55,980 nucleotides of DNA from a virus: positions 1 through 55,980 of the IMG/VR virus record IMGVR_UViG_3300030107_005819; one strand, given 5' to 3'. How positions within the stretch are numbered: the stretch's first letter is position 1; the number at the start of each line of letters is the position of its first letter. The position numbers and the translations under genes are program-made. The notes under the pieces were generated by a model. It saw nothing but the letters and a program-made list of their open reading frames with translations. It had not been told where the DNA came from and searched no databases. Shown one piece after another: positions 1-55,980 of this stretch.

Positions 1-802
1 CTTTCTGGGAGGTCTTCACAAAATAGCGGAGAACCTTTTTCCAATCAACCGTTCCCGTGATACGCTCCAGAATCTCTTTACGAATCTCGGATGGGACCGA
101 ACCCCACGAGTTAGTTCGTGAAGCCTCTTCAGCCGCCTTTTTCATCGACTCTTTGAGTCGTTCCTTGGCGATCTCTTTGGTTGTCGAGTCCACGTTGTCC
201 CACTCATCATGGGAGTCAAACTGTCCGTTGTCTCCGAGTTGGCCTCCGCCGCCCTGGGATTGTCCTTCCCCAGAGCCTTCACCCTTTTCATCCCCTTCGG
301 GCTTTTGTTCAAAGCCTTCTGGGGGATCTTTCTTTAGTTTGTCCATATACCACTCGGCGCTCTTGCCCAAGGGGAAGTCTTTAAACATATCCTCTCCAGG
401 GCGTAGGCATCCTTTGGGCAAATCTCTCAAGTGGCTATTGATTGCTAAGTCCGTAGCAAAGTTCCACATCCTCATAGTTTCCTTTTCGGGCTTTCGTTCC
501 GTGAGGTGTTCGAAGATGAGGTGGTATAGCTCATGTTTAATAATGTCCCGACGCTGCCCATCCGTAAGAGTGGCGAAGAACTTCGGGTTGTACTTCATCT
601 CAAAATGCCCGGTGTTCGGGTTAATGAGTACTGCCGCTGTGGGAATGTAATAGGCCGCTTTTTTGTCTACTCGTCGAGACAGAGCCGCAAAGAAGGGCTC
701 ATTCATAAGCAAGCGAGCTACGTGAACATCAAGGTCGAAGTCAACAAGCTCTGGCTTATTCGGCTCATTTTTTTCCTCTTCTACTTTCTTGTCCTCGGAC
801 AT
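1..802 (-). CDS. Metallopeptidase/VWA-type protein (DUF2201-like), cut by window edge
   Basis: The gene starts at 802 behind a GAGGAGAG-type ribosome-binding site and stays open to base 1, so at least 267 residues are present and the C-terminus is missing. Residues 90-94 read HELYH, a zinc-metallopeptidase HEXXH motif. A low-complexity Gly/Gln/Glu linker follows at about residues 145-165. This arrangement matches the N-terminal putative metallopeptidase domain of DUF2201 proteins, which normally end in a VWA-like domain; that part lies outside the window. The MoxR-type ATPase gene lies just upstream in the same transcription direction, the usual partner of this family. I infer an ATPase-driven remodelling pair; the substrate is unknown. 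Confidence 0.8.
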   Translation of the reverse strand, partial: MSEDKKVEEEKNEPNKPELVDFDLDVHVARLLMNEPFFAALSRRVDKKAAYYIPTAAVLINPNTGHFEMKYNPKFFATLTDGQRRDIIKHELYHLIFEHLTERKPEKETMRMWNFATDLAINSHLRDLPKGCLRPGEDMFKDFPLGKSAEWYMDKLKKDPPEGFEQKPEGDEKGEGSGEGQSQGGGGQLGDNGQFDSHDEWDNVDSTTKEIAKERLKESMKKAAEEASRTNSWGSVPSEIRKEILERITGTVDWKKVLRYFVKTSQK

Positions 803-834
803 ATTTCTCTCCTCTCAATCAACTTGATATATCC

Positions 835-863
835 ACTATACTATATTTTTATTTCTATGTCAA
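835..863 (-). promoter_or_regulatory. Sigma-70-type promoter for the metallopeptidase gene
   Basis: On the minus strand TTGACA (858-863), a 17-base spacer and TATAGT (835-840) lie 33 bases upstream of the start at 802. It sits immediately after the stop of the small basic gene. Confidence 0.8.
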
Positions 864-873
864 GCAAAAAGTT

Positions 874-1002
874 TTAACCTTGTCCCCGAGGCTTCTTACC
901 TCGCTTTCGATGGCTCTTACTTCTAGCTGTTTTGTGTTTGGACCAATACGAATGTTTACCATTCCCCTGCCGGGTTTTCTTGGGTTTTTTTCTCATTGCC
1001 AC
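874..1002 (-). CDS. Small very basic protein, unknown function
   Basis: This is a 42-residue protein rich in Lys and Arg, ending in KKPRGQG. A GTG at 1002 lies about 9 bases after a GGGAGGG ribosome-binding site, while the next in-frame ATG (994-996) is 15 bases away, so I chose the GTG. The composition suggests nucleic-acid or ribosome binding, but I recognise no family. It sits between the MoxR ATPase and the metallopeptidase genes and may be co-transcribed with the former. Confidence 0.6.
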   Translation of the reverse strand: MAMRKKPKKTRQGNGKHSYWSKHKTARSKSHRKRGKKPRGQG

Positions 1003-1063
1003 GATATTTTCCCTCCCTAATATTACATAGAGAGGAAAAATTTTTCGTGACGGTTTTCTCTCC

Positions 1064-2131
1064 TTACTTGGTGTCGTCTGATTGAAGCATATCAACCATT
1101 CGCTGGGAGACTGGCGTGCCATCGACCTTGGCCTGATGGAGCCGGATTGTGTTTTGGATATCGTTCTCCGATGAGCCGAGCACTGTCCACAACTTCATGG
1201 CAACCTCGGAGGGAAGCTCGAAGAAGTAAGTGGCGAGGTTCTGAACCTGTACATCCGTCAAGGACTCTTTGAACATCTCGGAAGCCTCCAACTTCTCCAC
1301 AAAAGCAGTGTGATCATTGATTCCCCACTCCTTTACAAGCTCGAACTTCCCTTCGTTAATAACATCTGTGATGCTCACTTGTCGGTCATAGTTCTGAACG
1401 AAGTCATTAAAGGCAACAGCGGCCTCGAATCCGAGGAATGCAGAAGCCAAGTTAAAGATTTCTGGGGATGCCCCGCCTTCAAGAAGATTCCCATGGGCTA
1501 CACACTCGTTAAAGCGGTCCCATGAACGACGAGATGGGTATACCTTATTAGGCTCGAACTCATCCTTGTGTTCAAGGTGGCCTCGGTTGTGGTTAATAAA
1601 GTCCCACACCATCTTATCGACGTTATCTTTAGCCCAGTTAAGCCAGTCTTCAACCGATGGCTCAACGTCAAAGACTGTCCAACGGTCAAGCTCGGCAGGG
1701 TCCATCTCTCCAACCTGATACTGCTCCCCGTGTTCTCCACCGTTAATAGCGGCAAAGATGAGGGTTTCAGGGTGAAGCCGATGCCCATTCAGCTTTCGAC
1801 TGTCTGTAAGCTCGAAGATACCCTGACGGACTTCGATTGTGGCACGGTCCACTTCGTCCAAGAAAAGGACAACGGGGCCATCACAAGCGGTCTTAAACCA
1901 ATCAGGAGGACAAAACGATGTAATGTCCCCATCAGTCTTTGGGAGGCCAACAAGGTCGCCTTCGGTCATCTGTGATGCTCGGCGCTCGACCACAGGAAGA
2001 TTAACCTCCTTGGCGAACTGGTATACTACTTCGGACTTCCCAACTCCATGTCGTCCACGGATCAGCACGGGCTTCTTAATAGAAGTAACGTGTGGGACCA
2101 CATGAAGGAATGTTTTAAAATCTACTGCCAT
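1064..2131 (-). CDS. MoxR-type AAA+ ATPase
   Basis: The protein has 355 residues. The Walker A motif GRHGVGKS is at residues 26-33 and a Walker B motif (VVLFLDEVDRA) at about 87-97, followed by a sensor-like AAINGG segment. The layout is that of MoxR-family ATPases, which act as remodelling chaperones together with VWA or metallopeptidase partners. The DUF2201-like gene follows downstream, separated only by a tiny basic ORF, which supports the pairing. A strong promoter lies at 2174-2202. The start at 2131 is the first ATG after the leader. Function in the infection cycle is inference only. Confidence 0.85.
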   Translation of the reverse strand: MAVDFKTFLHVVPHVTSIKKPVLIRGRHGVGKSEVVYQFAKEVNLPVVERRASQMTEGDLVGLPKTDGDITSFCPPDWFKTACDGPVVLFLDEVDRATIEVRQGIFELTDSRKLNGHRLHPETLIFAAINGGEHGEQYQVGEMDPAELDRWTVFDVEPSVEDWLNWAKDNVDKMVWDFINHNRGHLEHKDEFEPNKVYPSRRSWDRFNECVAHGNLLEGGASPEIFNLASAFLGFEAAVAFNDFVQNYDRQVSITDVINEGKFELVKEWGINDHTAFVEKLEASEMFKESLTDVQVQNLATYFFELPSEVAMKLWTVLGSSENDIQNTIRLHQAKVDGTPVSQRMVDMLQSDDTK

Positions 2132-2173
2132 TTTTATCTCTCTCGATTAAATGTTCTTAATAAGTATGCTTAC

Positions 2174-2202
2174 ACTATAACAAATATATATTTATTTGTC
2201 AA
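2174..2202 (-). promoter_or_regulatory. Sigma-70 promoter for the MoxR gene
   Basis: TTGACA (2197-2202), 17-base spacer, TATAGT (2174-2179), with TG one base before the -10. The stop codon of the upstream gene (2199-2201) lies inside the -35 hexamer. Confidence 0.85.
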
Positions 2203-2966
2203 GCACTTTCTTTAAGTGACTGCTTTTTTTCATCAAGGTTCCAGAAATCCAAACTCCACACACGAGACTCGCTCTCAGCCTGCCACAACTCTCTCTCGGA
2301 GAAATACTCTTTCATCTCTTTGGGGTCAAACTCAAGCCAGTCTTTGGGGGGCTCAACCTTAGAGGGAACTCCACTGACCACCTCACAATCATAGCGATCT
2401 TCAATCCAACGTGAGTCACGGGCGCCCCATTTAGGTCCAGTGGGCCAGCCGTCAGGGTGGCGCTGACTTAACATGTTGTTGCCCATGTTTTGACCCATCC
2501 GAGATAGGTCTGAAGCACAAATCCACGCGGGGATGTGGTCGGAGGCACACCATACGTTTACCGTCTCCCACTTAAGGCCCGTCACGTACATCAGGCACTT
2601 TCTCTTTTTTTGACGAACCAGGGCTCCGACTCCCAGGCCAGAGGCATGTGTCCATTCGAGAAAAGCCTTCTTAAAAGCCACGTTCTGTTCATGAACATGA
2701 GCCATGTGAGCCTTTAAGTGTTCACAACTTCGCCTGTTGTGCCCTGTTTTGCCACAATAAGTACAAGTTCGAGAAACGCTCTTTTTTTCGTGGCGGGCGT
2801 TCCACCGACTAATCGCCACTTCATCATAGTAGCTCCGTTCATCTACAGGCGTTTTCATAGCCTCTTCATAACGCTCTTGCTGGTGGGCTTTAAGTTTCTC
2901 ACAACTTCTCCGGTTATGCCCTTTTCCACCACAAAAGCCACAGTATACTGTTCCGTTCCAGGCCAT
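2199..2966 (-). CDS. Protein with two CCHC zinc knuckles
   Basis: This 255-residue protein carries two CX2CX4HX4C zinc knuckles, at C9/C12/H17/C22 and C68/C71/H76/C81. Each is followed by an almost identical stretch (GHNRRSCEKLKAH and GHNRRSCEHLKAH), so the unit was duplicated within the gene. Zinc knuckles of this kind bind single-stranded nucleic acid in retroviral and eukaryotic proteins and are uncommon in bacteria. The C-terminal 150 residues are Trp-rich and unrecognised. It has its own promoter at 2998-3026. A nucleic-acid-binding role is inferred from the motif only. Confidence 0.75.
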   Translation of the reverse strand: MAWNGTVYCGFCGGKGHNRRSCEKLKAHQQERYEEAMKTPVDERSYYDEVAISRWNARHEKKSVSRTCTYCGKTGHNRRSCEHLKAHMAHVHEQNVAFKKAFLEWTHASGLGVGALVRQKKRKCLMYVTGLKWETVNVWCASDHIPAWICASDLSRMGQNMGNNMLSQRHPDGWPTGPKWGARDSRWIEDRYDCEVVSGVPSKVEPPKDWLEFDPKEMKEYFSERELWQAESESRVWSLDFWNLDEKKQSLKESA

Positions 2967-2997
2967 TTTTTGTTCTCTCTATTAAGTTTCTATAAAT

Positions 2998-3026
2998 AAT
3001 ATATCAAATATTTCATTAGTTGTCAA
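2998..3026 (-). promoter_or_regulatory. Sigma-70 promoter for the zinc-knuckle gene
   Basis: TTGACA (3021-3026), 17-base spacer, TATATT (2998-3003), about 30 bases upstream of the start at 2966. Confidence 0.75.
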
Positions 3027-3031
3027 GGGAT

Positions 3032-3118
3032 TTATTTTTTTGTATGATTCTTGACTTCCAAGTAAATGATTGTGGCACTACAAGCTATCCACACCAACGT
3101 AACGACGACCATATCCAT
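3032..3118 (-). CDS. Tiny single-pass membrane protein
   Basis: This 28-codon ORF has a strong GGAGG ribosome-binding site about 9 bases before the ATG. It encodes a short N-terminus, one hydrophobic segment (about residues 3-19) and a charged tail ending HTKK. It fills the gap between its neighbours exactly. No family is recognised; the good ribosome-binding site and the presence of several similar ORFs nearby support it. Confidence 0.5.
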   Translation of the reverse strand: MDMVVVTLVWIACSATIIYLEVKNHTKK

Positions 3119-3143
3119 AATCTGTTCCTCCCTCCACTATATA

Positions 3144-3320
3144 TTAGGTTCGGTCGGAAATCAAGCCCTGCTCAATTAAGCGGATAGCCATCCGGCCATA
3201 ACTTCCCTGTAAAGTCCAGACGACGCCTGTATCCAAAAGCTGCTGAAATAACTCAACTACTTCAGCCTGTGTGAGTCTTCCCTCTTCATAATCGCTAATT
3301 TGTTCAACGATGCTAAACAC
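3144..3320 (-). CDS. Small conserved-type phage protein (DUF7417-like?)
   Basis: I chose the GTG at 3320 because an AAGGAGAG ribosome-binding site lies five bases before it; upstream in-frame ATGs would overlap the promoter. The 58-residue product contains EVVELFQQLLDTG and LQGSYGR..RLIEQGL. From memory, this matches a small family common in tailed phages (I believe DUF7417), whose function is unknown. It is the first gene after the promoter at 3343-3371. Confidence 0.7.
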   Translation of the reverse strand: MFSIVEQISDYEEGRLTQAEVVELFQQLLDTGVVWTLQGSYGRMAIRLIEQGLISDRT

Positions 3321-3342
3321 TTTCTCTCCTTCTTTATTTATT

Positions 3343-3371
3343 ACTATACAATATATATTATTCTTTGTCAA
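3343..3371 (-). promoter_or_regulatory. Sigma-70 promoter inside the end of the upstream gene
   Basis: TTGACA (3366-3371), 17-base spacer, TATAGT (3343-3348). The last codons of the 3358-3726 gene (LDKE and stop) encode the -35 hexamer. Confidence 0.8.
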
Positions 3372-3726
3372 GAACTTTTCTTTTGGGCACCCTTATTATG
3401 CCCGCCTCATCACGTCGAGCCCTACGGTGACTCAAGTAGTTGAAAAGATTCATGGCAGAAACTCCATGATATCTTTGATGTTTTGGGGGCACCGAGAGTT
3501 TAACCTGCCATTCTCCGGCATCTTCCCAGTCCCTCACCCAGTGAGTCGCCCAGCACCACCTCTTAAAGCCCAATGTCTCTTCGGGGGATCGGGCTCGTTC
3601 GGCTTCTGTCGTGTTGTCGTACATCCTTCTCCTGGCAGCATCAAACTTTTCAATAAGAACACATACTTCTCCGGTGTCCTCAAAGACAATCATATCGCCT
3701 GGAGAAAAAGTAAGGTCTTCAGCCAT
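3358..3726 (-). CDS. Unknown 122-aa protein with GDMI-type start
   Basis: The N-terminus (FSPGDMIVFEDTGEVCVLI) resembles the small GDLV proteins encoded upstream, followed by a basic, Trp-containing region that I do not recognise. Its start overlaps the end of the 3719-3934 gene by 8 bases. The C-terminus ends KVLDKE, where the codons also form the -35 box of the next promoter. I see it as the last, longer member of the GDLV gene run; function unknown. Confidence 0.7.
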   Translation of the reverse strand: MAEDLTFSPGDMIVFEDTGEVCVLIEKFDAARRRMYDNTTEAERARSPEETLGFKRWCWATHWVRDWEDAGEWQVKLSVPPKHQRYHGVSAMNLFNYLSHRRARRDEAGIIRVPKRKVLDKE

Positions 3727-3934
3727 CCTTTTTGTTCACACATTTGCTGATAATCTCCACTCCGTCCGAATACTCAAAGCTCCAGTCGGTGTGGCCAAAC
3801 CAACGGACAAAGATCTGTTTTACCCCATCGCCATTGTCATCTGCAGAGATTTCGGTTACAATCCCCACTCTTTCTTGGCCTCGCCAATGGTCCGTGGTCA
3901 TGGATACGGGTCGAACTAGATCACCGATATTCAT
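3719..3934 (-). CDS. GDLV-family small protein, array member 8
   Basis: This 71-residue protein starts MNIGDLVRP and contains a GIVTEI strand and a KQIFVRWFGH segment, the pattern of a small SH3-like beta-barrel. The start overlaps the upstream array gene by 14 bases. It is the most downstream array member and lacks the LEVISE end (it ends in VNKKDG), consistent with not having another copy behind it. Function unknown. Confidence 0.8.
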   Translation of the reverse strand: MNIGDLVRPVSMTTDHWRGQERVGIVTEISADDNGDGVKQIFVRWFGHTDWSFEYSDGVEIISKCVNKKDG

Positions 3935-4094
3935 TTAGAACCTCCACGAAGGTAGAATATGTAAAGGTGTGGCCAGAGTCATCAAACCAACAAACCGAGA
4001 TGGGGCCGTTGCCATCAGGGTCAGCGTAGACTTCCAGCACGACGCCCACTTTCTTTTCGCCGCCCCAGGGCTTTATTAGATCACCGACTTTCAC
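3921..4094 (-). CDS. GDLV-family small protein, array member 7 (GTG start)
   Basis: This 57-residue protein starts at GTG 4094 behind a near-perfect GGAGGTGAT ribosome-binding site. Its sequence begins VKVGDLIKPW, contains GVVLEVYADPDGNG and ISVCWFDDSG, and ends VEVLNEYR. Both ends overlap neighbours by 14 bases. It closely resembles member 8 (DGNG ... WF), so these two are probably the most recent duplicates. SH3-like fold inferred; function unknown. Confidence 0.8.
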   Translation of the reverse strand: MKVGDLIKPWGGEKKVGVVLEVYADPDGNGPISVCWFDDSGHTFTYSTFVEVLNEYR

Positions 4095-4263
4095 TGATCA
4101 CCTCCAGAATGGCAGAGGGAATGTGTGGGTTTCGACGGCCACCAAACGGATCTCTATCAAATCCATAAAGTTTACACCATGATCCATCCACTTCAGTAAC
4201 GAACCAGATGCCTTTGTTGGTGGCGTTCTGGATAATGAACTGTACTAAATCACCGGGCTTCAT
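4081..4263 (-). CDS. GDLV-family small protein, array member 6
   Basis: This 60-residue protein starts MKPGDLVQF at 4263; an in-frame extension to 4317 exists but ignores the conserved start and ribosome-binding site. It contains GIWFVTEVDGSWCKLYG and ends LEVISESR. The last 14 bases overlap the next gene, so the LEV codons supply its ribosome-binding site. Confidence 0.8.
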   Translation of the reverse strand: MKPGDLVQFIIQNATNKGIWFVTEVDGSWCKLYGFDRDPFGGRRNPHIPSAILEVISESR

Positions 4264-4405
4264 TGACGATCTCCAAACTAAGAGTGTAGTTATTTGCATC
4301 CTCAACAACGCCATCATCGAGCCATCTTATTAAAGTCTCATAAGCATCGCTAACAATGACGATGGCTAGACTCCCACGACATCTTACTAAATCACCGACT
4401 TTCAT
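4250..4405 (-). CDS. GDLV-family small protein, array member 5
   Basis: This short 51-residue protein starts MKVGDLVRC at 4405 behind a GAGAGA ribosome-binding site and ends LEIVNEAR. It is the first gene after the promoter at 4433-4461. The core (AIVIVSDAYETLIRWLDDG) is reduced compared with its relatives. It overlaps the next gene by 14 bases. Confidence 0.8.
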   Translation of the reverse strand: MKVGDLVRCRGSLAIVIVSDAYETLIRWLDDGVVEDANNYTLSLEIVNEAR

Positions 4406-4432
4406 TTTCTCTCTCGTTTAAGTTATATTATT

Positions 4433-4461
4433 ACTATAACAAATATATTATTCTTTGTCAA
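4433..4461 (-). promoter_or_regulatory. Sigma-70 promoter inside the GDLV array
   Basis: TTGACA (4456-4461), 17-base spacer, TATAGT (4433-4438) with an extended TG. The stop codon of the upstream gene (4458-4460) is part of the -35 hexamer. Confidence 0.85.
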
Positions 4462-4610
4462 GACTTTTTTGATTTTACCAAAGTCATTGATTTTTTTAGT
4501 CTTTCCACGGTTTTGTCTTTAGCCATTGCCGCGAGTCCAATGACAATCATGCCGCCAAAGATGCTCCCATAAGTCATCTGACATATCTTTTCTTGTATTT
4601 TATCTTTCAT
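4458..4610 (-). CDS. Small single-pass membrane protein
   Basis: This 50-residue protein has a short charged N-terminus (MKDKIQEKICQM), one hydrophobic segment (SIFGGMIVIGLAAMA) and a basic tail. The start overlaps the end of the upstream array gene by 11 bases, and the stop lies in the next promoter. No family is recognised. Confidence 0.65.
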   Translation of the reverse strand: MKDKIQEKICQMTYGSIFGGMIVIGLAAMAKDKTVERLKKSMTLVKSKKS

Positions 4611-4839
4611 CTTCTGCCCTGCTTATAATTTTTAAATAGTGTAGGTATGATTTTTTAAGATAGCCGGTTGGAAAGAACAACACTTCTGCTACTTGAGATG
4701 AACTAAATGTTCGGTTAGGGTCTTCCCAATAAACGTTCATAACAACCCCAATGTCGCCCTTGTAAATCTCCCAACGATGTCTCACTCCTTGTTCGGGGTA
4801 AGTGGCCATAGTGTATTGAACCAGATCACCCACCTTCAC
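4600..4839 (-). CDS. GDLV-family small protein, array member 4 (GTG start)
   Basis: This 79-residue protein starts VKVGDLVQY at GTG 4839 behind GGAGG. The upstream in-frame extension would not match the family. It contains a GDIGVVMNVYWED segment typical of the family's beta-strands. Its end has diverged (RAEDER) and overlaps the start of the membrane protein gene by 11 bases. Fourteen bases overlap the upstream member. Confidence 0.75.
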   Translation of the reverse strand: MKVGDLVQYTMATYPEQGVRHRWEIYKGDIGVVMNVYWEDPNRTFSSSQVAEVLFFPTGYLKKSYLHYLKIISRAEDER

Positions 4840-5029
4840 TAATAACCTCCAGTTGGCGAGCGGTGAAGGGGACGGGGCCGACGCGCCAACCTCCAAGCAG
4901 CCTCACCCAGTAACGAATCTTCTTCGTCATTGTTGAGCGATCCACCTTTACAATAAACCCCACATTCCTCCTGTCTCTCGAAAGGTTCTCGCCAACGTGA
5001 GCAACCCTCACCATATCACCAACACCCAT
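4826..5029 (-). CDS. GDLV-family small protein, array member 3
   Basis: This 67-residue protein starts MGVGDMVRVAHVG at 5029, chosen over an upstream in-frame ATG because it matches the family and keeps the 14-base overlap. It contains VGFIVKVDRS and YWVRLLGGWR and ends LEVISEGG. The final codons supply the ribosome-binding site and GTG of the next gene. Confidence 0.75.
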   Translation of the reverse strand: MGVGDMVRVAHVGENLSRDRRNVGFIVKVDRSTMTKKIRYWVRLLGGWRVGPVPFTARQLEVISEGG

Positions 5030-5237
5030 CGGTCTTATCCTCTGGATGTCCAAGTTGTAACCTCCAGGCGTCGAAGATTTCCCCTCTCTTGTGAAGAAAA
5101 ATCTTGGCTGTGTCTCCAGATTTGCCATTGTGGGGAGCGTAAGTAAGCGAGATCACTGTCGCCAATCCATCTCTCACCTGGGCGAACCCAGAATCAAACC
5201 CCTGACATTGATAATAAACTAAATCACCGACCTTCAC
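5016..5237 (-). CDS. GDLV-family small protein, array member 2
   Basis: This 73-residue protein starts MKVGDLVYYQCQG and contains LATVISLTY and AKIFLHKRGE. The end (PEDKTDGCW) differs from the family because the overlap with the next gene is read in a changed frame context, yet the overlap length stays 14 bases. SH3-like fold inferred. Confidence 0.75.
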   Translation of the reverse strand: MKVGDLVYYQCQGFDSGFAQVRDGLATVISLTYAPHNGKSGDTAKIFLHKRGEIFDAWRLQLGHPEDKTDGCW

Positions 5238-5424
5238 TTATGACCTCCAGTTCGCTGATATACTCCCATTCTGTTTCTCCCGTGTTCATAAGCAACTCAA
5301 CTTGATATTGATGTTTCTTTGTCCATGTGATGACAAGGCCAAACAAGCCAAAATCGGGCAGAAGCTCTTTGATATCCCCCCCACTATAGACGGGCTTGTA
5401 TTTCACCAAATCCCCAGGCTTCAT
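5224..5424 (-). CDS. GDLV-family small protein, array member 1
   Basis: This 66-residue protein starts MKPGDLVKYKPVYSGG and contains FGLVITWTKKHQYQVELL, then ends LEVISEGR. It is the most upstream array member and lies 8 bases after the 5433-5675 gene. Its end gives the ribosome-binding site and start of member 2 through a 14-base overlap. Confidence 0.8.
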   Translation of the reverse strand: MKPGDLVKYKPVYSGGDIKELLPDFGLFGLVITWTKKHQYQVELLMNTGETEWEYISELEVISEGR

Positions 5425-5432
5425 GGGTGCTC

Positions 5433-5675
5433 TTAGTTTTTAGGAAAACTGAGAAAATCCAGGTCAAAAGCAACTCGGGTTTTAAATTGGTCCTGGGTAT
5501 TCAAATAGTCCAGAACGATTCCCTTATACTCATCCTCGTAGTCGCCGGGATTGTCGCCGGAATAAGGCTTTACAGTGCCCTCTTGTGACTGAAAGACATC
5601 GGTCACATTGAGAAACACCAAGTCTCGCTTTTCGCCTCGGAAAGAGGGATTTGTGTGGTAAACTTGAACTAACAT
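5433..5675 (-). CDS. Unknown 80-aa protein
   Basis: The protein begins MLVQVYHTNPSFRG and contains an acidic Asp/Tyr-rich middle (SGDNPGDYEDEYKGIVLDY). It has no recognised domain. It is the first gene after the promoter at 5701-5729 and directly precedes the GDLV array, so it is likely in the same transcript. Confidence 0.7.
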   Translation of the reverse strand: MLVQVYHTNPSFRGEKRDLVFLNVTDVFQSQEGTVKPYSGDNPGDYEDEYKGIVLDYLNTQDQFKTRVAFDLDFLSFPKN

Positions 5676-5700
5676 TTTATCTCCTATTTATTCTTCTCTG

Positions 5701-5729
5701 ACTATAACAAATATTATTTTGTTTGTCAA
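5701..5729 (-). promoter_or_regulatory. Sigma-70 promoter upstream of the GDLV array
   Basis: TTGACA (5724-5729), 17-base spacer, TATAGT (5701-5706) with extended TG, 25 bases before the start at 5675. Confidence 0.85.
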
Positions 5730-5734
5730 CCATT

Positions 5735-6040
5735 TTAATAATTAAAGGGGGAAATATTTTGAATGTGTTCCCCCGGCACTAAATAAAAGTTCCCATTGAT
5801 AAGGAACCGATAGGCTCTCCATGAACCCTGTTTAAACACATTGGAGGGAACCTGAGAAGGCCCACAATACAATGCTGGCTTTCCTTTTAACCCTTCTTCT
5901 CCTTTGAACTCCTGAGTCCACCTAATCGCTCTACGGCTTTTGATGATCTGCAGAAAGTTATCTTTCCACATGACCACCACCACTCGTGGATCAAGATCGA
6001 TGGCATAAAGTTCGCCTGGATTTAAGTCTTTGACCTTCAT
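5735..6040 (-). CDS. Unknown 101-aa protein, GDLV-like start
   Basis: The start MKVKDLNPGELYAIDL resembles the array proteins, but the rest (VVVVMWKDNFLQII, then a basic region and FYLVPGEHIQNIS) is longer and diverged. The ribosome-binding site is weak, and the ORF follows the tiny membrane protein by three bases, so translational coupling is likely. Function unknown. Confidence 0.65.
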   Translation of the reverse strand: MKVKDLNPGELYAIDLDPRVVVVMWKDNFLQIIKSRRAIRWTQEFKGEEGLKGKPALYCGPSQVPSNVFKQGSWRAYRFLINGNFYLVPGEHIQNISPFNY

Positions 6041-6043
6041 CTT

Positions 6044-6166
6044 TTAATAAAAGGCCCATAGAATAAGTGCCGGGATGGCATATACAGCCAGCAACTGTGC
6101 CAGCATCTTGATCGTTTCTTTAGAATTATTTTTTCGATCAGGGTGAATTGAACTAACATCTCCCAT
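6044..6166 (-). CDS. Tiny single-pass membrane protein
   Basis: This 40-residue ORF starts behind GAGG and has a polar N-terminus (DRKNNSKETIK) followed by a C-terminal hydrophobic segment (LAQLLAVYAIPALILWAFY). This gives a tail-anchored topology. No homologue is recognised. Confidence 0.55.
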   Translation of the reverse strand: MGDVSSIHPDRKNNSKETIKMLAQLLAVYAIPALILWAFY

Positions 6167-6180
6167 TTTTTACCTCTTTT

Positions 6181-6405
6181 TTACTTTGTTATGCCTTCTT
6201 CTGAAGGGCTTCGTGAAAAGACGGCCACGTTCCGTGTATTACACCACTGAAAGTAGCCCGACTTCATACTCTTTATTCCCACATAGACGGCCCTGCCATT
6301 CTTGGCATAGAATGGACCTTCTGTGACCAACCAGAGAACATGAGACTCTGGATCATATTCTCTTCCAAGGTCTACATAAAAAACTAAATCACCGACGTTC
6401 AGCAT
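6181..6405 (-). CDS. GDLV-family small protein, dispersed copy
   Basis: This 74-residue protein starts MLNVGDLVFYVDLG and contains VLWLVTEGPFY and AVYVGIKSM, following the array pattern of beta-strands. It lies outside the tandem array and lacks the LEVISE end (ends SEEGITK). A GAGG ribosome-binding site precedes the ATG. Confidence 0.7.
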   Translation of the reverse strand: MLNVGDLVFYVDLGREYDPESHVLWLVTEGPFYAKNGRAVYVGIKSMKSGYFQWCNTRNVAVFSRSPSEEGITK

Positions 6406-6455
6406 CTGACCTCAACTGTAAACAAATATAAACGAGGCATGTAACCACAATTACC

Positions 6456-6605
6456 TCAAACATCTGCCTTGCTCCACTTATAAGTTCGGCAAGCTCGCTT
6501 AGAGGCTCGTTTCTTCTTATCCCCGTGGTTTCCTGCTCCACTTCGAGTGAAGGCATGGACCGCCAGCCAATTACGGCGAGAAATCTTTTTCTTCTTTTTC
6601 TTCAT
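6456..6605 (-). CDS. Small basic protein, unknown
   Basis: This 49-residue protein begins with six lysines in seven residues and contains NWLAVHAFTRSG and GDKKKRASKR. Similar short Lys/Arg-rich proteins with an N-terminal hydrophobic patch recur in tailed phages (possibly related to DUF7230), but I cannot confirm the family. It is the first gene after the promoter at 6615-6643. Confidence 0.65.
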   Translation of the reverse strand: MKKKKKKISRRNWLAVHAFTRSGAGNHGDKKKRASKRACRTYKWSKADV

Positions 6606-6614
6606 GATTTTCTA

Positions 6615-6643
6615 ACGATATCACATATATCATAATTTGTCAA
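6615..6643 (-). promoter_or_regulatory. Sigma-70 promoter for the small basic gene
   Basis: TTGACA (6638-6643), 17-base spacer, extended -10 TATCGT (6615-6620). The -10 is weaker than its siblings. Confidence 0.65.
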
Positions 6644-6649
6644 GGGCTT

Positions 6650-6880
6650 TTATTCAAAAGTTCCCCTATATGTCCCTTGATACTTGGGACGGGGGACCGG
6701 CGAGTGTTGAGCCTGGGAGTTGTCCACTTTTTTTATTTTCTTTCCCAGGTCATCACGAAACTTCCGAAGCTCATCGTGAATGGATTCTGGACACACTAAC
6801 GAAACCCTTGAGAGGGTTTCGATATCTTCGTGGATTTCTTTTAAAAGACTTAGAGCATCCTGATAAGGCGAGTTAGACAT
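6650..6880 (-). CDS. Unknown 76-aa helical protein
   Basis: The protein has a predicted helical N-terminal half (SLLKEIHEDIETLSRVS) and a Pro/Arg-rich end (QHSPVPRPKYQGTY). The start overlaps the upstream gene by 8 bases and has a GAGG ribosome-binding site. No family is recognised. Confidence 0.7.
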   Translation of the reverse strand: MSNSPYQDALSLLKEIHEDIETLSRVSLVCPESIHDELRKFRDDLGKKIKKVDNSQAQHSPVPRPKYQGTYRGTFE

Positions 6881-7124
6881 TTTTTCCTCTTTGTTTAAAA
6901 TCTACCTTAATAACATTGCTATCTTTTTCGACGACTCGAAGGGATAACTTCTTCGACTTTTGTCTTGAAATCTCTGCAGCTATAGCTAAACTCTGATAGA
7001 TCCCTTCGGCGTCTTTGTGTAGATCGGTGATGTCCATGAAGTTAATCAGCATCTCCAAATCCTCGGCCAGCACCTTGTAACAAATGCTTAATCCTTCTGT
7101 GGTGTCAATAGGTGGTCTTTCCAT
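6873..7124 (-). CDS. Unknown 83-aa protein
   Basis: This is a mostly helical protein (LSICYKVLAEDLEMLINFM) with a basic C-terminus. A TATAGT lies only a few bases before the ATG but lacks a -35 box, so its transcription start is unclear. It overlaps the next gene by 8 bases. Function unknown. Confidence 0.65.
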   Translation of the reverse strand: MERPPIDTTEGLSICYKVLAEDLEMLINFMDITDLHKDAEGIYQSLAIAAEISRQKSKKLSLRVVEKDSNVIKVDFKQRGKNV

Positions 7125-7163
7125 AATACTATAAATATACTCTACTTTTCTTATTTTTTAAAG

Positions 7164-7280
7164 TTATTTTTTTTCGCTCAGTTCTCGACGTAACTTAATG
7201 ACTGCTGGGATGCCACAGAGAAGAAGACACGACCATAACAGCAGCAGTGCAGCCCCGATTGTAAACTCCCAGCCCGACAT
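7164..7280 (-). CDS. Tiny single-pass membrane protein
   Basis: This 38-residue ORF starts at an ATG coupled to the stop of the upstream gene, with GGAGG before it. It has one Leu/Cys-rich transmembrane segment (IGAALLLLWSCLLLCGIPAV) and a charged tail. No family is recognised. Confidence 0.55.
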   Translation of the reverse strand: MSGWEFTIGAALLLLWSCLLLCGIPAVIKLRRELSEKK

Positions 7281-7786
7281 CAAGCAGCCTCCGCTGGGAG
7301 GCTGGCTATAATGTTGTCTTGTCTCCACCGGATGGTTCCCGGTTTCACCTTGGTTGTCTGGTATTTGCCATCCACAAAGATGGTCATTTCATTTCGGCCA
7401 ACCGATACAACAAGACAGTGGCGCTTATTAAGAGTCACTAGGCTCCCGACCGGAGGCATCTCGGAGTCAACCTCGAAAGGAACTTCTAGTTTATGATAAA
7501 CCTTCTTCTGCCCCTCCACAGCATAACATCCCTGCTTAGTCTTTTTGAAGACCTGAGTTACCTTCTTCGGCTTTGCCGTCATTGAGGCAAATTGCTCCGC
7601 CTCAACCTCAAAGGTGTTTTTTCCTTTCTTCTTACAAGACAACACCCTCAGAACAATCGAGCGATACCTGGGGAAGCTGACTCCTACGTGAGCGCCGCCG
7701 TCACCTGACATCTGTACATGACTCTCTAGTTTCTTGTAGGAAACTCCGAAGCACCATTTCTTAAGAAGTATATCACCTTTTTTCAT
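7280..7786 (-). CDS. Unknown 168-aa beta-rich protein
   Basis: The start MKKGDILLKKW echoes the GDLV proteins. A C-terminal part with PPVGSLVTLNKRHCLVVSVGRNEMTIFVDG looks like a second SH3-like barrel, so this could be a double-barrel relative of the family. It is Lys-rich. It has its own promoter at 7817-7845. Function unknown. Confidence 0.7.
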   Translation of the reverse strand: MKKGDILLKKWCFGVSYKKLESHVQMSGDGGAHVGVSFPRYRSIVLRVLSCKKKGKNTFEVEAEQFASMTAKPKKVTQVFKKTKQGCYAVEGQKKVYHKLEVPFEVDSEMPPVGSLVTLNKRHCLVVSVGRNEMTIFVDGKYQTTKVKPGTIRWRQDNIIASLPAEAA

Positions 7787-7816
7787 TTTTATGTCTCTCT
7801 ATTAAGTTATGTTTAT

Positions 7817-7845
7817 ACTATAACAAATATATTATTCTTTGTCAA
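7817..7845 (-). promoter_or_regulatory. Sigma-70 promoter inside the end of the upstream gene
   Basis: TTGACA (7840-7845), 17-base spacer, TATAGT (7817-7822) with extended TG. The codons for LDKE and the stop of the upstream membrane protein gene overlap it. Confidence 0.85.
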
Positions 7846-7978
7846 GTATTTTTCTGGTGCTCTCAACAAAGTCTTCCATGCTGGCCTCTAGTCGTCCGAA
7901 GGTGTGCCCCAGTCGATATATAACGACCGTGTAAACAGCCAGTATCCCCATTGTGAGAGGGAGTATTAAGTATTCCAT
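7832..7978 (-). CDS. Small single-pass membrane protein
   Basis: This 48-residue ORF has an AGGAG ribosome-binding site. A hydrophobic N-terminus (YLILPLTMGILAVYTVVIY) is followed by a charged tail ending KILDKE. The final codons form the next promoter's -35 box, an ending shared with the 3358-3726 gene. Confidence 0.6.
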   Translation of the reverse strand: MEYLILPLTMGILAVYTVVIYRLGHTFGRLEASMEDFVESTRKILDKE

Positions 7979-7987
7979 TGTATTCTC

Positions 7988-9064
7988 CTATAATGCTAAT
8001 GCTTGTTGAATCAGTTTGAACCTTTCATTTTCGCTCACCACGGCTTCGACCTCGGATGGTTTAACAATGAGAAGCTCCTTCTTGGCAAAACGCTTGGTTC
8101 CTGACATCTGATATGTCATGTCAATATATTTGAAATCTGTAAAATCTTTATAAAGTTTCTTAATCGACGGGTTGTTATCATAAGACATGACGAACCCTCC
8201 CTTGTGTTCTCTAAGGACTTCGACCAGCTTGTCATGATCGAATCCCTTGTGGTGTTCCCCGTTCTCTCCATAGTAATAACTCACCGTGTCTTTGTAAGGT
8301 GGATCTAGGTATAAAAAATCGTTCTGGTGCTTAGGTATGATATCAAAACAGTCTCCCCATTCCATCGAAAGATTGGGGTTATAATAGTCCCGAACCTTTT
8401 CGAGGCCCACTGTCCTGTATTCTGCTCGGGATAAGTACGTTGAGCAGCCAATCTTCCCGCTGTAAGAACCCTTGATACACACATAGAATGCCCACGCTCG
8501 GGTAAACTTATCCGGGGAGTTCAAGAGGGGCAAATAAGATTTATAATTATCACTGTTTACTGTTGCCGCGGCATGGCAAATATCTAAATCGAGCAACTCC
8601 GATGGGTCTTTGGCTTTTTTCTTTGTCTTTGCCTTGTCCAAGACTTTTATTTTCTTTTTCTTTTTTTCTCCGTCCGGAGTTTCTATTTCAACCTCCTCAG
8701 TGAGCCAATAGACGCCTGTATGGAGAATCGGTTCCCCGTTAGGATCGAGCTTTATAACCCGTTCGTCTTCAACATTCAACGGATAATGTTTCATAAGCTC
8801 GGAATACAATCGTTGAGGGCCATAGGGCTCCTGAAGGATCTCCCAAAAGTCAGCCAGCGGTTTATAAAAATCATAGCCTTTAACTTCAACGCCCATCGAG
8901 GCCAAAAGCATCTCAGTCGAGCCGCCTCCGAAGAAGGGGCTCACTAACTTGGTCATGCTGGGGTTGACCTCAAAGATATGTTTTATTATTTCTTTCTTGA
9001 CCCTGTTCTTCCCGCCAGCATAACGATACAGCGAGTGGTCAGTAAGTTTTACAGTTTCAGTCAA
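7988..9064 (-). CDS. DNA adenine N6-methyltransferase, D12/Dam class
   Basis: This 358-residue protein has an N-terminal AdoMet-binding segment (YAGGKNRVKK, then SPFFGGGSTE) and the catalytic DPPY motif, both typical of D12-class adenine methylases. A Lys-rich insertion lies at about residues 120-150. The start is TTG at 9064 behind AGGAG. A ParB-like gene precedes it, and the two are separated by a terminator and a promoter. Self-modification against host restriction is the likely role; the target site is unknown. Confidence 0.85.
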   Translation of the reverse strand: MTETVKLTDHSLYRYAGGKNRVKKEIIKHIFEVNPSMTKLVSPFFGGGSTEMLLASMGVEVKGYDFYKPLADFWEILQEPYGPQRLYSELMKHYPLNVEDERVIKLDPNGEPILHTGVYWLTEEVEIETPDGEKKKKKIKVLDKAKTKKKAKDPSELLDLDICHAAATVNSDNYKSYLPLLNSPDKFTRAWAFYVCIKGSYSGKIGCSTYLSRAEYRTVGLEKVRDYYNPNLSMEWGDCFDIIPKHQNDFLYLDPPYKDTVSYYYGENGEHHKGFDHDKLVEVLREHKGGFVMSYDNNPSIKKLYKDFTDFKYIDMTYQMSGTKRFAKKELLIVKPSEVEAVVSENERFKLIQQALAL

Positions 9065-9086
9065 TATATTCTCCTAATATATTGTT

Positions 9087-9115
9087 AGTGTAACATAGTT
9101 GGACTAGTTTGTCAA
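9087..9115 (-). promoter_or_regulatory. Sigma-70 promoter for the methylase
   Basis: TTGACA (9110-9115), 17-base spacer with TG, then TACACT (9087-9092). It directly follows the T-tract of the terminator at 9118-9147. Confidence 0.75.
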
Positions 9116-9117
9116 CT

Positions 9118-9147
9118 AAAAAAAGGGACAGTTTTAAGACGTGTCCC
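9118..9147 (-). terminator. Rho-independent terminator after the ParB-like gene
   Basis: On the minus strand GGGACA, an 11-base loop and TGTCCC are followed by seven T. It lies 15 bases after the stop of the ParB-like gene and ends two bases before the next -35 box. Confidence 0.75.
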
Positions 9148-9161
9148 AGGTCATCGAATCC

Positions 9162-10250
9162 CTAATACTCAGATATGGGAATCAGTTTCACGGCCTGTAA
9201 ATTATGACCAGCCGCCTTTTGAGGAACAGCCCCAATAATCCTCCAGGGTCGGCCCGCTCCAACAGATGGGGGCTTAATTTCAATAAGATCACCCACGATA
9301 TTGTTCGCCAGCATGATGGCTGCCTTATAATAAGTTTCAAGTTGTTGCTCAAAATCTACGATTGCCTGGGTGGCAACCGCCGGGTCATATGCGTTGGTAT
9401 AAAGAATAATCTCTACCGGATCTGTTGCCGTGTTGAGGGCCGGTACGATGTGGTTACACCACGCTCGGGCCGAATAAGTCTCACTATCAACACACATTAG
9501 AATCCTTCCTTTGCTCAGTGAATATTCGTCTTTTTGACCACACCATTTTTCCCAGTCTTTTCGGGACCGACGAAGCAATACACTAGCGGGGGAGCCCTGT
9601 GAAGCAACTTGAAAAATCTTATTAGCAATCTGAGTAACTTTTCGAGGAGTAAACCAGTCTTCTATCTCAATGTCGGCGTAGAGCCAGTCTTTTATAGCCG
9701 CTTTGCTTACTTCTAGTTCTCCTACCGAACACAGGTGTATTCCCGCCTCCATAAAATCCCCCATTTTAGCAGGGTTGGCTGGGGGATGCCAGTTGCTTTT
9801 CAGTCCATTTGTGACTGTATTCCGGGTTGAATCATCCTCATAGTCATACACGGCGACGGGACAATATCGCTCACCTTTAGCAATCAGTGTAAGGATTCGG
9901 GTGCGGCCATCCCTCTCTTTGCCATCAGTCCCGATACATGGGGGAGTATACGAAGTGTCCCACCCTTCTTTCTCCAAAGCCATTCCCATGGACTCTTGGC
10001 TCTCTTCCATTTTTTCGTGGTCCGAGCGAATACCCAGATTCCAGAACTCGGGATCGTTCACGTTGATGGTGCTTAAATCGAGCCACTCAAAGTATCGAAA
10101 AGTAGCGTCTTTTTGGTCACGAGGAGTCATGTATTCATAATCCTCTAAATTCACCATCTTACCGAACATCTCTCGTTGTTTGGGACCCTTAATCTTTTTC
10201 TTCTTTTTTAGCTTCCCTGGATGGGGAACGATAGTACTTTGTTTTTTCAT
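9162..10250 (-). CDS. ParB-like domain protein
   Basis: This 362-residue protein has a basic start (KLKKKKKIKG). Residues around 100-137 (IGTDGKERDGRTRILTLI, then CPVAVYDYED) fit the ParB/sulfiredoxin-like N-terminal domain, in which a DGRTR-type loop binds phosphate or nucleotide. The remaining two thirds are unrecognised. ParB-like domains often accompany phage adenine methylases, and a methylase gene lies directly downstream. A 9-base inverted repeat sits in its leader. Role in modification is inference. Confidence 0.6.
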   Translation of the reverse strand: MKKQSTIVPHPGKLKKKKKIKGPKQREMFGKMVNLEDYEYMTPRDQKDATFRYFEWLDLSTINVNDPEFWNLGIRSDHEKMEESQESMGMALEKEGWDTSYTPPCIGTDGKERDGRTRILTLIAKGERYCPVAVYDYEDDSTRNTVTNGLKSNWHPPANPAKMGDFMEAGIHLCSVGELEVSKAAIKDWLYADIEIEDWFTPRKVTQIANKIFQVASQGSPASVLLRRSRKDWEKWCGQKDEYSLSKGRILMCVDSETYSARAWCNHIVPALNTATDPVEIILYTNAYDPAVATQAIVDFEQQLETYYKAAIMLANNIVGDLIEIKPPSVGAGRPWRIIGAVPQKAAGHNLQAVKLIPISEY

Positions 10251-10279
10251 GATAATCTCCTGTTGTAAAAAACGATTGG

Positions 10280-10314
10280 GAGCATCTCGGTTGCTAATAG
10301 CGGGTGAGATGCTC
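10280..10314 (-). promoter_or_regulatory. Perfect 9-base inverted repeat in the ParB-like leader
   Basis: GAGCATCTC and GAGATGCTC (arms 10306-10314 and 10280-10288) are separated by 17 bases and lie between the promoter and the ribosome-binding site. It could form a leader hairpin or be a protein-binding site; there is no T-tract, so it is not a classical terminator. Confidence 0.6.
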
Positions 10315-10327
10315 GTTATCTTCTTAT

Positions 10328-10356
10328 AATATACTACACCACATTTTATTTGTTAA
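10328..10356 (-). promoter_or_regulatory. Sigma-70 promoter for the ParB-like gene
   Basis: TTAACA (10351-10356), 17-base spacer, TATATT (10328-10333). The leader before the start at 10250 is about 70 bases. Confidence 0.65.
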
Positions 10357-10361
10357 GTGTT

Positions 10362-11783
10362 TTATTCTTTTTTTTCTTCAGCGTCAGAATAAATAAAAAC
10401 TGGAGACTTCTTGTTTTCAATTGTGTCGGCTGAAATAACCACTTCACTCAAGTTGTCCTGAGAAGGGGCCTCATACATTGCTTCGAGCATGACCTCTTCC
10501 AGAATGGCTCTCAAAGCTCGGGCACCTGTCTTTCGTTTGAAGGCTTCTTCAGCAATGGCCCCGTAAGCATCGTCTGTAAACGTGAGATCGACCCCATCCA
10601 TCTTGAGAAGGTGGGTGTATTGCTTGACGATGGCGTCCTTTGGCTCCGTAAGAATCTTTTGGATTGCATCTTTTGTCAGAGCCGCTAACGATGCCACCAC
10701 GGGAACTCGACCAATAAACTCAGGAATGATTCCGAATTTAACCAAGTCTTGTGGAAGGGCATCAGCAAAGATGTTGTTGTAATCAATCTGCTGGGCCTCA
10801 ATTTTGGCACCAAAGCCAATGTTTTTACTTCCCACTCGCTGACCAATAATCTCTTCGAGTCCAGTAAACGCTCCTCCGCAAATGAAGAGGATATTCTTGG
10901 TGTCAATTTTCATGGTTTCTTGGTTGGGGTGTTTTCGCCCGCCCTTTGGGGGCACGTTTGCCACGGTGCCCTCGATCAATTTAAGGAGAGCCTGTTGTAC
11001 TCCCTCTCCCGAAACATCTCGGGTAGTGGAGGCATTTTCTCCTTTCTTGGTAATTTTATCAATCTCGTCAATATAAATAATTCCTTGCTCGGTGAGATCA
11101 ATATCTTCGCCTGACTCTTGATAAAGTCTAAGGAGGATGTTTTCCACGTCTTCACCGACGTAACCGGCTTCGGTCAACGAAGTGGCGTCAGCTACTGCCA
11201 GGGGGACGTTTAGGGCTTTAGCAAGGGTTCGGGCCAACAAAGTCTTTCCACAGCCTGTGGGGCCAAGCAGAAGGACATTGGACTTGGAAATCTCCACCGC
11301 TTCATCGTCGGCATCTTTTTTCCTTCGGCGACCTTTCTTATCGTTTCTTTCAAGCTCGGTCTGTAATCTTTTATAATGATTATAAACTGCCACAGAGAGA
11401 ATCTTTTTAGCCTCTTCTTGTCCCACCACATATTGATTAAGGTGTTCGTGAAGTTCTTTAGGTGTCTTCAGTTCAATGTCTTCTCGCTTCCGAGAAGCGG
11501 GACCATCGTCTTCGATAATCTCTTGACACAAGTCAACACATTCGTCACAAATATAGGAGGATGGACCGGCAATCAGCTTAGTGACTTCGTAGCGTGATTT
11601 ACCACAAAAAGAACATTGAAGTTCCCTTTCTTCCTTATCTGACATCAAAAGCACCTTGTCATCGGTGCTGAGACCCAGGACGACACAGAGAGCATGAGCA
11701 AGCTCCTCTCTCCCTTTTTCACTTTGAAGAGAAGTCTGCTCGGCGGCGAACTTTTCTAATACTTTTAAAATTTCTTGTTTCAT
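10362..11783 (-). CDS. clpX: ATP-dependent Clp protease unfoldase ClpX
   Basis: This is a full-length ClpX of 473 residues. The zinc domain uses C57, C60, C79 and C82. Walker A GPTGCGKT is at 174-181, the pore loop GYVG at 207-210, Walker B IIYIDE at 235-240, the RKH loop at 283-285 and the ClpP-docking IGF loop at 322-324. Everything needed to unfold substrates and feed ClpP is present. An N-terminal extension of about 47 residues precedes the usual start; an internal ATG at 11642 with a good ribosome-binding site would give the standard form. A phage ClpP is encoded at 24762-25460. Confidence 0.95.
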
Positions 11784-11853
11784 TTTTTACCCGTGTTAAT
11801 AAAAGTGGGCAGTTTGTTGACATACCCAGGTCAAATAGAGAACGGAGTTGTGC

Positions 11854-12048
11854 CTAAGACTGCTCCACAGGTTGTAACCTGGGCATCAAGCCTCGTTCAC
11901 TCAGATACTTCTTGTATTCTTCAATTTGTTCGGCAGTTGCTTGTTCAAGCTCATTGGCCTTTTCTTCAGAACCACAAGGGATAACTTCTCCGTTGGACAT
12001 TTCTATATACCATTTACCCTCTAAGATATCATAATATGAAACCGCCAT
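11854..12048 (-). CDS. Unknown 64-aa protein
   Basis: The protein reads MAVSYYDILEGKWYIEM then NGEVIPCGSEEKANELE and has a helical second half. The AGGAGG ribosome-binding site is strong. No domain is recognised. It precedes clpX by 70 bases that hold no convincing promoter. Confidence 0.65.
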   Translation of the reverse strand: MAVSYYDILEGKWYIEMSNGEVIPCGSEEKANELEQATAEQIEEYKKYLSERGLMPRLQPVEQS

Positions 12049-12070
12049 TGGATTATCCTCCTATTAGTAA

Positions 12071-12208
12071 CTATCGTTCGGCTTTGCTTTTAGACATAAA
12101 ATATAGTGTCCCGATCAATCCAGTGGCGAAACCCAGAACAAAGCACGAGCCTGCCACTAGACCCCAGAAGAGGTCGGGATTACTGAATACTAATTCTTGA
12201 ATAAACAT
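12071..12208 (-). CDS. Tiny single-pass membrane protein
   Basis: This 45-residue ORF has a GGAG ribosome-binding site and one long hydrophobic segment (FWGLVAGSCFVLGFATGLIG) followed by a basic tail (SKSKAER). It is the first gene after the promoter at 12215-12243. Confidence 0.6.
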   Translation of the reverse strand: MFIQELVFSNPDLFWGLVAGSCFVLGFATGLIGTLYFMSKSKAER

Positions 12209-12214
12209 ATCTCC

Positions 12215-12243
12215 ATCCTATCAAATTATTTATCATTTGTCAA
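12215..12243 (-). promoter_or_regulatory. Sigma-70 promoter inside the end of the upstream gene
   Basis: TTGACA (12238-12243), 17-base spacer, extended -10 TAGGAT (12215-12220). It overlaps the last codons of the 12226-12495 gene. Confidence 0.7.
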
Positions 12244-12495
12244 GTCTACTTCTGAAACTATTTCTAAACATGCCTCGGGAGAACTATAGGCGGCCACTTT
12301 GGGATACTGTTCATGAAACCATTTAACAAAGACTCGATTCACAGTTTCACTTCCTCCCCCATTTAGAGGATAGGTCACTTCGTCAAGGGCACACACTATC
12401 CCCACAATTTTCCTCTGGGGTCGTCGCCACTCGGGCATCCCGAGAGTAACCAGTGTGCCGGGCTGCCAGCGACTCCTAAAGTACTCACTTGCCAA
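12226..12495 (-). CDS. Small SH3-like protein related to the GDLV family
   Basis: This 89-residue protein starts at TTG 12495 with a GGGAGGGAG ribosome-binding site. The sequence WQPGTLVTLGMPEW, then KIVGIVCALDE, VFVKWFHE and LEIVSEVD follows the same strand order as the array proteins, including the LEIVSE segment near the end. The end overlaps the next promoter. Function unknown. Confidence 0.7.
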   Translation of the reverse strand: MASEYFRSRWQPGTLVTLGMPEWRRPQRKIVGIVCALDEVTYPLNGGGSETVNRVFVKWFHEQYPKVAAYSSPEACLEIVSEVDLTNDK

Positions 12496-12763
12496 TAATT
12501 TCTCTCCCTCCCCGAATATGGGGATTCATGGGTTCCTGTTGCCAGCATCGTAACACGTCTTCCATGAGGGCCTCATTGATCTCTTCGAGGCGATCATTCT
12601 CTTCCTGAAGCCAGACGGCGTGTTCATAAAGGGGCTTACACCCCTTCTTCAGATTTTCAATGCACCCAGCAATGTCCTTTGCTCCAAGATTGTATCCCAC
12701 GACTAAACTGAGTGGGCCAACCATGATAGTAATAACCATTACAAATAAAAGTCTTTTAACCAT
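12485..12763 (-). CDS. Small membrane-anchored protein
   Basis: I start this at ATG 12763 (AAGGAG ribosome-binding site), giving 92 residues; an upstream in-frame extension overlaps thymidine kinase. An N-terminal hydrophobic segment (LLFVMVITIMVGPLSLVVGY) is followed by a charged helical domain with three cysteines (AGCIENLKKGC ... LRC). It could be a spanin-like or other envelope protein, but the gene context gives no support for lysis. Confidence 0.6.
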   Translation of the reverse strand: MVKRLLFVMVITIMVGPLSLVVGYNLGAKDIAGCIENLKKGCKPLYEHAVWLQEENDRLEEINEALMEDVLRCWQQEPMNPHIRGGREIIGK

Positions 12764-13301
12764 TGTTTTCTCCTTTCCAATGTTTTCTACATCTGGCCTC
12801 ATAGTGGTTGTGTTCGCCAACCAAAACTTGTCCGTCAATATTAGATTTTCTAAAGGTGTGAGTGGCATCCGACCCACAAACCTCACAAACGGCGGTCAGC
12901 TTCGTAACTTGCTCTGCCATCGCCATAATATCTCCCATAGGCCCAAAAGGAATACCATCCGAGTCCATATCCAGCCCAGCCACCAGTACTCGTTTACCGG
13001 CCCCAACGAGCTTTACCACCACAGCAAGCAGTTGGTCACTAAAAAACTGAGCTTCGTCGATTGCAACGATGGAGGTTTCTTCCCCCACTAAATTAAAGAT
13101 AGCGTTACACGTTTGGATGGGCTCACATTTCATCTTTCTGCCCACATGACTCACAACCTCGTCTTCGGAATACCTGTTGTCTGTGGCTGGTTTAAAAAGC
13201 TGAAAATAGGTTTTAGCGATCTCTGCTCGCTTCAGCCTTCTCATTAGTTCTTCGGATTTTCCCGAAAACATTGGACCACAAATTACTTCAATTCTTCCCA
13301 T
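12756..13301 (-). CDS. tdk: Thymidine kinase
   Basis: This 181-residue TK1-type kinase phosphorylates thymidine to dTMP in the salvage pathway. The P-loop GPMFSGKS is at residues 8-15 and a Walker B-like VAIDEAQFF follows at about 79-87. Cysteines near residue 139-142 (CEVCG) and the C-terminus form the usual zinc site. Length fits the family. It has an AGGAG ribosome-binding site and overlaps the next gene by 8 bases. Confidence 0.93.
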   Translation of the reverse strand: MGRIEVICGPMFSGKSEELMRRLKRAEIAKTYFQLFKPATDNRYSEDEVVSHVGRKMKCEPIQTCNAIFNLVGEETSIVAIDEAQFFSDQLLAVVVKLVGAGKRVLVAGLDMDSDGIPFGPMGDIMAMAEQVTKLTAVCEVCGSDATHTFRKSNIDGQVLVGEHNHYEARCRKHWKGENNG

Positions 13302-13302
13302 T

Positions 13303-13911
13303 TTATCTCCTGTATGTTTTTAATACTCTTTCTTCAACCAAAATAGTCTCTTCGGTTCCCACTAAGAGAAGTTTATATAGTTTAGCTCCTTTTGCCGCTG
13401 TTTTAACGGATCCAGCATGAGTTTCCAAAACCAAGGCGGCTTTGGGACTGCCATGTGAATGAAGAACTCGGTAAGGGATTTTCCCTGATCGGAACTTTAC
13501 AAACTCTCCCACTTTATATTTAGGCTCTGAACGGGTCTCTTCGATTACTCGCTTGGCATACTTGTTCGTACACATAGCCCTGTATTGTTTTTCAGTGGGG
13601 ATGAAGTCTTCCGAATTCACGACACTAGAAGCTAACTCCAGAAAGTACCCAGTGCTGTAGCGGCCCGAAGCCTCCAAATAATAAGTGGCACAGATTTTAG
13701 CAATCTCCCTCTTCTCAGAATCATAAGACTCTTCCCACTCTCGCTTACGAACTTGGGCTTCCTCACAATAATCCTCATAAATACTACTCCAGTACTTCTC
13801 TTGATTGGATGTTAGATATCCCTTTTCTTTGTGAAACGCTTTTATACTTTCAACGAACTCTCTCTTCCGAGAGGGAAGGTCTGTGTTGGCTAAAACTTCA
13901 TCAAACTTCAT
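13303..13911 (-). CDS. Unknown 202-aa protein
   Basis: The protein has a helical charged N-terminal part with a TSNQEKYWSSIYEDY stretch that I have seen in other phage hypotheticals. Its last 70 residues (KYKVGEFVKFRSGKIPYRVL) look SH3-like. The start overlaps the upstream gene by 11 bases. Function unknown; possibly a fusion of an unknown domain to a GDLV-type barrel. Confidence 0.65.
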   Translation of the reverse strand: MKFDEVLANTDLPSRKREFVESIKAFHKEKGYLTSNQEKYWSSIYEDYCEEAQVRKREWEESYDSEKREIAKICATYYLEASGRYSTGYFLELASSVVNSEDFIPTEKQYRAMCTNKYAKRVIEETRSEPKYKVGEFVKFRSGKIPYRVLHSHGSPKAALVLETHAGSVKTAAKGAKLYKLLLVGTEETILVEERVLKTYRR

Positions 13912-14146
13912 CTTCGTCCTTAACTTCTTTACGAACCTTCATCAGTTCAATTTTACTTGTGTCCACCAGCAATCTCCTGGTGTCTTCAAATATATAAATA
14001 TCATACCAAACTTCGTCGTCGTTGTCAAGGGTAATATACTCTTCCACTATGACAGCGGCCTTTCGGATCAGATCCGGACTGCCGGTCATATACGGACTGG
14101 TGTAACCTTTCCACCAACAAAACCAAACTAAGTCTCCAGCCCTCAT
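13901..14146 (-). CDS. GDLV-family small protein, dispersed copy
   Basis: This 81-residue protein starts MRAGDLVWFCWWKG and contains AAVIVEEYI and WYDIYIFEDT, with a final IELMKV segment similar to LEVIS. The start overlaps the upstream stop as ATGA. Function unknown. Confidence 0.7.
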   Translation of the reverse strand: MRAGDLVWFCWWKGYTSPYMTGSPDLIRKAAVIVEEYITLDNDDEVWYDIYIFEDTRRLLVDTSKIELMKVRKEVKDEDEV

Positions 14147-14430
14147 ATACTAAATACAACATCACGTATATAATCTCTAGGGCGTCCTGAGTGGTCAACG
14201 GCTCTCATAGACCAATCCCCGCCATGACTCATGTAAAAGAAGTAACGATTCGACGGCGCAATTATCGGAAATGGCTTAGCTTTCTCAATCAGAAGCATCC
14301 TCTTTGATCTTCCCACAAGGTCAGCAAATTTTTTTATTTCTTTTTTGCTGTACTCCTGATATATTCTATACTCGACTCCCGAAATCTTTACTCGGGAGTA
14401 GTCATCCTCAAATATGGGGGTGGCCGTCAT
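14143..14430 (-). CDS. Unknown 95-aa protein
   Basis: The start at ATG 14430 has a GGAG ribosome-binding site; it overlaps the upstream gene by 23 bases. The sequence contains VKISGVEYRIYQEYSKKEI and a SNRYFFYMSHGGDWSMRAV end. No family is recognised. Confidence 0.6.
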   Translation of the reverse strand: MTATPIFEDDYSRVKISGVEYRIYQEYSKKEIKKFADLVGRSKRMLLIEKAKPFPIIAPSNRYFFYMSHGGDWSMRAVDHSGRPRDYIRDVVFSI

Positions 14431-14671
14431 CAATAAGCTCCAGCACATGCTTTTTAATTTCTTTAGCTGTGGCAAAAGTGTGATGGGAGAGGGAAAGAGG
14501 CTCGGGATTGTCTGAGCCCCATGTCCAAAGACGATATCGCCATTTACTTTTTTGCTTCACGACCTCGGCATGGACCTCTAGTTCTTTCCACACATAATAA
14601 GCGTGTAGCTCATAATGGCCGGGGCCTTTTCGTTTCCACTTAGCGTTATCTTTTACTTTCCAATTATTCAT
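14408..14671 (-). CDS. Unknown 87-aa protein, possibly leaderless
   Basis: The protein is rich in Trp, Lys and His (MNNWKVKDNAKWKRKGPG) with a helical C-terminus (AKEIKKHVLELIDDG). There is no ribosome-binding site: the -10 of a near-consensus promoter ends six bases before the ATG, so the message may begin at or next to the start codon. Function unknown. Confidence 0.6.
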   Translation of the reverse strand: MNNWKVKDNAKWKRKGPGHYELHAYYVWKELEVHAEVVKQKSKWRYRLWTWGSDNPEPLSLSHHTFATAKEIKKHVLELIDDGHPHI

Positions 14672-14677
14672 AGCCCT

Positions 14678-14706
14678 ATCATAACAAATGTTTTAGTCTT
14701 TGTCAA
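14678..14706 (-). promoter_or_regulatory. Sigma-70 promoter abutting a start codon
   Basis: TTGACA (14701-14706), 17-base spacer, extended -10 TATGAT (14678-14683), only six bases before ATG 14671. It overlaps the LDKD end of the upstream gene. Confidence 0.75.
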
Positions 14707-15007
14707 GATCTTTTTCATCGGGGACGAGGCGTAATTTATTTTTCTGAAGTGCTCTTTTTTTCTTTTCGTGTTGATCGTCGAGATCTTGGTGAAAACTCAT
14801 ATACTCTCTGATAAAATCTTCCACAACGTCCTTATTATCCTGGCACCATCGAAAAAACTCCAGCATTAACGTCACATCTTCAGAGCCCGAGAGGTGCTGA
14901 GGGGTGGGGTAGATATAGACTGGCTTACATCCTCGGCGTAAAACGATTGCTCCGTCCTTAATCGTGCTTACAATTTTTCGTGTCTCGTCGTCGTCATCAT
15001 CAAACAT
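14693..15007 (-). CDS. Unknown 104-aa protein
   Basis: The protein starts with MFDDDDDETRKIV, has a helical centre (LMLEFFRWCQDNKDVVEDFI) and a basic then acidic tail ending EKDLDKD, whose codons form the next -35 box. The start overlaps the upstream gene by 8 bases. Function unknown. Confidence 0.65.
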   Translation of the reverse strand: MFDDDDDETRKIVSTIKDGAIVLRRGCKPVYIYPTPQHLSGSEDVTLMLEFFRWCQDNKDVVEDFIREYMSFHQDLDDQHEKKKRALQKNKLRLVPDEKDLDKD

Positions 15008-15239
15008 CTTTTTTTGAAACCACCTTTAACTTTCCTATTTGTTCTAAAATGCCAGCAGCTATCCATTCCTCATCTCCCCTCGCCGTGGGGAGAATATTTA
15101 CTACATACCAGTGGACTTGAATATAAAAGTCTTCCTTGACGTCGGTTACGAAACCCAAGCTCGAAGAAACGGGGTGAGTGATCCCAGGACCGGGCACGTA
15201 TTCCACCACATCCCCTATATTGAACTTTGAAAGCGCCAT
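15000..15239 (-). CDS. GDLV-family small protein, dispersed copy
   Basis: This 79-residue protein contains FNIGDVVEYVPGPG, LGFVTDVKEDFYIQVHWY and a final KLKVVSKKDV, in the same strand order as the array proteins. It is linked to the next gene by an 8-base overlap. Function unknown. Confidence 0.7.
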   Translation of the reverse strand: MALSKFNIGDVVEYVPGPGITHPVSSSLGFVTDVKEDFYIQVHWYVVNILPTARGDEEWIAAGILEQIGKLKVVSKKDV

Positions 15240-15261
15240 TCATAAGAAACCTTTTAATACT

Positions 15262-15882
15262 CTAAATAGACTGCTCCGGCTTATAATACGAATATTCAAC
15301 AAGGTAAGTGAGATCCGTCAAGCATTCTTCCAGCAGACCTGGCCTTCCTCGTTTTTTATAATTCTCCATTAAAAACACGACCTTCTTTATGGCTCGCTCC
15401 GTATTTATAAAATATTCACACGCCTGTAAGAAGCCTCCCAACAACGAAGCGAGCACCGATGAAGACTGGTGTCGAAAAGCGATTCTTTTTCTCGAACCCA
15501 CTCTCACCAAAATAGTCACTGCCACCTTGTCTTGAGAAATTGCTCCTCTAGTTTTAGGATGAATCGTATCCACCCGAAGCTCTTCCATTTCCAAGTCTTC
15601 CGCGAAGCTATAGCGATTTTCTAACCGTGTCTTAATCCCGTTATGAAAAGCGTGAAGAACGCCAATCCCCTCTCCCCTTAAAGGAATAATCTTTTTATGG
15701 TCTTCATAATGGCCAACCAACGTCCCTTCAATGATCGATTTCTCGGAGCCCACATTCTCGTCAACCCTCAAAGGTCCGGACAAAGAAAGGGTGACGTATT
15801 CGTTGAGGACATATTTCTTAATTAACTCCATCATTTTCTCTCGATGGATATCTTCTGGAAGTTTCTTAAGGGTGGGGGTCAT
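15262..15882 (-). CDS. LeuA-regulatory-domain-like protein
   Basis: This 206-residue protein resembles the C-terminal allosteric (dimerisation) domain of 2-isopropylmalate or homocitrate synthase: GEGIGVLHAFHNGIKTRL, a middle stretch with VDTIHPKTRGAISQDKVAVT and a helical SSSVLASLLGGFLQACEYF. No catalytic TIM barrel is present in the gene or next to it. Identification is from pattern memory only. A free-standing regulatory domain could bind a host enzyme or a small metabolite, but this is speculative. The start overlaps the phosphoesterase stop as TAATG. Confidence 0.5.
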   Translation of the reverse strand: MTPTLKKLPEDIHREKMMELIKKYVLNEYVTLSLSGPLRVDENVGSEKSIIEGTLVGHYEDHKKIIPLRGEGIGVLHAFHNGIKTRLENRYSFAEDLEMEELRVDTIHPKTRGAISQDKVAVTILVRVGSRKRIAFRHQSSSVLASLLGGFLQACEYFINTERAIKKVVFLMENYKKRGRPGLLEECLTDLTYLVEYSYYKPEQSI

Positions 15883-16619
15883 TAGTCGTTCTGTGAGCTT
15901 ACGTTAAACTGCTTATGAACATCATATTGATTTACAGCAGTGTCTATAATAACTAGGTCCTGCCGAGCGGCAACTCTTGTTCCACTATTCAAAAAGAGTG
16001 TCTCTCCATACTCCACTTTCATGGGATGGTGAGAGTGTCCAGTAACCACAATGTTACAACCCATGGAGGCTCCCAATTCTGCCGCGGCCCTCTCGAACAT
16101 GTCGGGGTGCCAGCGATTGGTAAGGCTCTTAGCCTTGCTCACTAGGTTTAACCTGTGTGTGATATCAAACCCCATTCGCTCCATCCAGCCTCCCAGCCAC
16201 ACAAACACTCTTTCAAAATGATATTCAAAAGGATTGACCACCAAAGGATCTAGCTGGTGGCCGTGGAAAAAAGCAATTGAGTTGGTCCCATCTTTAATCT
16301 TTATCATCTCTCTGGCGTTTAATAGACTGGTGGTCACAGGGTCGTGGTTTCCAGCGATGAGTTCATACTTTTCATTATCCATTATTTTAGAAGTGATCCC
16401 TGGGTATTGCTTCAGGATTTTAACTAGGGTTTTTTCTTTGGAGTAACTCTTCCCCCGAAGTGTCTCGAAGATGTCTCCCAACAAAACTATTTTGTCAACG
16501 TGGTTTTCTAAATATGTTAAAAGTTCGTGAAGTCGTTCGTGTGCCCCATCATTTCTATGAAATTGATCTAGCTTGTTCCTTTCACCTAAATGAATATCGC
16601 TTAAGACAGCGATTTGCAT
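15882..16619 (-). CDS. Calcineurin-like metallophosphoesterase (LpxH-like)
   Basis: This 245-residue protein has the full metal-binding series: SDIHLG at residues 7-12, GDIFE, GNHD, HGH and a final GHSHHP. Order and length resemble UDP-2,3-diacylglucosamine hydrolase (LpxH) and related phosphoesterases. The substrate cannot be told from sequence. It has an AAGGAG ribosome-binding site and a promoter at 16671-16699. Confidence 0.85.
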   Translation of the reverse strand: MQIAVLSDIHLGERNKLDQFHRNDGAHERLHELLTYLENHVDKIVLLGDIFETLRGKSYSKEKTLVKILKQYPGITSKIMDNEKYELIAGNHDPVTTSLLNAREMIKIKDGTNSIAFFHGHQLDPLVVNPFEYHFERVFVWLGGWMERMGFDITHRLNLVSKAKSLTNRWHPDMFERAAAELGASMGCNIVVTGHSHHPMKVEYGETLFLNSGTRVAARQDLVIIDTAVNQYDVHKQFNVSSQND

Positions 16620-16670
16620 CGTCCAATAACTCCTTACACTGGTGCGTACTTTTTAACGCGCCTTAATATA

Positions 16671-16699
16671 AGTATATGAAAAAGCTATAAATTTGTAAA
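16671..16699 (-). promoter_or_regulatory. Sigma-70 promoter for the phosphoesterase gene
   Basis: TTTACA (16694-16699), 17-base spacer, TATACT (16671-16676). The leader is about 45 bases. Confidence 0.75.
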
Positions 16700-16705
16700 A
16701 TAAAA

Positions 16706-17461
16706 TTATTTTTCTAGTGACATCTTGGTGTCATAAGAATCGTTGATAATGTTTATTAGCCTTTCGATGTCACCGGCTCGTCGAAGAAGTTTGAAGGCGA
16801 GGTTCTCCGTGGAATAAACCCCCTTCTCTTCGAGGCCCGCTTTTCTCATTCTCTTAATCTTATCTTTAATTTTTCTGGCGGCTTTGATGGCGTCGTCAAA
16901 TTTCTCTTTTTTCATGAGGCGCTCGGCATCATCAACTTGTCTTACCAAGTCTTCTGCTTTTTTGACAGCGTTCTCCTTATCCATCCTTTCGTCGCCACGA
17001 TCTGGCTTCTTGATCCAGCGATCATACTTTAAAGAATAGATCCCTGGAGATTCATGGGGGTCGCCTCGGTTCTCGAAATAAAGTTCCACTTCGTAATCCC
17101 CCAAATAGATTTGATGAGTCCGATTCCACACGGATTTCTTAGCATTGAGAAAGTCTCGAACTAAGTCAACGTTTTCATCAACCTGGGAGAAATCTAAAAT
17201 GATGTGCAGATCGTAGTCTGAATACTTCGACCAGTTATAGTTGGCGAGGGAGCCAGTGAGAACAATATCCTGAATAACAAACTTATCTAGTCCCAATTCC
17301 TTGATAAAGTCATTGGCGATCTTGAGAAGTCTCTCGGTGATCTCTGGTTTGATTCTGTCGTCCTCGTCCCACACATTTCGATCTAAGTCGTCGTGAAGTG
17401 TTAGGGAGTCGGGGTCCAGAAGTTCTTTAATATTTATAGTGTGAAACATATTCATTCTCAA
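16706..17461 (-). CDS. Nucleotidyltransferase, Pol beta superfamily
   Basis: This 251-residue protein contains LTGSLANYNWSKYSDYDLH, the GS...DxD signature of minimal nucleotidyltransferases (residues 68-86), and a possible third carboxylate in EVELYF. The C-terminal 100 residues are Lys-rich and helical. The start is TTG 17461 by ribosome-binding-site spacing, or the ATG two codons later. It could adenylylate a protein or nucleic acid; the partner is unknown. Confidence 0.75.
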   Translation of the reverse strand: MRMNMFHTINIKELLDPDSLTLHDDLDRNVWDEDDRIKPEITERLLKIANDFIKELGLDKFVIQDIVLTGSLANYNWSKYSDYDLHIILDFSQVDENVDLVRDFLNAKKSVWNRTHQIYLGDYEVELYFENRGDPHESPGIYSLKYDRWIKKPDRGDERMDKENAVKKAEDLVRQVDDAERLMKKEKFDDAIKAARKIKDKIKRMRKAGLEEKGVYSTENLAFKLLRRAGDIERLINIINDSYDTKMSLEK

Positions 17462-18090
17462 TCTTGAAAGTCCTCTTCCTCTAACAAAGTATAAGTAAAG
17501 GAGTTACCATAAATATCCGCCGACTCATTACATATGTCTAAAAAATGTAAAAAATCTTTACTATTCTTAAAAACCTGACATCCAGCGGAGGAACCTCGGA
17601 CATATTCTTTCTCTCCCGCTCTTGAATGGCGATGAATGTTGATGCCAAACATTCCCTTCTGAATATTGTCCTCATCCATCTCTAGCTTGGAGTCTTTATC
17701 ATCGTCTCGATAGACTCGGACTGGGCCTCCTCGCTGTATAAGGGCCGTGTGACGGAGTGACCCGCCATGAGTCCCGATCTTATAAACTCCCCGGTATTGG
17801 TCAGGAACCAAGATGGCTGTCCCATCGGGATTGATTGGCTTTCTGAGAATAGAGGGGCCAGGATCCGTCGTGATCTCGTATGACTCCACTGTCCATTCTT
17901 TGTTTTTGTCTCGATAAACCAGAAGTAAGGTGTCATCAAACTTGGTGGAATCATGTGCCGCGGAACGGATGCCTATAATGTTGACGTTGAGGGGTTTGTT
18001 CCCGTCAAAAAACCTATACCCCTTCTCCTCAAGAATGTCCTTGATGAGTTCGGCATTGATGCTGGCATATAGTCCTTTAATGGTTGTCAT
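17458..18090 (-). CDS. L,D-transpeptidase-like (YkuD-type) domain protein
   Basis: This 210-residue protein has a C-terminal segment FGINIHRHSRAG followed by GSSAGCQVF, matching the His and SxGC catalytic pattern of L,D-transpeptidase-like folds that act on peptidoglycan stem peptides. The N-terminal half (IIGIRSAAHDSTKFDDTLLLVY) also fits such a barrel. No signal peptide is visible. It may be a lysis or virion-associated enzyme. An 8-base inverted repeat surrounds its start region. Confidence 0.6.
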   Translation of the reverse strand: MTTIKGLYASINAELIKDILEEKGYRFFDGNKPLNVNIIGIRSAAHDSTKFDDTLLLVYRDKNKEWTVESYEITTDPGPSILRKPINPDGTAILVPDQYRGVYKIGTHGGSLRHTALIQRGGPVRVYRDDDKDSKLEMDEDNIQKGMFGINIHRHSRAGEKEYVRGSSAGCQVFKNSKDFLHFLDICNESADIYGNSFTYTLLEEEDFQD

Positions 18091-18128
18091 AACGTAATTC
18101 CGTCTATAATATAAATAGTTGTTATGAC
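18086..18128 (-). promoter_or_regulatory. 8-base inverted repeat across a start codon
   Basis: GTCATAAC and GTTATGAC (arms 18121-18128 and 18086-18093) are 27 bases apart; the second arm contains the ATG of the transpeptidase-like gene. It could be an operator or a hairpin that hides the start. Confidence 0.4.
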
Positions 18129-18129
18129 T

Positions 18130-18321
18130 CTATTTTTCGTCTTCTGGTTCGAATGAGTGGGTGTGCTTGTTGCCAAATTTATCATATAAAATTAGGTCGC
18201 CTGAAGATATCTCATGTCTCTTCTCAGGAGTCTTTTGCTTCTTTGGTGGTTGCCCACACCACTTAAGGTGATGAGCGGGTATTGAGGTTACAGGTTGTAC
18301 GGGGGAGATTTTATTTATCAT
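18130..18321 (-). CDS. Unknown 63-aa protein
   Basis: The product is basic and Pro-rich in the first half (PVQPVTSIPAHHLKWCG, then PPKKQKTPEK), with a GDLILYDKFGNKH segment reminiscent of the GDLV proteins. The start overlaps the Nudix gene by 11 bases. Supported mainly by position and coupling. Confidence 0.55.
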   Translation of the reverse strand: MINKISPVQPVTSIPAHHLKWCGQPPKKQKTPEKRHEISSGDLILYDKFGNKHTHSFEPEDEK

Positions 18322-18736
18322 TTATTAACTCTTTTGCTTTCTCGACTGCTTTTTTATATTTGTTAGATAAATTATACTCTTTTGGTTCCGAAAGTTTAAC
18401 TCTTTTATACCCAGAGTGCTCATCACTAAGTTTTATTTCCTGATCAGGAAGTTCTAAAACATAAAAAGTGGTTGAATCTAAAGTTCCCACCTTCTGGGCT
18501 TTAGACGAATCAATGTCCAGTCCTGTTTCTTCTTTTACTTCCCGCTCTAATGCCGTGAGTTTCTCCTCTCCCTCCTGGACGTGGCCTCCGGGGAGGTCAA
18601 AGGTGTCGAAACTATTTTCCAGCCCAAGGAATGTGCCGTCCTTGTGGAGAATTATTTTTACCACTTCATCACTATCTTCTATTTTTTCTTGTGTTTCGCT
18701 CATAAACTTCCACCAATTTTCAAGGAGTTGTTTCAT
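18311..18736 (-). CDS. Nudix hydrolase with N-terminal NW tag
   Basis: This 141-residue protein has a complete Nudix box at residues 50-72 (starts GGHVQEGEE and ends REVKEETGL), so it should hydrolyse a nucleoside diphosphate derivative. The first ten residues, MKQLLENWWK, match the start of the next upstream protein almost exactly, also at the DNA level, though the two proteins are otherwise unrelated. This looks like a transferable N-terminal tag. The start overlaps the upstream stop as ATGA. Confidence 0.85.
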   Translation of the reverse strand: MKQLLENWWKFMSETQEKIEDSDEVVKIILHKDGTFLGLENSFDTFDLPGGHVQEGEEKLTALEREVKEETGLDIDSSKAQKVGTLDSTTFYVLELPDQEIKLSDEHSGYKRVKLSEPKEYNLSNKYKKAVEKAKELINDK

Positions 18737-18960
18737 TTTTTAAGCGACTCCTCCGTGGCATTAATAAGGGCCTCCATTATGTCTATCACATCGATTGGGA
18801 TTTCAGACGTATTACCATAAAATTCTCTCAGCAATTCTCCAATTCTACCTTCTAAGGCAATAACTCTCTGAAGATCTTCTTCTGAAATTTTAGGTTGATG
18901 AGGGAAGTCAAGAACCTCTCCTTCTAATAATTTACGCCAATTTTCAAGTAGTTGTTTCAC
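18713..18960 (-). repeat. Duplicated N-terminal tag sequence in two genes
   Basis: Bases 18960-18937 and 18736-18713 encode MKQLLENW in two adjacent, otherwise different genes. The two copies differ at two of 24 bases (first base of the start codon and one third position). Confidence 0.8.
18733..18960 (-). CDS. Unknown 75-aa helical protein with N-terminal NW tag
   Basis: This protein starts at GTG 18960 behind AGGAG and reads MKQLLENWRKLLEGE, then a helical body (EEDLQRVIALEGRIGELL). The start overlaps the thioesterase gene by 17 bases. The tag-like N-terminus is shared with the Nudix protein and resembles the starts of capsid-targeted internal proteins of T4 (comparison from memory). Function unknown. 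Confidence 0.7.
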   Translation of the reverse strand: MKQLLENWRKLLEGEVLDFPHQPKISEEDLQRVIALEGRIGELLREFYGNTSEIPIDVIDIMEALINATEESLKK

Positions 18961-19342
18961 TTTGATGTTTCTCCTTGATATAATTAGCTATTGGAACAGC
19001 TTCTCCGTCACCATCAATACGAACAAATTTCATCTGTGTTCGACAAACTACCTTCTCCGAGTTATTATATGTGCTATGTCGCCGAGCTTCAATGTTTAAA
19101 AGACAAGAGGATCGACCAAAGTTTTCTAAGTTTCCATAAATTTTTATGATTTGACCTGGGCGAACTGGTTTCAAAAACTGAACCTTGTCCATAGAAACGG
19201 TGACCATTCGTGGTGTCTCACAAATCTGACAAGCGTACGCCACCGCGGCCTCGTCCAGCCAAGCAAGCATAAGGCCGCCAAAGAGATTTCCATGATAACC
19301 ACAATCATTCTCTTTACACATGTGTGTAGATATTAGTTCCAT
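18944..19342 (-). CDS. Hotdog-fold acyl-CoA thioesterase
   Basis: This 132-residue protein has HGNLFGGLMLAWLDEAA at residues 17-33, the hallmark of YciA/BACH-type hotdog thioesterases, with the acidic residue in the long helix. Length fits a single hotdog domain. It has a GGAG ribosome-binding site. A role in altering host lipid or acyl-CoA pools is inference; a fatty-acid-hydroxylase-like gene lies elsewhere at 42220-42654. Confidence 0.8.
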   Translation of the reverse strand: MELISTHMCKENDCGYHGNLFGGLMLAWLDEAAVAYACQICETPRMVTVSMDKVQFLKPVRPGQIIKIYGNLENFGRSSCLLNIEARRHSTYNNSEKVVCRTQMKFVRIDGDGEAVPIANYIKEKHQSETTT

Positions 19343-19963
19343 TTACAACTCCTGAGATAATTGTGTGGCCCGAGCAATAGTGGCCTGGATATCGTCTTCC
19401 TGAATCACATGGTCGGCAAGAGACTGGACTTTCTCATCCTTGGCCACTTCCTTTTCCAACTCTTTCATTCTCGCTGCTAGTTGCTCTGGCGATTCATATT
19501 CTCCCGTTTCTTTTCTCTTTAGTTGACGTGAGACAAGCTCATCGGGGCTTGCTGTCACGTAAATAGCGTGAACTGTCTTTCCCAGATCTCGAAGCTCCTT
19601 CTTCAGTTTCATGACGCTGGTCTTGTCTGTAATCATAACTGCCTTGTCAGCCGCTCGAATCGCCTCCTTGTCGTTGCCATAAGAGTTGCCAGCATAAGCC
19701 AGGTTCACATTGAGGAGTCGATCTTGGTCGTATAAATCTTGAAAATTTTCCGGCGAAATAAATTCGTACTCTCGGTTTTCAGCTTCGGCTGATCCTGGGC
19801 GGGGAGGGCGTGTGGTGAAAGAGACAATCTTGTCCCACCCATTATCCACAAACACATCTCGTGCCACGGACTTACCCGATGCACTGGGGCCAAAGATAGC
19901 GACCACTGTTCCTGTTCCCTGATTCTCCTTAAGATAAGTTCCCCATCCCTTATGAAATGTCAT
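19343..19963 (-). CDS. gmk: Guanylate kinase-like protein
   Basis: This 206-residue protein has a P-loop GPSASGKS at 25-32, then SFTTRPPRPG and a NREYEFIS segment matching the GMP-binding part of guanylate kinase. It would convert GMP or dGMP to the diphosphate, next to an IMPDH-like gene and RNR in the same genome. The first 17 residues (FHKGWGTYLKENQG) are extra to the family and resemble the NW tag of nearby proteins. The start overlaps the upstream stop as ATGA. Confidence 0.82.
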   Translation of the reverse strand: MTFHKGWGTYLKENQGTGTVVAIFGPSASGKSVARDVFVDNGWDKIVSFTTRPPRPGSAEAENREYEFISPENFQDLYDQDRLLNVNLAYAGNSYGNDKEAIRAADKAVMITDKTSVMKLKKELRDLGKTVHAIYVTASPDELVSRQLKRKETGEYESPEQLAARMKELEKEVAKDEKVQSLADHVIQEDDIQATIARATQLSQEL

Positions 19964-20382
19964 CGCTCCACCTGTGTAACTTTGAGAAGTTTAATACGGG
20001 TGACTCCATCAACTTTCAGAACGGTCTGAAGAAGAAGGTCAATGTATGCCTGGAGGGCAATCTTTTCTTTAACAACCTTAATGTCGATGAAACTTCGAAT
20101 CATGTTGCCTCCCAGAGGGGTGGGCTGTCCCTTGGTGGCACAGCGAGTTACTCCCTGAATAGCTCGGATACTGTTCAGGACATCGGTGGTGCTTTGAGAT
20201 TTGTCGTGAGTAAGGGCCGCGTTCAGCACATAGAGATCCAATGTAATCTCTGCCTCGGCAAGATGGCGGCCCACTTCCTCAAGGATATACGTGGCCGGAT
20301 CATTTTCAATTTTCTCTGCCACTTCAAGTGCTTGAGTTTCTTCTACTATTAGTTCTCTTAATCTCTTTTTGTTTATCTTCAT
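19960..20382 (-). CDS. Unknown 140-aa protein, marine-phage-type N-terminus
   Basis: The protein starts MKINKKRLRELIVEE, a helical start of a kind that recurs in phage proteins, and ends in beta/alpha segments (DVLNSIRAIQGVTRC, IRSFIDIKVVKEKI) that could form a ferredoxin-like domain. The ribosome-binding site is weak. Function unknown. Confidence 0.6.
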   Translation of the reverse strand: MKINKKRLRELIVEETQALEVAEKIENDPATYILEEVGRHLAEAEITLDLYVLNAALTHDKSQSTTDVLNSIRAIQGVTRCATKGQPTPLGGNMIRSFIDIKVVKEKIALQAYIDLLLQTVLKVDGVTRIKLLKVTQVER

Positions 20383-20416
20383 TAGGTGGCCCCGGTTTAT
20401 ATTAAATAGTCCAATG

Positions 20417-20785
20417 TTAATGGATAGTTAAATTAATTCCCCACTTAGTAATGAGGTCATAGTCGTTAAACATAACTAACTGAGCGTGAGACTTCAGGGT
20501 GTCGACCTGAGCCTTTGTCAACAGATACTGTTCCTCTTGAGCTTCTTCGTTAAACTCCAGCTTTGATTCTTCTAGTTCTTCCATGATCTCTCGAAAAAGT
20601 CGAGCGTTTGTTATGTACTCACAAAGAAGATCAGTTAGCTCTTGGTTGGAGCTTTCCGATTTTACCTCTGTCTCCAATAGGTGGGACAAGAGTGACAAGC
20701 ATTGAAGAATTTCTTCATGTTGCTTCTTCCTGACACCTGGGTCAAACCAATACTTTCTGGGCTTAGGCGAGGGGAACTTGGGCAT
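20417..20785 (-). CDS. Unknown 122-aa helical protein
   Basis: The N-terminus is Pro/Lys-rich (MPKFPSPKPRKYWFDPG) and the rest is acidic and helical (REIMEELEESKLEFNEEAQ). No family is recognised. It follows the 20791-21093 gene by five bases. Confidence 0.65.
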   Translation of the reverse strand: MPKFPSPKPRKYWFDPGVRKKQHEEILQCLSLLSHLLETEVKSESSNQELTDLLCEYITNARLFREIMEELEESKLEFNEEAQEEQYLLTKAQVDTLKSHAQLVMFNDYDLITKWGINLTIH

Positions 20786-20790
20786 TGGAT

Positions 20791-21093
20791 CTAATCTCTC
20801 AAAAGACTTTTGGTGTTTTTAAATATCTGCTTCTGTACTTGGCCTGGAGTTCCGATGACAACAACATCGATTCCTGTCTGGCCCCGATTCATATAAATTC
20901 TGGTAAAGGACTGGTTTTCGTCCAGGCCAGGGGGTAATTTACTTTCTTGTAAAAGGCCCTTAAAGTGAGGATCCTCTCGTAAGCACACTACTTGTTCCGG
21001 ATTGATAAAAACTTCACGTAATCCATAACTCCTTTGGCGTTCGTTCGAATGAACTCGGGTACTTTCATAAACTTCAACTAGCGATATTATCAT
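20791..21093 (-). CDS. Conserved-type phage protein of unknown function
   Basis: This 100-residue protein has LREVFINPEQVVCLREDPHFKGLL, LPPGLDENQSFTRIYMNRGQ and VVVIGTPGQV. From memory this pattern belongs to a small family in T4-like marine phages without an assigned function. The start overlaps the upstream gene by 20 bases. Confidence 0.7.
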   Translation of the reverse strand: MIISLVEVYESTRVHSNERQRSYGLREVFINPEQVVCLREDPHFKGLLQESKLPPGLDENQSFTRIYMNRGQTGIDVVVIGTPGQVQKQIFKNTKSLLRD

Positions 21094-21325
21094 ATTCTTT
21101 CCTCATTGATTTAACGTAATGCTTAGGAACACTCCAACATTGCCCATCATAAAATATCTTATGATATGTTTCGGTGTCGTCCTTAACAACCAACAACACA
21201 CAAGATGGCTCAGTGGTTTTACGGAAGCCCGAAGGGTGCCAACCATCTTTAGTAAACTTAAGGAGTGTTAAGTCTGCCGGGATGTAGACTAGATCACCTG
21301 CTTGTACAGACTCGGGGGTGCTCAC
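21074..21325 (-). CDS. GDLV-family small protein, dispersed copy
   Basis: This 83-residue protein has VQAGDLVYIPADLTLL, PSCVLLVVKDDTE and an end with VPKHYVKSM. The strand pattern follows the array proteins, but the N-terminus is seven residues longer. The start overlaps the upstream stop. Function unknown. Confidence 0.65.
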   Translation of the reverse strand: MSTPESVQAGDLVYIPADLTLLKFTKDGWHPSGFRKTTEPSCVLLVVKDDTETYHKIFYDGQCWSVPKHYVKSMRKEYDNIAS

Positions 21326-21744
21326 TGCTCTCCTCCCTCTTCTGTCTCTGTAAGCTCCTGAAGCTTTTCGTGTTGTTTCTGAAGTTCGGCCACCTTTTCA
21401 GCCAGTCCCGGATGAATGTCGGGAGAGGGAGAGGGAGCGGGGGTTGGAGCAACCACCTGGGGTGTCTCTAGTTGAGAGAGCACGTTTTGATATCCGGCCA
21501 TAAAATTAGAGAGGTCTTCGAAGTTGTCGATAATATCCTGTAGGCCGACTCTTACTGATTCCAAGTCACTCAAATGTCTTGTAGTTGCCTCCAGATTGCC
21601 TCGGTTTTTATCCACCTGATTACATAAGTGTTTTAAGGCGATAAATACCTCGTCCTGTAGTGAGTCGAGAATCTCCTCGGCTTTCTCCAGGATCTGTTCG
21701 GGAATTTCTTCCACTTCTATTCGTTTTTGTATTGTAACTTTCAT
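21322..21744 (-). CDS. Unknown coiled-coil protein
   Basis: This 140-residue protein has a predicted helical N-terminal two thirds (ILEKAEEILDSLQDEVFIAL), a Pro-rich linker (PQVVAPTPAPSPSP) and an acidic coiled-coil end. It may oligomerise. The ribosome-binding site is moderate. No family is recognised. Confidence 0.65.
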   Translation of the reverse strand: MKVTIQKRIEVEEIPEQILEKAEEILDSLQDEVFIALKHLCNQVDKNRGNLEATTRHLSDLESVRVGLQDIIDNFEDLSNFMAGYQNVLSQLETPQVVAPTPAPSPSPDIHPGLAEKVAELQKQHEKLQELTETEEGGEQ

Positions 21745-21754
21745 ATTTTGTCCT

Positions 21755-22021
21755 TTATCCTAAGTGTTGATACCAACTAGCCACTGACATGGCGACCAGG
21801 GATGTGACCGCAAGCCACATAAGTTTAGTGGTGGTCTTCTTAACCCCCTCCAAGTCACGAACTCGGGCATAGAGGCCCTTGTCAGGGTCATAGAGAGCAT
21901 GATGGACCTGAGAAACATGTTCAGACATGTCTTCCTGTCTCTCTTTGATTACTTCAATCGAGTCCATAATTCGCTGGACTTTAATGTCCAATTCTCTTAA
22001 TGCTTCTTGGGGGCTTAACAT
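21755..22021 (-). CDS. Coiled-coil protein with C-terminal membrane anchor
   Basis: This 88-residue protein is a coiled coil (LRELDIKVQRIMDSIEVIKE) ending in one transmembrane segment (LMWLAVTSLVAMSVASW). Such a tail-anchored layout suggests a role at the inner membrane. It is the first gene after the strong promoter at 22037-22065. Confidence 0.7.
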   Translation of the reverse strand: MLSPQEALRELDIKVQRIMDSIEVIKERQEDMSEHVSQVHHALYDPDKGLYARVRDLEGVKKTTTKLMWLAVTSLVAMSVASWYQHLG

Positions 22022-22036
22022 AGCGGGATCACCTTT

Positions 22037-22065
22037 ATTATATATGTTTCATACTAATTAGTCAA
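22037..22065 (-). promoter_or_regulatory. Sigma-70 promoter after groEL
   Basis: TTGACT (22060-22065), 17-base spacer, consensus TATAAT (22037-22042), 15 bases before the start at 22021. Confidence 0.85.
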
Positions 22066-22076
22066 CTAAAAACTGA

Positions 22077-23645
22077 TTATTTTTCGATAATTGCAAAATT
22101 TGTAGTAATCAAGGTCGACGCCACAGACACGGCATTCTGAAGGGCTGTAGTGGTTACCTTGGCGGGGTCGATAACTCCGGCCTCAAACAGGTCTGTTACC
22201 TCCCCGTCATAAAAATTGACGCCTCGATTCCCTTCTTCATTTAAAACAGTGTGGAGAGTGACATCGGGGGACACACCGGCATTAGAAGCCATCTGCCTAA
22301 TGGGGGCTTTCACTGCCTCTAAGACGATCTGAACTCCGAGGGATTGTTCTTCGTTATCGGTTTCCACCTCGACTCCGTGAGCGGCACGAACCAAGGTTAC
22401 TCCTCCTCCAGCCACGACCCCCTCTTGTTGAGCAGATCTAACAGCTTCAAGAGCATCTTCAATTCGGTGTTTCTTTTCAATCATCTCTACTTCAGACAAG
22501 CCACCGGCTCTAATAATTGCCACTCCACTGGCCAGTCTGGTTATTCGATCCTGAACTCTTTCCGCTTCATGGAGGTTCTCAGTCTGGCCTAATTCCACCT
22601 TAAGAACCTCAATTCTGTCTTCGACCTGATCGATGTCGCCCTGGCCTCCCACGAAGGTGGTCGTAGTTTTGTTAATGTCCACAGTGCTCACCACTCCCAA
22701 GTCTGCCAATTGGACTTCTTTTAATTTTTTTGAGGAAGATCGAGTGAAAAAGGTCGACCCAATAGAGAGGGCCAAGTCGCTTAAAATGTTCCTTCTCTCT
22801 TCCCCATAGCGAGGAGCCTTAACAGCCACCACCCTCATGGTGCCCCGAATAGCGTTCATAATAAGAGCGGCCAGGGCCTGACCTTCCACGTTCTCAGCGA
22901 CAATGAGCAGCGGTCGGTTTTCTCGGGCCACCAATTCCAATGTGGGCAAAATTTGCTCAACAGATTCGATAGACTCGTCCGTGATGAGAACATAACAATC
23001 TTCGTATTTAACGGCTCCCCTTCTCTCATCAGTAATAAATTGAGGAGAGAGATATCCGGATTCAATTCTAAATCCCTCCACGAAATCAAGACTGGTTTCG
23101 ATAGAGCGAGCTTCCTCCACTGTAATGGACCCATCTTTTCCCACTCGGTCGACGGCTGTCGCGACGAGCTTTCCAATCGTCTTATCATTATTAGCTGAAA
23201 TTGTAGCCACATGGGCAATATCGGCTTCGCTGGCGATTGGGCGAGCCATGGCCTTGACATTCGCCACAATGCTTTGTGTCGCTTTGTCCATCCCTCGCTT
23301 AAGTTCCACAGGGGAAACGCCCGCTTTAAGAAATTTCTGAGATTGATTAAGGATTGCTCGGGCTAAAACTGTCGCCGTGGTCGTTCCGTCTCCGGCATCG
23401 CTGTTAGTTTCTTCGGAAGCCTGCTTAATAATTTGGGCTCCCACATTTTCAAACTCATCTTCTAGGTCCACAAACTTGGCGATAGTCACACCGTCCTTCG
23501 TGATGATGGGGCGCTTTCCCTTTTGTTGAAGGATCACGTTCCGTCCTTTGGGGCCAAGAGTGGATGCCACGTTGTCAGCCAGTTTATTAACTCCGGTCAA
23601 CACCTTCTCGTGTAAAGCAGAATCATTACAATACTTTTTAGTCAT
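22077..23645 (-). CDS. groEL: Chaperonin GroEL
   Basis: This 522-residue group I chaperonin has GPKGRNVIL at residues 31-39, [21 protein letters not shown] and a [10 protein letters not shown] segment, the ATPase sites of the equatorial domain; the apical domain is complete. It stops before the GGM-repeat tail of bacterial GroEL. A GroES-like partner is encoded at 36010-36291. Phage chaperonins are known in a few large phages and can fold virion proteins. It has its own promoter and a GAGG ribosome-binding site. Confidence 0.95.
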
Positions 23646-23668
23646 TTTAACCTCGTGTGTGTCTGTAT

Positions 23669-23696
23669 ATTATAACAAGTTTTGTGAAAAAGTAAA
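23669..23696 (-). promoter_or_regulatory. Promoter of groEL with extended -10
   Basis: TTTACT (23691-23696), 16-base spacer with TG, then consensus TATAAT (23669-23674), 23 bases before the start. There is no heat-shock-type CIRCE repeat. Confidence 0.75.
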
Positions 23697-23699
23697 GGG

Positions 23700-24731
23700 T
23701 TATTTTATATAATCGTTAACATTTTGAGCAAGTTCCCTGCTCTGAGCCACGGCGTTGGTCGCCGCTAATTTATTTTCATTAACGAAGTAGTCAGTAAGCT
23801 CCTCAGATAAAACAGACATGTTGTCGTATATTAAAGTAACTCCCTGATTCAACCGACTCAACGAATCCCGAGCAATGTCGATGATTTCATCTTCAGTGGG
23901 AAGGGCCATGCCGATCTTAGATTCTATAGCGGCTTTATTAATAGACCATGACTTGCCATTGGAACCAATATTAACCGCCACATCAAAGTTTTCAGGAGTA
24001 ATCTCAACAAAATAAAAGTTCACACCATTTTGTCTTTTCTCCCCAATCACATATTCGACTGAACCGTAGTTTTCAATGCCCACTTTAAGTAATTCAACAT
24101 TCGTCCCTCCGGCAGAGGAGCCGGGTCTTACAAACTTTAAACTAAAAGCCTTCTGAGTGAGGCACGTTTCTTCGTCTGCCATCTCTTCTTCCGTCGACAT
24201 ACACATCACAACATCTTCAATCGGAAGTGATGAGCCTGTAGTATCTGTCTCCTGGGTTCCCCCAATGATTGCGGCCACGAAACTTTCAAACATCCAGCCG
24301 GCAGCTTGAGCTTCAAACTTGTAACGAATAGCACTGAACGCGTCCAGTAATGTAATGAAAGAGAGGATCTCTGGGATAGTATGATATCGACACGTCTCCT
24401 CGGAACAACTGTTAACAAAGTTGGCCAACGAAGCCACTCGCCCCTGGATAGTATTCTCGGTGGCATCAGCTTGAATCCGATTCACGAACATGTCCACCAT
24501 CTCTCGCTCTTGAGTTCCTGGCTTACCCCAGTCGTTAGTTATCCTTAACTGGGGGTAAGGGATGGCCCGACGATGCTCTTTAGTTGAGGGCTTGGCTTCC
24601 GTCTGTAAGGTGCTCGTGCTTTTTTTAAACTTGCTGAACTGTTCCTCAATTAAGGAAAACAAGTCCTGGGCGCTTATGGGATCTTCTTTGCTTCCCTCAA
24701 AGTGATTGTTTATAATGTCGTCGATGCTCAT
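23700..24731 (-). CDS. Unknown 343-aa protein, possible PD-(D/E)XK-like fold
   Basis: I do not recognise a family with certainty. A central region has AAGWMFESFVAAIIGG, then an acidic part and AFSLKFV. The spacing Glu ... Asp ... xLK resembles the core of PD-(D/E)XK nucleases, but this is weak. The N-terminal 70 residues are low-complexity. The ribosome-binding site is poor. It lies between clpP and groEL and has no clear promoter of its own. Confidence 0.65.
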   Translation of the reverse strand: MSIDDIINNHFEGSKEDPISAQDLFSLIEEQFSKFKKSTSTLQTEAKPSTKEHRRAIPYPQLRITNDWGKPGTQEREMVDMFVNRIQADATENTIQGRVASLANFVNSCSEETCRYHTIPEILSFITLLDAFSAIRYKFEAQAAGWMFESFVAAIIGGTQETDTTGSSLPIEDVVMCMSTEEEMADEETCLTQKAFSLKFVRPGSSAGGTNVELLKVGIENYGSVEYVIGEKRQNGVNFYFVEITPENFDVAVNIGSNGKSWSINKAAIESKIGMALPTEDEIIDIARDSLSRLNQGVTLIYDNMSVLSEELTDYFVNENKLAATNAVAQSRELAQNVNDYIK

Positions 24732-24761
24732 GATTTAAATAGTTAATATTGCTGGTTAATT

Positions 24762-25460
24762 CTAAATAATCTCATCAGCAATTCCCAGGTCTACTGCTTC
24801 CTCGGCGGTGAGATATACATTAACTTTCTTGTCCATAAGCTTCTTAAGATAACGCTTGGTCATATCAGTCTCTTCGGCCAAGCACTCAATGTGCCGCTCC
24901 TGCAGATATCTAATCTCATCCATTTCTGCCTCCAGGCTATGGATAGAACCATGACTGGCAGCGATGACACTGTGGATCATAACACGACAATTTTTGGCGA
25001 TCTTACGGTGCCCTTTGGTGCCAGAAGCTAAAAGCAGTACTCCGGCAGACATCACCTTTCCGATCCCAATCGTACAAACATCGGTCTGCTTTCTGGTGAG
25101 GCGGATCATATCATAGATGGCGAACATTTCCGGTGCTGAACCTCCGTGGGTGGAAATTAATAGCTCCAGGGGGTCGTTAACGGTGATCAACTCTGAGTCA
25201 ATGTCTTCCGGGTCGGCCAACTCTTGCCTCTCTGTCAACTTAAGTTGGTTAATGATGTGAAGAGAGTATACTATCTCTGAGGCTATTTCTTCTGTCACCT
25301 CTCCATAAAGAGCGATGGTCCGAATTTTGGGGCCTTCATCCTCTTCAGCGGCGGACCCAAACAAGGCTTCGAGATCGAGCCGGGGTGACACCTCTTCCTC
25401 CCCGGAGTTATCGACCACTTCTTCCTCGGCTTCTTTAATATATTTTCTTTTTCTTCCCAT
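24762..25460 (-). CDS. clpP: ClpP-like protease subunit
   Basis: This 232-residue protein has the catalytic triad in place: S138 in GKVMSAGVLLL, H163 in MIHSV and D210 in LMDKK. The HGGSAPEMFAIYD and EEAVDLGIADE segments are typical of ClpP. An acidic N-terminal extension of about 45 residues is unusual and could be a propeptide or a regulator of assembly. It would form a degradation machine with the phage ClpX, whose IGF docking loop is intact; ClpX is encoded 13 kb away. Confidence 0.92.
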   Translation of the reverse strand: MGRKRKYIKEAEEEVVDNSGEEEVSPRLDLEALFGSAAEEDEGPKIRTIALYGEVTEEIASEIVYSLHIINQLKLTERQELADPEDIDSELITVNDPLELLISTHGGSAPEMFAIYDMIRLTRKQTDVCTIGIGKVMSAGVLLLASGTKGHRKIAKNCRVMIHSVIAASHGSIHSLEAEMDEIRYLQERHIECLAEETDMTKRYLKKLMDKKVNVYLTAEEAVDLGIADEII

Positions 25461-25469
25461 AATTTCCTT

Positions 25470-25868
25470 TTAGGCTCGTCGCCTTTTAATGTCTTTTTTG
25501 TAAACACGGTCTAGCTCTTTCATGGCCCCATCCCAGTCCTCATATTTAATAACAAATCTATAGTTTTTAGGGAAATGCATTAGAAAATTTCCAATAACAG
25601 AAGCTTTCCAATTGGCAAACACTCTCTCATCTAGCTCCTGAAGCTCGGCCAGATCCGATTCACTGACACTAGACTTGTGAAGGTGTTTATACTTCATTTC
25701 TCTGGCAAGGCTTAGATCGGCGGCGGCAATCCCCAAGACTGTTAAGCATTGGTGATTAATCTTCTCCACAAAATTGGCCAAGTGGCCGTAAACCAGTACC
25801 GCCGTCAGCGCCCTATACGTGAAGACGCCAATTACAAACCAAATTAGCTCCTTATGTTGTTCATACAT
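25470..25868 (-). CDS. Unknown 132-aa membrane-associated protein
   Basis: The N-terminus has a hydrophobic segment (ELIWFVIGVFTYRALTAVLVY). The remainder is charged and helical, ending VYKKDIKRRRA. I remember similar proteins as T4-like marine-phage hypotheticals. A GGAGA ribosome-binding site and a strong promoter precede it; clpP follows in the same transcript. Confidence 0.7.
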   Translation of the reverse strand: MYEQHKELIWFVIGVFTYRALTAVLVYGHLANFVEKINHQCLTVLGIAAADLSLAREMKYKHLHKSSVSESDLAELQELDERVFANWKASVIGNFLMHFPKNYRFVIKYEDWDGAMKELDRVYKKDIKRRRA

Positions 25869-25893
25869 TCGTTCTCCATTATATACAAAGTAT

Positions 25894-25922
25894 ACTATAT
25901 CAAATTTGGGAACAGTTGTAAA
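25894..25922 (-). promoter_or_regulatory. Sigma-70 promoter for the clpP transcript
   Basis: TTTACA (25917-25922), 17-base spacer, extended -10 TATAGT (25894-25899). Confidence 0.8.
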
Positions 25923-25924
25923 GC

Positions 25925-26545
25925 TTATTCTTCAGAATCGGTGGCTTTTTTAGTGAGTCGCTGAAAAATCTTTTCTGTAAGCTGCTCAGCCAATTGATCA
26001 TGTTTTAAATTATCAATCTTGCTTTGAACTTTCTGGAGGAGAGTTTCAAAAAAGACATTTGTTTCATCGCCTTCCTCATAAACGTCTCTCATCGCTGGCT
26101 CTTCTTCAACATCCAGGGCTGCTTCAAACTCGTCGCCGTCGTCTTCAATATCAAGATCGGCCTCAAGATCCTCATCGCCCTCGTCGTCCAGATCGAGAAC
26201 TTCTTCGTCCTCCATATCACTGGCTACGTTTACTTCTACATCGAAGTGCTCTTCGGCGGAGGCGGCGATGTCCTCGATGAAACCGGTAAGTGCGTCTTCG
26301 ATGTCTACAGGAGCTTCAACTTCAACTTCGGCATCAACCTCTACCTCATCCTCAATCTCAAGATCTTCGTCATCCATGCCCATATCGGGGTCGTCAATAA
26401 CCTCTTCTTCGTCTTCGATCTCAAGCTCATCCTGCTCATTAACCTCTTCTTCCTCTGGAAGAAAGGTCTCGGAGAGAGGCCCAAGAGATGCCAGCTTCAT
26501 AAAGCGGCGAATGGTTGCTTCGTTAAGAAGTGTCTTCTTGCTCAT
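25925..26545 (-). CDS. Very acidic Asp/Glu-repeat protein
   Basis: This 206-residue protein starts MSKKTLLNEATIRRFMKLAS, a helical basic start seen in other phage proteins, followed by about 110 residues dominated by Asp and Glu with repeats such as DLEIEDEVEVDAEVEVE. A helical end carries the basic residues (LQKVQSKIDNLKHDQL). Acidic scaffolding-core or DNA-mimic proteins look like this; I cannot choose. The AAGGAG ribosome-binding site is good. Confidence 0.7.
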   Translation of the reverse strand: MSKKTLLNEATIRRFMKLASLGPLSETFLPEEEEVNEQDELEIEDEEEVIDDPDMGMDDEDLEIEDEVEVDAEVEVEAPVDIEDALTGFIEDIAASAEEHFDVEVNVASDMEDEEVLDLDDEGDEDLEADLDIEDDGDEFEAALDVEEEPAMRDVYEEGDETNVFFETLLQKVQSKIDNLKHDQLAEQLTEKIFQRLTKKATDSEE

Positions 26546-26578
26546 AGTATTGCTCCTTGAAAAAAATACTCAAATTAA

Positions 26579-26606
26579 ATAGTAAGTTACACCACAAAGT
26601 GCTCAA
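26579..26606 (-). promoter_or_regulatory. Possible promoter of the acidic protein gene
   Basis: TTGAGC (26601-26606), 16-base spacer, TACTAT (26579-26584). Weaker than its siblings. Confidence 0.4.
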
Positions 26607-26624
26607 AATAATGACTTTTTGCTC

Positions 26625-26861
26625 TTAACTCCTATTTTTTATTCTCTTATTTAATTTTTGCTGGGCCTTAGTTTCAATTTGTTTCACCCTAACAAAGCTC
26701 ACTCCGAGCCTTTCGGCCACCTCTCGGAGGGTCATTTGGCCATGTTTTTCCACTGCTATTAAAGTACAGTTATAATCGTCTTCATACTCAATCCAATGGC
26801 GGCATTCTTTGACGGGGCACACAAAGCCCTTTTCTTTACACACATCCGTACAATCGTTCAT
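26625..26861 (-). CDS. Sigma-70 region-4-like protein with Cys cluster
   Basis: This 78-residue protein has five cysteines in its first 32 residues (CTDVC ... CPVKEC ... C), probably a zinc site, followed by LREVAERLGVSFVRVKQIE, a good match to region 4.2 of sigma-70, the helix-turn-helix that reads -35 boxes. It lacks regions 2 and 3, so it cannot melt promoters alone. It may redirect host RNA polymerase or recruit a partner. The start overlaps the upstream stop as ATGA. Confidence 0.75.
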   Translation of the reverse strand: MNDCTDVCKEKGFVCPVKECRHWIEYEDDYNCTLIAVEKHGQMTLREVAERLGVSFVRVKQIETKAQQKLNKRIKNRS

Positions 26862-27172
26862 AGATCTTCATTCTCCTCCGCGATGAGATCGAATATGTTT
26901 TCGACCTCCTCTTGGGAGAGTAAAAAATCGCTCTTTGTTTTCTTTGCCTTATCATAAGTTTTTTTCAATACTGTTCTCCTTGTTTTTGGTTGGCTTTTGT
27001 ATTTGTCAATAAACTTTAGAAGATCTTCATCTTGTTCGATATACCCAGTTATGATCGCTCGAAAGAATTCACCCTGACGTAACTCATCAACATGAAGTCT
27101 AATCCGGAAATCGGCATATCTTTTATCTGTGTCTTCAAAACAGAACTTTTTTGTTTCATTTCCATAACTCAT
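26858..27172 (-). CDS. Unknown 104-aa T4-like-phage-type protein
   Basis: The protein reads ADFRIRLHVDELRQGEFFRA then IITGYIEQDEDLLKFIDKYK and ends in a helical acidic tail (LSQEEVENIFDLIAEE). The pattern RLHVDEL...FFRAIITGYI is shared, from memory, with hypotheticals of cyanophages. The function is unknown. Start and stop overlap both neighbours as ATGA. Confidence 0.7.
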   Translation of the reverse strand: MSYGNETKKFCFEDTDKRYADFRIRLHVDELRQGEFFRAIITGYIEQDEDLLKFIDKYKSQPKTRRTVLKKTYDKAKKTKSDFLLSQEEVENIFDLIAEENEDL

Positions 27173-28254
27173 CGTCTTAAAATATGTGTTGAACTCTCTA
27201 CTTGGCCGGCTGACGTTTGGCGAATAAAGCTTGCTTTGTTTCCAAGTTCCGTGAGATTCTTTGCTCCGGTGTATGAAAGACCGCTCCTTATTCCTCGTTC
27301 TAGTTCGCCCAAGATAAAATAAACCCCTCCCTTATATGGGATGGTGGTGGCGACACCTTCAAGAGAACTTGTGCTCCCCCTCCAGTCCATCTGAGCTTCT
27401 TTGCTCGCCATGCCTCGATAAGCCTTGTACTTTTCTCCGTTAATATTCTCAAATATATCTCCGGGGGCCTCATTGGTTCCGGCCAACAGCGACCCAAGCA
27501 TCACGAAGTCTGCTCCAGCAGCGAGAGCTTTAACAATATCGCCCGAAGTCTTAAACCCCCCATCGGCAACCAAGAGGGCGTCTCTATCACTTTTAGCACA
27601 GTCCATGACAGACTGAAGAGTGGGCACCCCATGTCCGGTCTGGATTCGGGTGGAACATATTGAACCACCTCCCACTCCGACTCGAACACTATCGGCCCCC
27701 CAGTCTGCCAAATCATTGAACCCCTCAAGAGTTGCCACATTGCCAGCCATGATATGGACCGACTGGCTTCCAAACTGTTTCTTCAATGTCTTTAGGGCTT
27801 TTTTGACCAACACATGGTGGCCGTGAGCCACGTCAACACAAAGGACCTTTGCTCCGGAAGCCACACAGGCTCGGGCTCTCTCTAAATAATCGCCCGAAAC
27901 GCCGATGGCCGCTCCGATAAGGGGCTCGAATTCATCAACGTCGCCCACAAACTCATTAGCCATCAACTCCCAAGCTGCCTCAATCTGTATCTGTTGCTCA
28001 TCAATCGTATTGTATCTATGAATTACTCCGAGGCCGCCACATAAAAACATCGCCGATGCCATATCGCTCCCGGTAACAGTGTCCATAGGGCTGGAAATTA
28101 AAGGCAACTCCAGGGTAAAGTCTCCCATCTGATTGGCAAGGCTCACCTCGGATCGACTTTTGATCTCTGAGTACCCTGGCTGAAGCAGTACGTCGTCAAA
28201 GCACACTGTATCGGGGATGGTCCCCTGTACTTCGCCTTTGGAATTAATTATCAT
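27169..28254 (-). CDS. guaB: IMP dehydrogenase/GMP reductase family protein
   Basis: This 361-residue TIM-barrel protein has the catalytic cysteine in GGGSICSTR followed by IQTGHGVP, plus FDDVLLQPG and AGNVATLEG segments. It has no CBS domains, so it is close to the minimal catalytic form. IMPDH makes XMP for GTP synthesis; GMP reductase runs the other way. The QTGHGVP loop leaves both open. It lies near dUTPase, and gmk is in the same genome. The start overlaps the upstream gene by 11 bases. Confidence 0.85.
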
Positions 28255-28531
28255 TTTTAATCCCCCTCTTCTTTATATCTTCAATGAGTTGGTGTGCCGT
28301 GTTCCAGCAAGAAGGGCAATAAAGTCTGACCACTTTTTCCTGTTCTTTGACCACTACATTCCAAGAACTCACCATGTCTTTATCAGTTTTGTCAAAGGAT
28401 TTTTCACAAGCACTACATTCTTCCGCAAGGTCAAAGAAAAGAGAGGTCTTTTCGTTCATATCTTTTTGAGCCTCCCTTCTGTTTTTAGCTATGTTTTTCC
28501 TTTTTATTTTTCTCCACAATTTATTTCCCAT
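28244..28531 (-). CDS. Four-cysteine zinc-ribbon-like protein, unknown
   Basis: I start this at ATG 28531 (AGGAG), giving 95 residues. A basic start (LWRKIKRKNIAKNRRE) is followed by CSACEKSF and CPSCWNTA, a CxxC...CxxC zinc site. Close relatives, from memory, occur widely in T4-like marine phages with no assigned function. Confidence 0.7.
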   Translation of the reverse strand: MGNKLWRKIKRKNIAKNRREAQKDMNEKTSLFFDLAEECSACEKSFDKTDKDMVSSWNVVVKEQEKVVRLYCPSCWNTAHQLIEDIKKRGIKNDN

Positions 28532-28532
28532 T

Positions 28533-29009
28533 TTAAAAATCTCCTGTTGATCCAAAGCCACCCGAACCACGAGACGTGTTATCCACCGCCGGGTCAGTCA
28601 CTGTTTCTACTATTTGAGGGGTCACAATGGGGACCACCACGGCCTGTGCAATCTTCTGAGAGGGCTCGATCATCTGGTTTTGGCGTCCGATGTTCTGAAG
28701 GTTGACATATATCTCGCCTGTATAACCAGCATCGACCACACAGGCGCCGACAATTAGTCTTTTGTTGGTGGCTACCCCGGACTTGTTTTTGATCTCTAGC
28801 ATATAGCCCTTCGGCAAGTCCACCTTGAGTCCCGTGGGAATGAGGCAACTTTCTCCAGCGGCAATCAGAATAGATTCTCCCTCCCACTGACATTTATTAC
28901 TAAGTTCTGGATCTGGACAATAAAACAAATCTGCTCCGGCGTCTTTTGGGTGAGCCCTCTCTGGTATTTTAGCACATTCTCTGATTTTGTAAAAGTATAT
29001 TTTTTCCAA
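28533..29009 (-). CDS. dut: dUTP diphosphatase
   Basis: This 158-residue trimeric dUTPase hydrolyses dUTP to dUMP. It has all motifs: DAGADLF, KNKSGVA, VVDAGYTGEIYV and the C-terminal RGSGGFGSTG arm. The start is TTG 29009, eight bases after AGGA. It lies four bases downstream of dnaE. Confidence 0.93.
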   Translation of the reverse strand: MEKIYFYKIRECAKIPERAHPKDAGADLFYCPDPELSNKCQWEGESILIAAGESCLIPTGLKVDLPKGYMLEIKNKSGVATNKRLIVGACVVDAGYTGEIYVNLQNIGRQNQMIEPSQKIAQAVVVPIVTPQIVETVTDPAVDNTSRGSGGFGSTGDF

Positions 29010-29013
29010 TTCT

Positions 29014-32000
29014 TTATCCTAATAGTCTCAAGTTGTGACGAATGGAACGGGTCGAAAAGCCCCACTGTTCATCATAACTAAGCTTTGCCATATAAGGTCG
29101 ATTAATGTACACCTTATCATCATCTCGGACTCCCCAACATTTGATGCTGGTGGTGATGTTATTAGAATCCACCACGTTGAGAATCCAATATGTCTTCCCA
29201 TTTTTAGTCTTTCTCTTGATGATCTCTCGTGGAATAAACCACACCACCTGTAAGTCGGGGTCATAATCCGAAATGGCTGGGATGTAATTCTCCTCCAGCT
29301 TTCGTCGAACGGCACCCTTTAGCACCAAGTCCATGGGAAAGATCCCAGTAAGTTCGGATAAGTAGATAATCTTTTCATCCACTGAGAAATCTTTTTCGTC
29401 TCGATAAGATTCTATATTGGCTGCCAACTTCTTCGGATTCTTGGGCCGGTCAGCGATGGCTGCAGCCCACATGTGTTTCATTCCGCTGAAGCGGTCATCC
29501 CTAATCGTGTCCAAGGCACCGGCTCTACACATGACGTCCAGGGCCTTCTTGTTTAACTTGCTGTGGATGATTCCTTCTCGGAAGAGCAGGTCATCAATGG
29601 TTTCAAAGGGTCGATGAGTCAAGATTTGTTCAATCGCTGTCTCTCCGAGGCCCTTGATCGAGGTTAGTGGCTGGATCAATGTCTTGCCATCTTCTGAGAT
29701 CTCCCACACCCTTCCCGATGTATTGACGTTTAGTTTCTCAAGATTAAATCCAAAGGACTTGGCGATGTTGATTGCTTTTTCTTTTCGCTTTTCGGGCTCT
29801 TTGTCCAGAAACGCTGCCATCCACTCAGAGGGATAGTAATTAAGAAGATAGGCACACTGATAGCTAAGAATACTGTAGCTGACAGCGTGGGACTTATTAA
29901 AGCCATACCCTGAGAAGTACTCGAACGTTTGCCAGAGTCCTTCGGCGTCTCCTTGTGATAGTCCCTTAGAGACACAACCTTTGACGAATTTATTATAGAT
30001 CTTGAGTTTTTTCTTTTCATGATCTCCGGTTCCTTTCTTGGTTAATAGTTTACGAAGAGTGTTTCCTTCATCGAGGGAAATATCGTCTCCTAACTGGTGG
30101 GCGAGGAGAGCAATCTGCTCCTGAAAGATCAGGAATCCATATGTTTCCTTGGTTACATCCCTCACCATATCATGGAGATATTCCACGTCGCTGGGTCGCT
30201 TCTTGGCCTCCACATAGTTTTGGTCTACTTTGGCACTCAGCGGCCCTGGTCGGTAAATTGAGGTAATAGCGGAGATATCAATAATACTCCGAGGCTGGGC
30301 TCGTTTACAGAAGTCCTGAGCGCCTTTCTCCGTGAACTGGAATACGCCAGCCCACTTCCCCTCATGGAAAATGTTCTTATAAACATCTTGATCGTTCAAG
30401 TTGATCTTGTCGGGGTGGAGATGTTCATCATAGTAATCCTTCACCTGATCAAACGTGGGGTTTTCCACTCCGTGATGTCGACGTAGAATATGTCGAACAG
30501 CATCCTCGATCATTCTTAAGGACGCCAGTCCAAGAATATCAAACTTAATAAAGCCCAGTGGCTCCAGGTGTCGAACGTTCTGACCTTCGCTCCATGGGGT
30601 CTGTCTCACCCCTCCACTATTAACTAGAGGCATCCACTGGTCTAGATTCTCTCCGATCACGACGCCTCCAGCATGACGAGACACCGAGCGTACTTGGCCC
30701 AAGAGGGCCACGATATGAGTTTTCACATAAGGATATTTATCCAAGAACTTTTTAAGACTGTCTGAATATTCCATCACCTCTTCGAAGTTCGGGACGTAAA
30801 CGCCTGCTTTGATGCCATGAACCTTTTTGGCAATCGGTGTTGCCTCCTGCATCATCCTCCCTGTAACCAGGTTTACCTCCGAAAAAGGAATGTCATAAAA
30901 CTTAGACACGTCCTTGATAAGAGAACGAAGCTGCAGAGTGTTATAGTTAGAAATGGGAACAACGGTCGAGTCGCCCCACTCTTCAATAAGAATCTCCTTA
31001 AGGTCCATCGGGTTTGACACGTCGTAGTCAATATCTGGATAGTCCACAGCATCTCGCCTCAAGAAGCGAGAGAACAAAAGCCCATATTTAATCGGGTCGA
31101 TCTGAGTAATGTTTAGCACATAGGCTACTAGTGACCCTGCTGCTGATCCTCGCCCTGGTCCCGTTAACTGAACGGAAGTGGCCTTGTCGGCAATAGCCTT
31201 CATGGTGAGGAAATACTTGGCAAAGCCTCGATCCTTAATCGTCGTAAGTTCTTCCTTGAGTCTCTCAACATACTCTTCTTTCTCATCAAGCCCTCGTTCG
31301 GCTAGACCGGCCAAGCAATCTTCGGTTAGGGCCTGGATGTCTGTCTTTCCGGCGGGAACAACAAATTTGGGAAGTCGAACCTCGTTATCCGGTAAGAAGT
31401 CTTCAATGAGATCATGGGCAATATGATGAGTTCTCTCGATGGAGTCTCTCACTAGCGAGTCATCATAATTCGTGTCTAACAGTTCTGAGTATTTTTGATA
31501 AGACTCCCACATCTGTTCCCCGTTCTTGGGGTAAAGCTCGTAGCCGATCTCTTCTACTCCTCCAGGGAGTTCGGGGTCCATATAAGAGGGGAGACCGCCT
31601 TTTCCGAGCCACCCAATTCGTTTATAGAGTTCTCGGTCTTTCCAGGCATCAGGGTTTGGGTAATGGCTATCAGCAGTAGAGATAAGATCAACATCAAACT
31701 CACGACATACTTTAACAATATACTTGTTAAGCTCATGCTGTGCCGGGATATTGTTCCACTGTAATTCTCCAAACCATCGGTCTCCAAATATCTGTTTCAT
31801 TCGACGAGTGGTGTCTCTCATCGCCTCCAGAACAGCTTCATCGCCCTCTTCTTTATTGTCCCAATAGTTTCCAGCATATACTCCACCAAGACAAGCACTG
31901 GCAGCAACAACGCCATCACTATATTGAGACAAGAGATTATAATCCATTCTAGGATATCTATAAAAATTTCCATCTTTGTAACTCTCCGAAACTAGCTTAA

Positions 32001-32421
32001 ATATGTTGTTCAAGCCCATTTGGTTCTGGGCAAGCAAGATAAGGTGGTTCCTTTTCTTTAAGATATTGGTCACTTTCTGCTTAGAAGCGCTTTCATCTTC
32101 AATACTTAGAGAAATATCACGATCCACCTTCTTTTTTTCATTTTTTGCTCTCTCGTATTCTTCTCTCCACTCTTCAAGGGAAGGCAAGAAATAAGCCTCG
32201 ACCCCAAAGATGGGCTTAAAATTATCCCCATTCGCCTTAAGTCTCTTAGCGTGTAGAACCTGATAAGGAAGACCGTTCATGTGCCCGTGGTCGGTTAGCG
32301 CCAAAGCATCGGAACCGTTGTGAAGGGCGAAGTCAATATGGTCTTGAGGATAACCAAGACCGTCGTTCAGGCTCAAGCCACTGTGGGCGTGTAACCCAAC
32401 AAAGGGTATTTTTTTAGACAA
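29014..32421 (-). CDS. dnaE: DNA polymerase III alpha subunit (family C replicase)
   Basis: This 1135-residue protein has an N-terminal PHP domain (HAHSGLSLNDG), a palm with GPGRGSAAGSLVAY and PDIDYDV, and KFDILGL with the third catalytic aspartate. The C-terminal OB-type segment is present. No clamp-binding or exonuclease partner is encoded nearby. The start is TTG 32421 behind GGAG, and it has its own promoter. T4-like phages usually encode a family B polymerase, so this is a different replisome. Confidence 0.95.
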   Translation of the reverse strand: MSKKIPFVGLHAHSGLSLNDGLGYPQDHIDFALHNGSDALALTDHGHMNGLPYQVLHAKRLKANGDNFKPIFGVEAYFLPSLEEWREEYERAKNEKKKVDRDISLSIEDESASKQKVTNILKKRNHLILLAQNQMGLNNIFKLVSESYKDGNFYRYPRMDYNLLSQYSDGVVAASACLGGVYAGNYWDNKEEGDEAVLEAMRDTTRRMKQIFGDRWFGELQWNNIPAQHELNKYIVKVCREFDVDLISTADSHYPNPDAWKDRELYKRIGWLGKGGLPSYMDPELPGGVEEIGYELYPKNGEQMWESYQKYSELLDTNYDDSLVRDSIERTHHIAHDLIEDFLPDNEVRLPKFVVPAGKTDIQALTEDCLAGLAERGLDEKEEYVERLKEELTTIKDRGFAKYFLTMKAIADKATSVQLTGPGRGSAAGSLVAYVLNITQIDPIKYGLLFSRFLRRDAVDYPDIDYDVSNPMDLKEILIEEWGDSTVVPISNYNTLQLRSLIKDVSKFYDIPFSEVNLVTGRMMQEATPIAKKVHGIKAGVYVPNFEEVMEYSDSLKKFLDKYPYVKTHIVALLGQVRSVSRHAGGVVIGENLDQWMPLVNSGGVRQTPWSEGQNVRHLEPLGFIKFDILGLASLRMIEDAVRHILRRHHGVENPTFDQVKDYYDEHLHPDKINLNDQDVYKNIFHEGKWAGVFQFTEKGAQDFCKRAQPRSIIDISAITSIYRPGPLSAKVDQNYVEAKKRPSDVEYLHDMVRDVTKETYGFLIFQEQIALLAHQLGDDISLDEGNTLRKLLTKKGTGDHEKKKLKIYNKFVKGCVSKGLSQGDAEGLWQTFEYFSGYGFNKSHAVSYSILSYQCAYLLNYYPSEWMAAFLDKEPEKRKEKAINIAKSFGFNLEKLNVNTSGRVWEISEDGKTLIQPLTSIKGLGETAIEQILTHRPFETIDDLLFREGIIHSKLNKKALDVMCRAGALDTIRDDRFSGMKHMWAAAIADRPKNPKKLAANIESYRDEKDFSVDEKIIYLSELTGIFPMDLVLKGAVRRKLEENYIPAISDYDPDLQVVWFIPREIIKRKTKNGKTYWILNVVDSNNITTSIKCWGVRDDDKVYINRPYMAKLSYDEQWGFSTRSIRHNLRLLG

Positions 32422-32449
32422 TATGTTTCTCCAATTATTTTACAGTCTT

Positions 32450-32478
32450 AGACTAACATAGTATTAATAGAATGTCAA
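32450..32478 (-). promoter_or_regulatory. Sigma-70 promoter for dnaE
   Basis: TTGACA (32473-32478), 17-base spacer, extended -10 TAGTCT (32450-32455), 29 bases before the TTG start. Confidence 0.7.
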
Positions 32479-32518
32479 GTATTTTCTTCAAACTATTTTC
32501 AATGAAGCTTCTAAGCTG

Positions 32519-33781
32519 TTATGCCGGATCTAAATATATAAAATATTCCGTGCCATTAATCCAGACCGAAATTCGATGGGACATGTTAGGGACGCTCATA
32601 GAGGAGGCTTCTGGGCCACCTTCCAAAAACAGTTCCACTGTTGCTCCATTCGAAGAAAGTCCAGTTGAGTCTTTGCTGCCGATATAAATCTGATTGGATG
32701 TAACGGCAGAAGGGGAGGTTCCGTTTTTAATAGTTAAGACTCCGACAGCATTGCTATTAATGGTCGTTGTTCCAATGCCCACGTTACCGTTCTGGTCGAT
32801 TGCCATTCTGGTAGTGGTGTTAGTTTTAAATGTCAGATTGTCGGTAGTATAATCGTTAAAAACGATCCATTTTCTCGTGCCGTTCTCGTACAACTCAAGA
32901 CCGGGATGGCTGTCGGTGTCTCCGTCGATTTTGATCCTCGGGTCATCTCCAACAACTTTAAGATTGCCGTCGACATGTAGCGACTCGTCTGGAGTGCCCA
33001 CGCCGTTGATACCCAACCTATTAGTACTAGCATCAAACTTCAAGCCCGGATTTCCTTCACCAGAGCCGTTACCTTTGACAACAAAGTCGATATTGTTGCT
33101 TCCATCGTTAAGCGTAATTTCGTGAGGAGCAGAGCCTTTTTCCTCCACGGTAATCATTGCTTTACCACCCGCCTTGAGGATTATTTTATCATCAGCAAAA
33201 TTGATGAGTGTGTTGCCATCTCCATTGTGATAGATGTATTGATCTACTCCAATGTCGCCTGCTACATCAAGTGTGTAGTCGGGAGCATCCGTTCCGATGC
33301 CGACCTTGCCGTCCGAAGTAATTCTCATTCTCTCTATGCTGGTCGTATCATCGTCTTGATCGTCAGGGGCTGTTCCGAAAACTAAATAACCTCCCTTGTC
33401 CGTTGTCGAATGGTGCTCGGAGGCATATCCGGCCACGTATACTGATGCTTCAGTTGTTCGGCTGGGTCTATTCCCATCTGCTGAATCGAACCCGATCCCT
33501 CCCAGAATATTGTCTGGATATACGGCACCATCGTAACGGATAATCATAATTCCCTCGTCTCCGTCTGCTCCTTCATGCTGAATCTCTATATTGTGATTGG
33601 GCGTTGTGAAACAACCCAGACCAACTCTGTCATTAGCGGCATCAACATAGAACGCATAAGGTCTGTTATCGGATTCAATTCTGAAGTCTACGTCCTCACT
33701 CTCTTCGTTAAAAGTTGCCGATCCTGACACGGCCAGGGAGCCTGATATCTGTGCTCCGTCTCCATATTTTGATCCTGCCAT
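32519..33781 (-). CDS. Tail fibre-like or other virion protein
   Basis: This 420-residue protein is rich in Gly, Asp and Ser. It has VGIGTDAPDYTLDVAGD and similar GIGT or GING repeats (LGINGVGTPDESLHVDG) typical of phage fibre-like beta-structured proteins. No peptidase chaperone domain is seen. It is isolated from the tail module, between dnaE and a nucleotidyltransferase-like gene. The start overlaps the upstream stop as TAATG. Confidence 0.7.
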   Translation of the reverse strand: MAGSKYGDGAQISGSLAVSGSATFNEESEDVDFRIESDNRPYAFYVDAANDRVGLGCFTTPNHNIEIQHEGADGDEGIMIIRYDGAVYPDNILGGIGFDSADGNRPSRTTEASVYVAGYASEHHSTTDKGGYLVFGTAPDDQDDDTTSIERMRITSDGKVGIGTDAPDYTLDVAGDIGVDQYIYHNGDGNTLINFADDKIILKAGGKAMITVEEKGSAPHEITLNDGSNNIDFVVKGNGSGEGNPGLKFDASTNRLGINGVGTPDESLHVDGNLKVVGDDPRIKIDGDTDSHPGLELYENGTRKWIVFNDYTTDNLTFKTNTTTRMAIDQNGNVGIGTTTINSNAVGVLTIKNGTSPSAVTSNQIYIGSKDSTGLSSNGATVELFLEGGPEASSMSVPNMSHRISVWINGTEYFIYLDPA

Positions 33782-34626
33782 TAGTTTTCCTCCGTTGCCA
33801 TTTTATTCAATTCCTTTCTCTTTAAAATAAAAGAGGAAATAGGGGAAAGACTTTTGGCGTCCGTCGATCCAATATAATTAGAGTAATCTTCCCAATTGTC
33901 AATGGAATGATACCAGGGACAAAGTATTTTTTGATAGTGATCTAGGTTTAAAAAACAAAATAGCTCGTTTAATTTTATTTTTTGGACCCCCTTTCCAGTA
34001 ATTTTATATTTTTCTTTAAAAGTGTCACGGAGCATGAAGAAGTCTTCGGCATCAAAAGTGAAACCCATGAAGTGTCCATGAGTAATGTTCTCTCCTCCAA
34101 ACGATAAGAATACCTTATCATCACTAGAGATTGTTCTTCGATGTTCTCTAAGGATATCAGGAGGATACACTCCCCACGGAAAAGATACATAATACTTATC
34201 GGGGACAACCCAGCGGCTAACTTTCTTACTCACAAAATAAGCTGAATTAGCTCCGTGAAGAACACTCCAGGCAATCGAATCTCTTTTGAAGCGGTCTTTG
34301 GGGTGAATAGAAACATAAAATATGGGAATTTGTTTCTGAAACTCTTTTGGGTGTTTTTTATAGTCGCTGGTGGCAAAGACGGGATCTAAGATATAGTCCC
34401 CCACTCTGCTCTTAACGAGGGGTTGGGTGTCTTCGTTACAGATAACCCAGATGGTTTCACACCCGGCATAGGCACACTCTAAGATACTCCTCTCCACGGC
34501 CAAATAATCTTTTCCGATAGGCATAAGGCAGTCGTTCCACGGAAAACTAAAGTCCATTGGCTGACCGGCAATTGGAACTATCCCCGCCAAGTGAAAAGAG
34601 TTTTTATTATTCTCCCCCAGTTCCAT
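33781..34626 (-). CDS. Sugar-nucleotidyltransferase-like protein
   Basis: This 281-residue protein starts with LAGIVPIAGQPMDF, then PWNDCLMPIGKDYLAVERSI and AGCETIWVICNED. This is the order of a GT-A-type nucleotidyltransferase: a phosphate-binding loop near the start, then helix and strand. The classical GxGxR loop is not obvious. It sits between a Rossmann-like protein and a fibre-like protein, so a role in glycosylation or surface structure is a guess. Confidence 0.55.
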   Translation of the reverse strand: MELGENNKNSFHLAGIVPIAGQPMDFSFPWNDCLMPIGKDYLAVERSILECAYAGCETIWVICNEDTQPLVKSRVGDYILDPVFATSDYKKHPKEFQKQIPIFYVSIHPKDRFKRDSIAWSVLHGANSAYFVSKKVSRWVVPDKYYVSFPWGVYPPDILREHRRTISSDDKVFLSFGGENITHGHFMGFTFDAEDFFMLRDTFKEKYKITGKGVQKIKLNELFCFLNLDHYQKILCPWYHSIDNWEDYSNYIGSTDAKSLSPISSFILKRKELNKMATEEN

Positions 34627-35491
34627 TAATCATCTTATAAAGTTTATATTGATAGGACTCTTTGTCCAGCTTGCTATTCATAATAACTCCCAATGCATCA
34701 GTGTTATAAAATTCCACTCCATCCACGGGCGGGTATAGGTGCATATCTCTTCTCCACATCTTTCGATAGGCAGATTCTAGTTTAATAGGTCCATAGCGGT
34801 GCTCTCCGGGGTTCGAGGGATCTTCTCCGTTTTTTGGCCCTTTAATCCCCTCTTTCTTCATCATTTCTTGTATTTTAAACTTGGCCATAGTATCTGAAAA
34901 ATCAAAAGACATCATCTGAGATAACGTAAGATAAGAAATGGCAGCCAGTGAGTTTGGCCTGCTGGTGGCTGAAAATTCCACAAAGTGAATTTCATTTATA
35001 AACTTGTCGGTTCCCTTGATGTAAGATACCGAGTGTGGGCCACACGATCTCACACGAAACCAGTCTATAACTTGAAATTCATCAAGGCGTTGAATAGGCG
35101 CCGGGAGTCCCTGGACATCTTCATCCTCGAAAATAATCAATTTATCATAAGTAAAGGTTACAAGGCCCGCCTTATATGTTACCACTTTAATTTCTTTGTT
35201 GGTGGTGTCTACACGAAGACTCAATGTATATTCATTGCTCGTGATAAGGCCCGCTCCCTGCAGAGCGAATATTATTTTCGTCCATACCTCCTGTTGAGTT
35301 TTAGTAAAATCAAAGAGGTCCTCTAGTTTTTTAGTATATTTTAATTTATAGCGAGAATCAAATGTCTCGAACACTTCCGGCTTTCGGGTTTTCTTAAAAA
35401 TCAGTGGAGTAGAGTTGAAGAAGGAATACATTACAGCGGGGAGTCCCGAGCCAATCACTATCTCTTTATAGTGTGTGACCTTCTTACTCAT
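34607..35491 (-). CDS. Rossmann-like protein, unknown function
   Basis: I start this at ATG 35491 (MSKKVTHYKE). The next segment, IVIGSGLPAVMYSFF, carries a GxGxxA-type nucleotide-binding loop followed by a helix. The rest (294 residues total) has no recognised domain. The gene overlaps its downstream neighbour by 20 bases. Dinucleotide binding is inference. Confidence 0.55.
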   Translation of the reverse strand: MSKKVTHYKEIVIGSGLPAVMYSFFNSTPLIFKKTRKPEVFETFDSRYKLKYTKKLEDLFDFTKTQQEVWTKIIFALQGAGLITSNEYTLSLRVDTTNKEIKVVTYKAGLVTFTYDKLIIFEDEDVQGLPAPIQRLDEFQVIDWFRVRSCGPHSVSYIKGTDKFINEIHFVEFSATSRPNSLAAISYLTLSQMMSFDFSDTMAKFKIQEMMKKEGIKGPKNGEDPSNPGEHRYGPIKLESAYRKMWRRDMHLYPPVDGVEFYNTDALGVIMNSKLDKESYQYKLYKMINGTGGE

Positions 35492-36008
35492 AGCATCCCG
35501 GAACATATTCTTGGTTCCGGGCCTCTTCTTCGACCTTTCTAAGTTCTCGTTTTAAGCGGCGACTTAATTTTAAAACCTTAGTGGCATAGCGGTGACCTTT
35601 GTGGCGAGGCTTTACACGGCGGCAACGGCCAGGTCCAGCGTTATAAGAGCAAAGGCTTCGCTTATAGCTCCTCCGATATTTTTGTAAATAATATCCCATT
35701 ATGGCGGTCCCTCTTCGAATACTGGTCTCTGGATCAAACAATTGTTTACACGTTAGTTTTTTTCCAAATCTTCCTCTCCAGCCTCCCGAATACTTAGGGA
35801 GAACTTGGGTTAAGCCACAGGCATTAGACCGACTTTTAGCTGTGGGGGTCCACCTGCTTTCAACGTGGATGAGGGCGGTTAATACGAGGGGATCTACGTT
35901 TTCCTGTTCGGCAACATCCACTAAAAGCTCCATGTGTTCACAAGCAATGTCGGCGTTCGGCATCGTAAGCGACACGACGGCGGCACATATAAGTTCAGGG
36001 AAAGTCAT
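35484..36008 (-). CDS. Lytic transglycosylase (SLT family), probable endolysin
   Basis: This 174-residue protein has the SLT catalytic Glu at position 50 (ALIHVESRW), then NACGLTQVLP and a YNAGPGRC segment, the full goose-type SLT arrangement. It would cleave the glycan strand of peptidoglycan. The N-terminal 22 residues are hydrophobic and may act as a signal-anchor. The C-terminal part is Arg-rich. No holin is seen next to it. Confidence 0.85.
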   Translation of the reverse strand: MTFPELICAAVVSLTMPNADIACEHMELLVDVAEQENVDPLVLTALIHVESRWTPTAKSRSNACGLTQVLPKYSGGWRGRFGKKLTCKQLFDPETSIRRGTAIMGYYLQKYRRSYKRSLCSYNAGPGRCRRVKPRHKGHRYATKVLKLSRRLKRELRKVEEEARNQEYVPGCYE

Positions 36009-36009
36009 C

Positions 36010-36291
36010 TTAGCGCCTCGTTAGAATCCCCAACACATAATTTTCTAAAATCAAAAAGCTCGTCTCTTCTTGAAGTTCAACTTTATTAAGCATGTGTGTT
36101 TCCACCAAGGCCATGTCTCCTCGTGAAATATTGACCGTGCAGTCAGGAGAAATATCTTTGATTCTCACATAAGAGTGTTCTTCCACGGCTGGCTTATAGT
36201 CATCTGGCAGTAAAATTGAAGGCTTGTTTTCCTCTTGTGGTTTGTCTATTTTTTCAACCAACAAGTGTCGGTTTCTTGGACTAAATTTCAT
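36010..36291 (-). CDS. groES: Phage GroES-like co-chaperonin (gp31-type)
   Basis: I start at the second ATG (36291) by ribosome-binding-site spacing, giving 93 residues: KFSPRNRHLLVEKID, ILLPDDYKP and FLILENYVLG. The PRNRHLLVEK start and LPDDYKP loop match GroES-type co-chaperonins of phages such as T4 gp31 (comparison from memory). It would cap GroEL during folding. A strong promoter lies directly upstream. Confidence 0.8.
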   Translation of the reverse strand: MKFSPRNRHLLVEKIDKPQEENKPSILLPDDYKPAVEEHSYVRIKDISPDCTVNISRGDMALVETHMLNKVELQEETSFLILENYVLGILTRR

Positions 36292-36316
36292 CATAACTCC
36301 TTTGTTTTGTTTAGTT

Positions 36317-36345
36317 ATATTAGTTCTTTTTTCTTCTTCTGTCAA
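36317..36345 (-). promoter_or_regulatory. Sigma-70 promoter for groES
   Basis: TTGACA (36340-36345), 17-base spacer, TAATAT (36317-36322). The spacer is purine-rich. Confidence 0.7.
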
Positions 36346-36350
36346 GCTTT

Positions 36351-38783
36351 TTATCCACACTTCGAATAACCACACTTAGTACAGGTCACACAACCGTCTT
36401 GATAAATGAGGCCATGGTCGGCGCCACAACTTGGACAAGCCTTGTCGGAGTGGGCTCGTTCTCCGTTCTTGATATAGTTCTTAAGGATCCTGCCGACACA
36501 ACGAGCAAAGCTAAACATATCACTATCTTTGTCTTTTTGAAGTTGCTCCACCAAAAAGGATGGCTTCGCTCCGTGACGGAGACCGAGCGATATCATTCGA
36601 GTAAACGCGGAGTTGTTGGGGTTGTCGAAAACTTTAACGACATCTTTCACCACAACCTCGTCGCCGTTCTCTCCGAACGTGAGGTCGTAACGATTCTCTT
36701 TTGTCTTATAAGATTGCTTGGCGAGCTTCCCACCCGTATATCTCTTGGGGATTTCAATCAAATTGGAGAGTCCCCCCATAACCTCATATGGCTTATCTTG
36801 GAAAAGTCCCACGAGAATAGTCCACCTTTCCCCTTTAATGGTTGTGTGGTGGATGTCACAATCTAAATCGTCAGGACGTCGTGGGGCAATGTTTTGAGGA
36901 AATTTTTCGGTCGGGGCTTTAGTGTCATTAGACACCAATACTCCGGAGCGAGACCCGTCCACATAAACGGTAATCCCTTTAAGGCCCTTCTTCCACCCCA
37001 AGCGGTAAAGATCTGAAACCACCGATGACGGAGTTCCTTTAGGCAAATTAATCGTCGAACTAATGGAGTGGTCAATGTTCTGTTGGATCGCCGCTTGAAT
37101 AGCAACCCTTCGAGTCCAGTCAATTTGATCGCTGGTCACAAAAAAATCTGGAACAGTGGCTGCTCCCAAGTGGGTGTTTTTCCATTCCTGGACGTTATGG
37201 TGGAAAACATCGTACTCCAACCATTTGTCACCCATATCATCAACGAAATCTGGCTCAACACCTGTCTCGTTGTGAGAAAGCTTTCTTCTTCTCTTATAAC
37301 TGTTCCTGAACACCGGCTCCAGTCCCGAACTGGTCTGAGATAAAATAGAGACACTTCCGGTGGGAGCGTTTGTAAGAATGGAAATATTTCTCCTTCCGTG
37401 GTGCTTGATTAGTTTTTTAATTGCTGTTGGCAATCTTTTAATAAAGGCGTTATCCTTTTCTTTCTCCCAGTCAAAGGCCAAGAAAGCTCCCCGCTCTTTG
37501 GCCAAGTTAACACTTTCTGTATATGCTGAGTTTCTGAGAGTGGAATAAACTTTATCGACAATCTGCTCGGCCTCTTCGCTGTCGTACTTTACCCCGAGGC
37601 AAGCGAGGGCATCGGCTAGTCCATGGGTCCCAAGGCCAGTTCGCCGGCCATTACGACACGCGTTTAAAAGATTTGTCCACATTTCTTTCTCGTCTGGTGT
37701 GTCACAAATGCTTATAATGTTTTCTAACTTTTCGACCTCAAGCTCAACGAGATCGTCCGAAAGCCTCATCGCCACACTGGCAATGTTAGTGAAGTGTTCA
37801 AAGTCAAACTCGGCATTTTGAGTAAACTTATTCTTCACGAAGTTCTTTAAATTAATAGAAATAAGGCGGCAACTATCATAAGCTGATAAGGGAATTTCCC
37901 CACACGGATTGGTTGTAATTGTTTTAAATCCCACGTCGGAATAACTGTGGGCTGGGAGATTGTTAATGATGTTATCCCACATCATCAGACCCGGTTCCGC
38001 TGTCTCTGTGGCAGACTCCACAATCTGATCCCACAGGGCCTCAGCATCGATTTCTTCGGTGTAAGTTGGGGAATCCGAGTCAACCGGAAATTGAAGGGTA
38101 AATTTCTCCTTCGCTTCAACAGCCTCCATAAAACTATCGCTGATTTTTACCGACACATTGGCTCCGGTCACCTTCGTCAGATCATGCTTCATTGTTACAA
38201 ACTTCTGAATATCTGGGTGTCGAACATCCATGGTGATCATAAGGGCTCCTCGGCGTCCGTTTTGCCCGATCATTCGGCACACATAAGAATAGAAATCAGC
38301 AAAGGACCAAGCGCCTGTTGTAGTTCCGGCGGAGTTATTAACATAAGTTCCCTCTGGTCGTAACTCCGAAATATCTAAGCCAACGCCACAGCGGCGCTTG
38401 AAGAGGTTAGCAAGCTCTTTCCCGCTGTCCACGATTGAAGAAATGTTATCACCGGGAGAGTCAACGACCACACAGTTAGATAAGGAAAGGTTCACCTCGT
38501 TATTGCCAATACCCATCATGGGGGAGCCCTGGGGGACAATATACTTAAACCCCTTTAGAACCTCGTAAATTGATTCTTCAGACAATGCTCGTGGTCCATC
38601 GAACTTTTGCTCTATTCGGGCAAATTCAGAGGCCAGTCGTCGATGCATGTCGTCTGGAGTTGTCTCCAGCAACTTTCCCTTCTTACTCTTAAGAGCGTAT
38701 TTTGTAATCCATACGTTGGCGGCAAGCTCATCTCCGCCAAAATAATCTAATGTTTTCTTCTCAACTTTTTTGCTGTCAACCAT
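36351..38783 (-). CDS. nrdJ: Class II (B12-dependent) ribonucleotide reductase
   Basis: This 810-residue protein reduces ribonucleotides to deoxynucleotides with adenosylcobalamin. It has SLSNCVVVDSP, the active-site NPCGEIPLS segment, NRGRRGA-like QNGRRGALM and the C-terminal zinc ribbon CPSCG ... GCVTCTKCGYSKCG typical of B12-dependent enzymes. There is no NrdB partner, as expected. The host must supply cobalamin. The stop is just before the groES promoter. Confidence 0.92.
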   Translation of the reverse strand: MVDSKKVEKKTLDYFGGDELAANVWITKYALKSKKGKLLETTPDDMHRRLASEFARIEQKFDGPRALSEESIYEVLKGFKYIVPQGSPMMGIGNNEVNLSLSNCVVVDSPGDNISSIVDSGKELANLFKRRCGVGLDISELRPEGTYVNNSAGTTTGAWSFADFYSYVCRMIGQNGRRGALMITMDVRHPDIQKFVTMKHDLTKVTGANVSVKISDSFMEAVEAKEKFTLQFPVDSDSPTYTEEIDAEALWDQIVESATETAEPGLMMWDNIINNLPAHSYSDVGFKTITTNPCGEIPLSAYDSCRLISINLKNFVKNKFTQNAEFDFEHFTNIASVAMRLSDDLVELEVEKLENIISICDTPDEKEMWTNLLNACRNGRRTGLGTHGLADALACLGVKYDSEEAEQIVDKVYSTLRNSAYTESVNLAKERGAFLAFDWEKEKDNAFIKRLPTAIKKLIKHHGRRNISILTNAPTGSVSILSQTSSGLEPVFRNSYKRRRKLSHNETGVEPDFVDDMGDKWLEYDVFHHNVQEWKNTHLGAATVPDFFVTSDQIDWTRRVAIQAAIQQNIDHSISSTINLPKGTPSSVVSDLYRLGWKKGLKGITVYVDGSRSGVLVSNDTKAPTEKFPQNIAPRRPDDLDCDIHHTTIKGERWTILVGLFQDKPYEVMGGLSNLIEIPKRYTGGKLAKQSYKTKENRYDLTFGENGDEVVVKDVVKVFDNPNNSAFTRMISLGLRHGAKPSFLVEQLQKDKDSDMFSFARCVGRILKNYIKNGERAHSDKACPSCGADHGLIYQDGCVTCTKCGYSKCG

Positions 38784-40155
38784 TGCTTGCTCCTTTCTTT
38801 GTATATTTCTTGTATTTTTCAGCTAATTCTTGCTTATAGTCCTTTGCCGACATTGGAACGCCGGCCTCCGGCATCTCATCTAAATGACGATGAACATCAA
38901 TGTGAACATTGCTCGTCCTCATGGTCATCGGATAGACTATTCCATCCGGGCCATTTCGATTCTTGGCCACAAAAATTCTTCCCGAATCTGTTCGTTTGTC
39001 TTCGATGGTTCTGGAGATTGTGAAAATAAAATCTGCCACAAAACATTTATTAAATGCTTCGGAAATCGACTCCATTGTTACCACTTCAGCGTTCAATCCA
39101 GACCTATTAGTTTGTGATGCTGTCCACACCGGACACACATACTCCTGAGCGATTGCTCGGAGATCCTCATAAATAGTCTCTAGGTCATGTCGTTTCTCTT
39201 TGGTGGCAACAGAAGGTTTAAGTAAATCTCCGTAATCCACTATAATCATTGAGGGTTTTATGTTTCTTTGATATAATTTTTCTAAATGAGTCCGAATAGT
39301 ATTGGGGCTGGCTGATTTTGTGGGGTATTCTTTGATGATCAATTTTCCCTCAATGTCTCGGATGTTTTCATAGATATCCTCTTTAAACTTAGTAATCTCG
39401 GAAAGGGGGATCTTGGTGATACAACTGTCATAACGTGTGGCTATGGTTGTGCTCGCCAACTCCAAAGTATAGTGTACCACAGTACGACCTTCTAGTAAAG
39501 CCTGAACTCCCAAATGGACAAGTGCCATTGATTTCCCTGAGCCCGTGGGGGCGATAACAACACCCAACTCACTATTGCCCAGACCTCCCCGACAAATCTC
39601 ATCAATATATTCCCACCCAGTAGTGATTGGGTTTCTTGTTTTTAATTTAAATCTTTCCTCGAAGTCTTCGATGTAATCATAACCGAAGTTGTTGTCCGAC
39701 CCCAACTTCAAAGCATCGTTAACGATCTTCGAAATTTCATCAAAGGACGCGTTCTGGATCAGCTTGGCGCTCTTGATCATTGCTTCTTTAAGTTTTTGTT
39801 TTCGGCAGAAGTCCAGGGCGGTGTGCTTAATATAGTCTTCATCATCGGGATTCTCGTCGGAACTCATTACACGAACAAAGAAGTCTCTGGTCGTCTTCTG
39901 GGTTGCTCCGTCTTCGTCGTCGAGTTCGGCTCGGAGAATGGAGATCATGGCATCACTGGAGGGGTGAATTTTATATTGAGCCTTATATTCGAGAATCTTT
40001 TTAACAAACACTCTCAGGTGCCTGAGTTCGAGGAAATTAATATCCAGAACTTCCATAATCTGATCACAAAAGGCTCGATCCTTAAGAATCAACTCACATA
40101 ATTTTTCTTGGAAGTTCTTTCCAAACTTTGCAAAACTAGCGTTAGTCGGGTCCAT
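38776..40155 (-). CDS. Replicative DNA helicase, DnaB/gp41-like
   Basis: This 459-residue protein has Walker A APTGSGKS at residues 202-209 and Walker B MIIVDYGDLL, with an ASQTNRSG segment as in RecA-like hexameric helicases, preceded by a helical N-terminal domain. It would unwind the fork for the phage polymerases. The start is ATG 40155 with a weak ribosome-binding site; the stop overlaps nrdJ by 8 bases. Confidence 0.88.
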   Translation of the reverse strand: MDPTNASFAKFGKNFQEKLCELILKDRAFCDQIMEVLDINFLELRHLRVFVKKILEYKAQYKIHPSSDAMISILRAELDDEDGATQKTTRDFFVRVMSSDENPDDEDYIKHTALDFCRKQKLKEAMIKSAKLIQNASFDEISKIVNDALKLGSDNNFGYDYIEDFEERFKLKTRNPITTGWEYIDEICRGGLGNSELGVVIAPTGSGKSMALVHLGVQALLEGRTVVHYTLELASTTIATRYDSCITKIPLSEITKFKEDIYENIRDIEGKLIIKEYPTKSASPNTIRTHLEKLYQRNIKPSMIIVDYGDLLKPSVATKEKRHDLETIYEDLRAIAQEYVCPVWTASQTNRSGLNAEVVTMESISEAFNKCFVADFIFTISRTIEDKRTDSGRIFVAKNRNGPDGIVYPMTMRTSNVHIDVHRHLDEMPEAGVPMSAKDYKQELAEKYKKYTKKGASNG

Positions 40156-40158
40156 GAA

Positions 40159-40437
40159 TCACCAACACTGAATGTCGATGTTTTCCCACCAACAACCGTA
40201 AGGATCCTCATAACGACACCATGTTTCTTCACACAGCCAGCCGGAATAGTCCATATATTCCCACACACAACAGGTATCCGGGTAACAATAGGTTGGGTTT
40301 CCCTTTGCCCAATAAAGGTCTTCTTCGTATTCACAAAGGGGTTCTATTAAATAAGGTCCGGTGGGACCCGGAAGGCTTGTATCTATTAAACAACCCCCCA
40401 ATAAAAATACTGAAATTACCAGTAATGCTCGTCTCAT
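40159..40437 (-). CDS. Cys/Trp-rich lipoprotein
   Basis: This 92-residue protein has a signal peptide ending in LLGGC, a lipobox, so it should be acylated and anchored in the envelope. The mature part has eight more Cys and eight Trp (CYPDTCCVWEYMDYSGWLC), suggesting disulfides. It follows the tRNA gene by 16 bases in the same transcript. It could be an Rz1-like or superinfection-exclusion protein; there is no specific match. Confidence 0.7.
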   Translation of the reverse strand: MRRALLVISVFLLGGCLIDTSLPGPTGPYLIEPLCEYEEDLYWAKGNPTYCYPDTCCVWEYMDYSGWLCEETWCRYEDPYGCWWENIDIQCW

Positions 40438-40453
40438 TTATACTCCTTTAAAG

Positions 40454-40526
40454 TACGCCCTCTGGGAGTCGAACCCAGGTCTACTCGCTTATAAGACGAG
40501 CGCTCTTACCACTGAGCTAAAGGCGT
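40454..40526 (-). tRNA. tRNA-Ile with UAU anticodon
   Basis: This 73-base cloverleaf has a seven-pair acceptor stem (one G-T pair), D stem GCTC/GAGC, anticodon stem CTCGT/GCGAG with loop CTTATAA, variable loop TAGAC and T stem CTGGG/CCCAG. The anticodon UAU reads AUA (Ile). The 3' CCA is not encoded, so host CCA addition is needed. A promoter lies ten bases upstream. Confidence 0.9.
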
Positions 40527-40535
40527 ATTGTGTTT

Positions 40536-40564
40536 ATACTAACAAAAAAATTAAGATTTGTCAA
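40536..40564 (-). promoter_or_regulatory. Sigma-70 promoter for tRNA and lipoprotein
   Basis: TTGACA (40559-40564), 17-base spacer, extended -10 TAGTAT (40536-40541). The LDKS end of the upstream gene overlaps the -35. Confidence 0.8.
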
Positions 40565-41222
40565 GGTCTGATTTACTTTTTCTGACAAATACAAAATTCT
40601 TGCCTTTATACTCGTTGGCTTTACAAAGTGCTTCAATAAAGGAGTTCGGTGCTTCGACCTCCAAAATATCTTTTTGACCCTCTTCTTTAAAGACGAAGGT
40701 TGTCCCCCTGACTCTCGACCAGAAATCAGAGTCGTTGGGAATTTTCTCCAGGGTTGACCATGGGCCGCCGTACTCTACAGCATTTCCACTGCTGTCGTAA
40801 GCATTGATGTGCATTCGATTGGTCTTGGCTCCTGGCTCTCCAAAAATAAAAGCGTCCTGTTCATAGAGTTCGGAAAGGTCCTTTCCTAATTCAAACAGTT
40901 CTTTTCTCTCATCCCCTTCAGAGTCTCCTCGGGGTTCATCATAAACGATCACCGACTTTTCTATTACTCTAACCGGCTCGCCGTCCTCACCCTTCTCAAC
41001 CCAAGACCCCTCCAGATCAGCGAAAGGATATCCACTGGTCTTGATGGCCTGTTTGAGATTTTTGTTTCTCTTGTTGTTTTGGTTTCTGGAGTGTTCGTGT
41101 CTATCGCCAGAGATCACAACAAAGGGAACCTTCATATCCTCAATTTTTTTAAGGATTCTACTGTAGGTGGTTTCGTTAATTGTTTCGATAGTCTTTCTCC
41201 ACTTGTTCATTATGTCTTTCAT
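40551..41222 (-). CDS. Unknown phage protein with NW-type N-terminus
   Basis: I start this at ATG 41222, spaced nine bases from AGGAC, giving 223 residues: MKDIMNKWRKTIETIN, then VPFVVISGDRHEHSRNQNNK. The first residues share the K..(L/M)..W(R)K pattern of the Nudix-linked tag. The segment with NNKRNKNLKQAIKTSGY, from memory, belongs to a family of phage hypotheticals. The end (SDLDKS) encodes a promoter. Confidence 0.6.
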   Translation of the reverse strand: MKDIMNKWRKTIETINETTYSRILKKIEDMKVPFVVISGDRHEHSRNQNNKRNKNLKQAIKTSGYPFADLEGSWVEKGEDGEPVRVIEKSVIVYDEPRGDSEGDERKELFELGKDLSELYEQDAFIFGEPGAKTNRMHINAYDSSGNAVEYGGPWSTLEKIPNDSDFWSRVRGTTFVFKEEGQKDILEVEAPNSFIEALCKANEYKGKNFVFVRKSKSDLDKS

Positions 41223-41251
41223 GTCGCTCATGTCCTTAATTAGTTAATTTC

Positions 41252-42223
41252 TTAGCAATTCTCAAATATTAAATGCTGAGATATTTGCCATAGAGACGTC
41301 CAGTCAAAGGCGCCGAAGCCATCCTCATTCATCATCTTGATGACCTCGGTCTTGTTTAAAGAGCAATCAAACTGGTAAATGCTTTCTCGAACGGTCTTCT
41401 TGCCATCTATAGGAATGCTGGGGGAGTACAACTGCATTATTTTATAGTTGTCTCGAATCACATTAACATTTTCTAAGATACTGTTGTACATTTTTAATTT
41501 AGAATCTAAGTTGTCTTTACAAAAATCCACGATGTCGTCCACTGTCACCCCTTCGTCGGTGGCCAAGAAGTCCATCTTTTTAGCCAGACTTTTAAGCCCA
41601 ACACCGGGAACTCCCGGCAGGTTGTCACTCTTATCGCCAGCAATGGCACGAGCCAAGGCGAAGTTGGTGGGGTGAATATCATAACGCTCCAAGATTTTGT
41701 TTTTATTAAGCACTTCTTTTTGGACCGGCCTAAACAAGACTGTAGATTCGTCACACAATTGAATATAGTCTTTATCACTGGAGACGATGATCTTTTGGTG
41801 CTCCTTCATATTGGGTAATCCCACAATATAAGCGATGACGTCATCTGCTTCGATGCCGGGGAGCATAACTTGAGCAATCGGAAGATGATTCAAATATTCC
41901 ACCAGCCTTGTCTGCTGCCAAATTTTATTTTCAAGTTCTTCGTTTTCGTCCAGCATCCCCTGGATGCCCCTATTGAGGCGAAGAGGCTTTCTGCCGTCTT
42001 TGTATCCCTTGTTGACGATTTTCTTTCTCTGAGAGCCTCCTGGGCCGTCCCAAACCACTACAACGGCGTCTGGTCTGGTTTCTCTCATTAGCTTCTGTAA
42101 AATCTTGAGGAAGCCCTTGGTTCCTCCGATGGGTTGACCATTGCTGGACAAGGAGGGGTCTACGATGTAAGCCCTAAAATACATGTTGAGGGCGTCAACA
42201 ATCAAATATCTTTTCGTTTTCAT
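41252..42223 (-). CDS. FEN/5'-3' exonuclease-type nuclease (RNase H-like)
   Basis: I start at ATG 42223 (323 residues). The order is RYLIVDALNMYFRAYI, WDGPGGSQRK, PGIEADDVIAYIV, VSSDKDYIQLC and AIAGDKSDNLPGVPGVGLKSL, which are the acidic metal sites and the helix-hairpin-helix of 5' nucleases such as T4 RNase H. It would remove RNA primers or 5' flaps. The gene overlaps the hydroxylase-like gene by four bases. Confidence 0.9.
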   Translation of the reverse strand: MKTKRYLIVDALNMYFRAYIVDPSLSSNGQPIGGTKGFLKILQKLMRETRPDAVVVVWDGPGGSQRKKIVNKGYKDGRKPLRLNRGIQGMLDENEELENKIWQQTRLVEYLNHLPIAQVMLPGIEADDVIAYIVGLPNMKEHQKIIVSSDKDYIQLCDESTVLFRPVQKEVLNKNKILERYDIHPTNFALARAIAGDKSDNLPGVPGVGLKSLAKKMDFLATDEGVTVDDIVDFCKDNLDSKLKMYNSILENVNVIRDNYKIMQLYSPSIPIDGKKTVRESIYQFDCSLNKTEVIKMMNEDGFGAFDWTSLWQISQHLIFENC

Positions 42224-42654
42224 TTTTCTCTTGTGTTTAAAATATGATCCCACATGGGAAATAAGATGCACCAATTAGCGTCTTGATTTTTTCCCATGTG
42301 ATGATCCCAGTGCCATCTCAGATGTTTCTTCCCCCACTCTGGGTGAGTGTGGGCATATCGATGGATAGTATAGTATAATATAGCATAGGCTACTACGGTT
42401 GTCAAGAAAATAATATCTACATAAAGAAGAGGTAAGTGTAGTATCACCAATAGCGATAAAGCAAGTAACTCTTTTTTATAAACTGTGGTGTCGTGATTGT
42501 TATTCTTTCGGCACTGGCTGTGATGGTCACTCCAATGAAACTTCCAGAAACTATTTTTACGCTTTCCCACCATGTGAAGGATGTATTTGTGAATTATCCA
42601 CTCATATAAATTGGCGACAACCAGCCCCACGACTATTTTAAAGACTATGATCAC
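42220..42654 (-). CDS. Fatty-acid-hydroxylase-superfamily membrane protein
   Basis: This 144-residue membrane protein (GTG start 42654, overlapping the upstream stop as GTGA; a TTG lies 18 bases upstream) has the histidine-box set HKYILH, HWSDHH, HRYAH and HWDHH between hydrophobic segments. These bind a di-iron centre in lipid hydroxylases and desaturases. I infer action on host lipids; the substrate is unknown. The shortness is normal for bacterial members of the group. Confidence 0.75.
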   Translation of the reverse strand: MIIVFKIVVGLVVANLYEWIIHKYILHMVGKRKNSFWKFHWSDHHSQCRKNNNHDTTVYKKELLALSLLVILHLPLLYVDIIFLTTVVAYAILYYTIHRYAHTHPEWGKKHLRWHWDHHMGKNQDANWCILFPMWDHILNTREK

Positions 42655-43163
42655 TTCAGGAACATATGCCAATCAGGATGTCGTTCACTAGAAGGGGTTA
42701 ATCCATAGTATATATCATAACAAGGCTTGGTTGGCCTTGTCTTCAGTCTCATTCCAATTTGGGAAAGTAGCCTGTCATTCTTCTTATTATTACATTTATA
42801 ACAGGCTGTCACACAGTTCTCGTATGAAGACTGCCCCCCTTTAGATACAGGAATGACATGATCAATAGTGGTGTGGGTTCTTGAAGGACGAACACCACAG
42901 TATTGGCAGGTGTAGTTATCTCTTTTCTTTACCATGGCTTTCGAAAAAATTATCTTTTTACGAAAAAATCTAACCTGGCTTCGGAGGCGAAGAGTTGCTG
43001 GTAATTGTATCGCTCCGGATACTGACCGTATTGCTTTACCTTCCCACTCCGAAACCACGTCGACCTTCTCTTTCAGAAGAAGTTTAAGGGCTCGGTTCCA
43101 TGTTACAAAATTAAGGGGGCGATAATCAGAATTTAAAAGAAGTATTTTCTGATTCTCAATCAT
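42651..43163 (-). CDS. HNH endonuclease (McrA-type)
   Basis: I start at ATG 43163 (170 residues). It has ILLLNSDYRPLNFVTW at the N-terminus, then CQYCG, IDHVIPVSKGG and ENCVTACYKCNNKK, the HNH fold with two CxxC zinc ligands. The same order occurs in free-standing HNH proteins of bacteria and phages. The ribosome-binding site is poor. A homing endonuclease role is possible because it sits next to the recombinase gene. Confidence 0.85.
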   Translation of the reverse strand: MIENQKILLLNSDYRPLNFVTWNRALKLLLKEKVDVVSEWEGKAIRSVSGAIQLPATLRLRSQVRFFRKKIIFSKAMVKKRDNYTCQYCGVRPSRTHTTIDHVIPVSKGGQSSYENCVTACYKCNNKKNDRLLSQIGMRLKTRPTKPCYDIYYGLTPSSERHPDWHMFLK

Positions 43164-43179
43164 ACTATAATAAATATGA

Positions 43180-44286
43180 TTACACCTCTTCAATGTCATA
43201 AAATTCCGATGCATCCCCTTCCCGCTTATCAAATTTGAGGATAACTTCCTCATCCATAATTTTCAAGACTCGGCTTTTAAAAGTTTCATCGGCCATCTTT
43301 TCTTTCCATTTAGAAGGCTGAAACTTAACCTCGGTGCCGTCACCCATATCCATGGAATACCATGCTCCGGAAGATTTCAGATACTTCGAAGACTTGACTG
43401 CCTCGAACCAGCTTTCCTCATCCTGAATTCCAATGTCATCTCCCCAGAGGATCTTAAATGTACATTGGCGACCTTGGGTGCCGAAGCGGCTCTTTTTTAA
43501 AGTTGCCTTTACCTCTGAACCAACACGGAAACCGTGGTCGTCGGTAATAAAAGACGCCTTGGCTTTTCGGCCAGTAAGCCAAATACGAAGAGAGTAAGCA
43601 TAAATGAGCGCTTTGCCCCCTGGTGTCATATAAGGCTCAACAAGAGCCTGAGATGGACTCCGAGTAATATTGGTTTTCAACTGGTTAAGAACCAAGAACG
43701 TGGACTGACTGTTGGCGATGGGAACAGTCAATTTGCTCATGCCCTTAGCGAGAATTCGAGCCTTAACGGCCATTGATGAGAGGGGGTCAAAGTCCCCCTG
43801 AACGTCACTGATAGCTGGGGTCAAAGCCAAGCTATCCCAAATAAACAACATTTGACTATCGTTACTTCCTAGAAGATCCTCAATAGTCTCAAGGACAAAT
43901 TCCACAGATTGAGCCTGGACATATAAGAGTCGATCAACGTCACAACCTGCTCGCTCAAGAAATGTCGGGTCAATGGCTGATTCCGAATCAAAATACACCA
44001 CATCAATGCCCATTTGCTGGGCGTTGGCGGCGACCTGGGCTGCCATATAGCTTTTACCCGAGGATTCAAGTCCAGCAATTTCAACGACTTTTCCCACTGG
44101 AATGCCAGCTAACTGGCCGCGGCAGACAATAGAGTCGAGCCATCGAGATCCTGTGGGAATCCACTCTTTAACTTGAGTGGGGTTGTCTTCTTTTAGATTG
44201 TGAGCAACTGAAGCTCCGGCCTTTTTATTGATCATCCCTCTCATATCTGCAATCGAGAGACGACCTGCCTTTTGTTTTTTCGCCAT
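43180..44286 (-). CDS. uvsX: RecA/UvsX-type recombinase
   Basis: This 368-residue protein has Walker A GLESSGKS at 72-79, FIWDSLAL as Walker B, and STFLVLNQLKTNI with the L2-like and TPGGKALIYAYSLRIWL regions of RecA. It would mediate strand exchange and recombination-dependent replication. Its acidic end reads DIEEV. A GAGG ribosome-binding site precedes the ATG. Confidence 0.92.
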   Translation of the reverse strand: MAKKQKAGRLSIADMRGMINKKAGASVAHNLKEDNPTQVKEWIPTGSRWLDSIVCRGQLAGIPVGKVVEIAGLESSGKSYMAAQVAANAQQMGIDVVYFDSESAIDPTFLERAGCDVDRLLYVQAQSVEFVLETIEDLLGSNDSQMLFIWDSLALTPAISDVQGDFDPLSSMAVKARILAKGMSKLTVPIANSQSTFLVLNQLKTNITRSPSQALVEPYMTPGGKALIYAYSLRIWLTGRKAKASFITDDHGFRVGSEVKATLKKSRFGTQGRQCTFKILWGDDIGIQDEESWFEAVKSSKYLKSSGAWYSMDMGDGTEVKFQPSKWKEKMADETFKSRVLKIMDEEVILKFDKREGDASEFYDIEEV

Positions 44287-44294
44287 GTTATCCT

Positions 44295-44747
44295 CTACTC
44301 AGTATCGGTGGTTAGTGGTTGAATCTCCACCAACTCAACTTCAAAATTCAAATCTTTGCCTGAAAGAGGGTGGTTGTGATCCAGCAGCACTGTTTCATCT
44401 TCAACTTCGGCGATTGTCGCTCGGACCATCTCACCTGTGGGGGAAGTTCCCTGTACTTCGGTTCCTACCTCAAACTCAAAGTCTTCGGGGAAGGCGGCCT
44501 TGGGAACAGGAACGACCGCTTCGGCTACAGGATCTCCGTATGCTTCAGTAGAGGACAAGACAAACGTTTTCGTTTCTCCCACTTCCATTCCGACAATGTT
44601 GTCTTGAAATGCAGGGAGCATATTCTCAGTTCCCAATTCAAAGTCTAATGTTTCTCCTCTGTCGTGAGAACTATCAAAGATTGTTCCGTCTTCGAGAGTA
44701 CCCTTATAGTGAACCCTCACCGTATTTCCGTTTTCTGCTTTACTCAT
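44295..44747 (-). CDS. slyD: SlyD-like FKBP peptidyl-prolyl isomerase
   Basis: This 150-residue protein has an FKBP core (RVHYKGTLEDGTIFDSS, ELGTENMLPAF) interrupted after PKAAFP by an insert like the IF chaperone domain of SlyD, then DHNHPLSGKDLNF. It lacks SlyD's His/Cys-rich metal tail. It would speed proline isomerisation and act as a holdase. It lies between the recombinase and SSB genes. I know of no common phage example. Confidence 0.85.
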   Translation of the reverse strand: MSKAENGNTVRVHYKGTLEDGTIFDSSHDRGETLDFELGTENMLPAFQDNIVGMEVGETKTFVLSSTEAYGDPVAEAVVPVPKAAFPEDFEFEVGTEVQGTSPTGEMVRATIAEVEDETVLLDHNHPLSGKDLNFEVELVEIQPLTTDTE

Positions 44748-44777
44748 ATTGTTTCTCCATTGTTAGTAAGTAAATTT

Positions 44778-44802
44778 GAGGCACCTGATAACCCTGTGCC
44801 TC
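44778..44802 (-). promoter_or_regulatory. Stem-loop between SSB and SlyD genes
   Basis: GAGGCAC (44796-44802 on the minus strand), an 11-base loop and GTGCCTC (44778-44784). The tail AAATTTA is not a classical T-tract, so it may be an attenuator or mRNA-end stabiliser. Confidence 0.45.
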
Positions 44803-44819
44803 CCTGTGGGTTGAATGGA

Positions 44820-45584
44820 CTAGTTGTCCATTAGGTCCCGGAAGGCGGATTCAACATCCGTTGTCCCACCCTTATCAGTATCGCCTGAGCCATACTTCTG
44901 AGTTTCGTTGGAACGGCTTTCCGCCGATTGGTTCCCCGAAAGGAACTCATCAAGAATCTGGGCGACTTGCTCTGGTGTCTTTCGCTCAAAAAGAGTAGAG
45001 ACATCCGGAACACTTTCGAGCAGTTCTCGACATCGGTCGGGACCATCCTCACACAGGGGTGAGGAACGTCGACGAGGTGTAATGGTTGTTTGAGGGAATT
45101 GAGCACCCGCTGGTTTACCATACTTAATTACAAGATCGGTTCCAGTCTCGGCATCCGTGATATCTCCATATTCTGGATTTAGCACGAGATTAAGCAATTC
45201 TTCATAGGCCATTTTGCCATAGCCCCACATACGAACTCCGAGATGCTCTTCACCTCGAACCAGTACTGGTGAGAAGAATCGTTGGCGAGGAAGTAGGCTC
45301 TTGGCCATCTTTACGCTTTCCTCAGTTCCTTCGTCAAAAAGTTCACGAATGAAATCCTGAAGGGCGTCATCTTCTCCAAAGTTCTTCTTTGGGCTCAAAA
45401 ACGGGGGAGTGTTCCCCACATTATAATGAAACCAAAAATCCCGGAACGGGTCGCCATCTTCAGTAGGAACAATTCGAATAACTGTTTCTCCATCCTTTGG
45501 CTTCCAGAACACTTGGGAGTTTTTGTTTCCCTTATTTTGCAAGTCCGTTAAACGTTGCTTAATTCTGTCGATATTAATACTCAT
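44820..45584 (-). CDS. gp32-like single-stranded DNA-binding protein
   Basis: This 254-residue protein starts with a basic region (RIKQRLTDLQNKGNKNSQVFW) and ends acidic (DVESAFRDLMDN), the layout of T4 gp32. The core has WFHYNVG and CEDGPDRC, the latter possibly part of the zinc site. It coats ssDNA at forks and recombination intermediates. It sits upstream of slyD and uvsX in the transcript. A leader hairpin is present. Confidence 0.85.
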   Translation of the reverse strand: MSINIDRIKQRLTDLQNKGNKNSQVFWKPKDGETVIRIVPTEDGDPFRDFWFHYNVGNTPPFLSPKKNFGEDDALQDFIRELFDEGTEESVKMAKSLLPRQRFFSPVLVRGEEHLGVRMWGYGKMAYEELLNLVLNPEYGDITDAETGTDLVIKYGKPAGAQFPQTTITPRRRSSPLCEDGPDRCRELLESVPDVSTLFERKTPEQVAQILDEFLSGNQSAESRSNETQKYGSGDTDKGGTTDVESAFRDLMDN

Positions 45585-45609
45585 GTAATTCTCCTTTTTT
45601 AGTTATAGT

Positions 45610-45632
45610 CAGGACGATTCCTATTCGCCCTG
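45610..45632 (-). promoter_or_regulatory. Leader hairpin of the SSB gene
   Basis: In the RNA, CAGGGCGA and TCGTCCTG pair over eight positions (one G-U) around a seven-base loop AUAGGAA, about 14 bases before the AAGGAG ribosome-binding site. Position and form suit translational autoregulation as known for T4 gp32. Confidence 0.55.
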
Positions 45633-45651
45633 CTGAATGAATATATAATGT

Positions 45652-45680
45652 ACTTTATCAAATATTATTTCTTTTGTCAA
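45652..45680 (-). promoter_or_regulatory. Sigma-70 promoter for SSB-slyD-uvsX
   Basis: TTGACA (45675-45680), 17-base spacer, TAAAGT (45652-45657). The stop codon of the upstream gene (45677-45679) is inside the -35 hexamer. Confidence 0.7.
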
Positions 45681-46549
45681 GAACTTTCTTCAGGAACTGA
45701 ATCATTTGTTTTATGACGTTGAATAACTGGTGTTGAACACATCACATAGACATAATCGTCTTCGTAATGTGTTGAAAATACGCCATAACTTGTCTTGGTT
45801 TCCTCAGTCAATGAAGTTTTTACCTGTTCTTTAATGTGTGAAAAAAGTGTGCCGTCGCTTTCCAGACGGTCTTTATTAATAGCATAATAATACCTTATAT
45901 CCGTGGTTTTGTAAAGAGGAAAAAACAATTTATAACTTGAGCCCCCCATGTCACTTATGCCAAGAGTGGAGATTCGATGAGTCATGTAAGGGTCTGAAAA
46001 CGTATCCGTCACCGACTCAATGTGGTTATACACGGTCAGCATATGGAAAGTGGACACAATAAGGTCATTAAGTTTCTGGTGGTATCCAATGAGGGGAACG
46101 TTCCCGATTATCTTCTCGACGCTGGTGTTGTCCACGAGCCACAGTCTCTTAAACATCGCTGAACGAGCATACTCTTGAAAAATATTAAAGACTGCCCACT
46201 CTTGTCGCCGCTTTTGTTCGGGCAACAAGTTTACATCGGGCCGAACATACATCACGTTAATTTCTCGGCCCTTCAGGTGCTGTAAGATCGCCAAAGAAGC
46301 TCCGGATATATCTCCACTGCCCCCAACCACAAACAAGACCTCTCGGGGGCAATTCTTAAAGAAATTCGTCATGTTAGGGCATTCGGCCTCATAGCTCTCG
46401 GGGCTATCCTGGCGTGGCATATCATAAATTCCATTTTTCTTGAGGCCCTTAAGCCCCGTATCGATCTTATAAATCTTATACTGCTCATGTTGGCTAAACT
46501 TGTCGGCGATATTACAGCCCGCCTTTCCCAGGCCAATGATGGCATCCAT
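45677..46549 (-). CDS. Tubulin/FtsZ-like protein
   Basis: This 290-residue protein starts IIGLGKAGCNIADKF, close to the FtsZ/TubZ start (IGVGGAGxN), and has VVGGSGDISGASLAILQHL at residues 74-92, in the place of the tubulin signature GGGTGSG. Two motifs in the right order and distance support a divergent GTPase; the classic loop is altered, so nucleotide binding may be changed. It lies between the short PolA and the SSB gene. Jumbo phages use PhuZ to centre their nucleus; a similar role here is speculative. Confidence 0.55.
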   Translation of the reverse strand: MDAIIGLGKAGCNIADKFSQHEQYKIYKIDTGLKGLKKNGIYDMPRQDSPESYEAECPNMTNFFKNCPREVLFVVGGSGDISGASLAILQHLKGREINVMYVRPDVNLLPEQKRRQEWAVFNIFQEYARSAMFKRLWLVDNTSVEKIIGNVPLIGYHQKLNDLIVSTFHMLTVYNHIESVTDTFSDPYMTHRISTLGISDMGGSSYKLFFPLYKTTDIRYYYAINKDRLESDGTLFSHIKEQVKTSLTEETKTSYGVFSTHYEDDYVYVMCSTPVIQRHKTNDSVPEESS

Positions 46550-46585
46550 TTTATTTATCCACCGCTACTAACTTATTATATACTT

Positions 46586-47773
46586 TCATATTTTTAACTC
46601 CTGAAGTTGCCCATAGTTCTTTCCTGCCGAGAGGTTGGTTTTAAAAACTCCCAAATCCGTCTCTGAGAATGTCTTCTTAATTTGAGGAACAAGATGTTTG
46701 TCCTCTTCGTGTAAGTCGATTACCAAGCTATCATGAACACAAAAAGCGATGTGAGATTTGCTGCTCTCCAATATTTTATTTACTTCAATCATTCTTCTCA
46801 AAAATAAATCACTTGTAGTGCTCTGAATTATATAATTGAGAGCGTGGTGTTCATCAGAAGGTATTATTTTACCATAAAATGTCTCCACTTGTTCACCATT
46901 CCAGTACTTTTTTAGCAACTTTTTCTTGTCGTAAAAATTATCGGCGGCGCTTTTAGCAGTTGGGTTATAGAGCCAAGCAAAGATCGCTGTTTTAGCCTCG
47001 TTTCGTGTAGTTCCAGCCCCAAAAACGTTCTCCACATTCCAGTCATGGATGTCTTCCTCTGGCTGCTCTAAATCGGAAAGAGCAAGCAGGGTCCGGATCT
47101 CGGCAGAATTAAAGTCCAGTTCTAAAAACCAATCATTAGTGGGTTCAACAATCTGACGATACTCTTTCGGCATAGTTAAAATAGGAAAGCTGAACTTCTT
47201 TGTCGTCAGTCTCCCTGTCTTGGTTCCAAAGATATTATAGTCAATATAAGGTCGCCCGCTTCGTAACTTCTCGTGCCAGTTCTTGTGCTGAAGCTGGAAG
47301 ACTCTATTACGAAAATTAGAAAAGTTCAACTGAAGTGACCTTACTTTGATATCTGAAATGATCTCCTGAAGGTTCATCAAGAAATCGTAATTGGCGGGCC
47401 TCTCATAAGTTTCAAAAACGTGGGTGGTTATCTTATCCTTAATCTCACAAAAATCCTTTATAAAGTTTTCTGGAACAAGGTCGTAGAAACAGTTCTCGTT
47501 AAGATCAATTCGAGCCTCCGTAAGGGCTCGATAAAAGGCTTTCAATTTATTAAGTGCTGGCTCCCACTCATCTCTCAGAGGGTCGGGACACACTTCTTCG
47601 AGAGTCTTTCCGCCACAATAGAGGCTGGCATACTCGATATCCAGGTCCCTCAGAAAATTAGCATAACCCCACGTCCGGTGGAGGCCGTCTAAGCAAAGCT
47701 TGTCATACCGAAGATCACCGCCGACGTATACACCGACACACTGGTCCTTAATGTCTAAAACTTGAAACTGCAA
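46586..47773 (-). CDS. Short family A DNA polymerase
   Basis: This 395-residue protein contains FGTKTGRL at 182-189, motif A DFNSAEIRTL at 220-229, an O-helix TRNEAKTAIFAWLYNP at 256-271 and motif C CVHDSLVID at 345-353. No exonuclease domain is present, and it is shorter than typical PolA. The start is TTG 47773. It coexists with DnaE; it could be a repair or primer-gap enzyme. Confidence 0.85.
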   Translation of the reverse strand: MQFQVLDIKDQCVGVYVGGDLRYDKLCLDGLHRTWGYANFLRDLDIEYASLYCGGKTLEEVCPDPLRDEWEPALNKLKAFYRALTEARIDLNENCFYDLVPENFIKDFCEIKDKITTHVFETYERPANYDFLMNLQEIISDIKVRSLQLNFSNFRNRVFQLQHKNWHEKLRSGRPYIDYNIFGTKTGRLTTKKFSFPILTMPKEYRQIVEPTNDWFLELDFNSAEIRTLLALSDLEQPEEDIHDWNVENVFGAGTTRNEAKTAIFAWLYNPTAKSAADNFYDKKKLLKKYWNGEQVETFYGKIIPSDEHHALNYIIQSTTSDLFLRRMIEVNKILESSKSHIAFCVHDSLVIDLHEEDKHLVPQIKKTFSETDLGVFKTNLSAGKNYGQLQELKI

Positions 47774-47782
47774 CTCGAACCT

Positions 47783-49360
47783 TTAGTAACTCGCGCCTGA
47801 GTCTCCACCGCCGGATGGGCCTGGGGCTGTAGTTGTTGTATTTTGAATAACGGTGACATTGGATGGAAAGAGGTTATGGGCGGCTATTTTTTGCTGTTCT
47901 GTCTCACAAAACGTATAAGTCTGACAGTCTTTAGAGTTCGCCGTTGCTCCTTTAATTTTTTTAAAGTAGCTGTTAATGAATTCCAGGGTTTTTGAATAAC
48001 CCTTAACATCATAATACTTATCCACGGTATTGTCAAGTCTTTTTTGGCGGCGGGGCGAAATATTTGTATTATTTTCATAATAAAGAAAGTCTTTATATAA
48101 TTTAATCCACTCCTTTTCTATCGTGGCTTCTTTAAAATAATCCAGAGCCATGTCCCGGTTTAGGTGAGGAACTTGTATATCGGTGGTCGGAGATGTGGGG
48201 GGCAAAAAACTAGGAGACTCTGTTCCTATGAATTGTCGGTTATGAAAGATTTTTTTATAAATGGCGGAGGCTGGGCATCGGACTTCCTCGATAGCAGCTG
48301 GCTCGTTATATACCAACAAATTCCACATCTTAGCGATGCTCAACTTTAGTGTTTCAATATCGGTTAGGTAACTTTTTTCATAATAGGGAGCGGCTCTTCT
48401 CCATATTTGAGTGAAAACCGGGCCTTCTTTCCAACGATTGTGTTGTTCTTGGGAGTCAAATATCTTCGATATCTTTCCTTCCCTCCAAGCTGTCCAGTCG
48501 GGGTCCACTACTTGGGTTGGGACCTCATTTCTCTTCCCAAACAGATTGGTGGCGGTCCCCGGCGAGTAGTTAAGGCCATAATTGGGAACTCCCAAGGGAT
48601 GGCCTGTATCGCTAAAGAACTGAGCCTCTGGGCTCATAAAGTATCGTTGCATGGCAATCGAAGATATGTTAGCGACAATTCGCCATGGCATATGCTTAAC
48701 CACATAAAACCCATGTTTACGAGCCGCCGATTGAAAGAAAGGAAAGGTGCTGTCCTCCACACAGGCCCTTCTCTTAGCCTCATTATTGGCGTCAACCGTA
48801 TACAAATCAATCATAAGTCCTGTGGAAAGAGGGTTGAAAAAGCGAGATTTAATATACATCGTTCGGGTGAGTGGCAAATCAGCGGCATAGTCCCTTATAA
48901 ACAGTTTAAGCTCCCCTATAAAATCATGAATAGTTTTAATTTTATTGGTCTTTTTAAGGGTGTCCAAATATTCTTTAAAAATGTTGAAATACTGATCCAG
49001 GTGACTATCAAAATTTGTTTCCATGCTGGTGTAAGCAGCTTGAGGATTCAACGTAGAATAAAGCCCTGTAGGGGATAAATGTCCTGTGGCATTTGCTTTT
49101 TGAATGTGATTTCTTAAAGCTGTAAAGGCATCTGAAACAAAATTTATGCAATATAAGCTCGCTTTGTCGTCGATATCTAATTTTTTAAGTTTTTGCCCTA
49201 TGTTAGAATTGGTTATAAAAACACTATCTTGATTCTGGTCGACTCGGCCATAAAGGGACCGATCATGCCACATGTCCAGTGCCGATGTGCCAACCTGTTG
49301 AAAGGAGGAATTAAAGGCAGCCTTGGCATAAAACATGGCGTATGGGTCAGAAGGGCTCAT
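47783..49360 (-). CDS. Large virion structural protein, probable
   Basis: This 525-residue protein has no recognised domain. It has low cysteine content, many Asn/Tyr residues and a Pro/Gly/Ser C-terminus (TTTAPGPSGGGDSGASY). It sits between the short PolA gene and a giant tail-like protein. Position supports a tail or baseplate role; the link to a specific part is inference. Confidence 0.6.
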   Translation of the reverse strand: MSPSDPYAMFYAKAAFNSSFQQVGTSALDMWHDRSLYGRVDQNQDSVFITNSNIGQKLKKLDIDDKASLYCINFVSDAFTALRNHIQKANATGHLSPTGLYSTLNPQAAYTSMETNFDSHLDQYFNIFKEYLDTLKKTNKIKTIHDFIGELKLFIRDYAADLPLTRTMYIKSRFFNPLSTGLMIDLYTVDANNEAKRRACVEDSTFPFFQSAARKHGFYVVKHMPWRIVANISSIAMQRYFMSPEAQFFSDTGHPLGVPNYGLNYSPGTATNLFGKRNEVPTQVVDPDWTAWREGKISKIFDSQEQHNRWKEGPVFTQIWRRAAPYYEKSYLTDIETLKLSIAKMWNLLVYNEPAAIEEVRCPASAIYKKIFHNRQFIGTESPSFLPPTSPTTDIQVPHLNRDMALDYFKEATIEKEWIKLYKDFLYYENNTNISPRRQKRLDNTVDKYYDVKGYSKTLEFINSYFKKIKGATANSKDCQTYTFCETEQQKIAAHNLFPSNVTVIQNTTTTAPGPSGGGDSGASY

Positions 49361-49402
49361 CTTATCTAAATATCTTCATATATTATTTTTAATGTTTCGT
49401 TT

Positions 49403-52400
49403 TTAAGGAGATGGTGGAATGGAAGAGCCGCCGGTCTCGACAATGGCCTTGATCCCAGCTGCAGCGCCGGTTCCGGAGGCCGCTCGGCGTTGTTGTAGTT
49501 GTTCCAAACTAGTGCCAAAACTGTTCCAAAAGCATGTGGCCGAGGTTTTCCATCTTAATCGAGCACCTTCAGCCGACAAAGAATGGCGAGCTTTGGTGAC
49601 CAAATAGTATCCCCCAAAGCCCAACAAGACACTGGCGTGTTCTGGGCTGTATACTAGTTCGCCTAGATCAGAAGCCCCGTTAGCATACTGAAAAAAATTA
49701 TTAACATCTCCAAAATGGGGATCGGAGATGTATATAAACTTTCCTGGTTTTATCATCATATTCCCCACGGTGGTAAAATCACAATTGTATACCTCACTAA
49801 GCTGAGTGGCTCGGTTTAATAACCCCTTCTCCGCTCTCGCTTCCATCAAATAAGGCTGGTCCGACCGATTAAAAGAAATGTTTAATACAGGGCTTCCCTC
49901 TTCTTTTAAGTTTAAGTATTGAATTCCTTTTTTTATGTCCTTGGCTCGGTTATTAGAGAAGAGGGAGGTTTGGTCGTTTTTTTGGAGTCCCAAAAACAAA
50001 ACGTCTTGATGACCATAAGATGTAACCTTATTGCCGGTGGCCCCAGCCATATAGGCCTGATCCATCGAATCAGTGATTTGTCGAATCTCATCCCTCGGAC
50101 TCAAGCTATTATTAATATGATACCCCACTTGTACTTTTGCTCGGGATGTTTTAGAAAGAGAAACAACTTCATAATGAGGGGAATAAGTTTCTGGTTTACC
50201 AATGGTGGCATCTCGGGGGGTGGCGTTTAAGGGGTTCAACACCAGTTGAACGTAAGCGTCTCGAATGAAGGACCGAAGGAAATATTGGTCTCGCTGAGGT
50301 GCTACAACATTCTTATTCCAAAAAGTTATAATACTTCGAAGGGGAATGGGGAAACGAGCCAGATTAAACAGTCGTTCTTTGCCTGATGTGTCCGTGTATC
50401 GATAATTCCCCATCACAACAATACACTTATCTGTGGAATCAGTTTTGTCTTTGCGGGACCACAAGTTTAGTCTCATTTCACTATTAAGCTTAAGGTGGGC
50501 ATTTTTCGTAATATCTATAGCCGTATCCACAAGGTCTCCAAAATAGACCCATCTCAAATCGACTAGTCCACCGGGGTCGCTATCATTTACTTTAGGGTTC
50601 GCTTGGGCGAAGCCGGGTAGTTTGGAGCGATCTTGAGTCTGAGATTGTCGAATTTGGTCCTGGAGGTGTGTGTAATACTTATCTAATTCTGAATTTAGAC
50701 TGCCCTCAAGGGAACCGGCCCGTGTAAACTGGGTGCCTGAAGCTAGGTCGTCCAAGAAACTTTTTAAAATGTTAACTCGGGGTCGTGTATAAGAGTCAGC
50801 CACATCTTGAGGATTTTCCCCTTCGGTGGCGCGTTTTCGTATTTGTCTGGACTCTTCGGGAGTGGGACTTATATCGCCCACCTTCTTGTTAAATTGCCTC
50901 AACACAGAACGAGATACTGATGTTCGATAAACCTTAATAGGGGCTGATTTATGAAGGGCGGTGTCATACAGTCTAGCTGGGCTCAAGAGATCCCTGATGA
51001 GTCGACTGTATGCCCTCTCTCGTATTTGGTGGTCTGCCATCCCATTTCTTATTTTATATCCAGCTACTCCGGCTCGATACACGTAATACTCGTAAACCAC
51101 CCTTATGTTGTCATCAGTAAAACCAGGGTTGTGTCGGTTCTGTCCACTCGCCAAATTTGCCCATTGAACGGGCTGTGCCATCATCAGGTTTTGTATCTTA
51201 ACTTTGCTGTCGGGAGTGTCGCCATAAAAGCCAAGACTTCCCAATCGAACTGGGTCCATCAGTGCGATATAATTTTCGTTTCTGGGCTTTGGGGCTTTTT
51301 GTAATATGGCTTTCCATGTGGGGGCTCCGGTTGCCATATCTCTCACATGGAGACGGTAGAACCATAAATCACCTTGTCCAAATGTGGTATCAAAAAGCTC
51401 CCAAAAGTCTACCGTATCTAAGAGGTCTGCCAACTTGGGGTTATTATATTGATCATTAAGGTTTTTCCGAGCAAGATTAAACAGGGTGGTTTCATCTGAT
51501 TTTTCCAAAGCTTTTGTTTGAGCGGCGGTGTTGCCAGCCAGAAGTATGTCAGCTCCGGAAGAGTCCAAAGAGTTTTCTACAGCAGCGTTGAACGTTAATT
51601 CCATGTCAAAGCCTCCCGAGGGCACATCCAATGCTGGAGTTACCACATGTCTCTGTAAAGTGAGATAAAATGAAACTTTGGCTTTGTCAATCTCGTCCGC
51701 CAATGAGTTTTTATACGCTGTGGCCCGTGCTGAGGGAAGTGCTCCGGCCTTTACCATCCCTTGCACAGCCTGAGTTAAAGTCTCATCGTCGGGCGTCAAA
51801 TACCCGACATCGGCTCGAATCCGAAAATACCCAGGATTAAAAACGCGAGCGATCTGGTCCGGGCCACCTTTTAAATATTCTTTAGGGCGCTTTATTAAAT
51901 CTAAAAAAGAATATTTATGTTTTTTAGATTCGTTGCCAACTTTATATTTGGTAGTATATTGATGAAAGAGGGCTTTAACGCTGGAAAAATAGAGTTTTAA
52001 TTTACAATCAATAAATGTCTCAACTTCTCCAGGGTGGTTCCCCAAATAATCAAAATCAAAGCTCTTGAGGCCCACCGCTAGTTCTCCGGGGGCATAACCC
52101 TGGTGCTGGCTAGTGTCCCACCTGGATGATTTGAAATTATTAAACGGCATCTGAGCTAAAAATTCAGTGGCGGGCCTCTTGTCTGTCTCGTCATCATTGT
52201 AAAACACTTTATAAATTCGAACATAGGGATTCAGAGAAGTTAAAACTTCTTTTGGCAATCTTTCCATTAAACTAAATCTTTTAAAGTGGTTTCCTTTTTT
52301 ATAACTCTGTAAATCGGCTAAAAAAGTAATATTTTCCTGTACTTTAGGTACTCCTCCTCCTACTCCAGTGTATGGACTTAACATGGTCACGCTCTCGTAG

Positions 52401-52510
52401 CCCTCATACAAATACTTGCCCTTCAGTCCTTGAAAGTAGGGGAGTAATCTTATCATGAAATCTTGTTCGTCAAACGAATCTAACTCATTTCTTTTCCTTA
52501 GTTTACTCAT
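49403..52510 (-). CDS. Giant tail or baseplate protein, probable
   Basis: This 1035-residue protein has no firm family. Beta-rich segments such as NFFQYANGASDLGELVYSPE and LGFGGYYLVTKARHSL resemble hub or tail-wall proteins of contractile tails. The N-terminus reads FMIRLLPYFQGLKGKYLYEG. It directly follows the LysM baseplate gene by four bases. The ribosome-binding site is weak, so coupling is likely. Confidence 0.6.
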   Translation of the reverse strand: MSKLRKRNELDSFDEQDFMIRLLPYFQGLKGKYLYEGYESVTMLSPYTGVGGGVPKVQENITFLADLQSYKKGNHFKRFSLMERLPKEVLTSLNPYVRIYKVFYNDDETDKRPATEFLAQMPFNNFKSSRWDTSQHQGYAPGELAVGLKSFDFDYLGNHPGEVETFIDCKLKLYFSSVKALFHQYTTKYKVGNESKKHKYSFLDLIKRPKEYLKGGPDQIARVFNPGYFRIRADVGYLTPDDETLTQAVQGMVKAGALPSARATAYKNSLADEIDKAKVSFYLTLQRHVVTPALDVPSGGFDMELTFNAAVENSLDSSGADILLAGNTAAQTKALEKSDETTLFNLARKNLNDQYNNPKLADLLDTVDFWELFDTTFGQGDLWFYRLHVRDMATGAPTWKAILQKAPKPRNENYIALMDPVRLGSLGFYGDTPDSKVKIQNLMMAQPVQWANLASGQNRHNPGFTDDNIRVVYEYYVYRAGVAGYKIRNGMADHQIRERAYSRLIRDLLSPARLYDTALHKSAPIKVYRTSVSRSVLRQFNKKVGDISPTPEESRQIRKRATEGENPQDVADSYTRPRVNILKSFLDDLASGTQFTRAGSLEGSLNSELDKYYTHLQDQIRQSQTQDRSKLPGFAQANPKVNDSDPGGLVDLRWVYFGDLVDTAIDITKNAHLKLNSEMRLNLWSRKDKTDSTDKCIVVMGNYRYTDTSGKERLFNLARFPIPLRSIITFWNKNVVAPQRDQYFLRSFIRDAYVQLVLNPLNATPRDATIGKPETYSPHYEVVSLSKTSRAKVQVGYHINNSLSPRDEIRQITDSMDQAYMAGATGNKVTSYGHQDVLFLGLQKNDQTSLFSNNRAKDIKKGIQYLNLKEEGSPVLNISFNRSDQPYLMEARAEKGLLNRATQLSEVYNCDFTTVGNMMIKPGKFIYISDPHFGDVNNFFQYANGASDLGELVYSPEHASVLLGFGGYYLVTKARHSLSAEGARLRWKTSATCFWNSFGTSLEQLQQRRAASGTGAAAGIKAIVETGGSSIPPSP

Positions 52511-52514
52511 GTGG

Positions 52515-52844
52515 TTATGTTAGGGCCAACACTTCTTCGATGGGAAGGGGGATATACACTATATCTCCGTAATTGTAATCCGACTCAAGGGGTTTTTGGT
52601 TGAACCAGGGGATGACCCACCAATTACTCATATTTCCATAATGTGTCAGCGCTAATTTATAAAACCGGTCTCCGGTGGTCCAGACGTGCTTAATTAAAGT
52701 TAAATCTGCTATATCTTCCGAGGTGGGATAGTTGAGTGTTGGGGATTCATATTGTTTAATAAACTTTACATTTCTCTCCCTAAAGTATTCACTATATAAA
52801 TTTTTGTTATTGTTGAATGTTCCGCTTTTGTTTCTAATGCTCAT
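52515..52844 (-). CDS. LysM baseplate wedge protein (T4 gp53-like)
   Basis: This 109-residue protein has WTTGDRFYKLALTHYGNMSN then WWVIPWFNQK and GDIVYIPLP, a LysM-type fold as in the T4 baseplate wedge protein gp53. The N-terminus (YSEYFRERNVKFIKQYESP) fits that group as well. It lies between tail genes. The AGAGG ribosome-binding site is good. Confidence 0.8.
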   Translation of the reverse strand: MSIRNKSGTFNNNKNLYSEYFRERNVKFIKQYESPTLNYPTSEDIADLTLIKHVWTTGDRFYKLALTHYGNMSNWWVIPWFNQKPLESDYNYGDIVYIPLPIEEVLALT

Positions 52845-52865
52845 TTGAAATTTCCTCTTCCTATT

Positions 52866-53762
52866 TTATTCGATGATATTCTGACCTAAAAGGGTTTCCC
52901 CTTGACTCCCTATAATGGGAGCCGGCGTATCTTCCAGGCCCGACGCCCCTGCTGAGTCTACGGAGACGGGAGTTCCCAACGGCCCACTATGAGTAGCCAG
53001 CTGTCCTTGTAAGTCGGGCTGTACAGCGGCGGGGATATTTTTATGATCAAACCCGTTATTTGTCCACGAAGGAGAGACTTCGTGAAGGGGATAAAAATTA
53101 AAGCTTAAGGTTATTAGTTTTGGATAAGTAAACCCATTTGGAAGAACATAGAAGCCCGGTGTTGGATCAAACTGATAACTTAAATTATCTATATACCCTT
53201 TCTGTCCCAAAGTCGTGATGGGGTGAGAGTTAACTGAAGCGCCTTCTTCCATCACAGCCTCAGAATCCACTATTAAATTAGCGAACTTTACCCTGAAAAG
53301 GGGGTCTCCTCCCGAAATCACATGCTTCTGGTGAATTGAGCCCGCCTTTCTCGTGGACGTTCTGGGGTATAAAAGTTGTACAAAGCTTTTGACTTCCTGT
53401 AAATTCTGCATGGAGTCCTCTAAGCTGAAGGAGGGGATCTCAAGCCCCACCTGAACAGTTCTCTCTACGCCGGTTACTTTTCTGAGTGGTTCATAGTGTC
53501 CTACAAGTTCTTCGGATTTTAATTTAGTGGTGTAGTTTTCCGAGAAAGAATTTAGAAAAGCTCTGAATTTAACCAAGTTGGTCTGTCCTGGCCCCACTTT
53601 CGAATCAGGAATATGGATCCCCTTCACATAAACATATAGGCCAAACTTGTTAGCGATGCCTGTGGCATAGTCTGTATACCACGATGGTGTCACCTCCCCC
53701 TCGATTGCTGCAGTCGTCTCTCTCACGAGAGAACGAGGACTATATTGTTTTTCGTTGGCCAT
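52866..53762 (-). CDS. Tail structural protein, probable
   Basis: I start at ATG 53762 (298 residues); a TTG lies just upstream. The protein is beta-rich (FYVLPNGFTYPKLITLSFNF) and has an Ala/Gly/Pro-rich end. It lies between the tape-measure-like gene and the LysM baseplate gene, the site expected for a tail-tip or hub protein. No domain is recognised. Confidence 0.65.
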   Translation of the reverse strand: MANEKQYSPRSLVRETTAAIEGEVTPSWYTDYATGIANKFGLYVYVKGIHIPDSKVGPGQTNLVKFRAFLNSFSENYTTKLKSEELVGHYEPLRKVTGVERTVQVGLEIPSFSLEDSMQNLQEVKSFVQLLYPRTSTRKAGSIHQKHVISGGDPLFRVKFANLIVDSEAVMEEGASVNSHPITTLGQKGYIDNLSYQFDPTPGFYVLPNGFTYPKLITLSFNFYPLHEVSPSWTNNGFDHKNIPAAVQPDLQGQLATHSGPLGTPVSVDSAGASGLEDTPAPIIGSQGETLLGQNIIE

Positions 53763-53779
53763 CAAAGCTATCCTTCATC

Positions 53780-53808
53780 AGTATACTAATAATTATCGAA
53801 CCATTCAA
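53780..53808 (-). promoter_or_regulatory. Sigma-70-like promoter inside the tail block
   Basis: TTGAAT (53803-53808), 17-base spacer, TATACT (53780-53785), followed by an AAGGA ribosome-binding site and ATG 53762. Confidence 0.6.
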
Positions 53809-53826
53809 AAAAACAAGGATTCTATT

Positions 53827-55968
53827 TTAGCTCATGTTAACTGGGGAGAAAGATCCAGGTAAAAGCTCTTTCTTTCCCCACCTGACCAGAACATCGGAGT
53901 CGATCATGGCCACTCGGTCACCATTGCTCGCCACCATTTTGTTCACACCTTGATCAAACGTGGCAATAAGCTTTTCTATATCTTCCTTTTGAGCTAAATT
54001 GGCGGTGGCATTGGAGGTTACAACAGCGGCTCGCTGGCCATGAGTGGCAACTCTACCTGGGCGCTGGACCTTGCTGACGGCGCCGTCTCGAAGCAAAAGT
54101 TCATTTTGGTGTACATTTATAATTTTCGACGGCAGAGTGTCTGTGGGCCTTAAGCCGCCTTGGAAAGAAGGAACTTCTTCTTCTGAATCTCCACCGGGCA
54201 TAAGATAGCCCATTCCCATGGCACCAAGGACGCCCGCACCGAGTCTAAACATCAAGCCCAAGGGTGACATACCAAAGGTGAGGTTCATTATTTTAAGTGC
54301 TGCCGTCAACTTGGTGATAGCAAACACAATTCCTAAAATCTTGGCGACTGCTCCGTCCCCAGCGCCTAAAATTTTCACAAGGAAGCCAATGAAGGAAGCG
54401 AAACCCTTAATCGCCGGCTGGAGATCGATCATCATTTGCTGGAACATCAGTGTCAGTTCCTCCATGACCGGCATTGCCGCCTTGGCCATCTTCTGCATAT
54501 CTTCTTGTCGGGCAGCTTGTTCTTCAAGTTGCTTAGAGTTCATACTCAGGCTACTATTAAAGAAGTTGGCTGCTTCCGCGACCGAACTAAAGCCTCCGGC
54601 AGTCGCCAAGGCTTGTTTCTCGAAACGGCCCATGGAATTAAAATTTTTGCCGCTCAAAGCAAGCGTCTTCTGGAGCATAATCAATCTTTCGCTCTCGGTG
54701 GCATAGACCATCTCGACGGAATTCAGATACCCTCCTCCCAAAATAGCATTTAGTTTGGCTGTTGAGGACGCTGCTTTTTCAAAAGTATCGAAACCCTTAG
54801 CAACGTTAAAGAGGTTTTGCATGCTGATTGAGGTTTCTCTGCTTGCTACCGCCATCCCCTTGAAAACTTCTTCGGCCTTTTCTCCGTGAGCGAGGAGCGT
54901 GGGCATAAGGGCGTTGGCATCAGCCAACACTGTATTCACATTCATATTCATTGCTCGTCCAAACTGAATGATTCGCTCAGTGGCAGCTTGGGAGGCCTCT
55001 GTGCTCATCCCCAGGCTCTTGTTAAAGGATTGAAACACTTTGGTGGCCGCTGACATATCTACTCCGGCTTTGCCCAGCACAGCTGTCCACTTAATCAGGC
55101 TCTTTTGACTCTCTTCGGTTCCGGTCTGAAACGCCGTGATCCCGTCCATCAAAACTACTGAAGCTTCATATGCCTGGGAGAGCCCGAGGCCCATCCTCCT
55201 CAAGCTCTGGGCGGCGGAATCAGTCGTATCCCTCATTTGTGCCGTGGCGCCGGTTTGTTTGGCAAAGGCTGCAGCGAGACTATCCGCTTCGAAGGCTAGT
55301 TTAACCCAGCTTGTAATTTGTTTTTCAAAGGAAAGAGCGAGAAAGCCGGCCATGGCTTCTTTGCTGAAGACCTTCTTGAAAGCTTTGCCCAAGTTATCGC
55401 CACCCTTTGTCATAGCAACAAGGGCACCCGTCATTGTGTCTTTGAACTCTACACCGACATTGAGCATGGCGCCGAGCTTTTTGACTCCGGAGAGAGTGGC
55501 CTCGTTTTGTTCGAGCCTTTCATTTTTTATTCTTTGTGCTAGTTTAAGTTCGTCGATCAGCTGTTGTTTCTCGACTCCCCCAAGCTTAATCAGTTGTTCG
55601 AGAGTGTCAATCCGGTCTTGTTCGGAATCATAGATGGCCTTCTGAGTGTCTAGTGTGATGGTTCCGTCGTCCCTCATTCGTTGAATAAGTTTTTCACGAG
55701 CTATTTCGATCTCAGCTATTTCTCTTTTAAGCTTGGCCTCACTTTTGAGAGCGTCTTGAAGGATCTCTTGATTACGGCCCACTTCCAGCTGTATTTTCGC
55801 CTGATTCTTGGTCCACTCATCGATTTTTTCATTGCTGTCGACAACATTTTGTGCCTTTTCAGCTATTTTTGCCCAGTGGTCAGCAACTTTTTGAAGCTGT
55901 GTTTCTGTGGCCGCTAAAGCTGGGCCGGCTCCCTGTAACGCTTTGATGATCTCATCAATAGTTGCCAT
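53827..55968 (-). CDS. Tape-measure-like tail protein
   Basis: This 713-residue protein starts with about 170 residues of coiled coil (KVADHWAKIAEKAQNVVDS), followed by Ala/Gly/Met-rich helical segments (FIGFLVKILGAGDGAVAKIL) and a hydrophobic stretch near residues 560-600. These are the typical features of tape-measure proteins, though it is short, implying a short tail if it is one. The end (VLVRWGKKELLPGSFSPVNMS) is ordered. GGAGG precedes ATG 55968 at the window edge. Confidence 0.75.
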   Translation of the reverse strand: MATIDEIIKALQGAGPALAATETQLQKVADHWAKIAEKAQNVVDSNEKIDEWTKNQAKIQLEVGRNQEILQDALKSEAKLKREIAEIEIAREKLIQRMRDDGTITLDTQKAIYDSEQDRIDTLEQLIKLGGVEKQQLIDELKLAQRIKNERLEQNEATLSGVKKLGAMLNVGVEFKDTMTGALVAMTKGGDNLGKAFKKVFSKEAMAGFLALSFEKQITSWVKLAFEADSLAAAFAKQTGATAQMRDTTDSAAQSLRRMGLGLSQAYEASVVLMDGITAFQTGTEESQKSLIKWTAVLGKAGVDMSAATKVFQSFNKSLGMSTEASQAATERIIQFGRAMNMNVNTVLADANALMPTLLAHGEKAEEVFKGMAVASRETSISMQNLFNVAKGFDTFEKAASSTAKLNAILGGGYLNSVEMVYATESERLIMLQKTLALSGKNFNSMGRFEKQALATAGGFSSVAEAANFFNSSLSMNSKQLEEQAARQEDMQKMAKAAMPVMEELTLMFQQMMIDLQPAIKGFASFIGFLVKILGAGDGAVAKILGIVFAITKLTAALKIMNLTFGMSPLGLMFRLGAGVLGAMGMGYLMPGGDSEEEVPSFQGGLRPTDTLPSKIINVHQNELLLRDGAVSKVQRPGRVATHGQRAAVVTSNATANLAQKEDIEKLIATFDQGVNKMVASNGDRVAMIDSDVLVRWGKKELLPGSFSPVNMS

Positions 55969-55980
55969 TTAAAGACCTCC

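Follow-up and report, generated by a model that had tools for sequence, protein, structure and literature searches.

Small predicted-barrel genes joined by 14-nucleotide coding overlaps form a probable recombining cassette library in uncultured tailed phages

The window analyzed here is a stretch of 55,980 nucleotides from a single viral record (IMG/VR IMGVR_UViG_3300030107_005819), and positions 3719-5424 encode eight small proteins with MxxGD[LM][VI] N-termini. An initial annotation had described eight GDLV genes in tandem; all eight are present, although on the minus strand they form two runs of four (U1-U4 and U5-U8) separated by a non-homologous ORF (4458-4610) and a gap, and each of the six junctions reported to overlap by exactly 14 bases is real. 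A RecA-like gene lies at 43180-44286. The features are as follows, compared where indicated with L272, the nearest array relative of the window.

6181..6405, minus strand: lone GDLV-type ORF, 74 aa, starting MLNVGDLVFYVDLG; a probable outlying family member
5224..5424, minus strand: U1, 66 aa, MKPGDLVKYK...LEVISEGR; opens sub-array A
5218..5248, minus strand: U1/U2 junction, GGAGGTCATAAGTGAAGGTCGGTGATTTAGT; 14-nt overlap 5224-5237
5016..5237, minus strand: U2, 73 aa, with C-terminus DKTDGCW rather than LEVIS; its L272 orthologue is 86% identical and has other neighbors
5016..5029, minus strand: U2/U3 junction, a 14-nt overlap with a degenerate flank and an SD-like GAGGA
4826..5029, minus strand: U3, 67 aa, ATG at 5029; L272 has an unrelated unit between the same flanking orthologues
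4820..4850, minus strand: U3/U4 junction, GGAGGTTATTAGTGAAGGTGGGTGATCTGGT; 14-nt overlap 4826-4839; same sequence in L272 despite a different upstream unit
4600..4839, minus strand: U4, 79 aa; 84% identical orthologue in L272
4458..4610, minus strand: non-homologous ORF between the sub-arrays, 50 aa, hydrophobic by eye; overlaps U4 by 11 nt
4250..4405, minus strand: U5, 51 aa; opens sub-array B; no counterpart in L272, nearest kin in distant phages (L224, 71%; L271, 63%)
4244..4274, minus strand: U5/U6 junction, GGAGATCGTCAATGAAGCCCGGTGATTTAGT; 14-nt overlap 4250-4263
4081..4263, minus strand: U6, 60 aa, start at 4263
4075..4105, minus strand: U6/U7 junction, GGAGGTGATCAGTGAAAGTCGGTGATCTAAT; 14-nt overlap 4081-4094
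3921..4094, minus strand: U7, 57 aa; confidently modeled as a five-stranded SH3/KOW-like barrel
3915..3945, minus strand: U7/U8 junction, GGAGGTTCTAAATGAATATCGGTGATCTAGT; 14-nt overlap 3921-3934
3719..3934, minus strand: U8, 71 aa, the final unit; its 75% identical L272 orthologue has moved and directly precedes the U2 orthologue
3358..3726, minus strand: ORF past U8, 122 aa, overlapping U8 by 8 nt, with SPGDMIV close to the N-terminus and no match in Pfam or PHROG; possibly a distant or fused relative of the units
1064..2131, minus strand: AAA ATPase gene adjoining the array, the conserved anchor of a variable island in relatives

Alignment of the junctions reveals a conserved block of about 32 nt, TGGAGGTnaTcA-RTG-AARGTCGGTGAYYTRGT, with high information content throughout its length and almost none beyond it. 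The block encodes the C-terminus of unit n (LEVISESR-stop), the Shine-Dalgarno sequence and start of unit n+1, and the stop of unit n, and the proposal that a unit receives its start signal from the gene upstream is borne out in this consensus. A LEVISEGR or GG ending, a GGAGG, and a KVGD start had been ascribed to most of the window junctions; this is correct for GGAGG, which is present at four of the six (the remaining two have GAGGA and GGAGA), but the upstream genes end in LEVISEGR or GG at only two of the six and carry LEVIS at three, and KVGD begins the downstream gene at three, the start codons being GTG in three and ATG in three. Even U2, with its aberrant C-terminus, retains the overlap. 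Because Gly-Asp encoded as GGT-GAY contains a TGA, any gene running into it in that frame is bound to terminate after 14 nt of overlap, and the length of the overlap is thus partly set by coding. The 14-nt pattern is far beyond chance; the conserved core of the motif has three exact matches in the window, with none expected from shuffled window sequence. Among units followed by a junction, 98% use GAG for the Glu of the LEV that encodes the Shine-Dalgarno sequence, against 81% of units that lack one downstream and 45% of cases inside genes.

We fetched 67 homologous loci via the flanking AAA ATPase, independently of the junction motif, and the frequencies are drawn from these; a separate set of loci chosen by their junctions is biased, and does not enter them. 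Exactly 14 nt are shared by 299 of the 358 overlapping or abutting unit pairs, with 4-nt overlaps or gaps instead between some neighboring units; in the same loci, overlaps between non-unit genes are mostly of 4 or 1 nt (14 nt in 25 of 454 overlapping pairs). The loci extend up to 21 kb and contain 0-30 units with the junction kept, a variation in copy number that the initial annotation had anticipated, and no fixed set of eight orthologues lacking such variation was found. In contigs of about 190 kb every junction falls within one region surrounding the ATPase. Several contigs with a RecA close to that of the window showed no junctions, and one of them, G001 (95% RecA), stops short of the expected array position. 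The units are small, typically 52-79 aa, and between their conserved ends they are, as had been remarked, extremely diverged. Clustering the 1,455 collected units at 60% identity gives about 1,070 groups.

Comparison of related genomes shows that near-identical phages have exchanged unit genes precisely at the seam, and that it is there that units are gained, lost, exchanged for others, or rearranged, as had been proposed. Orthologous units are about 0.9 identical in DNA sequence up to the junction, and where the neighbor differs identity then falls to about 0.25, the level of random pairs; this is true on both sides. One-unit insertions, swaps, and order changes are seen between genomes that are otherwise 97-99.5% identical. 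In the comparison of empty and filled sites, one added unit is bounded by two seam copies, with 70 of 70 positions identical in the left flank, and a short conserved sequence is present at the exchange breakpoints in both these sites and the breakpoint profile. Loci L206 and L207 share 97.7% identity across 5.2 kb and are unrelated from the seam outward, while L215 and L269 have two shared units in reversed order between flanks that are about 99% identical. A single cassette was found at three positions among genomes with mutually 78-100% identical ATPases. The window itself has U2-U3-U4 where L272 has U2'-X-U4', with flanks of 86 and 84% identity and an unrelated middle unit. At ATPase identities of 60-80%, neighbors are conserved for 21% of units versus 42% of large genes; at 80% and above the values are closer (67 versus 74%).

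It is very improbable that these exchanges were created by short-read assemblers joining different units at a shared junction of about 30 nt. The junction is indeed a repeat, and all of the sequences are assemblies of metagenomic reads; however, the window/L272 swap is flanked by sequence that is itself diverged on both sides, most junctions differ in sequence, and identical long arrays are present in different assemblies, although possibly from shared samples (L222 and L224, 99.95% over 13.5 kb; L216 and L270, 99.9% over 20.9 kb). An account in which the units are ordinary paralogues, copied in place long ago with the junction passively inherited and the 14 nt forced by MxxGD starts, and with no exchange between phages, also seems highly unlikely. 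Duplication does occur, in that L007 has one recent pair of 87% identity and L253 a repeated two-unit block, and GGT-GAY would supply the stop mechanically. As the main process it is refuted by orthologues that are scattered over many genomes while array-mates are distant: the best matches of units are in other genomes (median 56% identity, versus 38% for array-mates), and only 20 of the 202 units for which an array-mate match could be detected are nearer to that mate than to units from elsewhere, where recent copying in place predicts array-mates to be mutually closest. The swaps, insertions, and reorderings between near-identical genomes likewise argue against it. Since the nearest kin of units are mostly in other phages rather than in the same array, the units appear to be drawn from a shared cassette pool; the description of the array as 'self-propagating' was thus too strong, as there is no sign of units copying themselves and most change has the look of pool exchange. 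General phage mosaicism, in which illegitimate recombination is followed by selection for intact genes and the seam is conserved for translation rather than recombination, would also place breakpoints at gene ends. Whole-gene exchange is common in phages, at most mosaic boundaries no shared boundary sequences can be detected (PMC3029335), and the arrays include non-homologous genes with 14-nt overlaps. We nonetheless regard this explanation as unlikely, because the breakpoints examined share about 30 nt of homology, a filled site exceeds its empty counterpart by exactly one unit set between two copies of the seam, and even genomes of 97-99.5% identity show turnover.

The explanation we consider probable is that these genes are small-barrel cassettes of a recombining library with coupled translation, an island of presumably accessory role in uncultured tailed phages of a large, mainly marine group. 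A cassette would be a single gene for a small SH3/KOW-like barrel. Read in the frame of gene n the junction specifies the last beta-strand and the LEVISESR tail, and read as RNA it presents the ribosome-binding site and start of gene n+1, whose Gly-Asp codons hold the stop of n. As the same seam is at both ends of a unit, a crossover between any two junctions could add, remove, swap, or reorder whole genes, and because the exchange seam is also the translation signal, any order and number of units should work. A homologous crossover, within or between phages, would leave the operon intact and translationally coupled, presumably through termination-reinitiation; the recombination itself might be promoted by, for example, the RecA-like protein of the phage. 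Weighing against this reading are the similar neighbor conservation of units and large genes at ATPase identities of 80% and above, the unit pairs that use 4-nt overlaps or gaps, and the derivation of all data from metagenome contigs.

The AlphaFold2 model of U7 (pLDDT 90) has the five strands and matching topology of a small SH3/KOW-like barrel. It aligns with 5dma at a TM of 0.71-0.76, similarly with KOW domains, and at about 0.7 with Tudor/KOW/SH3-like domains (Foldseek E of at least 0.04). One sequence profile matches all eight window units, in keeping with the suggestion of a common fold, although the match to U2, the most diverged member, is weak and its model suggests an all-beta protein; the confident SH3/KOW-like model is that of U7 alone. 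Searched against the PDB, the profile recovers only DNMT3B (7e-5) and NusG (2e-3). No window unit exceeds the curated thresholds for Pfam KOW, Tudor, or PWWP, with scattered weak matches among 68 units; no consistent significant PHROG family was found, as at most nine of the 68 touch one PHROG of unknown function, weakly (best single match 5e-7). Membership in a known Pfam or PHROG family is therefore rejected. Among orthologues the median dN/dS is 0.20 and none exceeds 1, and on this basis positive selection or hypermutation is rejected. The functional diversification that had been suggested must be qualified, since orthologues are under purifying selection, and the diversity appears old and kept rather than the product of fast positive selection.

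Whether the barrels act on the host is an evenly balanced question, and they may equally well prove to be accessory host-takeover or counter-defense binders as something else; the rapid turnover of units suggests tools against the host, and the host-protein binding raised in the initial annotation is plausible. It is doubtful that they instead bind nucleic acid or RNA polymerase in phage transcription or translation, in the manner of NusG/Spt5 KOW or PcrA Tudor domains. The closest structural neighbors do include PcrA Tudor, Spt5/NusG KOW, and ribosomal domains, but the barrel core is the only shared part, a ligand cannot be read from the promiscuous SH3 fold, and turnover this rapid would be unusual for core transcription factors. 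Net charge centers near zero and ranges from about -8 to +5, a spread that implies no uniform ligand and on which a uniform nucleic-acid binder is rejected.

Our searches turned up no comparable array in cultured phages, where junction DNA gives chance-level matches only (E 2-6), one canonical unit used as a query has no match, and the ATPase anchor is at most about 30% identical. In bacterial and archaeal genomes there are matches in four MAG contigs only, which are probably mis-binned viral DNA, and none of the open-access papers searched treats the junction motif or array. How mosaic exchange spares expression is a standing question in phage evolution, and the seam offers a simple answer that can be read from sequence. 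The arrays also reveal that abundant ocean phages carry a very large pool of small barrel proteins that lack annotation, and because unit content differs even among near-identical phages, this pool should be a good hunting ground for counter-defense proteins, host-takeover proteins, and small-barrel binders of natural origin.

The predicted fold of U7 is like that of the SH3-like, KOW, and Tudor small barrels (the PcrA C-terminal Tudor, NusG/Spt5 KOW, and R67 DHFR), although the units do not convincingly join any Pfam or PHROG family by sequence. Integrons string together small one-gene cassettes that are exchangeable, share one orientation, and are drawn from a large common pool, and the arrays described here have the same character. 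They differ in that the seam is coding and the cassettes are mutually homologous; no attC-like sites were recognized, the direct overlap of coding sequences leaving no room for attC between units, and no integrase was recognized by eye among the listed ORFs of the window. We tentatively suggest a new kind of viral cassette system, an 'integron without an integrase', in which one coding overlap would be seam, ribosome-binding site, start, and stop, and ordinary homologous recombination would shuffle a population-wide pool of thousands of candidate binders to give each phage its own, always-translatable counter-host set. Most gene overlaps in prokaryotes measure 4 nt (about 45%) or 1 nt (about 15%; PMC3887535), and both ATGA-type and long unidirectional overlaps (PMC3887535, PMC6728339) could similarly couple translation by joining stop and start, but here a single 14-nt overlap with an embedded Shine-Dalgarno sequence is repeated hundreds of times. 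The SAS (SAS/ESAS) of Cluster K mycobacteriophages, a 13-bp 5'-GGGATAGGAGCCC located 3-7 bp before starts and accompanied in half of the cases by an inverted repeat, is likewise a repeated Shine-Dalgarno-containing sequence closely upstream of many small non-structural genes in one orientation (PMC3203893). The junction consensus does not match GGGATAGGAGCCC, and whereas SAS precedes genes of different families over half a genome (PMC3203893), the repeat here reaches into both flanking coding sequences, within contiguous overlapping arrays of one structural family. Conserved boundary sequences have also been proposed for lambdoid phages (summarized in PMC3029335), short sequences at module edges where general recombination can swap modules; the seam described here differs from these in lying inside a two-frame overlap, in doubling as Shine-Dalgarno sequence, start, and stop, and in recurring from unit to unit within loci of up to about 30 paralogues.

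The 55,980-base window is an IMG/VR virus record that, judged by eye, covers part of a large tailed phage genome and encodes a DnaE-type polymerase, ribonucleotide reductase, RecA, ClpX, ClpP, GroEL and a tape-measure-like ORF. Eight short minus-strand genes (units) share the start motif M-x-x-G-D-[LM]-[VI], and are arranged as follows:

5424-5224, minus, unit U1
5237-5016, minus, U2
5029-4826, minus, U3
4839-4600, minus, U4
4610-4458, minus, 50-aa non-homologous ORF between U4 and U5, followed by a gap
4405-4250, minus, U5
4263-4081, minus, U6
4094-3921, minus, U7
3934-3719, minus, U8
1064-2131, minus, anchor ATPase (AAA_5 in the window protein)

The initial annotation described eight genes in tandem with a fixed 14-base overlap, and the overlap is indeed exactly 14 nt in six neighbouring pairs; there are eight units, but the 50-aa ORF and gap split U1–U4 from U5–U8. 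The GGAGG that it placed at most junctions is present in four of the six and absent from the other two, and only two have the exact LEVISEGR/GG ending; U2 ends in DKTDGCW, yet retains the 14-nt overlap. A 122-aa ORF (3358-3726, minus) follows U8 directly; it has SPGDMIV close to its N-terminus and may be a unit joined to a second domain. Translations read by eye place ClpX-like (10362-11783), GroEL-like (22077-23645) and ClpP-like (24762-25460) genes on the minus strand of this one fragment, which also has a single tRNA-Ile (anticodon TAT, 40453-40526, minus).

The 14-nt regularity is partly a consequence of coding: read in the preceding gene's frame, the Gly-Asp codons GGT-GAY hold a TGA, and a gene running in that frame therefore stops 14 nt into the next. 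What calls for explanation is the conservation of that frame and of the ~32 nt around it. Across 493 junctions the block TGGAGGTnaTcA-[A/G]TG-AARGTCGGTGAYYTRGT is information-rich and both sides are near zero, the values being inflated because the loci were mostly chosen by an overlapping motif. The Shine-Dalgarno sequence of the next unit is spelled by the upstream gene's Leu-Glu-Val codons; GAG is the Glu codon used there by 98% of units that have a junction downstream and by 81% of those without, and GAG makes up 45% of Glu codons inside units, such that the DNA is constrained beyond the protein. This geometry suggests that translation is coupled by termination-reinitiation.

A scan of viral contigs with junction DNA found at least 119 stretches. 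We also fetched 67 loci via the flanking AAA ATPase, which avoids junction-selection bias; 14-nt junctions occur in 47 of them, with five or more in 29. As anticipated, copy number varies while the junction is kept, with 0 to 30 units per locus, spread across as much as 21 kb and almost always on the same strand. Overlapping or abutting units overlap by 14 nt in 299 of 358 pairs and by 4 nt in 28, whereas non-unit genes in these loci chiefly have overlaps of 4 or 1 nt, with 25 of their 454 overlapping pairs at 14 nt. In ~190-kb contigs, junction matches are confined to one region around the ATPase. In relatives such as locus L207 a conserved pair anchors the variable island, the AAA ATPase together with a DUF2201 metallopeptidase/VWA-like protein encoded two genes further along (1806-2876 and 3122-4336 in L207). 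The junction is also present in four MAG contigs (L280-L283) labelled Deltaproteobacteria, Flavobacteriales, Acidiferrobacteraceae and Methanocellales, which are probably mis-binned phage contigs.

A family profile matches all eight window units, which belonged to its training set, U2 only weakly (E 0.002); no Pfam or PHROG family fits them. Units share a first strand (GDLV), a G-[IVL]-[VI] strand, a V-x-W strand and a last strand (LEV[IV]), with entropy near saturation in between. The suggested SH3/KOW fold is supported for U7, whose AlphaFold2 model (pLDDT 90, five strands) has SH3-like Foldseek matches to PcrA Tudor, Spt5/NusG KOW and R67 DHFR at TM ~0.7 but E >= 0.04, and also matches many uncharacterised phage proteins; U2, the most diverged, is modelled with moderate confidence as all-beta, and its model has no clear structural match. 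BFVD matches to the barrel fold (A0A516M735, M742, M746, M778, M7Q1, M7Q8, MAU8, MB52 and MB61) have near-consecutive UniProt accessions, suggesting a deposited, unannotated viral record with such an array. Among 387 orthologue pairs, the median dN/dS of interior codons is 0.20 and none exceeds 1; net charge spreads widely around zero.

Exchange occurs at the seam, the conserved junction block. A match at another locus was found for 1,254 of 1,455 units (median best identity 56%) and in the same array for 202 (median 38%), only 20 of the latter being closer to the array-mate. Locus L272, the window's nearest array relative, retains U2 (86%) and U4 (84%) with an unrelated unit in U3's place between them, and its U8 orthologue occupies the position of U1. 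Across all loci, the unit following an orthologue (>=70%) and a 14-nt junction is recognisably orthologous in 35 cases and non-homologous in 109; there are 3 clean swaps and 10 insertions or deletions of one to four units, and in 44 orthologue pairs both neighbours differ. Where neighbours differ, DNA identity is ~0.9 to the junction and 0.25 (random level) just past it, equally upstream and downstream. Locus L253 carries a two-unit block twice (3833-4209 and 15001-15386), with the ATPase between the copies; duplications this evident within a genome are rare.

Recent events are also evident. Between loci L207 and L208 the difference is exactly one unit: the seam is present twice at the filled site and once at the empty one, and the left flanks are identical over 70 bases; L206 and L207 are 97.7% identical across 5.2 kb and unrelated from the seam outward. 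In L215 and L269, with flanks ~99% identical, two common units are in reversed order among different units, and one cassette occupies three positions among eight contigs of 78-100% mutual ATPase identity. Because breakpoints share ~30 nt of homology and the empty and filled sites differ by exactly one unit, we infer that homologous recombination drives the exchange.

As a control, units were compared with large genes. In genome pairs with 60-80% ATPase identity, 21% of orthologous units keep their next gene, against 42% of large genes; at >=80% these values are 67% and 74%. Units are thus more mobile than large genes, yet the entire region is mosaic. Genes unrelated to the barrels, such as 97-aa and 101-aa families without Pfam matches, also lie in arrays with 14-nt overlaps (L222/L224, L206-L212); the 101-aa gene (MKLVRDGIPK...) has one at each end, as though the arrays had taken it up as a cassette, and unrelated genes preceding a unit end in -ESR because they overprint the next start.

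Exchange at the seam is shown by these data, and the array is best read as a coupled operon built of exchangeable cassettes, one gene each, in which one seam serves as C-terminus, ribosome-binding site, start and stop. As small, diverse, functionally constrained accessory proteins with fast turnover in a single island, the units best fit host-takeover or counter-defence roles, to which we would give an even chance. The outcome is analogous to that of integrons, although integron machinery has no visible counterpart here. The nearest known ideas are boundary-sequence recombination (PMC3029335) and start-associated repeats (PMC3203893); neither has overlapping arrays of paralogues or a coding seam, and we therefore regard the array as a new form of boundary-sequence mosaicism in phages that has a fair chance of meriting a category of its own.
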